From Prevotella sp. (GTDB taxonomy: Bacteria > Bacteroidota > Bacteroidia > Bacteroidales > Bacteroidaceae): 33,993 nt of DNA. The notes below the pieces were generated by a model. It had not been told where the DNA came from, searched no databases, and saw nothing but the letters and a program-made list of their open reading frames with translations. The stretch covers positions 1 through 33,993 of the forward strand of contig JAGAYI010000029.1 of assembly GCA_017940545.1 (NCBI GenBank), read 5' to 3'. Position numbers and translations under genes: made by a program. The number at the start of each line of letters is the position of its first letter. Positions within the stretch are counted from its first letter, which is position 1. Below are positions 1-33,993 of the stretch, piece after piece.

Positions 1-1
1 A

Positions 2-124
2 AAATATCATTCTTGCAGCATCACTGACTGGCTCGTGCCGTTTCACTACGAGAGAGTGCCGTGGAAACTGGGAGAAAGGGTAGGGGAAACGGGGACTTTG
101 GGTAGGGGAAACAGGGAGTTTTAG
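2..124 (+). CDS. Possible C-terminal tail of a gene entering from the left edge
   Basis: A 40-codon frame is open from the window edge to a TAG at 122-124. The first half looks protein-like (a WLVPFHYERVPW stretch), but its end runs into the G-rich 22-bp repeats at 78-112, which read as low-complexity Gly/Arg. It may be the end of a real upstream gene or chance. No family is recognised and the start lies outside the window. Confidence 0.2.
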   Translation, partial: KYHSCSITDWLVPFHYERVPWKLGERVGETGTLGRGNREF

Positions 125-216
125 TAGGTGTAGCGAGATTGGCACGGGCCTGCTAACATTTTAGCACGGGCGTGCTAACATCTTAGCACGGGCGTGCTAA
201 CAATTTTGCACGGACG
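78..216. repeat. Two sets of 22-bp-period repeats
   Basis: A G-rich 13-mer (GGGTAGGGGAAAC) occurs at 78-90 and again at 100-112, exactly 22 bp apart. Immediately after comes a second set: the palindrome TTAGCACGGGCGTGCTAA lies at 161-178 and again at 183-200, also 22 bp apart, with degenerate copies before (about 141-160) and after (about 204-216). Each palindrome could form a short hairpin. No coding function is apparent. Confidence 0.7.
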
Positions 217-232
217 GGGAAAACCTGAGTTA

Positions 233-376
233 TTATGTCATTTCTTTCTTGACTGGTGCATAGTGATAGGCAGAACCCTCCTTATACCTTAGGAAACGTG
301 GGTTTTCGCCTTTGCAAAGGTAGTCTAGAAACCTTTTTGCGGTGTTGTTTTCTTGCGTGGCATAGGCTTTTCCTCC
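233..376 (-). pseudogene. Start-less 47-codon coding remnant
   Basis: The minus strand carries a 47-codon open frame from just after a TAA (ending at 377) to a TAA at 235-233. Its composition is protein-like, including the stretch RFLDYLCKGENPRFLRYKEG, but it has no ATG at its beginning. A consensus promoter (396-428) and a GGAGG (376-372) lie just upstream. The only well-spaced ATG, at 363-361, is in another frame and gives a 12-residue peptide ending at 325. The remnant therefore looks like a small gene that lost its start by truncation or frameshift, or one using a non-canonical start. The family is not recognised. Confidence 0.4.
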
Positions 377-395
377 TTATTTATTATTATATGTG

Positions 396-428
396 CAAAG
401 GTAAGAAAAAAGTTCCGATTACACCAAA
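396..428 (-). promoter_or_regulatory. Bacteroidetes-type promoter reading left
   Basis: On the minus strand TTTG (428-425) is followed after 21 nt by TACCTTTG (403-396), a full match to the Bacteroidetes -33/-7 pattern. It points at the start-less remnant ending at 233. Confidence 0.65.
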
Positions 429-532
429 CGGATGAAGAAATGCTCTGTTAAAAATTATTAATCCGTAAATTCCTATCAGAATAATCGTTAAATTTACAGT
501 GTTATTCTTAAAAGTATAGAGGAGGAAAAGTA

Positions 533-634
533 ATGGTAAGAAGATTGAAACATGAAAAAGTGACCGTCAGCAATCCTTCAGCACCGGCACCCACCGCCAC
601 CATCTCTGTGCTGACCGGAGGATTCTTAGAGTAG
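533..634 (+). CDS. 33-residue peptide ORF, copy 1 of the GGFLE-tail family
   Basis: ATG at 533 follows a GGAGG at 521-525, a good Shine-Dalgarno spacing that is unusual in this window. The product is 33 residues: a basic N-terminus (MVRRLKHEK) and the C-terminus SAPAPTATISVLTGGFLE. A second ORF at 33731-33832 has the same length and the same tail, but a different N-terminus. The shared tail is encoded by the 5' part of the repeat at 578-720, whose hairpins lie just past the stop codon. No signal peptide or cysteine is present. It could be a real small peptide or a frame that happens to cross a repeat. Function unknown. Confidence 0.4.
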   Translation: MVRRLKHEKVTVSNPSAPAPTATISVLTGGFLE

Positions 635-720
635 AACGGCTCAGCCGTCGTCCCCTTATATATATATATAAGGTATAACCAAGAGCGGCCGGCTCCCCAA
701 AAAATACGGGGGCCGGCCGC
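578..720 (+). repeat. 141-143 bp structured repeat, copy 1
   Basis: This segment recurs at 33776-33916 in the same orientation with about six substitutions and one 2-bp difference in an AT run. It contains the peptide tail (to 634), then three palindromes: ACGGCT/AGCCGT (636-648), an alternating AT palindrome CCTTATATATATATATAAGG (654-673), and a GC-rich hairpin (685-720). It has no transposase and no obvious terminal inverted repeats, so it fits an extragenic repeat family better than an insertion sequence. Confidence 0.85.
685..720 (+). terminator. GC-rich hairpin ending repeat copy 1
   Basis: GCGGCCGG (685-692) pairs with CCGGCCGC (713-720); the inner C- and G-runs extend the stem around an A-rich loop. 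No strong T-run follows, so termination is plausible but unproven. Confidence 0.4.
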
Positions 721-738
721 AAACATTGTTACTTTTTC

Positions 739-770
739 TTTGGTTCGTTACGGAATAATGGCTACCTTTG
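739..770 (+). promoter_or_regulatory. Promoter of the DUF3332 lipoprotein gene
   Basis: TTTG at 739-742, a 20-nt spacer and TACCTTTG at 763-770 match the Bacteroidetes consensus. The gene starts at 813. Confidence 0.8.
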
Positions 771-812
771 CAGACTAAATTTACATAATACCTTTTAAAA
801 ACAACGTACAAG

Positions 813-1367
813 ATGAAAAAGAAAACTCTTCAATTGGCTACCGTGCTACTGGCCGGCAGCGTGGTATTCAGTTCGTGCATTGGCTCGTTCAGCCTCTTCA
901 ACAGCTATGCCAAGTGGCAGCGCAACATGACCGACAGCAAGTTTGTCAACGCCATTGTGGGCTTCGTGCTCATGCCCATCTGCGGAACATTGAGCCTTTT
1001 GGTTGATTCGCTGGTACTGAACTCCATAGAGTTCTGGTCGGGCCAGAACCCGATGGAAGCCAACATCGGCACCACGAAGAACGTGTTGGGCTCTGACGGC
1101 ATGCTCTACGCCGTCACCACGCTGAAGAACGGCTACGAGATTAAGGCTCCCACCGGCGAGCTGAGCCATTTCTGGTATGACAGCAAGACGCAGACATGGT
1201 CGTTCGAGCAGGGCGGCAAGCGCCACGATGTGTTTACCTTCAACGGCGACGGCACCATTGCCGTCTATATGCACGACGGCCAGCAGCTCAACGTGACACC
1301 CGACATGGCCGGACTGGGCCAGGTGCGCATGGCCGTCAATGGCGGCAACTATTTTGCCATGCGCTAA
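813..1367 (+). CDS. DUF3332-type lipoprotein
   Basis: A 184-residue exported lipoprotein. The N-terminus is a lipoprotein signal (MKKKTLQLAT, hydrophobic core, then VVFSSC with lipid cysteine at C22). The following segment has a motif I know from the DUF3332 family: SYAKWQRNMTDSKFVNAIVG, then a hydrophobic helix (about residues 45-70) that may contact the membrane. The C-terminal half is a beta-rich domain of unknown role. The molecular function of the family is not known. It is transcribed alone: a consensus promoter lies at 739-770 and a terminator at 1401-1442. Identification rests on the signal and the conserved helix, from memory. Confidence 0.8.
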   Translation: MKKKTLQLATVLLAGSVVFSSCIGSFSLFNSYAKWQRNMTDSKFVNAIVGFVLMPICGTLSLLVDSLVLNSIEFWSGQNPMEANIGTTKNVLGSDGMLYAVTTLKNGYEIKAPTGELSHFWYDSKTQTWSFEQGGKRHDVFTFNGDGTIAVYMHDGQQLNVTPDMAGLGQVRMAVNGGNYFAMR

Positions 1368-1400
1368 ACACATTCATCGACACACGGTGATAGAGCGAGA

Positions 1401-1442
1401 GCAGCCGGTTCCCACTATGGGAGGTGGCTGCGTTCTTTTTTT
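1401..1442 (+). terminator. Rho-independent terminator after the DUF3332 gene
   Basis: GCAGCC (1401-1406) pairs with GGCTGC (1426-1431), with an inner TCCCA/TGGGA stem, followed by a T-rich run to 1442. Confidence 0.8.
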
Positions 1443-1452
1443 CCCACTATCC

Positions 1453-1483
1453 TTTGGCGGAAAGAAAAAATGTTGTAACTTTG
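1453..1483 (+). promoter_or_regulatory. Promoter of the GNAT-like gene
   Basis: TTTG at 1453-1456, 19 nt, then TAACTTTG at 1476-1483. The ATG chosen for the downstream gene is at 1504, about 20 nt further on. Confidence 0.8.
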
Positions 1484-1503
1484 CAGGCAAGAAAAACAAA
1501 GAG

Positions 1504-2649
1504 ATGAATTCTTTAGAAATCCGAAAGATAACAGATAAACGGGGACTGAAGCAGTTTATCTGCTTTTACTATAACCTCTACCGTGGCAGCAAGTATGCCG
1601 TGCCCTTCCTCTACTTCGACGAATGGAACACACTGAGCCGCGACAAGAATGCCTCGTTCGAATGTTGCGACGCCGAATACTTCATGGCCTTCCGCGACGG
1701 CAAACCCGTGGGGCGCGTGGCAGCCATCATCAACAGGCGTGCCAACGAACGGTGGAACCGCCAGCTGGTACGCTTCGGGTGGTTCGACTTCGTTGACGAC
1801 CCCGAGGTGTCACGTGCACTGCTACAGGCCGTTGAGGATTGGGGCAAGGCACAGGGCATGACGGAGATTGCCGGTCCGCTGGGCTTTACCGACATGGACC
1901 GCGAGGGCATGCTCATTGAGGGGTTCGAGGAAATGGCAACCACCTATATTAACTACAACTACCCCTACTACCCGAAGCACATGGAGCGCATGGGCGGATG
2001 GCAGAAAGACAACGACTACATGGAGTATCACGTCAGAATACCCGACGTGGTGCCCGAGAAGTTCAGCAAGCTGTCGGCAATGATTGAGAAACGCTACAAC
2101 CTGCACACACGCAAGTTTACCAGCCGCGAACTGGTGGAGGAGGGCAAGGGGCGCGAAATATTCCAGATGATCAACGAGACGTACAACAACCTGTACGGAT
2201 ATTCGCACCTCAGCGAAAACCAGATTAACCAGCTGGTGGATGCCTACATCAAGAAGGCCGACCTGAACCTGGTGACGGGCGTCGTGGATGCCAACGCGGG
2301 CGACAAGCTGATAGGCTTCGGCATTACCTTCCCGTCGTTCGCTAAGGCCATGCAGAAAAGCCGTAACGGCAGCCTATGGCCACTGACGTGGTGGCGAGTG
2401 CTGAGAGCCCTGAAGTGGCACAAGACCGATACGGTGGATCTGCTGCTCATCGGCGTGCTGCCAGAGTACCGCGTCAAGGGAGCCAACGCACTCATCTTCA
2501 ACGAGCTTATTCAGCGGTTCCAGGACTACGGCTTCAAGTGGGCCGAGGCCATGCCGCAGATGGAGTCGAACGAGGGCGTGCAGAGCCACTGGCAGTACCT
2601 GGAGTCACGTCAGCACCGCAGGCACCGTTGCTACCGTAAAGACATCTGA
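1504..2649 (+). CDS. GNAT-superfamily N-acetyltransferase-like protein
   Basis: A 381-residue soluble protein with no signal peptide. The ATG at 1504 is chosen because it lies just downstream of the promoter at 1453-1483; the longer open frame would start upstream of that promoter. The layout is that of large GNAT-like proteins common in Bacteroidetes: an N-terminal half with a DGKPVGRVAAIINRRAN strand pair (about 65-80), and a C-terminal acyltransferase-like domain (LIGVLPEYRVKGANALIF, about 315-335) that resembles the acetyl-CoA-binding loop but lacks a clean Q/RxxGxG/A. The protein ends in SRQHRRHRCYRK, a tail I associate with this family. The substrate is unknown. The next gene follows after about 40 nt without an obvious promoter and may be cotranscribed. 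Confidence 0.75.
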   Translation: MNSLEIRKITDKRGLKQFICFYYNLYRGSKYAVPFLYFDEWNTLSRDKNASFECCDAEYFMAFRDGKPVGRVAAIINRRANERWNRQLVRFGWFDFVDDPEVSRALLQAVEDWGKAQGMTEIAGPLGFTDMDREGMLIEGFEEMATTYINYNYPYYPKHMERMGGWQKDNDYMEYHVRIPDVVPEKFSKLSAMIEKRYNLHTRKFTSRELVEEGKGREIFQMINETYNNLYGYSHLSENQINQLVDAYIKKADLNLVTGVVDANAGDKLIGFGITFPSFAKAMQKSRNGSLWPLTWWRVLRALKWHKTDTVDLLLIGVLPEYRVKGANALIFNELIQRFQDYGFKWAEAMPQMESNEGVQSHWQYLESRQHRRHRCYRKDI

Positions 2650-2690
2650 GACATCGACACCGAAAAAATGCAAACAATAAACATAAGGTT

Positions 2691-3815
2691 ATGAAACCAC
2701 TACTCTTTATGCTCCTTTCCACGCTGGCACTGAACTCGGTATGCTCGCACGAAACCACACGGAACACCGCTGCCGAAGCTGACAGCACGGCCGTTGAAAC
2801 AAATAAGGAGAACCCCGACACCGTGGCACCCGCAAAGAAACTCAAGGACACCCTGACCATCGCCATGACGGGCGACATCATGATGGGTACCACGTTCCCC
2901 AGCACACAACTGCCACCTGACAACGGGCGCGACATATTCTGCGACACCAAGGACATTACCCTGCGGGCCGACCTGGCGGTGGGAAACCTGGAGGGAACGC
3001 TGTGCGACGGCGGAACCACCAAGAAAAAGCCGGGACCGCACTGCTACGCCTTCCGCACGCCCACCAAGTTCGGACCGAGACTGACCGAGGCGGGATACGA
3101 CTTCCTGAGTATGGCCAACAATCATGCCAACGACTTCGGACAGTTCGGCATTGAGTCAACAGAGAAAACGCTCGACCAGTTAGACATCAAATACTGCGGC
3201 ATAGAGGGACGAGCCCATTCGGCCATTGTCGAACGAAACGGCGTGAAGTACGGCATCTGTGCTTTCGGACACAACAGCTATACACTGAAACATAACAACC
3301 TGGACAAGGTGAAAGCCATTCTGGATGACCTGCGACCACAGTGCGACATCCTCATCGTCTCCTTCCACGGCGGTGCAGAGGGCCGCACACACACACACCT
3401 GCCACAGGGACACGAGTTCTTCTTAGGCGAAGACAGGGGCGACCTGCGCACCTTCACCCACTTCTGTATTGACAACGGCGCCGACGTGGTCTATGGGCAC
3501 GGACCGCACGTCGTACGCTGCATGGAGGTATATAACGGACGATTCATTGCTTACAGCCTCGGCAACTTCTGTACACCCTACGGCATGAACCTGACAGGCG
3601 TCACCGGCTATGCTCCGGTAGTCGAAATCAAAATAGCTCCCGACGGCCGATTCATAGAGGGACAGATTCATTCCTTTATTCAGCAGAAGGGCAAAGGGCC
3701 ACGGCGTGACGAAACCAACAGCGTGGCACGCGAAATACGCAACCTGACCATCTCGGACATCAAGGGAAGCCCCATCACCATCAGCCAAGACGGACATATT
3801 GACCTGCATCAATAA
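2691..3815 (+). CDS. CapA-family metallophosphoesterase-like protein
   Basis: A 374-residue exported protein of the CapA (poly-gamma-glutamate synthesis, PGA_cap) family. The N-terminus is a signal sequence; the cysteine at 18 (NSVC) is a poor lipobox, so lipidation is uncertain. A Ser/Thr/Glu-rich linker leads to the phosphoesterase-like domain from about residue 53. Motifs visible are TGDIMMG (60-66), NLEGTL, SMANNHANDFG (the NNH signature), VSFHGGAEG and VYGHGPHVV, which supply the usual metal-binding Asp, Asn and His residues. Family members act in capsule or cell-surface polymer metabolism, but no pga biosynthesis genes are adjacent, so the substrate is open. It probably shares a transcript with the GNAT-like gene. 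Confidence 0.85.
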   Translation: MKPLLFMLLSTLALNSVCSHETTRNTAAEADSTAVETNKENPDTVAPAKKLKDTLTIAMTGDIMMGTTFPSTQLPPDNGRDIFCDTKDITLRADLAVGNLEGTLCDGGTTKKKPGPHCYAFRTPTKFGPRLTEAGYDFLSMANNHANDFGQFGIESTEKTLDQLDIKYCGIEGRAHSAIVERNGVKYGICAFGHNSYTLKHNNLDKVKAILDDLRPQCDILIVSFHGGAEGRTHTHLPQGHEFFLGEDRGDLRTFTHFCIDNGADVVYGHGPHVVRCMEVYNGRFIAYSLGNFCTPYGMNLTGVTGYAPVVEIKIAPDGRFIEGQIHSFIQQKGKGPRRDETNSVAREIRNLTISDIKGSPITISQDGHIDLHQ

Positions 3816-3848
3816 GTGTAGTACTTACTACAATTACTATCGGAATTA

Positions 3849-3880
3849 TTTGTGTGTGCGAACACAAATGCGTAACTTTG
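3849..3880 (+). promoter_or_regulatory. Promoter with overlapping palindromic operator-like site
   Basis: TTTG (3849-3852), 20 nt, TAACTTTG (3873-3880). The dyad TTTGTGT-N6-ACACAAA (3849-3868) starts on the -33 element and fills the spacer, so a protein bound there would block or modulate this promoter. It drives the small ORF at 3960. Confidence 0.65.
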
Positions 3881-3959
3881 CATCGCAATTCAGGAACAAG
3901 AACACCTGAAGAGCGGTAAAAAGATTATTTCAGGTATAACAATTTTAAAGTTAGGTCGT

Positions 3960-4040
3960 ATGATTATTTTCAATTTCGTCGTTTTGGCACTTGTATCACT
4001 TCTCAAGAAGGAAGCAGTATCACTGGCCAAGTCCATTTAA
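3960..4040 (+). CDS. Possible 26-residue hydrophobic peptide
   Basis: ATG at 3960 to TAA at 4038-4040 encodes a 26-residue peptide starting MIIFNFVVLALVSLL, a stretch long enough to sit in the inner membrane, followed by a Lys-containing tail (KKEAVSLAKSI). It has its own consensus promoter (3849-3880), an 80-nt leader and a strong terminator (4086-4117), so a transcript of about 230 nt is well supported. Whether the ORF is translated or the transcript acts as RNA cannot be decided from the sequence. The general form resembles small membrane peptides, including type I toxins, but no specific family is recognised. Confidence 0.4.
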   Translation: MIIFNFVVLALVSLLKKEAVSLAKSI

Positions 4041-4085
4041 AATGTAAGCATTAATGGGGTTTTCTTCACCCCTGTCAGATAACAG

Positions 4086-4117
4086 AAAAAGTGTGTTGGA
4101 TGTCCAACACACTTTTT
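4086..4117 (+). terminator. Strong terminator of the small-peptide transcript
   Basis: GTGTGTTG and CAACACAC form a perfect stem around a 6-nt loop, extended by A-run/T-run pairing; a run of six T follows. Confidence 0.85.
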
Positions 4118-4195
4118 TGTTAAGCCCTGTGCGCAGGACCGGAACATGAGTGCCTCTGAACGTGCACAGGATTGGAAGCAAAACATAAAGGTAAA

Positions 4196-4234
4196 AACGA
4201 AAAAGTGCTATAAGTTATTGACTTACAGCACTTT
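4196..4234 (-). terminator. Terminator for the minus-strand tRNA-Leu transcript
   Basis: AAAGTGCT (4202-4209) and AGCACTTT (4227-4234) enclose TAAGT/ACTTA. The one imperfect position is A.C on the plus strand but a G.U pair on the minus-strand RNA, and a T-rich run follows only on the minus strand, so it works leftwards. Confidence 0.7.
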
Positions 4235-4261
4235 GCTTTCAGAGAACCTTGCACTTAATAG

Positions 4262-4343
4262 TACCCAGAGCCGGGGTCGAACCGGCACGGGTTGCCCCAC
4301 TGGTGTTTGAGACCAGCGCGTCTACCGATTCCGCCATCTGGGC
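4262..4343 (-). tRNA. tRNA-Leu (anticodon CAA)
   Basis: The minus strand folds as a class II tRNA with a long variable arm: acceptor GCCCAGA pairs with TCTGGGT, the anticodon stem is CTGGT/ACCAG with loop CTCAAAC, and the T arm contains GGTTCGACCCC. The anticodon is CAA (4309-4307), reading UUG. The discriminator is A and CCA is not encoded. A promoter lies upstream on the minus strand, with -7 TACCTTTG at 4362-4355 and TTTG at 4385-4382 (19-nt spacer). Confidence 0.95.
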
Positions 4344-4444
4344 TTAAAGCGTTGCAAAGGTACAAATAAGTGGGCAAAGAACAAAATAAAAAGACAAAAT
4401 TTTTATTTTTCTTTCGAACTTTCTCCTTTATTGTCTGCTTTTTA

Positions 4445-5992
4445 TTATATTCCTCTCTCTGCCCAATCGCTTCTATCAAGGTTGCGATAACCGATGGCTT
4501 CAGCTATATGTTGTGACTGAACGTTCTCTGAATGATCCAAGTCTGCAATAGTTCTTGCCACTTTTAATATGCGACTATATGCTCTTGCAGACAGCTTTAG
4601 CCGTTCCATTGCCATTCGCAACATATCCATAGATGCTGCATCTGGCTCTGCAAATTGGTGAAGCATTCGTTCGGTCATTTGTGCATTGCAGTGCACTCCC
4701 TTGAAATCCTTAAAGCGAGTCTCTTGAATTTGCCTTGCCTTAATCACCCTTTCACGTATGTTTTCGCTTGGTTCTCCTGGTTTCATCGTACTGAGCTGCG
4801 CGAAGGGCACAGCCTGTATCTCGCAGTGGATGTCAATGCGGTCGAGTAGGGGGCCGCTTATCTTTGAGAGGTAACGGCTTATCTGCCCTGGAGTGCAGTT
4901 ACAGTGGTGGGTGGGGTCGCCATAGTAGCCGCAAGGGCAGGGGTTCATGGAGGCAATGAGCATGAACGAGGCCGGATACTGTACGCTGTATTTAGCGCGG
5001 CTGATGGTTATCTTACGGTCTTCCAAGGGTTGGCGTAACACTTCAAGGACGCTGCGCGCGAGCTCGGGCATCTCGTCGAGAAATAGCACGCCATTATGCG
5101 CAAGACTGATTTCACCGGGCTGTGGGTTGTTGCCACCACCCACCAGTGCCACTTGCGATATCGTATGATGCGGTGCACGGAAGGGGCGTTGGCTGATAAG
5201 GCTGGTGTCTCGGCTCAGTTTGCCTGCTACCGAGTGTATCTGGGTAGTCTCCAGGCTTTCTGCCAGTGACAGCGGGGGAAGTATTGAGGGCAGTCGTTTG
5301 GCCAGCATTGATTTTCCTGAGCCTGGTGGCCCTATCATGATGAGGTTATGTCCACCTGCGGCGGCTACCTCTAAGGCACGTTTGACACTCTCCTGACCTT
5401 TCACGTCGCTGAAGTCCAGTTCGTAGTAGTTTTGTTGTTCATAAAACTCCTTACGGGTATCGATGACGGTTGGCTGGTATGAAGTGCTGCCATTAATAAA
5501 ACGAATGACATCCATCAGCGTCTCCATGCCAAAGACGTCCAGCTGGTTGACGACAGCAGCCTCACGTATGTTTTGCTTAGGAACAATGAGTCCCTTAAAC
5601 TTCTCCTTGCGTGCTCTTATGGCAATGGGCAGTGCGCCACGTATGGGTTGCAGCCGCCCGTCAAGTCCTAATTCACCCACCAGCATAAACTTTTCCAGTT
5701 GCTCATTCGCCACCTTGCCGTTTGCTGCCAGAATACCGATGGCCAGTGGCAGGTCGTAGCCAGAGCCCTCTTTCTTGATGTCGGCAGGCGAGAGGTTAAC
5801 GGTGATGTCCATCATAGGCATCTTATAGCCATTGTTTACAAGCGCCGCCCTGATTCGGTCGTAGCTTTCCTTGACGGCGGTGTCGGCCAGTCCTGTCAGG
5901 TGGTATTGCATACCACGCGACATGCTTATTTCGCAGGTAACGGTTGTCACCTCCAGTCCGTTGACCGCAGCACAATATGTTTTTACCAGCAT
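4445..5992 (-). CDS. comM: YifB/ComM-family Mg-chelatase-like AAA+ ATPase
   Basis: A 515-residue protein of the usual length for YifB/ComM. It has an N-terminal ChlI-type Lon-protease-like domain (about 20-170, with DIKKEGSGYDLPLAIGILAA), a Walker A GPPGSGKS at 221-228, a Walker B-type VLFLDEMPE further on, a CPCG...HHCNC cysteine cluster that probably binds zinc, and the C-terminal Mg-chelatase module (SARAYSRILKVARTIADL). In naturally transformable bacteria ComM is a hexameric helicase that helps branch migration during integration of donor DNA; the role in Bacteroidetes is inferred. A -7 element TACCTTTG lies at 6021-6014, just upstream of the start. The gene runs toward the tRNA-Leu, ending about 100 nt from it. 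Confidence 0.93.
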   Translation of the reverse strand: MLVKTYCAAVNGLEVTTVTCEISMSRGMQYHLTGLADTAVKESYDRIRAALVNNGYKMPMMDITVNLSPADIKKEGSGYDLPLAIGILAANGKVANEQLEKFMLVGELGLDGRLQPIRGALPIAIRARKEKFKGLIVPKQNIREAAVVNQLDVFGMETLMDVIRFINGSTSYQPTVIDTRKEFYEQQNYYELDFSDVKGQESVKRALEVAAAGGHNLIMIGPPGSGKSMLAKRLPSILPPLSLAESLETTQIHSVAGKLSRDTSLISQRPFRAPHHTISQVALVGGGNNPQPGEISLAHNGVLFLDEMPELARSVLEVLRQPLEDRKITISRAKYSVQYPASFMLIASMNPCPCGYYGDPTHHCNCTPGQISRYLSKISGPLLDRIDIHCEIQAVPFAQLSTMKPGEPSENIRERVIKARQIQETRFKDFKGVHCNAQMTERMLHQFAEPDAASMDMLRMAMERLKLSARAYSRILKVARTIADLDHSENVQSQHIAEAIGYRNLDRSDWAERGI

Positions 5993-6157
5993 AATATTTA
6001 TAGTTTATGTTTGCAAAGGTACACAATTTTTTGATATTTAGGTCATGTTACGAAAAATAATGAAGTACGAAGTCTGGAAGATGCAAAAGTTCTGCACAAA
6101 CTTTCGGGTGTCGGTTGGTTAATTTTCCCAAATCACTTTTTTCTAAAAACCTTTTTG

Positions 6158-6165
6158 TAATTTTG
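6158..6165 (+). promoter_or_regulatory. -7 element for the secreted-protein gene
   Basis: TAATTTTG fits the TAnnTTTG pattern 75 nt before the ATG at 6241. No clear TTTG is seen at -33. The 6046-6157 stretch holds nothing else I can support. Confidence 0.45.
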
Positions 6166-6240
6166 CCGGCGATTATACCCAAATGATAGCTGATTAGATA
6201 AAGAACATGTTCTAACATAACATTAAAAACTAACAAACAG

Positions 6241-6942
6241 ATGAAAACAAGATTTTATTTAATGGTTACTGCCGTGCTGCTGTTGTGTGGAACGGTTCAG
6301 CTTCAGGCACAAGTGAGTAGTGCCAAGTTTTGTAAGACCTTTGCAGACAATACTGCCGGCCACTGGACTGCTGTCAGTTCGCTGGGGGTTAATAGTTGCG
6401 AGCTGAAGTTTACCGACAACGAGTTTAAGTTTAAGACTGACAACAAAGAAGCGACCAAGCATTTGAAGAAGGAGGCACTGGTGGTTCAATATGGAGGTCA
6501 TCTGTATGTGAACTGCAGAAATTTGGACTGTGATGAATTCTCTCTCGACTGTGCAAACTATGCACAGGCCTATCGTTATGGCGGCAAGGGTCTGCTGCTG
6601 GTGGCATACCGTATTGACGGTGGTGCCCTCTTGGCCAGTCTGGCAGGCGACATTGTGGGCGTTGCCGCTCCAGGTGTGGTGGGTGCAGTATCGTCAGCAG
6701 CTTCCAGCGTTATCTGGTATGGTTCAAAAGACCTGAGAGGCTTCCGCTGCTATTTGCTTGAAAACAGTAACGATGACGGCGAGGCAAAGATAAAGGGTCT
6801 TAACGACGAGTTTATGGAGAAGCTGCTTGCCGACAATGCTGCCCTGCTCAAGCAATATAAAGCTGCTAACAAAAAAAGTGACCGCCTGTCGGCTTCGCAT
6901 ATCCTGCCCATCCTCCGTGACAAAGGCTTGATAAAAGAGTAA
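6241..6942 (+). CDS. Secreted protein of unknown function
   Basis: A 233-residue protein with a clear Sec signal (MKTRFYLMVTAVLLLCGTVQLQAQ; cleavage likely after AQA or LQA). The mature part has three cysteines in a short span (CRNLDCDEFSLDC, about 97-110) that could form a disulfide in the periplasm, then a hydrophobic Gly/Ala-rich segment (about 125-160, LLASLAGDIVGVAAPGVVGAVSSAASS) that resembles a membrane-inserting or glycine-zipper region, and a charged C-terminal helix ending ILRDKGLIKE. I do not recognise a named family with confidence. It is monocistronic: a hairpin follows at 6966-7027 and the next gene is on the other strand. Confidence 0.75.
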   Translation: MKTRFYLMVTAVLLLCGTVQLQAQVSSAKFCKTFADNTAGHWTAVSSLGVNSCELKFTDNEFKFKTDNKEATKHLKKEALVVQYGGHLYVNCRNLDCDEFSLDCANYAQAYRYGGKGLLLVAYRIDGGALLASLAGDIVGVAAPGVVGAVSSAASSVIWYGSKDLRGFRCYLLENSNDDGEAKIKGLNDEFMEKLLADNAALLKQYKAANKKSDRLSASHILPILRDKGLIKE

Positions 6943-6965
6943 ATCAATTGCGCCTTTTTGGGGGG

Positions 6966-7027
6966 GACTCATAGAGTCCTTATAAAGGAAAGAGAGGGCG
7001 AGTCAGAAAATTGACTCACCCTCTCTT
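6966..7027. terminator. Two hairpins between the secreted protein and tRNA-Leu
   Basis: GGACTC/GAGTCC forms a small hairpin at about 6965-6979. A larger one follows at 6990-7027: AAGAGAGGG-GAGTCA pairs with TGACTC-CCCTCTCTT around a short loop. They separate two converging transcription units and may serve both. Confidence 0.65.
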
Positions 7028-7046
7028 CACGCATTTCCTCAGCGGG

Positions 7047-7131
7047 TGCCGCGAGCGGGACTCGAACCCGCACAGCCATTTCTGGCCAAGGGATTTTAAG
7101 TCCCTCGTGTCTACCATTCCACCATCGCGGC
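7047..7131 (-). tRNA. tRNA-Leu (anticodon TAA)
   Basis: The minus strand gives a class II tRNA: acceptor GCCGCGA/TCGCGGC, D arm with TGGTAGACA, anticodon stem AGGGA/TCCCT with loop CTTAAAA, a long variable arm, and a T arm with GGTTCGAGTCCC. The anticodon is TAA (7098-7096), reading UUA. CCA is not encoded. A -7 element TATCTTTG is at 7151-7144. Confidence 0.95.
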
Positions 7132-7157
7132 CAAATGCGGCTGCAAAGATACGAAAA

Positions 7158-7190
7158 AAGTTTAGAGTTTAGAGTTTAAAGTCTAAAGAA
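7158..7190. repeat. Short word repeat upstream of tRNA-Leu
   Basis: The words GTTTAGA/GTTTAAA are repeated three times with small changes, between the Cys4 lipoprotein gene and the tRNA-Leu promoter. It belongs to a style of spacer repeat seen in several places in this window. Confidence 0.5.
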
Positions 7191-7231
7191 TTTGTCGATG
7201 CCGTCGTTTTTTTTATCTTTTTAACGTTACC

Positions 7232-7807
7232 TTACCTATTATGAACCAGCAGATAGCCCATAGGGCCTGTTGTCGTAGCCACATATCTTATCAGGTTGAC
7301 ATCGCCTTCCTCGCCGTTTTGAATAATGCCCTGATTGTTCATGTCGTACATCTTACCACAGGTACCACAAACGGCAATGCCACTATTCTGCATGGTTAAC
7401 TGGTATTTGGGATTGGTGTAGCTGTTATGCTTTCGTACACAGTTGGGACACTGCAGGTCGTAGGCTGCAAAGCCGCCGTTAGGCGAATCATTCAGTGTCT
7501 GGTAGCCTACGATGATGCCGTTGTTAATACCAATGATGTAACTTGTGCGCTGCTCGAGGGAGCTTTCTTTTTTTTCGGATGACAGCCCTTGATTATTGCT
7601 GAACTTCAGATAAACAGCACCGCCTTTGACCGATTCGCTGATTTGGCAGAACACCCCCCGCGACATACTATTCATGGCTGTGGCCAGTGTTTCGTCCAGA
7701 AAGTTGGCATTCTGGTAGGCAAAGTAGCAGGGCTGACTGCTAAATTCATTCTCCACATTGCAGCCGCACAGTAATATGACAGCAATTGCAAAAAACCAGT
7801 GTTTCAT
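7232..7807 (-). CDS. Lipoprotein with a Cys4, Rieske-like C-terminal motif
   Basis: A 191-residue lipoprotein with signal MKHWFFAIAVILLCGC (lipid cysteine C16). Two CxxC pairs, C120-C123 and C147-C150, surround a strand region, and the second is followed by GKMYDMNNQG and, near the end, YLLVHNR. The spacing and the C-G-x-x-Y/F-D-x-x-x-x-G tail resemble a Rieske [2Fe-2S] domain (CxH...CxxHG..F), but both histidines are replaced by cysteine, so a zinc or rubredoxin-like site is more likely than a Rieske cluster. Its ATG overlaps the argH stop by one base (TAATG), so it is probably translated from the argH mRNA. Function unknown. Confidence 0.75.
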   Translation of the reverse strand: MKHWFFAIAVILLCGCNVENEFSSQPCYFAYQNANFLDETLATAMNSMSRGVFCQISESVKGGAVYLKFSNNQGLSSEKKESSLEQRTSYIIGINNGIIVGYQTLNDSPNGGFAAYDLQCPNCVRKHNSYTNPKYQLTMQNSGIAVCGTCGKMYDMNNQGIIQNGEEGDVNLIRYVATTTGPMGYLLVHNR

Positions 7808-9144
7808 TATTTTAGGAGTTGTTTCTCGGCCTCTATGACACGTTCAAAGTGGAAACCGTCAAGCGTTTGCTGCATGAGAGCCGTTATTTGGTCATTACAC
7901 AGGTTGCCAATGCTGCCTTCGTGTGTGTGGTGTATCTGTTTGTTGGGTGTGAAGTTACCTGCCTCAATGTCAAGCCCCACCTTCTTGTAGGCATCACGGA
8001 AGGGCATGCCATCAGCAGCGAGACGGTTCACCTCCTCCACGCTAAACATGGGGTCATACATGGGGTTATCCAGAATGTGCTCATTGACTTCTATTTTATT
8101 AATAATGTATGCGCACGTCTGGAGACAGTCTTTCAGTTCGTCAAAGGCAGGCAGGAAAACTTCCTTGATAATCTGCAGGTCGCGGAAGTAGCCGCAGGGC
8201 AGATTATTCATAATAAGTGTTACTTGTTGTGGCAGTGCCTGCAGCTTGTTGCACTTGGCTCGTATTAGTTCGAAGACGTCAGGGTTTTTCTTGTGAGGCA
8301 TGATGCTGGAGCCTGTAGTGCACTCCTTGGGCAGCTTGACAAACGAGAAGTTCTGCGAGTTGAACAGGCAGGCATCAAAGGCCATCTTTGAGAGTGTGCC
8401 GGCAATGGTAGCCATAGCAAAGCCTACGTTACGTTCAGTCTTGCCACGTCCCATTTGGGCATACACAACGTTGTAGTCCATAGAGTCGAAGCCTAACAGG
8501 TCGGTGGTCATCTGACGGTTCAGGGGAAATGATGAGCCATAACCGGCAGCAGAGCCAAGGGGGTTGCGGTTCGTCATTTTATAGGCAGCTTGCAGGAACA
8601 GCATGTCGTCGCACAAGCTCTCGGCGTAGGCGCCAAACCACAGTCCGAAGGAGCTGGGCATGGCCACCTGCAAGTGGGTATAGCCCGGCATGAGTACATT
8701 CTTGTATTGGTTGCTTTTAGCTATCAGCTCGTCGAAGAGTACCTTCACCTGTTCGGCAATATCAATAAGCTGACGTCTGGTAAACAACTTCAGGTCAACC
8801 AAAACCTGATCGTTGCGCGACCGGCCAGAGTGTATTTTCTTACCCATGTCGCCCAATTGGCGTGTCAGCATCAGCTCCACCTGTGAGTGAACATCCTCGA
8901 TGCCATCCTCTATCAGGAAATCGCCACGGTCTGCCGTAGCATAAATCTCTTTCAGGGCAGTCTGCAGTTGTTGAAGCTCATTTGGCTCTAACAGTCCGAT
9001 GCTTTGCAGCATAGTGATGTGGGCCATGGAGCCCAGCACGTCGTATTTTGCCAGATAGAGGTCCATTTCGCGGTCGCGTCCCACGGTGAAGCGTTCTATC
9101 TCTTTGTTAACCTCAAAATTTTTTTCCCACAGTTTGCTTGCCAT
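7807..9144 (-). CDS. argH: Argininosuccinate lyase
   Basis: A 445-residue enzyme that cleaves argininosuccinate to arginine and fumarate, the last step of arginine synthesis. Family landmarks are SGRSRNDQ (106-113), GYTHLQ with the catalytic His157, and the fumarase/lyase superfamily signature GSSIMPHKKNP (278-288) containing the catalytic serine loop. Length matches ArgH, at the short end. It lies downstream of an SRPBCC-protein gene with a 47-nt spacer made of short repeats, and overlaps the downstream lipoprotein gene by one base. No other arginine genes are in the window, although argS lies further along on the same strand. Confidence 0.96.
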   Translation of the reverse strand: MASKLWEKNFEVNKEIERFTVGRDREMDLYLAKYDVLGSMAHITMLQSIGLLEPNELQQLQTALKEIYATADRGDFLIEDGIEDVHSQVELMLTRQLGDMGKKIHSGRSRNDQVLVDLKLFTRRQLIDIAEQVKVLFDELIAKSNQYKNVLMPGYTHLQVAMPSSFGLWFGAYAESLCDDMLFLQAAYKMTNRNPLGSAAGYGSSFPLNRQMTTDLLGFDSMDYNVVYAQMGRGKTERNVGFAMATIAGTLSKMAFDACLFNSQNFSFVKLPKECTTGSSIMPHKKNPDVFELIRAKCNKLQALPQQVTLIMNNLPCGYFRDLQIIKEVFLPAFDELKDCLQTCAYIINKIEVNEHILDNPMYDPMFSVEEVNRLAADGMPFRDAYKKVGLDIEAGNFTPNKQIHHTHEGSIGNLCNDQITALMQQTLDGFHFERVIEAEKQLLK

Positions 9145-9152
9145 TTTTTCTT

Positions 9153-9197
9153 TATTTCTTTATTCCGATATTCCGTTATTCTGATATTTCGTTACGC
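9153..9197. repeat. Word repeat in the SRPBCC-argH spacer
   Basis: The spacer consists of near-tandem copies of a roughly 9-11 nt word (ATTCCGATATTCCGTTATTC and variants). Read on the minus strand it is very like the rpsB-tsf spacer at 19800-19860 (GGAATATCG, AATAACG words). Confidence 0.6.
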
Positions 9198-9605
9198 ATA
9201 GGGAATCTGTGCCAATGCGTCGGCTATTTTTTCCAGTCCATCCTGCAGGGGACGGCTCACCATGCCCTTCAGCATGAAGGGTATGTCGGCCTTCAGCGTC
9301 AGTTTCATCTTGCTCGTCGTTTCAGTGACGGGCAGCACTTGAATCCACAGGTTAAAAGGCATGGGCGACTGGGCGGCTTCAAATTTGATGCACTTCGGCT
9401 TTTCCCGCTCACATATGCGGAGCGAAATCTGTCCCACGGGGTCAACGTTGATGCTCACGGAGTCGCGGTCGAACGAAAAATCCTTTATCTTGTCTTCAGG
9501 TACGCGATCGCGTACCTTTTCCAGATTTTCCAGGTTACTCAAACTTTGATAAACTGCAGTCTGAGGGTATGGAATCTGCTTAATGCTGCTTTCAAATGAT
9601 GTCAT
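9192..9605 (-). CDS. SRPBCC (START-like) superfamily protein
   Basis: A 137-residue small protein with no signal. The N-terminus MTSFESSIKQIPYPQTAVYQ and the following SLSNLENLEKVRD are typical of the helix-grip START/SRPBCC fold in which a beta sheet wraps a long C-terminal helix; here the last helix would be KGMVSRPLQDGLEKIADALA (about 115-135). Such proteins bind hydrophobic ligands or act as cyclases or chaperones; the ligand is unknown. It is 34 nt downstream of pyrE and 47 nt upstream of argH, in the same direction, and is probably cotranscribed with both. Confidence 0.7.
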   Translation of the reverse strand: MTSFESSIKQIPYPQTAVYQSLSNLENLEKVRDRVPEDKIKDFSFDRDSVSINVDPVGQISLRICEREKPKCIKFEAAQSPMPFNLWIQVLPVTETTSKMKLTLKADIPFMLKGMVSRPLQDGLEKIADALAQIPYA

Positions 9606-9639
9606 CTTATTGATAGATTACGTGTTACAGGTAATGGAT

Positions 9640-10272
9640 TTATTTACCCCATGTGTCGGGAGCCTTACGCCATTCTGCCAGTACGGCTTTGTCTGCATCG
9701 GTGATGTAGCCCGTTTCAGCAGCCTGCTCCAGAACGGCATTGTAGTCGCTCAACGTAATCAGTTTCACGCCAGCTTCGCGGAATGCTTCTTCAGCCACAG
9801 GGAAACCGTAGGTGAACGAGGCAACCATGCCGATGACCTCTACGCCGTATTCGCGTAACGCTGCTACAGCTTTCAAGCTACTCCCTCCTGTGGAGATAAG
9901 ATCTTCTACTACGATGACTTTCGTACCCTTTGTCAGTTCTCCTTCTACTTGGTTACCCATGCCGTGGTCTTTGGGCTTCGGTCGCACGTAAGCGTAAGGT
10001 AGTCCCAGTTCGTCAGCCACTAATGCGCCTTGTGCTATGGCACCCGTAGCCACACCGGCTACAGCCTCGGCTTCGGGGAAGTACTGCTGAATAGCATGGC
10101 ACAGTTCCAACTTGACAAACGAGCGCACATCGGGGAATCCCAGCGTCTTGCGGTTGTCGGTATAGATGGGTGACTTCCAGCCAGAGGCCCATGTAAACGG
10201 TTCATTTGGCTGTAACTTGATGGCCTGAATGCGCATCAACTTTTCTGCAAAAAGTTTCTTGATTACGTCCAT
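9640..10272 (-). CDS. pyrE: Orotate phosphoribosyltransferase
   Basis: A 210-residue PyrE converting orotate and PRPP to OMP in pyrimidine synthesis. Visible are FTWASGWKSPIYTDNRK near the N-terminus (orotate and PRPP contacts), a flexible-loop segment YVRPKPKDHGMGNQVEG and the PRPP motif VIVVEDLISTGGSS. The ATG at 10272 is chosen: the longer frame starts at a TTG at 10302 that overlaps the -7 element of the promoter. The gene has its own promoter, so it can be expressed apart from the comF genes upstream. Confidence 0.95.
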   Translation of the reverse strand: MDVIKKLFAEKLMRIQAIKLQPNEPFTWASGWKSPIYTDNRKTLGFPDVRSFVKLELCHAIQQYFPEAEAVAGVATGAIAQGALVADELGLPYAYVRPKPKDHGMGNQVEGELTKGTKVIVVEDLISTGGSSLKAVAALREYGVEVIGMVASFTYGFPVAEEAFREAGVKLITLSDYNAVLEQAAETGYITDADKAVLAEWRKAPDTWGK

Positions 10273-10299
10273 GTTGGTCTTGTTTCTAATAATGATGTG

Positions 10300-10331
10300 C
10301 AAAAATATAGCTTTTCTTTCACACGGCCAAA
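10300..10331 (-). promoter_or_regulatory. Promoter of pyrE
   Basis: TTTG (10331-10328), 20 nt, then TATTTTTG (10307-10300) on the minus strand, about 28 nt before the pyrE ATG. Confidence 0.7.
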
Positions 10332-10353
10332 GTTTTTCATCTATTTTATGAAA

Positions 10354-11049
10354 TCAGCTGTATGTATATCCTAATGTCAGCACGCTGAAGCGAATGTTGT
10401 GCTGCTTCGGGTGAAGTGCGTTTGCACAGGCAATGATGGTTGCCCCGGTGGTGGTTACATCGTCAACCAGCAGAATGTGTTTACCGTGCCAACGTGCAGC
10501 ATCGTCAGTCTGAAATTGTTGCTCAACGTTTTTAAGACGTTCCCAGCGACCCAGTTTGGTCTGGCTTTTCTCAAAGTGTAGTCGTCTGACGGCTGTTTCT
10601 TCCACGGGAATGCCTGTTTCGCTACTGATGCCCCGTGCTATCATGGCACTCTGGTTGTAGCCACGCTGCAGTTGTCGCTCTTTGGTTATGGGAATGGGGA
10701 TGATAGCATCAATGCCTTCAAAGAAACCGCTTGCCATGTATTCATGGGCTAACTGCTGCCCCATGACCATACCAATGTCTGGCTGATGGTGATATTTCAA
10801 ATCGTAGATAATCTGGCTGGTCTTGGTGGCTGGCGCATAGTAGAACCAGGCAGCAGCCCGTTCCACAGGCATTAACCCCCAGAACATCTGGGCCATTCGG
10901 TTCTCGTAGGGGGTACGGTCATAGTGGGTGCGTGGTAATTCTGACAGGCATGTCCTGCAAACGAACTCCTCCTCAACATCGAGCCGTTCGCCGCACATCA
11001 CGCAGGGTCGTGGTGCAATCAGGTCAATCAGTGCTCTCCAGATGCTCAT
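10354..11049 (-). CDS. comF: ComF-family amidophosphoribosyltransferase-like protein
   Basis: A 231-residue ComF/GntX-type protein. A Cys4 zinc finger (C16, C19, C31, C34) precedes a PRTase-fold domain with IPIPITKERQLQRGYNQS and the PRPP-binding motif ILLVDDVTTTGAT near the C-terminus. ComF is needed for DNA uptake in transformable bacteria; its biochemical activity is still unclear. The start overlaps the recX stop by 4 nt (ATGA), so the two are translationally coupled. A second DNA-uptake-associated gene, comM, is also in the window. Confidence 0.92.
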   Translation of the reverse strand: MSIWRALIDLIAPRPCVMCGERLDVEEEFVCRTCLSELPRTHYDRTPYENRMAQMFWGLMPVERAAAWFYYAPATKTSQIIYDLKYHHQPDIGMVMGQQLAHEYMASGFFEGIDAIIPIPITKERQLQRGYNQSAMIARGISSETGIPVEETAVRRLHFEKSQTKLGRWERLKNVEQQFQTDDAARWHGKHILLVDDVTTTGATIIACANALHPKQHNIRFSVLTLGYTYS

Positions 11050-11516
11050 TCTTCATCCTCTACATCTAAACATTGCCGGATGATGTCAAACGTAAATCCA
11101 CGACCGAGGGCAAAGCGCAACAGTTTCTGGTTCATTTCCCACTCGCTGTCGGCTTTGGTCGAGCGGCGTTTCTGCTTTAATAGCGGTCGTAGCACGCTGA
11201 GATATTCTTCATCGCTGACATCGTTGAGAACCATTTGACGGATATCCTCGTCAATGTGCTTTTGCCAGAGAGCCTGTTCCACCTTACGTCGCCCCCATTT
11301 GTTATAGCGCACCTTATCCATGACGAAGGCACGGGCAAAACGCTCGTCATCTACGTACCGGTCTTTCACTAACCGTTCCATGATGCGGGCCTGAGCCTCG
11401 TCGCTGATTTCCCACTTTCGCAGCTTCTCTGTCATCTCCCACTGACAGTGTTCGCCCTGTGCACACATGGCTGACAGGCGGAGCAGTGCCTCTTTCTCGC
11501 TGATTTCCCTTTTCAT
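11046..11516 (-). CDS. recX: RecX-family regulatory protein
   Basis: A 156-residue all-helical protein of RecX type, which binds RecA filaments and tunes recombination. The sequence contains the repeated three-helix pattern (ARIMERLVKDRYVDDERFAR, then KWGRRKVEQALWQK), the most conserved part of the family. The usual recA neighbour is not here; instead the gene is sandwiched between prmC and comF with 4-nt ATGA overlaps at both ends. Confidence 0.9.
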   Translation of the reverse strand: MKREISEKEALLRLSAMCAQGEHCQWEMTEKLRKWEISDEAQARIMERLVKDRYVDDERFARAFVMDKVRYNKWGRRKVEQALWQKHIDEDIRQMVLNDVSDEEYLSVLRPLLKQKRRSTKADSEWEMNQKLLRFALGRGFTFDIIRQCLDVEDEE

Positions 11517-12349
11517 CTATATGCTGTCACAAATCGGTCTTTGTCGTAAAAGTCTTTTGCTATGGCTACGTGTCTGAAGCCTATGTCCTTTAGTAGCTTT
11601 GCAGTCTGCTCACCATAGTGCTCGTTGATTTCTAAGAAAAGCCTTCCTTCAGGTTTAAGGGCCCTCATGGCATAACGTCCTATGCTACGATAGAATAGCA
11701 GCGGGTTATCGTCGGGAACAAAGAGGGCCAGACTGGGTTCCCAGTCGAGCACGCCGGTTTCCATTTGTTCTTTCTCCCGTTCGCAGACGTAGGGAGGGTT
11801 ACTGACAATGATATCCCAACAGCAGTTGTCGTCAGGTGGCAGCAGCGCATCCTGCCGTTTAAATAGTACGTGTGCCCCCAGGCGTTCCGCATTTCCCCGG
11901 GCCACCTGCAAAGCCTTGTCGCTGATGTCCCACGCCGTCACCTCTGCCTGTGGCAGTTCAAGGGCAAGCGTAATGGCTATGCTGCCGCTTCCCGTGCCAA
12001 TATCAAGGAGCATGATGGGTGCTGGCTGACGGTCGTTGACTGTTGCCTGTCGGGCGATGAGCCGACACAGTTCCGTTGTCTCTGGTCGCGGAATCAGCAC
12101 GCCGCTTTCTACATGAAAGGAACGTCCGCAAAACTCTGCCACACCTAATACATACTGTACGGGCTCGCCTTGTTCCAACCGGACGGCCAACGGCTCCAAC
12201 TCGTCATGTGGAACGTCTTTGTCACATCCCATCAGCAGGTCGCTCAGCGTCAGCCCATAGCGTATTTCATAGACCATGCGTGCCACAGCCTTGGCTTCAA
12301 CTTCATTGTATTGTGGCACCAGTCGGTGCCAGAGTTCCTGGTAAGTCAT
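11513..12349 (-). CDS. prmC: Release factor glutamine methyltransferase
   Basis: A 278-residue PrmC that methylates the GGQ glutamine of RF1 and RF2. Motifs are VLIPRPETTEL (85-95), the SAM-binding DIGTGSG (116-122) and the catalytic NPPY (184-187). It is the first gene of the prmC-recX-comF set, which is held together by 4-nt overlaps. A -7 element TACCTTTG (12371-12364) sits 14 nt upstream of the start, in the intergenic region shared with ribD. Confidence 0.95.
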   Translation of the reverse strand: MTYQELWHRLVPQYNEVEAKAVARMVYEIRYGLTLSDLLMGCDKDVPHDELEPLAVRLEQGEPVQYVLGVAEFCGRSFHVESGVLIPRPETTELCRLIARQATVNDRQPAPIMLLDIGTGSGSIAITLALELPQAEVTAWDISDKALQVARGNAERLGAHVLFKRQDALLPPDDNCCWDIIVSNPPYVCEREKEQMETGVLDWEPSLALFVPDDNPLLFYRSIGRYAMRALKPEGRLFLEINEHYGEQTAKLLKDIGFRHVAIAKDFYDKDRFVTAYR

Positions 12350-12363
12350 ATATATATTTCCTG

Positions 12364-12420
12364 CAAAGGTACAAAATAAATGAAACTAATAAAAGAATTA
12401 AGAATTTTTTTGTACCTTTG
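12364..12420. promoter_or_regulatory. Divergent prmC/ribD promoter pair
   Basis: The minus-strand -7 TACCTTTG (12371-12364) and the plus-strand TACCTTTG (12413-12420) face away from each other about 40 bp apart, and both are preceded by TTTTG. Clear -33 TTTG elements at the right distance are not seen for either. Confidence 0.65.
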
Positions 12421-12425
12421 CGTGC

Positions 12426-13376
12426 ATGAAACCATTGAAGATTGACGAGAAATACATGCGCCGATGCCTGCAACTGGCAGCCAACGGCCAACGGAACGCA
12501 CGGCCTAACCCTATGGTGGGAGCCGTCATCGTGGCAGGGCAACGCATCATTGGTGAAGGTTATCATCAGCGCTGTGGCGAGGGGCATGCCGAAGTGAATG
12601 CTTTTGCCTCGGTGTGTCCTGCTGATGAGCCGTTGCTGAGTGAGAGCACGATTTACGTATCATTGGAGCCTTGTTCACATTACGGCAAGACCCCTCCCTG
12701 TGCCGACCTTATCATACGTAAGGGCGTTCGACGCTGTGTGGTGGGGTGTATTGACTCGTTCAGCGAGGTTCAGGGGCGTGGCATTCGCAAGTTGCGCGAT
12801 GCCGGCATAGAGGTCGTTGTGGGCGTGTTGGAACAGGAATGCCAATGGCTGAACCGCCGCTTCTTTACCTTCCATCGCGAACATCGCCCATACATTATTA
12901 TAAAATGGGCACAGTCAGCCGACGGGTTTATCGACCGCGACTTTCAGCCTGTTACAATTTCCAATGAGATAACCCAGATGCTCAGCCACAAGCTGCGAGC
13001 AGAGGAAGATGCCATATTAGTAGGCCACACAACGTGGGACCGTGACCATCCGCAATTGACCGTTCGTTACTGGGTAGGGCCCTCACCCAAGCGACTGGTG
13101 CTGAGCCATGACCGTCCGTTGCTGCAGCTCATGGAAGACCTCTACTTGCAGGGTGTGCAGTCGCTCATTGTTGAGGGTGGTTCACAGACGCATCGGTCGT
13201 TTCTTGAAGCTGGCCTATGGGATGAACTGCGCATAGAGTCAGCACCCGTCACGTTTGGCCACGGAACACCGGTAGCCCGCATTCCTATAGGGGCGCAGTT
13301 ACTAAGCACGTGTCATTACGGAAGTCATACGCTGACTATTTTCGCCCGAAGTCAGCAGGCACCTCTCCCCATTTAA
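12426..13376 (+). CDS. ribD: Bifunctional riboflavin deaminase/reductase RibD
   Basis: A 316-residue RibD carrying the second and third steps of riboflavin synthesis. The N-terminal CDA-fold deaminase has the zinc and catalytic residues HAE (54-56) and C83/C92 in EPCSHYGKTPPC. The C-terminal DHFR-like reductase has IIKWAQSADGFID, ILVGHTTWDRDHPQLTVR and LIVEGGSQTHRSF. It is somewhat shorter than many RibD (about 360), the reductase being compact. The 3' end overlaps the converging rnhA gene by 41 bp. No other rib genes are nearby. Confidence 0.95.
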   Translation: MKPLKIDEKYMRRCLQLAANGQRNARPNPMVGAVIVAGQRIIGEGYHQRCGEGHAEVNAFASVCPADEPLLSESTIYVSLEPCSHYGKTPPCADLIIRKGVRRCVVGCIDSFSEVQGRGIRKLRDAGIEVVVGVLEQECQWLNRRFFTFHREHRPYIIIKWAQSADGFIDRDFQPVTISNEITQMLSHKLRAEEDAILVGHTTWDRDHPQLTVRYWVGPSPKRLVLSHDRPLLQLMEDLYLQGVQSLIVEGGSQTHRSFLEAGLWDELRIESAPVTFGHGTPVARIPIGAQLLSTCHYGSHTLTIFARSQQAPLPI

Positions 13377-13812
13377 TGGTTTCCCATTTGATGATGGGGT
13401 TACGGAAGTTGTGCGTTTGTAGCCAGTGCTCGGCACGCTCAATAATTTGGAAGAGTTGTTCCGTCTTTGCGTTGCGTTCCAGTTTTGTTTTGCATTTACG
13501 TTTTGAAACCCATAGGATGGCATTGTAAGAATCACTATAGATGGTTTTGTCGTGCAGTCCCTGCTGCCATGCCAAGGCCAGTGCATGTACAATGGCGAGG
13601 AATTCACCAATGTTGTTAGTGCCGTATATGGGTCCGAAGTGGAACACGCGATAGCCCGTCTGCAGGTCGATGGCCTGATACTCCATCGGTCCGGGGTTGC
13701 CACTGCATGCTGCATCTACAGCCCACGCGTCTGCCCTTACCTCAAGGGGCAGGGGCAGTACGGTGTCGTTGCGGTAGTCAGGTGGATTTACTCCTCGAAG
13801 GTTCGTACTCAT
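13336..13812 (-). CDS. rnhA: Ribonuclease HI family protein
   Basis: A 158-residue RNase H-fold protein starting at the ATG at 13812, which avoids overlap with argS; the longer frame starts inside argS. The four acidic catalytic positions are present: D33 (VDAACSGNPG), E70 (NIGEFLAIVHAL), D94 (IYSDSYNAILWV) and D154 (WGEVPADFGRK). Such enzymes cut the RNA of RNA-DNA hybrids. There is no N-terminal hybrid-binding domain. An insertion rich in Lys and Arg (VSKRKCKTKLERNAKTEQLF) corresponds to the basic handle region. It lies 10 nt downstream of argS and is probably cotranscribed with it. Confidence 0.87.
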   Translation of the reverse strand: MSTNLRGVNPPDYRNDTVLPLPLEVRADAWAVDAACSGNPGPMEYQAIDLQTGYRVFHFGPIYGTNNIGEFLAIVHALALAWQQGLHDKTIYSDSYNAILWVSKRKCKTKLERNAKTEQLFQIIERAEHWLQTHNFRNPIIKWETIKWGEVPADFGRK

Positions 13813-13822
13813 CCGTTGCTTG

Positions 13823-15628
13823 TTACATTCTCTCAGGCACCTCAATGCCTAACAGCGCCATGCCGTTCTTCAGAATCTTGGCTACATTTCGGGCGATAAC
13901 CAGACGTGTCTGTCGTTTTTGCTCATCAGGCTCGTTGAGTATCGAGTAGTCATGATAGAATTGGTTGAACACCTTGGTCAGCTCGTAGCAATAGTTGGCA
14001 ATACCCGATGGGCTGTAGTCCTTGCCGGCCTGTTCCACGGCTGTTCCGTATTCTGACATCTTTTGGATGAGTTCTACTTCTTTGTCGTTCAGGGAACTTG
14101 AAGAGCTCAGAGAACCTGGAGAGTTCTGTGCCTTCCTTAAAATACTGCGTATGCGGGCGTAAGTGTATTGAATGAAAGGCCCGGTATTACCGTTAAAGTC
14201 GATAGACTCCTCGGGGTTAAACAGCATGTTCTTTCTGGCGTCAACCTTCAGAATAAAATATTTGAGGGCACCCATGCCTACAATACGGGCAATCTCGCGG
14301 CGCTCATCTTCGGTCATGTCGTCAAACTTACCCAGTTCCATGCTGGTCTTGTAGGCATCCTCAACCATGAGTTCCATCAAGTCGTCGGCATCAACTACTG
14401 TTCCCTCGCGACTCTTCATCTTGCCGTTAGGCAGCTCCACCATGCCGTAACTGAAGTGTACCAGTTCCTTGCCCCATTTGAAGCCCAGACGGTCCAGTAG
14501 GATGGAGAGCACTTGGAAATGGTAGTTCTGCTCATTGCCTACTACGTATATCATCTTGTCAATGGGATAGTCCTTGAAGCGCATCTCCGCCGTTCCGATG
14601 TCTTGTGTCATATAGACCGAAGTGCCGTCAGAGCGCAGCAGCAGTTTCTGGTCGAGTCCTTCGTCGGTCAGGTCTGCCCAAACGGAACCGTCGGCGTGAC
14701 GTTCAAAGAGCCCTTTCTGCAGACCTTCCTCTACCTTCGCCTTACCTTTCAGGTAGGTCTGGCTTTCGTAGTATATCTTATCAAACGAAACACCCATTTT
14801 CTTGTACGTCTCGTCGAAACCGGCATATACCCAGGCGTTCATCTTCTCCCACAGGGCTCGCACCTCAGCGTCGCCTTGTTCCCATTTCACCAGCATGTCG
14901 TGAGCCTCCTTGATGAGCGGAGCCTCTTCTTTGGCTTTCTTCTCGGCCTCTTCAGCCGTCATACCTTCTGCCTCATATTTGGCCTGCAGCTCCTTCACCT
15001 CCTGGCGGTAGTGCTTGTCGAAGGCTACATAATAGTCGCCAATCAGGTGGTCACCCTTCTTGCCGCTGGTCTCGGGTGTTTCGCCATTACCATATTTCAG
15101 CCATGCCAGCATGGACTTACAAATGTGTATGCCGCGGTCGTTGACAATGTTGGTCTTCACCACGCGGTTGCCGTTGGCTTGCATGATCTGAGCCAGCGAC
15201 CATCCTAACAGGTTGTTGCGTACGTGGCCAAGGTGCAGCGGCTTATTGGTGTTGGGCGATGAATATTCAATCATGACGAGCGGAGAAGCGTCCGTTGCCT
15301 GTTTCTCGCCGTAGTGTGTGTCGCAGTCAATAGCGTTCAGCAGTTGAATCCATGCCCTGTCGCCCATGCTCAGGTTCAGGAATCCTTTCACCACGTTAAA
15401 CTTCTCCACGGCCTCGCAGTGTTCCAGCAGATATTCACCAATCTCCTGCGCAGTCTGCTCAGGGCTTTTCCTGGCAGCCTTCACAAAGGGAAATACTACG
15501 AGTGTCAAGTTACCCTCAAACTCACTTCTTGTCTTCTGCAGCTGCAGCATCTTCTCGGTGGCATCCATGCCGTAAAGTGCCTTAACAGCTTCGCCTGCAG
15601 CCTTGCTAATCAATGCTTCAATATTCAT
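13823..15628 (-). CDS. argS: Arginyl-tRNA synthetase
   Basis: A 601-residue class I synthetase charging tRNA-Arg. It has the N-terminal Arg-tRNA domain (about 1-85), the HIGH-type motif HLGH at 132-135 within EYSSPNTNKPLHLGHVRNN, the MKSREGTVVDADDLM segment that takes the place of KMSKS, and the C-terminal DALR anticodon-binding domain ending LLGIEVPERM. Length is normal. A Glu/Lys-rich insertion (YEAEGMTAEEAEKKAKEEAP) is seen in the middle of the catalytic domain, as in Bacteroidetes homologues. The promoter -7 is TATCTTTG at 15654-15647. Confidence 0.97.
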   Translation of the reverse strand: MNIEALISKAAGEAVKALYGMDATEKMLQLQKTRSEFEGNLTLVVFPFVKAARKSPEQTAQEIGEYLLEHCEAVEKFNVVKGFLNLSMGDRAWIQLLNAIDCDTHYGEKQATDASPLVMIEYSSPNTNKPLHLGHVRNNLLGWSLAQIMQANGNRVVKTNIVNDRGIHICKSMLAWLKYGNGETPETSGKKGDHLIGDYYVAFDKHYRQEVKELQAKYEAEGMTAEEAEKKAKEEAPLIKEAHDMLVKWEQGDAEVRALWEKMNAWVYAGFDETYKKMGVSFDKIYYESQTYLKGKAKVEEGLQKGLFERHADGSVWADLTDEGLDQKLLLRSDGTSVYMTQDIGTAEMRFKDYPIDKMIYVVGNEQNYHFQVLSILLDRLGFKWGKELVHFSYGMVELPNGKMKSREGTVVDADDLMELMVEDAYKTSMELGKFDDMTEDERREIARIVGMGALKYFILKVDARKNMLFNPEESIDFNGNTGPFIQYTYARIRSILRKAQNSPGSLSSSSSLNDKEVELIQKMSEYGTAVEQAGKDYSPSGIANYCYELTKVFNQFYHDYSILNEPDEQKRQTRLVIARNVAKILKNGMALLGIEVPERM

Positions 15629-15646
15629 TTTTTAAAAATTTGGTTG

Positions 15647-15683
15647 CAAAGATACGAAGTGTTACGATTTTTTTGTAACTTTG
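15647..15683. promoter_or_regulatory. Divergent promoters: argS and the lipoprotein-rSAM operon
   Basis: Minus strand TATCTTTG (15654-15647) serves argS; plus strand TAACTTTG (15676-15683) serves the lipoprotein gene starting at 15774, leaving a 5' leader of about 85 nt. The -33 elements are not clear. Confidence 0.6.
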
Positions 15684-15773
15684 CGGCGAAAAAGAGTTAG
15701 CCAGATGGCTTGATTTAAAATTGTTTAACAAATAGGGACGCAAGATTTCCTTTAATATAAAAGAGTACGCAGT

Positions 15774-16274
15774 ATGAAAGTAAGATTCAATCGCTGGTAT
15801 AATGCTGTGTTGACAGCTCTGCTCAGCATGTTGGGCTACAGTTGTTCCTTGACTAACGATGAGCCAGATATGTATGGCCCTATTCTGATGTATGGTGTGG
15901 TGAATCCAGATGCTACTTATGAAGTAAAAGGAACCGTGACAGACGAGGGCGGCACTCCCGTCGAAGGCATCAAGACTGCCGTCAAGTTTGTCTCTCCGGT
16001 TGTTGACGGAGCCGACGGGAAACGTTATACAAGTGATATTAACGATTCGCAGTCCGATGCATCCGGTCACTACGAGTTGTTGTATTCTTCCGAAGTGGGA
16101 AACAGTCATATCAAGCTGATTGTTGAGGACATCGATGGTGAGGCCAATGGAGGAAAATTCCAGAACGATACCATCGACATAGACTATAGCAAGGCTGTTC
16201 AGATTAAGAAGGGTGATGAAAATTCCAAGGGTACTTTTGAAATCAGTCAGGACATAAAACTAAAGAAAGAATGA
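15774..16274 (+). CDS. Radical SAM-associated putative lipoprotein
   Basis: A 166-residue lipoprotein. The signal KVRFNRWYNAVLTALLSMLG ends at the lipid cysteine C24 (GYSC). A doubled MYG motif follows (33-35 and 39-41), then a beta-sandwich of the carboxypeptidase-regulatory/Ig-like kind (YEVKGTVTDEGGTPVEGI, later SGHYELLY). From memory this matches the lipoprotein partner of the rSAM/lipoprotein system (TIGR04134 type): RWYN near the start, an LLxxLGxSC signal, a YG motif and a KGTVTD strand. It overlaps the rSAM gene by 4 nt (ATGA), so the two are co-translated and it is the likely substrate or partner. The modification is unknown; no obvious C-terminal core peptide is seen. Confidence 0.82.
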   Translation: MKVRFNRWYNAVLTALLSMLGYSCSLTNDEPDMYGPILMYGVVNPDATYEVKGTVTDEGGTPVEGIKTAVKFVSPVVDGADGKRYTSDINDSQSDASGHYELLYSSEVGNSHIKLIVEDIDGEANGGKFQNDTIDIDYSKAVQIKKGDENSKGTFEISQDIKLKKE

Positions 16275-17347
16275 AGGCCACACCGCTGACATTACGTAAG
16301 AAACTCGTCCTTGAACTTTGGCGGCAGAAAGAGGAAATGGTGCGCGAGGAGCACCCGCTGAGACAACTCTTTTGGGAGTGTACCTTGCGCTGTGACCTCA
16401 AGTGTCGCCACTGCGGCAGCGACTGCAAGATGCAGGATGCTTCTAAGGATATGCCCCGTGAGGATTTTCTACGGGTGCTCGATTCCATTGCCCGGAAGCT
16501 TGACCCACATGGGGTCTTCGTGATTATTTCGGGTGGTGAACCGCTCATGCGGAAAGACATTGAGGAGTGTGGACGTGCTATCAGCGAGAAAGGCTTTCCC
16601 TGGGGCATGGTGACCAACGCCCTCCACCTGACGCCCCAGCGCTGGCAGGGCCTGCTTCATGCCGGCATCCGTTCTATGGCAATCAGTTTAGACGGACTGG
16701 AAACTGACCATAACTGGATGCGTGGTAACGACCGCAGCTTCCAGATGGTGAGTCAGGCCATTGACATGCTGGTGGCGCAAGACGGTTTTGTCTTCGACAT
16801 CGTTACCTGTGTTAACCGTCGTAACTATTCACATTTGGATGATATCAAGGAGTTCCTGATTTCAAAAGGTGTCAAGCGATGGCGACTTTTTACTGTGTTC
16901 CCCGTTGGGCGGGCCGCCCTCGACCCCGATATGCGATTGACCAATGAAGAGTTTCGGGGAGTGTTCGACTACCTTAGACGAACCCGGGCAGAGGGGCGTA
17001 TCAGGGCCGACTATGGTTGTGAGGGCTTCTTGGGTAATTATGAGGGTGAGGTGCGCAACCGTCTGTTCTCCTGTCAGGCAGGCGTGACCGTCGGCTCTGT
17101 GATGGCCGATGGCTCCATAGCCGCTTGTGCCAGCATTCGTGCCGACTTTAACCAAGGCAACATCTACCAAGATGACTTTCTGGATGTATGGGAGAATCGC
17201 TACACAGCCTACCGTCACCACGAATGGATGCGGACGGACGACTGTTCTGACTGTAAGTACTTTCGCTACTGTCAGGGCAATGGCATGCATCTGCGTGACG
17301 GTAACGGCAAACTGCTACTTTGTCACCTGAAGCGTATCGCTGATTAA
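16271..17347 (+). CDS. Radical SAM/SPASM protein of the rSAM/lipoprotein system
   Basis: A 358-residue cytoplasmic radical SAM enzyme. The [4Fe-4S]/SAM motif is C41xxxC45xxC48, flanked by further cysteines C37 and C52. The SAM-binding GGEP is at 88-91. The C-terminal SPASM-like region has C250, C268, C286, C325, C328, C334 and C351, enough for one or two auxiliary clusters; the usual CxxxC after C334 is replaced by CQGNGMH. SPASM enzymes commonly modify peptides or proteins (thioether, C-C or cyclophane links). Together with the upstream lipoprotein this fits the TIGR04133/TIGR04134 pair, from memory. The 3' end overlaps a converging small lipoprotein ORF by 33 bp. The reaction is not known. 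Confidence 0.88.
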   Translation: MKATPLTLRKKLVLELWRQKEEMVREEHPLRQLFWECTLRCDLKCRHCGSDCKMQDASKDMPREDFLRVLDSIARKLDPHGVFVIISGGEPLMRKDIEECGRAISEKGFPWGMVTNALHLTPQRWQGLLHAGIRSMAISLDGLETDHNWMRGNDRSFQMVSQAIDMLVAQDGFVFDIVTCVNRRNYSHLDDIKEFLISKGVKRWRLFTVFPVGRAALDPDMRLTNEEFRGVFDYLRRTRAEGRIRADYGCEGFLGNYEGEVRNRLFSCQAGVTVGSVMADGSIAACASIRADFNQGNIYQDDFLDVWENRYTAYRHHEWMRTDDCSDCKYFRYCQGNGMHLRDGNGKLLLCHLKRIAD

Positions 17348-17509
17348 TGCGCTGCCTTCTTCTAATACGCTGCTGACGCTGTCGGTATATTCCTTCGACT
17401 GGTATTTCTGAGGAATGGCACCGTAGCAGGCAGTAAATACGATTGCCGCCGAACTGAACCCCAGCATAGACAGCAATTTTGTAATGGTCTGTTTCTTTAA
17501 ATGTTTCAT
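17315..17509 (-). CDS. 64-residue small lipoprotein facing the rSAM gene
   Basis: Start taken at ATG 17509 (MKHLKKQ); ATG 17515 would add two residues. A -7 element TATCTTTG (17542-17535) lies 25 nt upstream. The longer frame back to 17635 crosses this promoter and is rejected. The product has a basic N-terminus, the hydrophobic stretch LLSMLGFSSAAIVFTAC with lipid cysteine C28, directly followed by YG, and a 34-residue polar tail rich in Ser/Thr/Glu. LLSMLGFS nearly repeats LLSMLGYS of the radical SAM-associated lipoprotein, and a YG follows the cysteine in both. It may be a second partner or substrate of the rSAM enzyme. The coding region overlaps the rSAM 3' end by 33 bp. Confidence 0.6.
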   Translation of the reverse strand: MKHLKKQTITKLLSMLGFSSAAIVFTACYGAIPQKYQSKEYTDSVSSVLEEGSALISDTLQVTK

Positions 17510-17534
17510 CCTCATATCTTTAAATAGCTTGCCG

Positions 17535-17542
17535 CAAAGATA
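17535..17542 (-). promoter_or_regulatory. -7 element of the small lipoprotein gene
   Basis: TATCTTTG on the minus strand, 25 nt before the ATG. A -33 TTTG at the right distance is not seen. Confidence 0.5.
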
Positions 17543-17659
17543 GGCATATTTTTTCATTTCACCAAGAATAACAGGCTTAACTTTACTTAAAACCGTTAAA
17601 TAATCATAATTTGATGGTCTTTTCTCCTTTCTCATTACTTCTTTCTCATATTATCTCAC

Positions 17660-17667
17660 TACCTTTG
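17660..17667 (+). promoter_or_regulatory. -7 element of the rplM operon
   Basis: TACCTTTG, followed by a leader of about 220 nt before rplM. The -33 region is T/C-rich without an exact TTTG. Confidence 0.6.
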
Positions 17668-17894
17668 CAGTCCGATTTTTAGGGGAGAGTCTTAGAATCC
17701 CCACAGAGCGAGTGTGTAAATAGTGGTGTCTTTGGCCGGGCACAACGGTTTGTGAATCACTGGTTCCAGGGCGGTGAAAGTCCGCCGTAGCGTATCGTTA
17801 GACTACCGTGCAGGGAGTTAGACCTCTGCGGGTGGTTCTTGTGTGCGTAGTAAATATAATAATGTTTTTTAGTAGTAAAATTAATTAAGTAAAA
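17668..17894 (+). promoter_or_regulatory. Structured 5' leader of rplM-rpsI (candidate L13 autoregulatory leader)
   Basis: Between the -7 element and the rplM ATG lie about 220 nt with no ORF of note and at least four possible hairpins: GGGGA/TCCCC (17682-17702), CACAA/TTGTG with a 4-nt loop (17741-17754), GGCGG/CCGCC with a 7-nt loop (17770-17786), and GCAGGG/CC-CTGC (17810-17829). An AT-rich single-stranded stretch then runs to the start codon. Ribosomal protein operons are often controlled by such leaders that imitate the rRNA site of the encoded protein, and an L13 leader has, I believe, been proposed in Bacteroidia. The hairpins are seen in the sequence; the regulator is inferred. Confidence 0.55.
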
Positions 17895-18356
17895 ATGAAC
17901 ACTTTAAGTTACAAGACCGTTTCCGCCAACAAGGAAACTGCTAAGAAGGAGTGGGTGGTTATTGATGCCACAGACCAGGTTGTCGGTCGTCTCGCTTCGA
18001 AAGTAGCGAAGCTCATTCGCGGAAAGTACAAGCCCAACTTCACCCCGCACGTGGATTGTGGCGACAATGTCATTATCATCAATGCCGCAAAGGTGGTATT
18101 CACCGGTAAGAAGGAAACCGATAAGGTTTACACTCGTTATACTGGTTATCCCGGTGGCCAGCGCTTCAACACGCCTGCTGAGCTTCGCAAGAAGAACGGT
18201 GGTGTTGACAAGATGCTGCGCCATGCTGTAAAGGGCATGCTGCCCAAAGGTCCCCTCGGCCGCAGCTTGCTGAACAACCTCTACATTTATGAAGGCACCG
18301 AGCACAAGCACGAGGCTCAGAAGCCCAAAGCAATTGATATTAACCAGTACAAATAG
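17895..18356 (+). CDS. rplM: Ribosomal protein L13
   Basis: A 153-residue uL13 of normal length for Bacteroidetes. The family core is plain: WVVIDATDQVVGRLASKVAKLIRG, YTRYTGYPGG, and AVKGMLPKGPLGRSLLNNLYIYEG near the C-terminus. It binds 23S rRNA early in 50S assembly. First gene of the rplM-rpsI-rpsB-tsf cluster; rpsI follows after 25 nt. Confidence 0.98.
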   Translation: MNTLSYKTVSANKETAKKEWVVIDATDQVVGRLASKVAKLIRGKYKPNFTPHVDCGDNVIIINAAKVVFTGKKETDKVYTRYTGYPGGQRFNTPAELRKKNGGVDKMLRHAVKGMLPKGPLGRSLLNNLYIYEGTEHKHEAQKPKAIDINQYK

Positions 18357-18381
18357 GATTACAGAATAAACAATAAAGATT

Positions 18382-18771
18382 ATGGCTGAAATGATTAATG
18401 CAATCGGTCGTCGTAAGAGCTCTGTAGCTCGCGTCTATCTGACAGAAGGAACAGGTAAGATTACGATCAACAAGAAAGACTTAACCGAATATTTCCCCTC
18501 AGCTATTCTGCAGTATGTGGTTAAGCAGCCGCTGAACCTGCTGGAGGTAGCCGAGAAATATGACATCAAGGCAAACCTCGACGGTGGTGGTTTTACTGGT
18601 CAGAGCCAGGCTTTGCGCCTCGCCATTGCCCGCGCACTTGTCAAGGTCAATGCTGAAGACAAGAAGAACCTGAAGGATCACGGATTCCTGACACGCGACG
18701 CCCGTGAGGTTGAGCGTAAGAAGCCGGGTCGTCCCAAGGCACGTCGTCGCTTCCAGTTCAGTAAGCGTTAA
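18382..18771 (+). CDS. rpsI: Ribosomal protein S9
   Basis: A 129-residue uS9. The start AIGRRKSSVARVYLTEGTGK and the C-terminal tail KKPGRPKARRRFQFSKR are diagnostic; the final Lys-Arg tail reaches the P-site tRNA in the 30S subunit. It is preceded by rplM (25 nt), the standard bacterial pairing, and followed by a 172-nt spacer before rpsB. Confidence 0.98.
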   Translation: MAEMINAIGRRKSSVARVYLTEGTGKITINKKDLTEYFPSAILQYVVKQPLNLLEVAEKYDIKANLDGGGFTGQSQALRLAIARALVKVNAEDKKNLKDHGFLTRDAREVERKKPGRPKARRRFQFSKR

Positions 18772-18943
18772 TCTATATTGGACTATTGGACAATTTTACT
18801 ATTGGACAATTATCCGATAAGAAACTGAACGAGTTTAGTATCTAAACTGCTGAGACTTGCAAAACCAATTACTCAGCGGCTGATTCTAACAGAGAAAAGA
18901 ATTAAAAGGAAAGTAAACAATTAAACAAAACAACGAAAACAAC
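18772..18943 (+). promoter_or_regulatory. rpsI-rpsB spacer with direct repeat and two hairpins
   Basis: A 14-mer ACTATTGGACAATT occurs at 18782-18795 and 18798-18811. Two hairpins follow: GTTTAG-TAT-CTAAAC (18833-18847) and GCTGAG/CTCAGC (18849-18877). No clear TAnnTTTG promoter is seen, so rpsB is probably read through from rplM-rpsI. A leader regulated by S2 is possible but unproven. Confidence 0.4.
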
Positions 18944-19783
18944 ATGTCAAGGACAAATTTTGACCAACTGCTGCAGGCTGGCTGCCACTTTGGCCACCTG
19001 ACGCGCAAGTGGAACCCCGCAATGGCTCCCTACATTTATACCGAGCGTAACGGTATTCACATCATCGACCTCCATAAGACAGTAGTAAAGATTGACACTG
19101 CTGCCGAGGCTCTGAAGCAGATTGCCAAGAGTGGCAAGAAGATTCTGTTCGTCGCTACTAAAAAACAGGCTAAGGAAGTGATTGCTGAGAAAGCTGCCAG
19201 CATCAACATGCCTTACGTTATTGAGCGTTGGCCGGGCGGTATGCTTACCAACTTCCCGACCATTCGTAAAGCGGTCAAGAAAATGGCGAACATCGACAGA
19301 CTGATGCAGGATGGTACATTCGGAAACCTCTCTAAGCGCGAGCTGCTGCAGGTTACCCGCCAGCGTGCCAAGCTGGAGAAGAACCTTGGTTCTATTGCTG
19401 ACTTGACCCGTCTGCCGAGTGCACTCTTCGTAGTTGACGTCATGAAGGAGAACATTGCCGTTCGCGAGGCTAACCGTCTGGGCATCCCCGTGTTCGGTAT
19501 TGTTGATACCAACAGCGACCCGAAGAATGTTGACTTCGTCATTCCTGCCAACGACGATGCAAAGGACAGCGTAGAGGTCATCCTCAATGCTTGCTGTGCC
19601 GCTATTGCCGAGGGTCTGGAGGAGCGCAAGGCTGAGAAGGCCGACGAGAAGGCTGCCGAGGCTCAGGCTGAGGCAGAGGCTGACGAGGCAAAGCCCAAGC
19701 GTGCCCGCAAGGCTCGCAAGGACGAAGAGGCTCCTGTTGCTGAGGAAGCTGCTGCTGAGGAAGAGGCTCCCGCTGCAGAGTAA
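18944..19783 (+). CDS. rpsB: Ribosomal protein S2
   Basis: A 279-residue uS2, about 40-50 residues longer than E. coli S2 because of a C-terminal Ala/Glu/Lys-rich tail (from about residue 228, with KPKRARKARKDEE then acidic repeats). The core has QLLQAGCHFGHLTRKWNPAM, IIDLHKTV, FVATKKQA, RWPGGMLTNF and VFGIVDTNSDP. The tail is low-complexity and its GCN-rich coding DNA is repetitive, so it could have grown by slippage. tsf follows after a 104-nt spacer. Confidence 0.97.
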   Translation: MSRTNFDQLLQAGCHFGHLTRKWNPAMAPYIYTERNGIHIIDLHKTVVKIDTAAEALKQIAKSGKKILFVATKKQAKEVIAEKAASINMPYVIERWPGGMLTNFPTIRKAVKKMANIDRLMQDGTFGNLSKRELLQVTRQRAKLEKNLGSIADLTRLPSALFVVDVMKENIAVREANRLGIPVFGIVDTNSDPKNVDFVIPANDDAKDSVEVILNACCAAIAEGLEERKAEKADEKAAEAQAEAEADEAKPKRARKARKDEEAPVAEEAAAEEEAPAAE

Positions 19784-19887
19784 GCCCCTCGGAATTACCG
19801 ACATGCCGGAATACTGAAATAAGGGGATGCCGGAATATCGTAATAACGACAAAACGTAATATCGAAAAAAAACAAAAACAAAGAATT
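19784..19887. repeat. rpsB-tsf spacer built from repeated words
   Basis: The words GCCGGAATA(C/T) (twice) and GTAATA/ACGTAATATCG recur between 19800 and 19860. They closely resemble, on the opposite strand, the spacer before argH at 9153-9197. No promoter is obvious. Confidence 0.5.
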
Positions 19888-20886
19888 ATGGCAATTTCAA
19901 TTGATGATATCAAGAAGCTTCGCGCTATGACCGGAGCTGGTCTGGCTGACGTAAAGAAGGCTCTGACCGAGGCTGAGGGCGACTTCGACAAGGCAAAGGA
20001 ACTGCTCCGTGAGCGTGGCCTTGCCATTGCTGCCAAGCGCAGTGACCGTGAGACTTCTAACGGTTGTGTTCTCGTAAAGGCTGTTGACGGCTTTGCTGCC
20101 ATCGTCGCTCTGAAGTGCGAGACCGACTTCGTGGCTAATGGTGCCGACTTCATTGCCCTGACTCAGAGCATTCTCGATGCTGCCATCGCTGCCAAGGCCA
20201 AGACTCTCGACGAGGTGAAGGAACTGGTGCTGGCCGACGGTCAGAAGGCTCAGGACGCTGTTACACAGCGCTCAGGCATTACCGGTGAGAAGATGGAACT
20301 CGACGGCTATAACGTGCTCGAAGGTGCAAACATCGAGGTTTATGACCACATGGGCAAGCACACCCTGTGCACCATGGTACAGACCAACATCGCCGCTCCT
20401 GAGGTAGGCCACAAGCTGGCCATGCAGGTTGCTGCCATGAAGCCTGTGGCCCTCAATGCCGATAGCGTTCCTCAGGCTGTTCTCGACGAGGAGTACAAGA
20501 CTGCCGTTGAGAAAACCAAGCTTGAGCAGGTTGAGAAGTATGTGGAGGTTGTTCTGAAGAAGGCCGGTATTAACCCCAACCTTGTTGACTCTGAAGACCA
20601 CATAGAGAGCAACATCAGGAAGGGCTGGCTGACCGAGGAGCAGGCCAAGGAGGCTCGCGAGCTGAAGGAGAAGGCTGCTGCCGAGAAGGCTGCCACGCTG
20701 AACCCCAACATGATTGAGAACATCGCTAAGGGTCGTGTGGCTAAGTTCTTGAAGGAGAACTGCCTTGTTGACCAGGAGTTCCAGTTTGGCGACGGTGACA
20801 AGCAGACTGTTACACAGTGGCTTGCTGCTCAGAACAAGGAACTGAAGATAGATGCTTTCAAGCGTTTCACCCTCGTTGCAGAGTAA
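19888..20886 (+). CDS. tsf: Elongation factor Ts
   Basis: A 332-residue EF-Ts, the nucleotide exchange factor of EF-Tu. The N-terminal UBA-like domain (KLRAMTGAGLADVKKALTEAEGDFDKAKELLRERG) and the core KCETDFVANGADF are diagnostic. It is longer than E. coli EF-Ts (about 283) owing to extra helices between about 230 and 270, as in other Bacteroidetes. Last gene of the unit, followed by a clear terminator at 20911-20944. Confidence 0.98.
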   Translation: MAISIDDIKKLRAMTGAGLADVKKALTEAEGDFDKAKELLRERGLAIAAKRSDRETSNGCVLVKAVDGFAAIVALKCETDFVANGADFIALTQSILDAAIAAKAKTLDEVKELVLADGQKAQDAVTQRSGITGEKMELDGYNVLEGANIEVYDHMGKHTLCTMVQTNIAAPEVGHKLAMQVAAMKPVALNADSVPQAVLDEEYKTAVEKTKLEQVEKYVEVVLKKAGINPNLVDSEDHIESNIRKGWLTEEQAKEARELKEKAAAEKAATLNPNMIENIAKGRVAKFLKENCLVDQEFQFGDGDKQTVTQWLAAQNKELKIDAFKRFTLVAE

Positions 20887-20910
20887 ACAATTATTATTAT
20901 AAAAAAGTAG

Positions 20911-20944
20911 GTGCCGTTCCGTAAGGGGACGGCATTCTTTTTTG
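20911..20944 (+). terminator. Terminator of the rplM-tsf unit
   Basis: GTGCCGTTCC and GGGGACGGCAT form a stem around GTAA (with one G.U type pair), followed by TTCTTTTTTT. Confidence 0.9.
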
Positions 20945-21060
20945 TATAAGGTGAGCAAAGAAGAGAATAAAAAAGAAAAAATGTACGAAAAATTCTAAAA
21001 TGCTTGCACGGTTCATGGATTATTCGTAACTTAGTGGCTGAAAATTAAGTCTAATAACGT

Positions 21061-22152
21061 ATGGAGAAAAACCCGAAGCATTTTTGTATCATTCTGGCCG
21101 GAGGACGCGGCCGTCGCCTATGGCCATGTAGCCGTGACAAATACCCTAAGCAGTTTATTGATTTTTTTGGTACGGGACGCACGCAGCTGCAATCGACGTT
21201 TGACCATTTTGCAGCCATGCTTCCCCAGGAAAATATTTATGTCTGTACCAATCACGAATATGCCCCCATAGTCATGGAGCAGTTGCCGGAAATGGCTGAG
21301 GCTAACCTGATGATAGAGCCTGTAAACCGCAATACGACCGCCAGTGTCATTTGGGCCACGCTGATTATTCAGTCCATTTGCCATGATGCCTGCATCGTGG
21401 TAACGCCGAGCGACCAGTTTGTGCTGAATGCGCAGGCCTTCTACAAGAATATGGGAAAGGGGCTTGGCATTGTAGCTGACCATGGCATCATGCTGACCAT
21501 GGGTGTCTCACCGACGCGTCCGGAGCCCGGCTATGGTTACATTCAGAAGGGAGAGCGTCAGCCCGACGCCGATGTGTTCAGTGTTCAGTCATTTACAGAG
21601 AAGCCAGATCGTGACTTTGCCCAGTTGTTTGTTGACAGCGGCGAGTTCCTGTGGAATACGGGTATGCTGCTGGCCTCTGCCGAGGTCTTGCGCCAGAGTG
21701 TGAGACGTATTTATGCCAGAGGGTTCAGCGGTGCACTGCCTGAAGACCACAATCACTCGCTTGAAGAGGTCATAGATTTTGTACGAAACAATTACGCTTC
21801 ACTGCCTAACATCTCGTTAGACCGGGGTGTTCTGGAGATGTGCGACAATGTCTATGTCATGCGTTGCGACTTTGGCTGGGCTGACCTTGGCACGTGGCAC
21901 GGCATCTATGAGTGCATGAGCAAGAATGAGGGAGACAACGTCGTCATTAACTCTCAGGTTGTCATAGAGGACAGTCACAACAATGTCATTAAGCTGCCTG
22001 AAGACCATCTGGCCGTCATCAATGGGTTAGACGGCTATATTGTGGCCGAGAAGGACAATGTGCTGCTTATTTGCAAGAAAGGCGACTCGTCGGCACTGAT
22101 TCGTAAATATGTCAACGAGGTACAAATGAAATATGGCGAGGAGTTCGTTTGA
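21061..22152 (+). CDS. manC: Mannose-1-phosphate guanylyltransferase
   Basis: A 363-residue nucleotidyltransferase making GDP-mannose from mannose-1-phosphate and GTP. The N-terminal GGRGRRLWPCSRDKYPKQF holds the GTP-binding signature; further motifs are EPVNRNT, VTPSDQ, FTEKPD, WNTGMLL and the metal site near CDFGWADLGTW. It is the short, monofunctional form without a C-terminal isomerase domain. GDP-mannose feeds fucose and mannose residues of capsules and glycoproteins, but no glycan cluster is adjacent. A weak promoter (TAACTTAG, around 21030) may drive it. Confidence 0.93.
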   Translation: MEKNPKHFCIILAGGRGRRLWPCSRDKYPKQFIDFFGTGRTQLQSTFDHFAAMLPQENIYVCTNHEYAPIVMEQLPEMAEANLMIEPVNRNTTASVIWATLIIQSICHDACIVVTPSDQFVLNAQAFYKNMGKGLGIVADHGIMLTMGVSPTRPEPGYGYIQKGERQPDADVFSVQSFTEKPDRDFAQLFVDSGEFLWNTGMLLASAEVLRQSVRRIYARGFSGALPEDHNHSLEEVIDFVRNNYASLPNISLDRGVLEMCDNVYVMRCDFGWADLGTWHGIYECMSKNEGDNVVINSQVVIEDSHNNVIKLPEDHLAVINGLDGYIVAEKDNVLLICKKGDSSALIRKYVNEVQMKYGEEFV

Positions 22153-22170
22153 CTCCCCGCCACATGGTGT

Positions 22171-22563
22171 TTATTTAAATTCAGCCTGTATCTTGGCTGC
22201 TATTTCCCTGAACTCTTCTTCTGTAAGTTTCAGTTTTTCGCGGCGGAAGTCCGCATCAGCCTCGCTCTGCATGGGGATGAGGTGAATGTGTGCGTGTGCC
22301 ACCTCGAGGCCCAGCACTACCTGTGCCACTTTCTTGCAGGGGAAGGCTTTTCTGATGGCTATGGCCACGCGCTTGGCAAACTGCTGGTAGCGGGCCAGCT
22401 CGTCATCATCCATGTCGAAGAAATAATCTACTTCGCGGCGGGGAATCACCAATGTGTGTCCCTTTACCAGCGGGTTAATGTCAAGAAAGGCGTAGAACTC
22501 CTCGTTCTCGGCGCATTTGTAGCTGGGAATTTCACCGGCAGCAATTTTACTGAATATGTCCAT
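22171..22563 (-). CDS. HIT-family nucleotide hydrolase
   Basis: A 130-residue histidine-triad protein with the active-site motif HAHIHLIP and the N-terminal FSKIAAGEIPSYKCAENE of the HinT/Fhit class. Such proteins split adenosine 5'-phosphoramidates or dinucleoside polyphosphates. Its ATG overlaps the greA stop by one base (TAATG), so it is co-translated with GreA. Substrate unknown. Confidence 0.93.
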   Translation of the reverse strand: MDIFSKIAAGEIPSYKCAENEEFYAFLDINPLVKGHTLVIPRREVDYFFDMDDDELARYQQFAKRVAIAIRKAFPCKKVAQVVLGLEVAHAHIHLIPMQSEADADFRREKLKLTEEEFREIAAKIQAEFK

Positions 22564-23030
22564 TATGCTAAACTGATGTTGTCAATACGTAGTTTGATGG
22601 TTCCCCGCGGAATGTTGATTTCCACTTCGTCGCCCACTTTCTTGCCCAGCAGTCCCTGTGCAATAGGTGTCTTGATAGATATTTTTCCCTCGCGCAGGTT
22701 TGCCTCGTTCTCGCTCACTATGGTGTAGCTCATCTTCGTCTTGGTGGTCAGGTTTGTCATATCTACCTTTGTCAGAATCTGTACCGAGTCGGTGCTCAGG
22801 CGTGAGGTGTCAACAATCTTGGCATCCTGAATGGCCAGTTTCAGCTGGTTAATCTTGTTTTCCAGGTGTGCCTGGGCTTCTTTTGCGGCATCATACTCCG
22901 AGTTCTCGCTCAAGTCGCCCTTATCCCTTGCTTCAGCGATAGCGGCCGATGCCTTCGGGCGTTCCACGCTTTCCAGCCGCTGTAGTTCGGCTACCATTTT
23001 GTCGTAGCCTTCTTGTGACATGTAAGCCAT
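22563..23030 (-). CDS. greA: Transcription elongation factor GreA
   Basis: A 155-residue GreA that helps backtracked RNA polymerase by stimulating transcript cleavage. The N-terminal coiled coil contains the catalytic acidic tip in the segment ARDKGDLSENSEYDAAKEAQ, and the C-terminal FKBP-like domain has SPIA-type sequence (KTPIAQGLLGKKVGDEVEI). The gene has a consensus promoter about 130 nt upstream and a terminator-like hairpin in the leader between them. Confidence 0.96.
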   Translation of the reverse strand: MAYMSQEGYDKMVAELQRLESVERPKASAAIAEARDKGDLSENSEYDAAKEAQAHLENKINQLKLAIQDAKIVDTSRLSTDSVQILTKVDMTNLTTKTKMSYTIVSENEANLREGKISIKTPIAQGLLGKKVGDEVEINIPRGTIKLRIDNISLA

Positions 23031-23082
23031 AATTTTTTCTCCTTATTTTTCGTTAATATTTTCTTTTTCTGGTGAAGCGTCA

Positions 23083-23120
23083 AAAAATAAAGAATCCCGA
23101 CAGCGCTCATGTCGGAATCC
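23083..23120 (-). terminator. Attenuator-like hairpin in the greA leader
   Basis: On the minus strand GGATTCCGACA (23120-23110) pairs with TGTCGGGATTC (23102-23092) through 11 bp including two G.U pairs, then a T-rich run follows. On the plus strand the same positions would be A.C mismatches, so the hairpin is a minus-strand RNA structure. It sits between the greA promoter and the greA start. Confidence 0.7.
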
Positions 23121-23156
23121 TCATTTCTGATGAATGCTTCTTGTTAATAGCTTCGG

Positions 23157-23188
23157 CAAAGGTACTACATTTTCTTTATCCGACCAAA
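23157..23188 (-). promoter_or_regulatory. Promoter of greA
   Basis: TTTG (23188-23185), 20 nt, TACCTTTG (23164-23157) on the minus strand: a perfect consensus. Transcription would start near 23150. Confidence 0.8.
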
Positions 23189-23322
23189 TTTCTGTGTCGA
23201 AATTTAATTTTTTTTGTTGTTTTCGTCCCCGAAAATGCCTGGAAAGTCTTGATGTAAATCAAGAAAGTGTTACAGTTACACCATCTTTGTATATAATTGT
23301 TGCACATTTGTCAGAATTGCCT

Positions 23323-23398
23323 TATCTTTGCATCGTGTTTTTCATAGTATTAGATTTAAGGTTAACAAAGGTTGGGACTTGGCGAAGTCCCTTTTTTT
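23323..23398 (+). ncRNA. Candidate small RNA of about 60 nt
   Basis: A -7 element TATCTTTG (23323-23330) is followed within about 45 nt by a textbook terminator: GGGACTT (23374-23380), loop GGCG, AAGTCCC (23385-23391) and seven T. The T-run is present only on the plus strand, so it does not serve the converging PAP2 gene. No ORF of note lies between, so a short non-coding RNA starting near 23337 is the simplest reading. The -33 element is weak: TTGT at 23297-23300 is about 22 nt away. Confidence 0.5.
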
Positions 23399-23417
23399 GT
23401 GCCTGTCAGTGTCGTGG

Positions 23418-24383
23418 CTATTCCTTCGCGAACCGTCTGTAAGCATATTGCAACGGGAAGAACAGCAGCAGGGCAGACACCCAACCGCCTATGACATCGA
23501 CGGCATAGTGTGCATAAATATAGACCGTTGAAAGGCACAGCAGCACATAGAAAGGCATCAGTATGCAGAAGAACCGGCGGTTCTTTGTCTGCCAGGCCAG
23601 CAGCATCAGTATGGTTGACACCCCGACGTGGCTGCTGGGGAAAGCTGCCGTGGGTCGCTCGCCTGCGGTGTGGGCATCGACCACCATCTGGTGGAATATG
23701 CCGTTGGCATTTCCCGGTGTGGGCAGTGCTTCGCGCAGCGTCAGGAAATAGTCGTGCACGTTGGGGAAGCTGCCGGCAGCTATCTGGTCCAGTCCCACGG
23801 CCTGATAGTAGTATTGCGGTCCGGTGACGGGCAGCAGAATGAACATTACGTAGTAAGCGAAGAAAGCTGTCAGTATGATGAACGTGGCCTGCATGAACTG
23901 TTCGTAGCGAAACAGGAAGTAGAAGATGGTCACCGTGGCTATCATGGGGAAGTAAGAGGTGTAACCCAGGTTCATCAGCTCGCTGACCATTGTGCCTGGC
24001 AGTGCCTGCGAGAAGAGCAGTGCCGGCTGGCAACCGAAGAGCCATTGCTCCTTTTCGGCCACGATGTGGTCCAGGTTAGGCAGAATACGGTTCATCTCGT
24101 ACGTGTCAGGATACCACCATGAAAGCAGCAGCAGCTGTGCCCCAATGCGGCAAAAGCGCGTCAGCCGGCAGGGTGCCATGCGATAGACGGCCCACATGGC
24201 CGCCATGATGGCAATGGCCTGAAAGCGCCCCCAGAGCATGGACACGGGGTTCTGCAACTTGGTGTAGGTGACGAGCATGAACAGCAGTGTGAGCACGGTG
24301 TAGCCCAGCATGACCCACTCAACGGCAAAGAGCCCCTTCTTGGGTTTCTTTTCTATTTGGAACAACGGTTTGATTACTTTCAT
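23418..24383 (-). CDS. PAP2-superfamily membrane phosphatase or transferase
   Basis: A 321-residue integral membrane protein with six or so hydrophobic segments. The PAP2 signature is in the C-terminal half: RPTAAFPSSHVGVSTI (PSSH motif) and YIYAHYAVDVIGGW (third motif with the catalytic His and Asp). The long N-terminal part and the FLFRYEQFMQATFIIL segment are like inositol phosphorylceramide synthase-type PAP2 proteins. The likely job is removing or exchanging a phosphate head group on a lipid. It is 40 nt downstream of an epimerase/reductase gene with which it is probably cotranscribed, which may point to lipid or glycolipid modification. Confidence 0.82.
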   Translation of the reverse strand: MKVIKPLFQIEKKPKKGLFAVEWVMLGYTVLTLLFMLVTYTKLQNPVSMLWGRFQAIAIMAAMWAVYRMAPCRLTRFCRIGAQLLLLSWWYPDTYEMNRILPNLDHIVAEKEQWLFGCQPALLFSQALPGTMVSELMNLGYTSYFPMIATVTIFYFLFRYEQFMQATFIILTAFFAYYVMFILLPVTGPQYYYQAVGLDQIAAGSFPNVHDYFLTLREALPTPGNANGIFHQMVVDAHTAGERPTAAFPSSHVGVSTILMLLAWQTKNRRFFCILMPFYVLLCLSTVYIYAHYAVDVIGGWVSALLLFFPLQYAYRRFAKE

Positions 24384-24423
24384 GAGAAATATTTTCTGTA
24401 CTTGTTGCGAATCATGCAGTGTG

Positions 24424-25440
24424 TCACAGCCATCCGTTCTCCTTATACCATTTCACGGCCCTGTGTACGCCTTCCTTCAGTTGCACCTGGGGCTTGAATC
24501 CCAGTTCCCGTTGTGCCGGGCCTATGTCGCAGCGCCAGTTTCGCTGCCGCAGAATGTTGAACTTGTCGTTGTTCAGTGCTGTCATGTTTTTGGTCAGTCG
24601 TCCCCAGTACTCGCCGCAGAACGTGATGATGCGCAGCAGCCAGATGGGTGCCGTGATGCGAACCCACCAAGGGCGGCCCAGTTCCTCGTGTACGTAGTCG
24701 CTGAACGTGGCCGACTGATATACCTGTCCGTCCGACAGCAGATACTTCCGTCCGTTCTGTCCTTTCTCTAAGGCCAGGAACACGGCCTGCACCACATCAG
24801 TAACATAGATGAACGTGATGTCCTGACGACTGAATCCTACGGCGAAGTCCATGTGTTTCTTGATGCTTTGCATCTGCAGGAAGTAGTCGCGCTCCCGTGG
24901 TCCATAGACGCCCGTCGGCCGTAGTATGACGTAGGGGAAGAATTTTTCCCTCAGGTGCGATGCCTGCAGCGAGTCTAACCATTCCTCAGCCTCCAGTTTG
25001 CTGAGTCCGTAGGCCGTGTTGGGCTTCGGCGTGTCAGTCTCCAGAATCTCCGTATAAGGTTGCTGTTCCCTGATGGCTCCCATGATGCTCAGGCTGCTGA
25101 TGAAGACGAAGCGCCTGAGTGCTTGTTGGGTGTCCATGAGTGCGCACACCAAGTGCTGTGTGCCCTCGGTGTTAATGCGGAAGAAGTCTTCCTTGTGCAG
25201 GCACTTTGTTGCGCCGGCAGCATGTACCACATAGTCAAACTGCACGTCCCTCAGCTGTTTCTTCAGGTCATTCTCCGACGCGAGGTTCAGTTCTATGAAG
25301 TGTATGCGCTCGTCTTGCAGAAACTTGCGTGAGCTGGACTTACGCACGGCAGCCCACACCTCGAATCCTTTCCGAAGTGCTTCTTCTACGATGAACGAGC
25401 CGATGAATCCGCTCGCTCCTGTTATCAATATTCTTTCCAT
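24424..25440 (-). CDS. NAD(P)-dependent epimerase/dehydratase (extended SDR)
   Basis: A 338-residue extended short-chain dehydrogenase. The Rossmann motif GASGFIG opens the protein; HAAG, the catalytic Ser (FISSLSIMG) and YGLSK (YxxxK) follow, as does RPTGVYGPRERDY. The C-terminal part has a hydrophobic helix (ITAPIWLLRIITFCGEYWG) that could lie against the membrane. Relatives reduce or epimerise nucleotide sugars, or sterol- and ketone-like substrates; the substrate here cannot be told. Transcribed from the left copy of the inverted promoter repeat at 25445-25505. Confidence 0.85.
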   Translation of the reverse strand: MERILITGASGFIGSFIVEEALRKGFEVWAAVRKSSSRKFLQDERIHFIELNLASENDLKKQLRDVQFDYVVHAAGATKCLHKEDFFRINTEGTQHLVCALMDTQQALRRFVFISSLSIMGAIREQQPYTEILETDTPKPNTAYGLSKLEAEEWLDSLQASHLREKFFPYVILRPTGVYGPRERDYFLQMQSIKKHMDFAVGFSRQDITFIYVTDVVQAVFLALEKGQNGRKYLLSDGQVYQSATFSDYVHEELGRPWWVRITAPIWLLRIITFCGEYWGRLTKNMTALNNDKFNILRQRNWRCDIGPAQRELGFKPQVQLKEGVHRAVKWYKENGWL

Positions 25441-25444
25441 CTAC

Positions 25445-25505
25445 GGTGCAAAGGTACGATTAAGCGAGCACAAAACAAAAAAAAACACAAGTTTTTTGTT
25501 TTGTC
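25445..25505 (-). repeat. Left arm of a 61-bp inverted promoter repeat
   Basis: The minus strand holds a hairpin (ACAAAAC...GTTTTGT with A/T tracts), then GCTCGCTTAATCG and the -7 element TACCTTTG ending at 25449. TTTG inside the hairpin arm lies 19 nt before the -7, so the promoter is complete. It drives the epimerase gene. The right arm (25634-25694) is the inverted copy, with one difference within 61 bp (TACC versus TATC). Confidence 0.85.
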
Positions 25506-25633
25506 AATCGCAAGTACCTTCCGCCGGAGGCCAAGGCTTACGTCGAACTCACGTTAAAATGCTAAAAACATTAGAAACATCTGTGCATGGAAAAAATGAT
25601 TATCTTTGGCTTTCAGCCGAGGTACATGCACTC

Positions 25634-25694
25634 GACAAAACAAAAAACTTGTGTTTTTTTTTGTTTTGTGCTCGCTTAATCGTATCTTTGCACC
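25634..25694 (+). repeat. Right arm of a 61-bp inverted promoter repeat
   Basis: Mirror copy of 25445-25505, giving the same hairpin and a TTTG-N19-TATCTTTG promoter reading right toward the lipoprotein at 25716. Between the arms 128 bp are different, but next to each arm a further ~35 bp is recognisably related (CTTGGC/CTTTGGC, GGTAC words), so the two are diverged copies of one family, more conserved at the hairpin and promoter. Confidence 0.85.
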
Positions 25695-25715
25695 AAACTA
25701 AAACCAATAGAGCGT

Positions 25716-26465
25716 ATGAAAAGCTTTTTTCCCAAAACCTTGAGTTGTGCAAACGGACTTATTTTGCTCGTGTTGTTGCTGCTCAGCTGCAGCCATGCGC
25801 CAAAGGCAGCCCAGGCGACAGTCGCTGCCACGGCGGCCGGCGACTCCGTCAGTCAGCAGACGGCTGAACGCGAGGATGGCGAACCTACGGGTGACGACGA
25901 GGCTCCGGGGCTTTCCGGCTACGAACAGGCCCTTCAGGACATCAGCGAGCTGCCTAAGACGGCGGTGCGCACGGATAGCCATCAGCAGTATTCCCTCTAT
26001 GTCAACGAGGAGCAGGCAGGCGCTGGCGAGGCAGAGGTGGGCACCTACAGTGTCTGGCTGGCCGACGAGCGTGCCGGCACGGTGCTGAAGGTGTGCCAGA
26101 CAAACCCCACGGCCGCCGCTCAGTGGGAGCGTATGAAGGGCGAAAAGGCCGATGCCGTTGACGTCCCCATGCAGCTCATTGCCACGGCCGAGCGGGCATA
26201 TTTTGCACCGGGCGACGTCAGCAAGATTATTGTTGAGGGCTGTCCCGACGCCCGAAACGTCTGGACCTATATCATTGACACCCGCACGCACAGCGCCAGG
26301 CAGATGCCCACGACAGAGGGAGTGGTAGAACGCGACTGGGAGAAGAAGGAAATCATCGCGGCCTCGTACGGATACTACGACGAGGGCGGCCGATACACCT
26401 ACAGCTGTGCCTACTCTACGGACGGAGAGTTTCTCCGCGTGGCAAGCGAGAAGGTGCCTGAGTGA
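25716..26465 (+). CDS. Lipoprotein of unknown function
   Basis: A 249-residue protein with lipoprotein signal (ANGLILLVLLLLSC; lipid cysteine C25), then a low-complexity Ala/Thr/Asp/Glu-rich linker (about 30-65) and a C-terminal domain of about 170 residues containing SLYVNEEQAGAGEAEVGTYS and ending RVASEKVPE. Two Cys in the domain (VCQTN and EGCPD) could pair. No family is recognised. Expressed from the right arm of the inverted promoter repeat; RNase R follows about 50 nt downstream in the same direction. Confidence 0.7.
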   Translation: MKSFFPKTLSCANGLILLVLLLLSCSHAPKAAQATVAATAAGDSVSQQTAEREDGEPTGDDEAPGLSGYEQALQDISELPKTAVRTDSHQQYSLYVNEEQAGAGEAEVGTYSVWLADERAGTVLKVCQTNPTAAAQWERMKGEKADAVDVPMQLIATAERAYFAPGDVSKIIVEGCPDARNVWTYIIDTRTHSARQMPTTEGVVERDWEKKEIIAASYGYYDEGGRYTYSCAYSTDGEFLRVASEKVPE

Positions 26466-26516
26466 GGTCAGTAGTAAGAATCAATTTATTGTCACAAAAA
26501 AACGAATAGCAAGCCT

Positions 26517-28676
26517 ATGAGTAAGAAAAAAGGTGGTCAACGCCTGACCAAAAGACAAGTCACGGAAATGCTGCAGACGCTGTTTCAGCAGCACCCGAAC
26601 GAGACATTCTCGTTTAAACAAATATTTAAGGCCTTGAAGCTGGACACCCACCCCGCCAAGATGCTCGCAATCGACACCATGGAGGAGATGGCGTGGGACG
26701 ACTACCTGTCGAAGGCGAGTGACAACTCCTACCGTCTGAACACCAAGACGCAGGTTCAGGAGGGCACATTCGTGCGCAAGGCCAACGGCAAAAACTCGTT
26801 CCAGCCTGACGATGGCGGCAAGCCCATCTTCGTGTCAGAGCGTAACTCCATGTTTGCGCTGAACGGCGACCGCGTGAGGGTGTCGCTCATGGCCCGCCGC
26901 AAGAACCACATCAAGGAGGCCATGGTCACCGAAATTATTTCGCACAAGACCGACCAAGCCGTGGGCATTCTGAAGGTAGAGAAAGACTACGCCTTCCTGA
27001 TTACGGAAGGAAACATCTTCGTGCACGACATCATGGTGCCCAAACGGAAGCTGAAGGGCGGACGTACAGGCGACAAGGCCGTGGTGAGGATTACGCAGTG
27101 GCCGTCGAAGGACTCGAAGAACATTGTGGGCGAGGTGATTGACGTGCTGGGCAAGCAGGGCGAGAATGATGCCGAGATGCACGCCATTCTGGCACAGTAC
27201 GGCCTGCCCTACAAATATCCGAAGGTCGTGGAAGAGGCCGCCGAGAAGATAGAGCCCGGCATTACGCCCCAGGAAATCAGCCGGCGTGAGGATTTCCGCA
27301 ATGTGTGGACGTGTACCATAGACCCTAAGGATGCCAAAGACTTCGACGACGCGCTGTCGTTCAGGGAAGTAGCCCACGGCAAGTCGTCAGGCAGTAAATA
27401 CTACGAGGTGGGTGTCCACATTGCCGACGTGTCACACTACGTGAAGGAAGGCTCCATCATTGACAAGGAGGCCCTGAAGCGTGCCACGAGCGTCTATCTG
27501 GTTGACCGCACCATACCCATGCTGCCCGAGCGGCTCTGTAACTTCATCTGCTCGCTGCGTCCCGACGAGGAGAAGCTCTGCTACAGCACCATCTTCCTGC
27601 TCGACGAGGAGGCAAACGTCAAGAGCTTCCGGCTGGAGCACACCGTCATCAAGAGCAACCGCCGCTATGCCTACGAGGAGGTGCAGGAGATACTGACCGG
27701 CAAGGATGGCGACTACGCCCGGGAACTGCGCACCCTTGACCGCCTGGCCAAGAAGCTGCGTGAGCGCCGCTTCAAGAACGGGGCCGTGAAGTTCGACCGC
27801 GAAGAACTGCACTTCGACATCGACGAGAAGGGCAAGCCCACGCGCTGCTACTTCAAGAAGTCGAACGATGCCACCCAGCTCATTGAGGAGTTCATGCTGC
27901 TGGCCAACCGCTCGGTAGCCGAAATGGTGGGCAAGGTGAAGAAAGGCACGAAGGCCAAGACGCTGCCCTACCGCATTCACGACCAGCCAGACCCCACCAA
28001 GCTGGAAACGCTGCGCGAGTTTGTGGTGAAGTTTGGCTACAAACTGAAGACGGCAGGCACCAGGGGGGCCATATCGAAGTCGCTGAACGCCCTGATGGAC
28101 GGCGTGCAGGGCAAGCGCGAGCAGAAACTCGTAGAGAGCGTAGCCCTCAGGGCCATGATGAAAGCCAAGTACTCTACCCACAACATTGGCCACTATGGAC
28201 TGGCCTTCGACTACTATACCCACTTCACGTCGCCCATACGCCGCTATCCGGACACCATGGTACACCGCCTGCTGACGAAGTATCAGGACGGTGCACGCTC
28301 GGCCAACCGCGAAAAGTACGAGGAGCTGTGCGAACACTGTTCCGACATGGAGCAGGTGGCTCAGCAGGCAGAGCGCGACTCCATCAAATACAAAATGGTG
28401 GAATTCATGGCCGACAAGCTGGGCAACGTCTATGACGCGCACATCTCGGGCATACAGTCGTACGGCATCTACTGCGAGATTGACGAGAACCACTGCGAGG
28501 GGCTCATACGCATCAACGACCTGGACGACGACTACTACGTGTTCGACGAGAAGAACTACTGTCTCACGGGGCGCTACCGCCATCATCAATACCAGTTGGG
28601 CGACCCCATCCGCATTCAGGTGGCCAGCGCAAACATGGAGAAGCGCCAGCTGGAATACGTGTTGGCAGATGATTAA
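26517..28676 (+). CDS. rnr: Ribonuclease R
   Basis: A 719-residue 3'-5' exoribonuclease of the RNB family. Order of domains: N-terminal helix-turn-helix-like segment (about 1-70), cold-shock/OB domains (about 75-230), the RNB catalytic domain with the acidic cluster TIDPKDAKDFDDALSF (about 265-280) and HFTSPIRRYPD, and a C-terminal S1 domain (FMADKLGNVYDAHISGIQSYG onward). The basic Lys-rich tail of E. coli RNase R is absent and the protein is therefore shorter. It degrades structured RNA and assists rRNA and tmRNA quality control. Confidence 0.96.
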   Translation: MSKKKGGQRLTKRQVTEMLQTLFQQHPNETFSFKQIFKALKLDTHPAKMLAIDTMEEMAWDDYLSKASDNSYRLNTKTQVQEGTFVRKANGKNSFQPDDGGKPIFVSERNSMFALNGDRVRVSLMARRKNHIKEAMVTEIISHKTDQAVGILKVEKDYAFLITEGNIFVHDIMVPKRKLKGGRTGDKAVVRITQWPSKDSKNIVGEVIDVLGKQGENDAEMHAILAQYGLPYKYPKVVEEAAEKIEPGITPQEISRREDFRNVWTCTIDPKDAKDFDDALSFREVAHGKSSGSKYYEVGVHIADVSHYVKEGSIIDKEALKRATSVYLVDRTIPMLPERLCNFICSLRPDEEKLCYSTIFLLDEEANVKSFRLEHTVIKSNRRYAYEEVQEILTGKDGDYARELRTLDRLAKKLRERRFKNGAVKFDREELHFDIDEKGKPTRCYFKKSNDATQLIEEFMLLANRSVAEMVGKVKKGTKAKTLPYRIHDQPDPTKLETLREFVVKFGYKLKTAGTRGAISKSLNALMDGVQGKREQKLVESVALRAMMKAKYSTHNIGHYGLAFDYYTHFTSPIRRYPDTMVHRLLTKYQDGARSANREKYEELCEHCSDMEQVAQQAERDSIKYKMVEFMADKLGNVYDAHISGIQSYGIYCEIDENHCEGLIRINDLDDDYYVFDEKNYCLTGRYRHHQYQLGDPIRIQVASANMEKRQLEYVLADD

Positions 28677-28699
28677 AAATGAAATAAATGCAAATTTAT

Positions 28700-28730
28700 T
28701 TTGTCATGTCTTCGAATTATACTACCTTTG
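28700..28730 (+). promoter_or_regulatory. Promoter of the FKBP cluster
   Basis: TTTG (28700-28703), 19 nt, TACCTTTG (28723-28730): a full consensus match about 45 nt before the first FKBP start. Confidence 0.8.
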
Positions 28731-28776
28731 CCGCCGTTTTATAAAACATACATATTAATATATATAGAGAGAAAAC

Positions 28777-29382
28777 ATGGATAAAGTAAGCTATGCTCTG
28801 GGTCTGGGCATTGGCCATCAGTTGTTGCAGATGGGTGCCAACGACCTGAACATTGACGATTTTGCCGCCGCTATCAAGGACGTGCTGGCAGGCAACGAGC
28901 TGAAGGTTTCTAATCGCGATGCCCAGCAGATTGTACAGGACTATTTTGCTGCCAAGGAGGCGAAGCTCAGCAAGGAGCGGGCCGAGCAGGGCAAGGTTCA
29001 CAAGGAGGCCGGCGAGAAATACCTGGCCGAGAACGCCAAGAAGGCCGGTGTCATCACCCTGCCCAGTGGCTTGCAATACCAGGTGCTCAAGGAGGGCAAC
29101 GGCAAGAAACCCACAGCCAAGGACTCGGTGAAGTGCCACTACGAGGGCTTCCTCATTGACGGTACCGTCTTCGACTCCAGCGTGCAGCGCGGCGAGCCCG
29201 CCGTCTTCGGACTGCAGCAGGTTATTGCCGGTTGGACAGAAGGACTGCAGCTCATGCAGGAAGGTGCCAAGTACCGTTTCTTCATCCCCTACCGTCTGGC
29301 TTACGGCGAGGGCGGTGCCGGAGCATCCATCCCCCCGTTTGCCGCACTGATCTTCGACGTGGAGCTGATAGAAGTAATGTAA
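28777..29382 (+). CDS. FKBP-type peptidyl-prolyl isomerase, cytoplasmic
   Basis: A 201-residue isomerase without a signal peptide, so probably cytoplasmic. The N-terminal FKBP_N dimerisation helices (MDKVSYALGLGIG, about 1-90) precede an FKBP_C domain from about 95, with the binding-pocket residues Y122, F132/D133, V149/I150, W153, Y176 and F194 all in place. It catalyses cis-trans isomerisation of prolyl bonds and acts as a chaperone. First of three tandem FKBP genes. Confidence 0.93.
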   Translation: MDKVSYALGLGIGHQLLQMGANDLNIDDFAAAIKDVLAGNELKVSNRDAQQIVQDYFAAKEAKLSKERAEQGKVHKEAGEKYLAENAKKAGVITLPSGLQYQVLKEGNGKKPTAKDSVKCHYEGFLIDGTVFDSSVQRGEPAVFGLQQVIAGWTEGLQLMQEGAKYRFFIPYRLAYGEGGAGASIPPFAALIFDVELIEVM

Positions 29383-29436
29383 TAACCAAAGAATTAAAAG
29401 ATTAAAGAATTATATATTAAACATTCATTAAAAAAG

Positions 29437-30309
29437 ATGAAAAAGTTAACTTTTGTAGCCTCTATGGCTATCGCCGCAGTAGCATTCTCTTCTTGCGGCA
29501 ACGGAACTCCGAAAGCAGATTTGAAGAACGACATCGACACCGTCAGCTATGCGCTCGGTATGGCACAGACCCAGGGTCTGAAGGAATACCTGGTAGGCTC
29601 GTTAGGCGTTGATACTGCTTACATCGACGAGTTTGTAAAGGGTATGAACGAAGGTGCCAATGCTGGCGAAGACAAGAAGAAGGTGGCATACTATGCTGGT
29701 ATCCAGATTGGTCAGCAAATCAGCAACCAGATGCTGAAGGGCATCAACCGTCAGATTTTCGGCAACGACTCTACACAGTCTATCAGCCTGAAGAACTTCA
29801 TGGCCGGTTTTGTTACCGCTACCACCAACAAGCAGGGACTCATGACGATGAGTCAGGCTCAGGAGCTGGCCAACACCAAGATGCAGGCCATCAAGGCCAA
29901 GGCCATGGAGAAGGAGTACGGTCCTAACAAAGCGGCCGGCGAGAAGTGGCTTGCCGAGAACGCCAAGAAGGAAGGCGTGAAGGTGCTGCCCAGCGGTCTG
30001 CAGTATAAGGTCATCAAGGAAGGTACTGGTGCCATTCCTACCGACACCTCGCTGGTGAAGGTACACTATGAGGGTAAGCTCATTGACGGTACCGTCTTCG
30101 ACAGCTCACTGAAGCGTGGCGAGCCCGCCGAGATGTACGTCAACCGCGTCATCAAGGGTTGGACCGAGGCCCTGACACACATGCCCGCCGGTTCAGAGTG
30201 GGAGGTTTATGTTCCTCAGGACCTTGCTTACGGCGAGCGTGAGGCTGGCCAGATCAAGCCTTTCTCTACACTGATTTTCAAGATTCAACTGCTCGAAGTT
30301 AAGAAGTAA
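29437..30309 (+). CDS. FKBP-type peptidyl-prolyl isomerase, lipoprotein
   Basis: A 290-residue paralogue with lipoprotein signal ending AVAFSSC (C20). The FKBP_N domain (DTVSYALGMAQTQG, about 30-190) is followed by FKBP_C (about 190-290), with VHYEGKLIDGTVFDSS, VIKGWTEAL and LAYGEREAGQIKPFSTLIF. The membrane-anchored location suggests folding of envelope proteins. Stop and the next start overlap by one base (TAATG). Confidence 0.92.
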   Translation: MKKLTFVASMAIAAVAFSSCGNGTPKADLKNDIDTVSYALGMAQTQGLKEYLVGSLGVDTAYIDEFVKGMNEGANAGEDKKKVAYYAGIQIGQQISNQMLKGINRQIFGNDSTQSISLKNFMAGFVTATTNKQGLMTMSQAQELANTKMQAIKAKAMEKEYGPNKAAGEKWLAENAKKEGVKVLPSGLQYKVIKEGTGAIPTDTSLVKVHYEGKLIDGTVFDSSLKRGEPAEMYVNRVIKGWTEALTHMPAGSEWEVYVPQDLAYGEREAGQIKPFSTLIFKIQLLEVKK

Positions 30310-31262
30310 TGAAACGTACTATGTCTATACTGGCACTCATCCTGGTGATGGGTGCCTCTTTTCATTCTGCCAAAGCACAGCAGAACGTAACGTTAAGTCG
30401 CAGCGACTCTGTGAGCTATGCTGCCGGTATGAACTACACCATCGGGCTCATTCCCTACCTGAGCCGTCAGGCTGGCGTTGACACCACTAAGATGGACGAC
30501 TTCGTGCGGGGCTTCCAGGAGTTCCTGAAGCACACCGACGACCCGACGTTCAAGGCATACGTTGCCGGACTCGACATTGCCTCGCAGGTCAGCGGCCGCA
30601 TGCTGCCCGACGTGAAGAGCCGTTTCGAGGGCACGCAGGACGCCATCAACACCGACATGTTCTACAAGGGATTCCTTGATGCGCTGCACAACGACACTAC
30701 CATCTTCAAGACCATCGACGGCGCAGGCGCCTTCTTTCAGGCTACCCTGGCCGAGGACATCGAGCTGAAGAACGAGAAGCTGTATGGCCCCAACCGCGAG
30801 GCCGGACGCGCCTTCCTGGCCGAGAATGCCAAGGACACCAGCGTCGTCGTGCTGCCCAGCGGACTGCAGTATAAGGTGCTCACCGCCGGTACGGGCGACA
30901 TTCCCAAGGCCACCGAGACCGTCAAGGTGCGCTACGAGGGTCGTCTGGTTGACGGCACGGTCTTCGATGCCTCGTCACGTCACGGCGACCAGCCCGTCTC
31001 CTTCCGTGCCAACCAGGTCATCAAGGGTTGGACCGAGGCTCTCACGCTGATGCCCGTGGGCAGCAAGTGGACCCTCTACATTCCTTACGAGCTGGCCTAC
31101 GGTGACAAGGAGCAGGGGCAGATTAAGCCTTTCTCGGCACTGATCTTCGACGTTGAGCTGGTTGACATCGACCGTCCCAAGCCGGCCACGACAACCACCG
31201 AGGTGAAGAAGGAAGTGAAGAAAAAGACAGCAAAAAAGCCTGCCAAGAAGAAGCGTAAGTAA
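30309..31262 (+). CDS. FKBP-type peptidyl-prolyl isomerase, exported, Lys-rich tail
   Basis: A 317-residue paralogue with a Sec signal (MKRTMSILALILVMGASFHSAKA, cleavage likely before QQ). FKBP_N (SVSYAAGMNYTIGL) and FKBP_C (VRYEGRLVDGTVFDASS, VIKGWTEAL, LAYGDKEQGQIKPFSALIF) are intact. The C-terminus ends in a 24-residue lysine-rich tail (VKKEVKKKTAKKPAKKKRK), absent from its two sisters, which may bind nucleic acid or acidic surface polymer. Translationally coupled to the preceding gene. Confidence 0.92.
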   Translation: MKRTMSILALILVMGASFHSAKAQQNVTLSRSDSVSYAAGMNYTIGLIPYLSRQAGVDTTKMDDFVRGFQEFLKHTDDPTFKAYVAGLDIASQVSGRMLPDVKSRFEGTQDAINTDMFYKGFLDALHNDTTIFKTIDGAGAFFQATLAEDIELKNEKLYGPNREAGRAFLAENAKDTSVVVLPSGLQYKVLTAGTGDIPKATETVKVRYEGRLVDGTVFDASSRHGDQPVSFRANQVIKGWTEALTLMPVGSKWTLYIPYELAYGDKEQGQIKPFSALIFDVELVDIDRPKPATTTTEVKKEVKKKTAKKPAKKKRK

Positions 31263-31300
31263 ATTTTTGCTACAGAAATTGTAATTTCTTGCGCAAAATG

Positions 31301-31331
31301 TTGCTCATTTCGTCATTTTTGCGTACTTTTG
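31301..31331 (+). promoter_or_regulatory. Promoter of the Lrp-type regulator
   Basis: TTG (31301-31303) and TACTTTTG (31324-31331) with 20 nt between. The longer reading of the regulator would start inside this promoter. Confidence 0.6.
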
Positions 31332-31352
31332 CTTGCACTAAGTACTAAAAGT

Positions 31353-31814
31353 ATGGACAAAATTGACAATCTTGACAAAAAGATACTGAGCATTCTCTCC
31401 AAGAATGCACGTATCCCTTTTAAGGATGTAGCTGCCGAATGTAACGTTTCGCGTGCAGCCATCCACCAACGCGTACAGCACCTCATCGAGGGTGATGTCA
31501 TTATGGGAAGCGGGTTCGACGTGAACCCCAAAAGCCTGGGTTATACCACCTGCACCTATGTAGGCATCACCCTCGAACGAGGCAGCATGTACCGCAATGT
31601 AGTAGAGCGCCTGCAGCACATTCCCGAGGTTGTGGAATGTCACTTTACTACCGGACCCTACACCATGCTCGTCAAACTATATGCCCGCGACAACGAGCAG
31701 CTCATGAACCTGCTCAACGGACAGTTGCAGGACATTCCCGGCGTGGTGGCCACCGAGACGCTCATCTCGCTCGAACAAAGCATCAAGCGCGAAATCCCTG
31801 TTCAGGTGGATTAA
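31353..31814 (+). CDS. Lrp/AsnC-family transcriptional regulator
   Basis: A 153-residue regulator. The N-terminal winged helix-turn-helix (LDKKILSILSKNARIPFKDVAAECNVSRAAIHQRVQHL) is followed by the ligand-binding RAM domain (from about 65, with VGITLERGSMYRNVVERLQHIPEVVECHFTTGPY). Members bind amino acids and form octamers. Start chosen at ATG 31353, just past the promoter. The neighbouring GATase/dipeptidase gene starts 38 nt downstream and could be a target or simply cotranscribed. Confidence 0.93.
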   Translation: MDKIDNLDKKILSILSKNARIPFKDVAAECNVSRAAIHQRVQHLIEGDVIMGSGFDVNPKSLGYTTCTYVGITLERGSMYRNVVERLQHIPEVVECHFTTGPYTMLVKLYARDNEQLMNLLNGQLQDIPGVVATETLISLEQSIKREIPVQVD

Positions 31815-31851
31815 TGGTGTGTGGTTATAGACAACTGATAACTGACAACAG

Positions 31852-33684
31852 ATGAACAAATATGATTGGCAGTCGCAACTGGCCAGTGCCTATGCGACTT
31901 TTCCTGAAGCAACGCGGAAGCCCGTCATCGGCATCAGCGGCAACTACGACGAGGCTGCCTGCAAGTTAGGCGAAGATTACTACAAGTCGGTGCTCAAGGC
32001 CGGCGGTGTGCCCGTCATCATTCCACCACTCAGCGACACCGATGCCATCATCAACACCCTCGACCACGTTGACGGACTGCTGCTCAGCGGCGGTGCCGAC
32101 TATAACCCGCTCTATGCCGGCGAAGAGCCGTCGCCACGGTTAGGTGGCATCAACGCCGAGCGCGACCTGCCCGAGCTGCTGCTGACGCAGTTGGCCTACA
32201 ACCGCCAGATTCCCATGCTGGGCATCTGCCGGGGCATTCAGACCCTCGCCATGGCCCTTGGCGGACACGTGGCGCAGGACATTAACGGATTACGGATTAC
32301 AGATTACGGATTACGGAATACGGATAACGGAGCACACCATCCCATCAAGCACTCACAGGATGTCCGCCGCTCAGAGCCTACGCACAGCGTCGCCATTGAC
32401 GCCGATTCCACCTTATACCATATATATAAGGAACAGCTGTCCTCACCCCCGGGGGAGCGTGCGGGGGGGCACCTCCACCTTCTTGTCAACTCCTTCCACC
32501 ATCAGGCCGTCGATGACCCCGGCCGTCGCTTCCGCGTCACCGCCACGGCACCCGACGGTGTCGTTGAGGCCATCGAGAGCCGCGAGTACAAAAGCATCAT
32601 GGGTGTACAGTGGCACCCCGAGAACCTGGCCGACGGACTGCCGCTCTTCCAGTGGCTCGTACGCCAGGCAGCCCACTACCGACGCGCCTGCAGCCTGCAC
32701 CGGCATATTCTCACTCTCGACACCCATTGCGACACGCCCATGTTCTTCCCCGAGGGCATCAGCTTCGGCAGCCGCGACCCGAAGATTCGCGTTGACCTGC
32801 ACAAAATGGCCGAGGGACATCAGGATGCCACCATCATGGTGGCCTACCTGCCGCAGCCCAAGATTGGCGAGACATTCTCGTCGCAGGTGGCGTTCCCCGT
32901 CAGCAGTCCTACCGAGTATGCCGACCTCATCTTCGACAAGATAGAAGACATTGTCAGTCAGCACAAGGACTACCTCAGCATTGCCCGCACGCCGGCCGAC
33001 CTCTATGGCGACAAGCGGCGCGGACGCAAGAGCATCATGCTCGGCATAGAAAACGGGCTGGCCCTGAACGGCTCCCTGCACAACCTGCGCCACTTCGCAC
33101 AGCGAGGCATCGTCTATATGACGCTCTGCCACAATGGCGACAACGACCTCTGCGACTCTGCACGGGGCTGTAACACCCACGGCGGCGTGTCGCTCTTTGG
33201 CCAGCAGGTCATCCGCGAGATGAACAGCTTGGGCATCATGGTCGATATGAGCCATGCCGGCGAGAAGAGTTTCTACGACGCACTCGACATCAGCCAGCAG
33301 CCCATTGTCTGCTCACACAGCAGCTGCCGTGCCCTGTGCGACCATCCCCGCAACCTGACCGACGAGCAGATGCGTGCCCTGGCGGCCCGCGGCGGTGTCA
33401 TGCAGGTGACGCTCTATCCCGGATTCCTGCGCACCGGCGGCGAGGCTGACGTGCTCGACGCCCTGCAACACCTGGAGCATGCCGTCAGCGTCATGGGCAT
33501 CGACCATGTCGGACTGGGCACCGACTTCGACGGCGACGGTGGTGTGCTTGGACTGGCCGACTCTTCCGAGATGCTCAACTTCACCCGTCAGCTGCTGCTG
33601 CGTCATTACTCTGAGCAGGACATTCAGAAAATCTGGGGAGGCAACTTCCTGCGTGTCATGTCACAGGTGCAGGCAGCACGCTGA
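31852..33684 (+). CDS. Fused class I GATase-like hydrolase and M19 dipeptidase
   Basis: A 610-residue two-domain protein. Residues about 22-270 are a peptidase C26/PuuD-like class I GATase: nucleophile C126 in GICRGIQ and the His/Glu pair in WHPE (H255, E257). Residues about 285-605 are a membrane-dipeptidase-type M19 metalloenzyme: H292 and D294 (THCD), E400 (GIEN), H468 (SHAG), H489 (CSHSS) and D558 (GTDFDGD) supply both zinc sites. PuuD-type enzymes cleave gamma-glutamyl amides; M19 enzymes cleave dipeptides. There is no signal peptide, so it is probably cytoplasmic. Two short repetitive insertions (about 145-160 and 195-208) lie in loops of the GATase domain. Combined use on gamma-glutamyl dipeptides is inferred. 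Confidence 0.9.
   Translation: MNKYDWQSQLASAYATFPEATRKPVIGISGNYDEAACKLGEDYYKSVLKAGGVPVIIPPLSDTDAIINTLDHVDGLLLSGGADYNPLYAGEEPSPRLGGINAERDLPELLLTQLAYNRQIPMLGICRGIQTLAMALGGHVAQDINGLRITDYGLRNTDNGAHHPIKHSQDVRRSEPTHSVAIDADSTLYHIYKEQLSSPPGERAGGHLHLLVNSFHHQAVDDPGRRFRVTATAPDGVVEAIESREYKSIMGVQWHPENLADGLPLFQWLVRQAAHYRRACSLHRHILTLDTHCDTPMFFPEGISFGSRDPKIRVDLHKMAEGHQDATIMVAYLPQPKIGETFSSQVAFPVSSPTEYADLIFDKIEDIVSQHKDYLSIARTPADLYGDKRRGRKSIMLGIENGLALNGSLHNLRHFAQRGIVYMTLCHNGDNDLCDSARGCNTHGGVSLFGQQVIREMNSLGIMVDMSHAGEKSFYDALDISQQPIVCSHSSCRALCDHPRNLTDEQMRALAARGGVMQVTLYPGFLRTGGEADVLDALQHLEHAVSVMGIDHVGLGTDFDGDGGVLGLADSSEMLNFTRQLLLRHYSEQDIQKIWGGNFLRVMSQVQAAR
32284..32330. repeat. Word repeat inside the GATase coding region
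   Basis: The word GGATTACG or GGATTACA recurs five times in 47 bp, encoding roughly residues 145-160 (LRITDYGLRNTDNG). This is the same style as the spacer repeats elsewhere in the window but inside an ORF and in frame. Confidence 0.7.
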
Positions 33685-33730
33685 CACGCCACCGCGCCCG
33701 ACAGCCTACACGGCGCTCACCGTGAACGTA

Positions 33731-33832
33731 ATGAAGCTGCAGCACCAGACACAGCTGCTGGCAGCAAGTAGTGAATCAGCACCGGCACCCGCCGCCACCA
33801 TCTCTGTGCTGAATGGTGGATTCTTAGAGTAG
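33731..33832 (+). CDS. 33-residue peptide ORF, copy 2 of the GGFLE-tail family
   Basis: ATG at 33731 to TAG at 33830-33832. The product starts MKLQHQTQLLAASSE and ends SAPAPAATISVLNGGFLE. It has the same length as the ORF at 533-634 and the same tail with two substitutions, but an unrelated N-terminus. The frame is open upstream and reads PTAYTALTVNV before the ATG, resembling the leader of short LLAAS-type peptides I associate with Prevotella; a GTG at 33722 could add three residues. The tail lies in the repeat at 33776-33916 and its hairpins follow the stop. The ORF begins about 45 nt after the dipeptidase stop. Function unknown. Confidence 0.4.
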   Translation: MKLQHQTQLLAASSESAPAPAATISVLNGGFLE

Positions 33833-33916
33833 AACGGCTCAGCCGTCGTCCCCTTATATATATATAAGGTATAACCAAGAGCGGCCGGCTCCCCAAAAAA
33901 TATGGGGGGCGGCCGC
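33776..33916 (+). repeat. 141-143 bp structured repeat, copy 2
   Basis: Direct copy of 578-720. The terminal hairpin is longer here: 13 bp CCAAGAGCGGCCG (33875-33887) pairs with CGGCCGCTCTTGG (33910-33922). The AT palindrome is two bases shorter. Being at the 3' side of the dipeptidase gene it may also act as its terminator. Confidence 0.85.
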
Positions 33917-33935
33917 TCTTGGTACGAAGAAAACA

Positions 33936-33983
33936 GGCCACATTGGTGGCCGTAATTTCTTCTAATTTCTTCTAATTTCTTTC
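33936..33983. repeat. Small hairpin and 10-bp tandem repeat at the right edge
   Basis: GGCCAC-ATTG-GTGGCC forms a hairpin (33936-33951), followed by three near-identical copies of TAATTTCTTC (33953-33983). No further gene is seen to the end of the window. Confidence 0.7.
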
Positions 33984-33993
33984 AAAAAAATAT

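Follow-up and report, generated by a model that had tools for sequence, protein, structure and literature searches.

A minimal lipoprotein as probable second substrate of a TIGR04133 radical SAM/SPASM enzyme in Prevotella

Spliceases cut an amino acid out of the protein backbone. Those of the PlpX type are described as acting at an XYG site, with MYG and LYG as natural sites (PMC10533398); the same paper cites a survey (Scott et al. 2022, Chem) in which 27 splicease systems are counted as characterised and 939 as predicted. It also reports that a ten-residue splicease tag can work without the leader, and that GYGLPI tags were effective in two FtsZ placements, whereas most of the others tried failed, LYGLPI among them. 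Since an LYG-type tag stayed unmodified at both FtsZ sites tried (PMC10533398), the short motif by itself does not always suffice, even for PlpX. A second paper places PlpX in IPR026482 and refers to protease inhibition as a use of the moiety that splicing produces (PMC11002830).

The window analysed here is a whole stretch of 33,993 nucleotides from Prevotella sp. (contig JAGAYI010000029.1), in which three genes lie between positions 15774 and 17509: a TIGR04134 lipoprotein gene and a TIGR04133 enzyme gene, both on the forward strand, and a convergent 64-codon ORF on the reverse strand. The enzyme (16271..17347, +), the proposed modifier, is a radical SAM (rSAM)/SPASM protein scoring 561.2 bits with TIGR04133, for which the cut-off is 425, and also matches the Pfam models Radical_SAM and SPASM. 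The lipoprotein preceding it (15774..16274, +), the proposed first substrate, reaches 90.6 bits with TIGR04134 (cut-off 39.8) and contains DMYGPILMYGVVNPDATY, that is, two XYG sites; it is the sole match over that cut-off in the window's genome, which is 71% complete. Both families stand in NCBIfam as hypothetical equivalogs, and the libraries searched name neither the target residue nor the reaction. Literature searches with TIGR04133, TIGR04134 and the family names found no paper in the collection searched, and an earlier splicease proposal or proof for TIGR04133 may exist. The 64-residue product of the convergent ORF, as the smallest member of the group, reveals the handful of residues common to the partners of an enzyme that is still uncharacterised.

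A short lipoprotein gene facing the radical SAM gene

An initial annotation, made from the letters alone, had described the 64-codon ORF (17315..17509, -) as a short lipoprotein gene on the strand opposite to the rSAM gene and overlapping its 3' end. The position was confirmed, since the rSAM stop lies at 17345-17347 and the ORF stop at 17315-17317, giving an overlap of 33 bp. Translation starts at the ATG at 17509, or at an alternative ATG at 17515, and the product reads MKHLKKQTITKLLSMLGFSSAAIVFTACYGAIPQKYQSKEYTDSVSSVLEEGSALISDTLQVTK. From this reading, together with an ORF filter, the hallmarks of a lipoprotein can be recognised, namely a positive start, a hydrophobic stretch and a lipobox ending in Cys, MKHLKKQTITKLLSMLGFSSAAIVFTAC; the protein is, as judged from its sequence, a predicted bacterial lipoprotein.

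No match to the ORF was found in NCBIfam and Pfam at E<=10, nor to its relatives L004 in Pfam and L010 in NCBIfam. Among the 200 genomes of the genus, relatives were found in six, with 46-57% identity over 45-58 residues and E-values from 9.5e-15 to 7.8e-11, the best of them, in other Prevotella-type genomes, being 51% identical (E 9.5e-15); further genomes of this set hold more distant relatives. A scan of genome contigs with the single sequence gave no match, and an alignment-based scan returned 11 loci, six of them on contigs already sampled; the 11 are labelled Prevotella (7), Prevotellaceae (3) or Bacteroidales (1), three with mention of yak or water-buffalo stomachs. One match in the window's own genome (at C36, 43%, E 0.02, within a 264-aa frame) was taken as chance. 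In five pairs of relatives dN/dS values of 0.10/0.54, 0.13/0.73, 0.06/0.46, 0.14/1.02 and 0.07/1.19 were obtained, three of these pairs coming from one trio and none containing the window ORF, which stands so far from its nearest relatives that synonymous sites are wholly or almost saturated and dS is not reliable. The 64-codon ORF is a genuine conserved gene, beyond chance.

The ORF had also been credited with its own -7 element, which was located as TATCTTTG at 17535-17542 (-), of the TAnnTTTG form that we take to be the -7 type of Bacteroidetes promoters. A TTGG at 17562-17565 (-), 19 bp from this element, was read from the sequence as a possible -33 element. TAnnTTTG is over-frequent in the window (33 occurrences, against a mean of 16.65 in shuffles), so that a lone -7 box says little and conservation is what counts: the element lies 25-33 bases ahead of the start in seven of 11 genes, the window included, the same comparison shows the -7 box of the L009 gene, and TTGG is visible in several of the compared rows. 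The next gene beyond the short ORF is rplM (Pfam Ribosomal_L13). Upstream of it, at 17682-17758 (+), there is an L13-Bacteroidia ribosomal protein leader (Rfam RF03127, 68.9 bits), from which the promoter of the short lipoprotein points away; elsewhere in the window, at 23335-23401 (+), a FopS family sRNA was found (RF04319, 76.9 bits).

Alignment of ten sequences, window included, showed M1, L13, L16, G17, F25, A27, C28, Y29, G30, P33 and Y36 to be invariant, with D43 and S44 at 90%; in these ten, conservation covers portions of the signal peptide together with C-Y-G-x-x-P-x-x-Y, and the tail mostly drifts. The stretch C-Y-G-A-I-P-Q-K-Y (17402..17428, -), in which the lipid Cys is followed by YG..P..Y, is the proposed modification site on account of its conservation and of the family motif. 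That YG directly follows the lipid cysteine, as initially noted, holds for the ORF itself, where Cys-Tyr-Gly is read, and for all ten sequences. The LLSMLGFS element of the signal peptide (17453..17476, -), which includes the invariant L13, L16 and G17, is a putative recognition element for the enzyme. It had been regarded as a near-repeat of the partner's signal, and the letters agree (KLLSMLGFS against ALLSMLGYS), but the distance to the lipid Cys differs: in the partner the Cys comes directly after LLSMLGYS, and in the ORF it comes eight residues later (LLSMLGFS-SAAIVFTA-C). This difference places LLSMLGF(Y)S in the hydrophobic part of the signal and sets it apart from the lipobox.

The Gly of the motif is replaced in the relatives L133, L135 and L137, which read CYA in place of CYG, and L135, adjoining an rSAM gene, counts against a strict XYG rule. 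The match in genome G173 reads CYA as well and shares its contig with the enzyme, at some 58 kb. Either the Gly is not essential or the reaction has been lost in those proteins; the three relatives offer a natural test of the Gly requirement.

XYG lipoproteins around TIGR04133 genes

In order to place the short gene among the partners of the enzyme family, 95 TIGR04133 loci were considered, drawn from 200 genomes of the genus, 295 of the order and plasmids of Phocaeicola, Parabacteroides and Treponema. They comprise the window, 52 of the 55 other genus matches (the three omitted do not reach the cut-off), 39 of the 77 further matches in the order (mostly the best-scoring) and three plasmid loci. 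A lipoprotein-like neighbour is present at 81 of the 95, and one with YG at 76, which is a low count because the lipoprotein filter misses real cases, such as the XYG lipoproteins of L068 and L072, seen in one filter and not in the other; at 19 loci the filter found no lipoprotein-like ORF with YG. Near these loci there are 165 lipoprotein-like ORFs, 105 with YG within 75 residues of the Cys, 99 with YG.{0,2}P and 108 with an LG-type signal. In a background of 316 kb from the genome to which the window belongs, with its flanks counted in, the corresponding figures are 3, 1 and 8 out of 60 lipoprotein-like ORFs. The motif counts are not to be read as independent trials, since the lipoproteins beside the rSAM genes are themselves mutually related. 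Moreover, clustering of the co-directional flanking ORFs gave one cluster present at 80 of the 95 loci, with YG in 105 of its 106 ORFs, the next partner cluster spanning seven loci. At two loci (L100 and L104) five XYG lipoproteins each surround a single TIGR04133 gene.

Across 143 YG sites, Pro occupies +2 in 99 and Tyr or Phe occupies +6 in 91, both conditions coinciding in 67. The X of XYG is E in 43, V in 28, M and L in 20 each and C in seven, with others making up the rest, and all seven C are C-Y-G at the lipid Cys. The 64-residue protein has both features of the group, an LLxxLGF-type signal and YG..P..[YF] after the Cys; its Pro stands at +3, against the commoner +2 of the XYG lipoproteins, and its C-Y-G..P..Y reads as an edge case of the motif XYGxP...[YF]. 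The C-Y-G class occurs with longer C-terminal parts too (L189, L271, L272 and L018): the Treponema protein of L189 passes the TIGR04134 cut-off with 43.7 bits, L271 and L272 give domain matches that stay under the cut-offs, and in L018 a BACON domain is recognised with 32.5 bits (cut-off 25). Therefore, the tail is exchangeable, the signal and XYG being the constant part. On plasmid pTS1 of Treponema saccharophilum (L189), the TIGR04133/TIGR04134 pair has the CYG arrangement and adjoins a DNA invertase gene, and this spirochaete plasmid pair is perhaps the result of lateral transfer.

The initial annotation had proposed looking for a converging short ORF at other rSAM loci. The gene is indeed conserved, but the converging copy is rare, being found at three of the 95 loci (window, L079 and L093), with other copies lying elsewhere; the arrangement of the window, in which short gene and rSAM gene face each other next to rplM, recurs in L004 and L005. 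Among 14 short CYG genes, five adjoin the enzyme gene (window, G013, G119, G037 and G162) and a sixth, in G031, lies 4.8 kb from it on the same contig, the enzyme gene being absent from the fetched stretch for the other eight (G018, G088, G090, G103, G157, L264, L268 and L269). In G037 and G162 the short lipoprotein gene lies directly upstream of the rSAM gene, 10-11 bp before its matched start, with no TIGR04134-type gene seen at that position; each of these genomes holds a second TIGR04133 locus. The C-Y-G class is directly upstream of the enzyme gene in L271 and L272 as well. In L264, L265, L267 and L268 the relative adjoins an rplM-like gene, and other genes come next in place of the enzyme.

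Counting as presence a match at E<=1e-100, TIGR04133 occurs in 50 of the 200 genus genomes and in 64 of the 295 order genomes. The 12 best genus matches to the short-lipoprotein profile, the CYA protein of G173 among them, belong to 12 genomes, 11 of which hold the enzyme by this measure; compared with its overall frequency of 50 in 200, this gives a Fisher p of 9e-7. Only G103, a genome 82% complete, has no TIGR04133 at 1e-100 among the 12; nor has G072 (93% complete), where the CYG form is fused to BACON. The longer-tailed CYG lipoproteins of L018 (from G072) and L020 have no enzyme gene in the fetched stretch, and G116, the source of L020, carries TIGR04133 on another contig. In the order, the profile matched 17 genomes besides that of the window at E<=0.001. 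Twelve of these matches, mostly longer lipoproteins, have a TIGR04133 match on their contig at no more than about 1.5 kb (below the cut-off in one case), and three (G478, G492 and G670) have the motif, with no TIGR04133 match on that contig. The remaining two (L291 and L292) are lipoproteins lacking the motif and were rejected as chance matches.

Relationship of the enzyme to spliceases

IPR026482, the family in which PlpX is placed, presumably corresponds to TIGR04103, and on a Nostoc plasmid a TIGR04103 enzyme (853 bits) adjoins a Nif11 precursor ending in LYGLPPELF. The window enzyme falls outside this family, with 113.3 bits against a cut-off of 725; its best other models are TIGR04053, NirJ2 and AhbD, all ahead of TIGR04103, and among the NCBIfam models TIGR04133 ranks third or fourth for four enzymes of the TIGR04103-related group. 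In addition, the fourth Cys of the SPASM pattern CX2CX5CX3C is missing in 20 of 20 TIGR04133 rows, the window enzyme included (Gly in 19, Ser in one), and is present in the TIGR04103 and related rows. A tblastn search of the 95 loci with one Nostoc PlpY-like query gave no match better than E 1.8. Among PDB sequences at E<=1e-10, the window enzyme matches PqqE and cytosylglucuronate decarboxylase and the Nostoc enzyme matches those plus SkfB, with no splicease by name among the matches of either.

TIGR04133 forms its own long branch in both trees built, and neither the 39-row tree nor the 35-row tree, from which the long-flagged rows own2_L034, L157, L241 and L239 were left out, set it firmly inside the PlpX group. 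In the 35-row tree it joins the Agathobacter/L156 pair with a support of 84/90, the rows of MftC, TIGR04053 and Halorussus, named as outgroup, are split off with 100/99, and a topology that keeps the ten remaining non-TIGR04133 rows together could not be rejected (p-AU 0.35). A feature of spliceases that the window enzyme does share is XYG in its presumed substrate, and small neighbours with XYG were found beside several related rSAM genes (L190, L230, L232 and L240). In L240, an Agathobacter rectalis plasmid locus, a 35-aa ORF with MYGTG (1309-1416) upstream of the rSAM gene is a candidate XYG peptide outside Bacteroidota; in the further plasmid TIGR04103-type loci looked at, no new XYG precursor was read. 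The window enzyme is accordingly not classed as a PlpX-type splicease.

Proposed role and comparison with known systems

The minimal lipoprotein, expressed from its own promoter, is probably a second substrate of the neighbouring TIGR04133 enzyme, and this is the most likely role for it although only five of the 14 short CYG genes adjoin the enzyme gene. Of the three options that the initial annotation had left side by side, a second substrate is the best supported: the gene is conserved, it carries the motif common to the enzyme's neighbouring lipoproteins and it co-occurs with the enzyme. From these observations we infer its substrate status, along with the role of the signal in recognition, the chemistry and the cell location outlined here. 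The enzyme would recognise the LLxxLGF element of the signal peptide in the cytoplasm, the lipoprotein signal peptide doubling as a RiPP leader, and would modify the XYG..P..Y site just past the signal element and adjoining the lipobox. After export of the modified protein, Cys28 would receive the lipid and signal peptidase II would cleave off the leader.

As regards the chemistry, TIGR04133 enzymes may act on lipoproteins in the way that spliceases do, with excision of tyramine, and in the CYG class the X of XYG would be the lipid-bearing cysteine itself. In our analysis, working like a splicease is the likeliest single chemistry for TIGR04133, at a probability below one half. The fuller proposal, that these enzymes are lipoprotein spliceases using the signal as RiPP leader, which would put electrophilic alpha-keto-beta-amino residues on membrane-anchored proteins of many Bacteroidales and a Treponema, the spliced residue in the CYG class being the lipidated cysteine, is tentative, and the chances are appreciably against it. 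No description of a lipoprotein N terminus with a spliced lipidated cysteine was met in the literature searched. As a speculation, one possible use would be that of a surface-tethered electrophile for protease inhibition.

The protein might also be a second substrate on which a different reaction takes place at the tyrosine or a nearby residue (cross-link, epimerisation or other), XYG being then a convergent or a docking motif, and this deserves serious consideration at somewhat short of an even chance. The absence from TIGR04133 of the SPASM cysteine kept in the TIGR04103 group, the failure to find PlpY, the separate clade of the enzyme, its 113 bits against the TIGR04103 cut-off and the existence of CYA variants all favour it, whereas the agreement of YG, Pro and the aromatic at +6 with the Nostoc precursor and the XYG-bearing small neighbours of related rSAM genes (L190, L230, L232 and L240) speak against it. 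We consider it unlikely that the protein is an ordinary, unmodified small lipoprotein merely lying beside rplM, with a signal styled like the partner's. Its own promoter, the eight of 14 short CYG genes with no enzyme nearby and the relatives that stay by an rplM-like gene with no enzyme adjoining (L264, L265, L267 and L268) would fit such a protein. Nevertheless, the residues invariant past the signal are those of the enzyme-partner motif, for which the own-genome background is one in 60; the enzyme is found in 11 of the 12 genomes with the best profile matches, its overall share being 50 of 200; and the C-Y-G class stands directly upstream of the enzyme gene in G037, G162, L271 and L272.

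Much less probable is an immunity-like or regulatory partner, itself unmodified, that binds the enzyme or the first lipoprotein. The opposite strand and separate promoter would permit its separate expression, but this suggestion of the initial annotation found no support, as the protein carries the motif of the other partners, the main substrate family included, and in G037 and G162 its copies occupy the usual place of the substrate gene, upstream of the rSAM gene. Finally, a spurious or decayed ORF is hardly conceivable. The shortness of the frame, its opposite strand and the lack of matches in the family libraries searched could suggest one, and a diverged remnant had been among the options offered; this reading is already contradicted by relatives at E 9.5e-15, by dN well below dS among them, by the conserved promoter and by a motif with invariant YG, P and Y.

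For the second-substrate reading, the value of the minimal protein lies in its comparison with the other partners, which isolates their shared part, an LLxxLGF signal plus XYGxP...[YF], and thereby allows the target site and the chemistry of the TIGR04133 system to be predicted in a testable way. If true, backbone-edited proteins would be displayed on the Bacteroidales envelope, and short lipoproteins would constitute an overlooked substrate class.

The closest system is the TIGR04133/TIGR04134 pair itself, with the same enzyme, the same style of signal peptide and XYG behind the lipid Cys. The 64-residue protein is without the C-terminal part that TIGR04134 lipoproteins have and, giving no match to the TIGR04134 model (cut-off 39.8 bits), falls outside that family; unlike the TIGR04134 partner, its gene converges on that of the enzyme and apparently has a promoter to itself. 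Mycofactocin MftC is likewise an rSAM/SPASM enzyme acting on tyrosine (PMC8326336), but its target is a Val-Tyr pair and its clade is separate from TIGR04133. The GDL-type enzymes of TIGR03913, associated with DUF1843 peptides, are related rSAM/SPASM proteins whose peptides are not lipoproteins: in the Bacteroidota loci of this type, L230 and L232, the small neighbours have PYG or LYG near the N terminus, and the Azospirillum DUF1843 peptide (L236, the sole complete one read) has MYM, not XYG. PlpX/PlpY shares with the present system an rSAM/SPASM enzyme and targets with X-Y-G; its targets have leaders of the Nif11 or nitrile-hydratase type, whereas those of TIGR04133 are lipoproteins with signal peptides. 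The likeness extends to the Nostoc precursor, whose LYGLPPELF combines YG, Pro at +2 and an aromatic residue at +6, as in the TIGR04133-linked lipoproteins.
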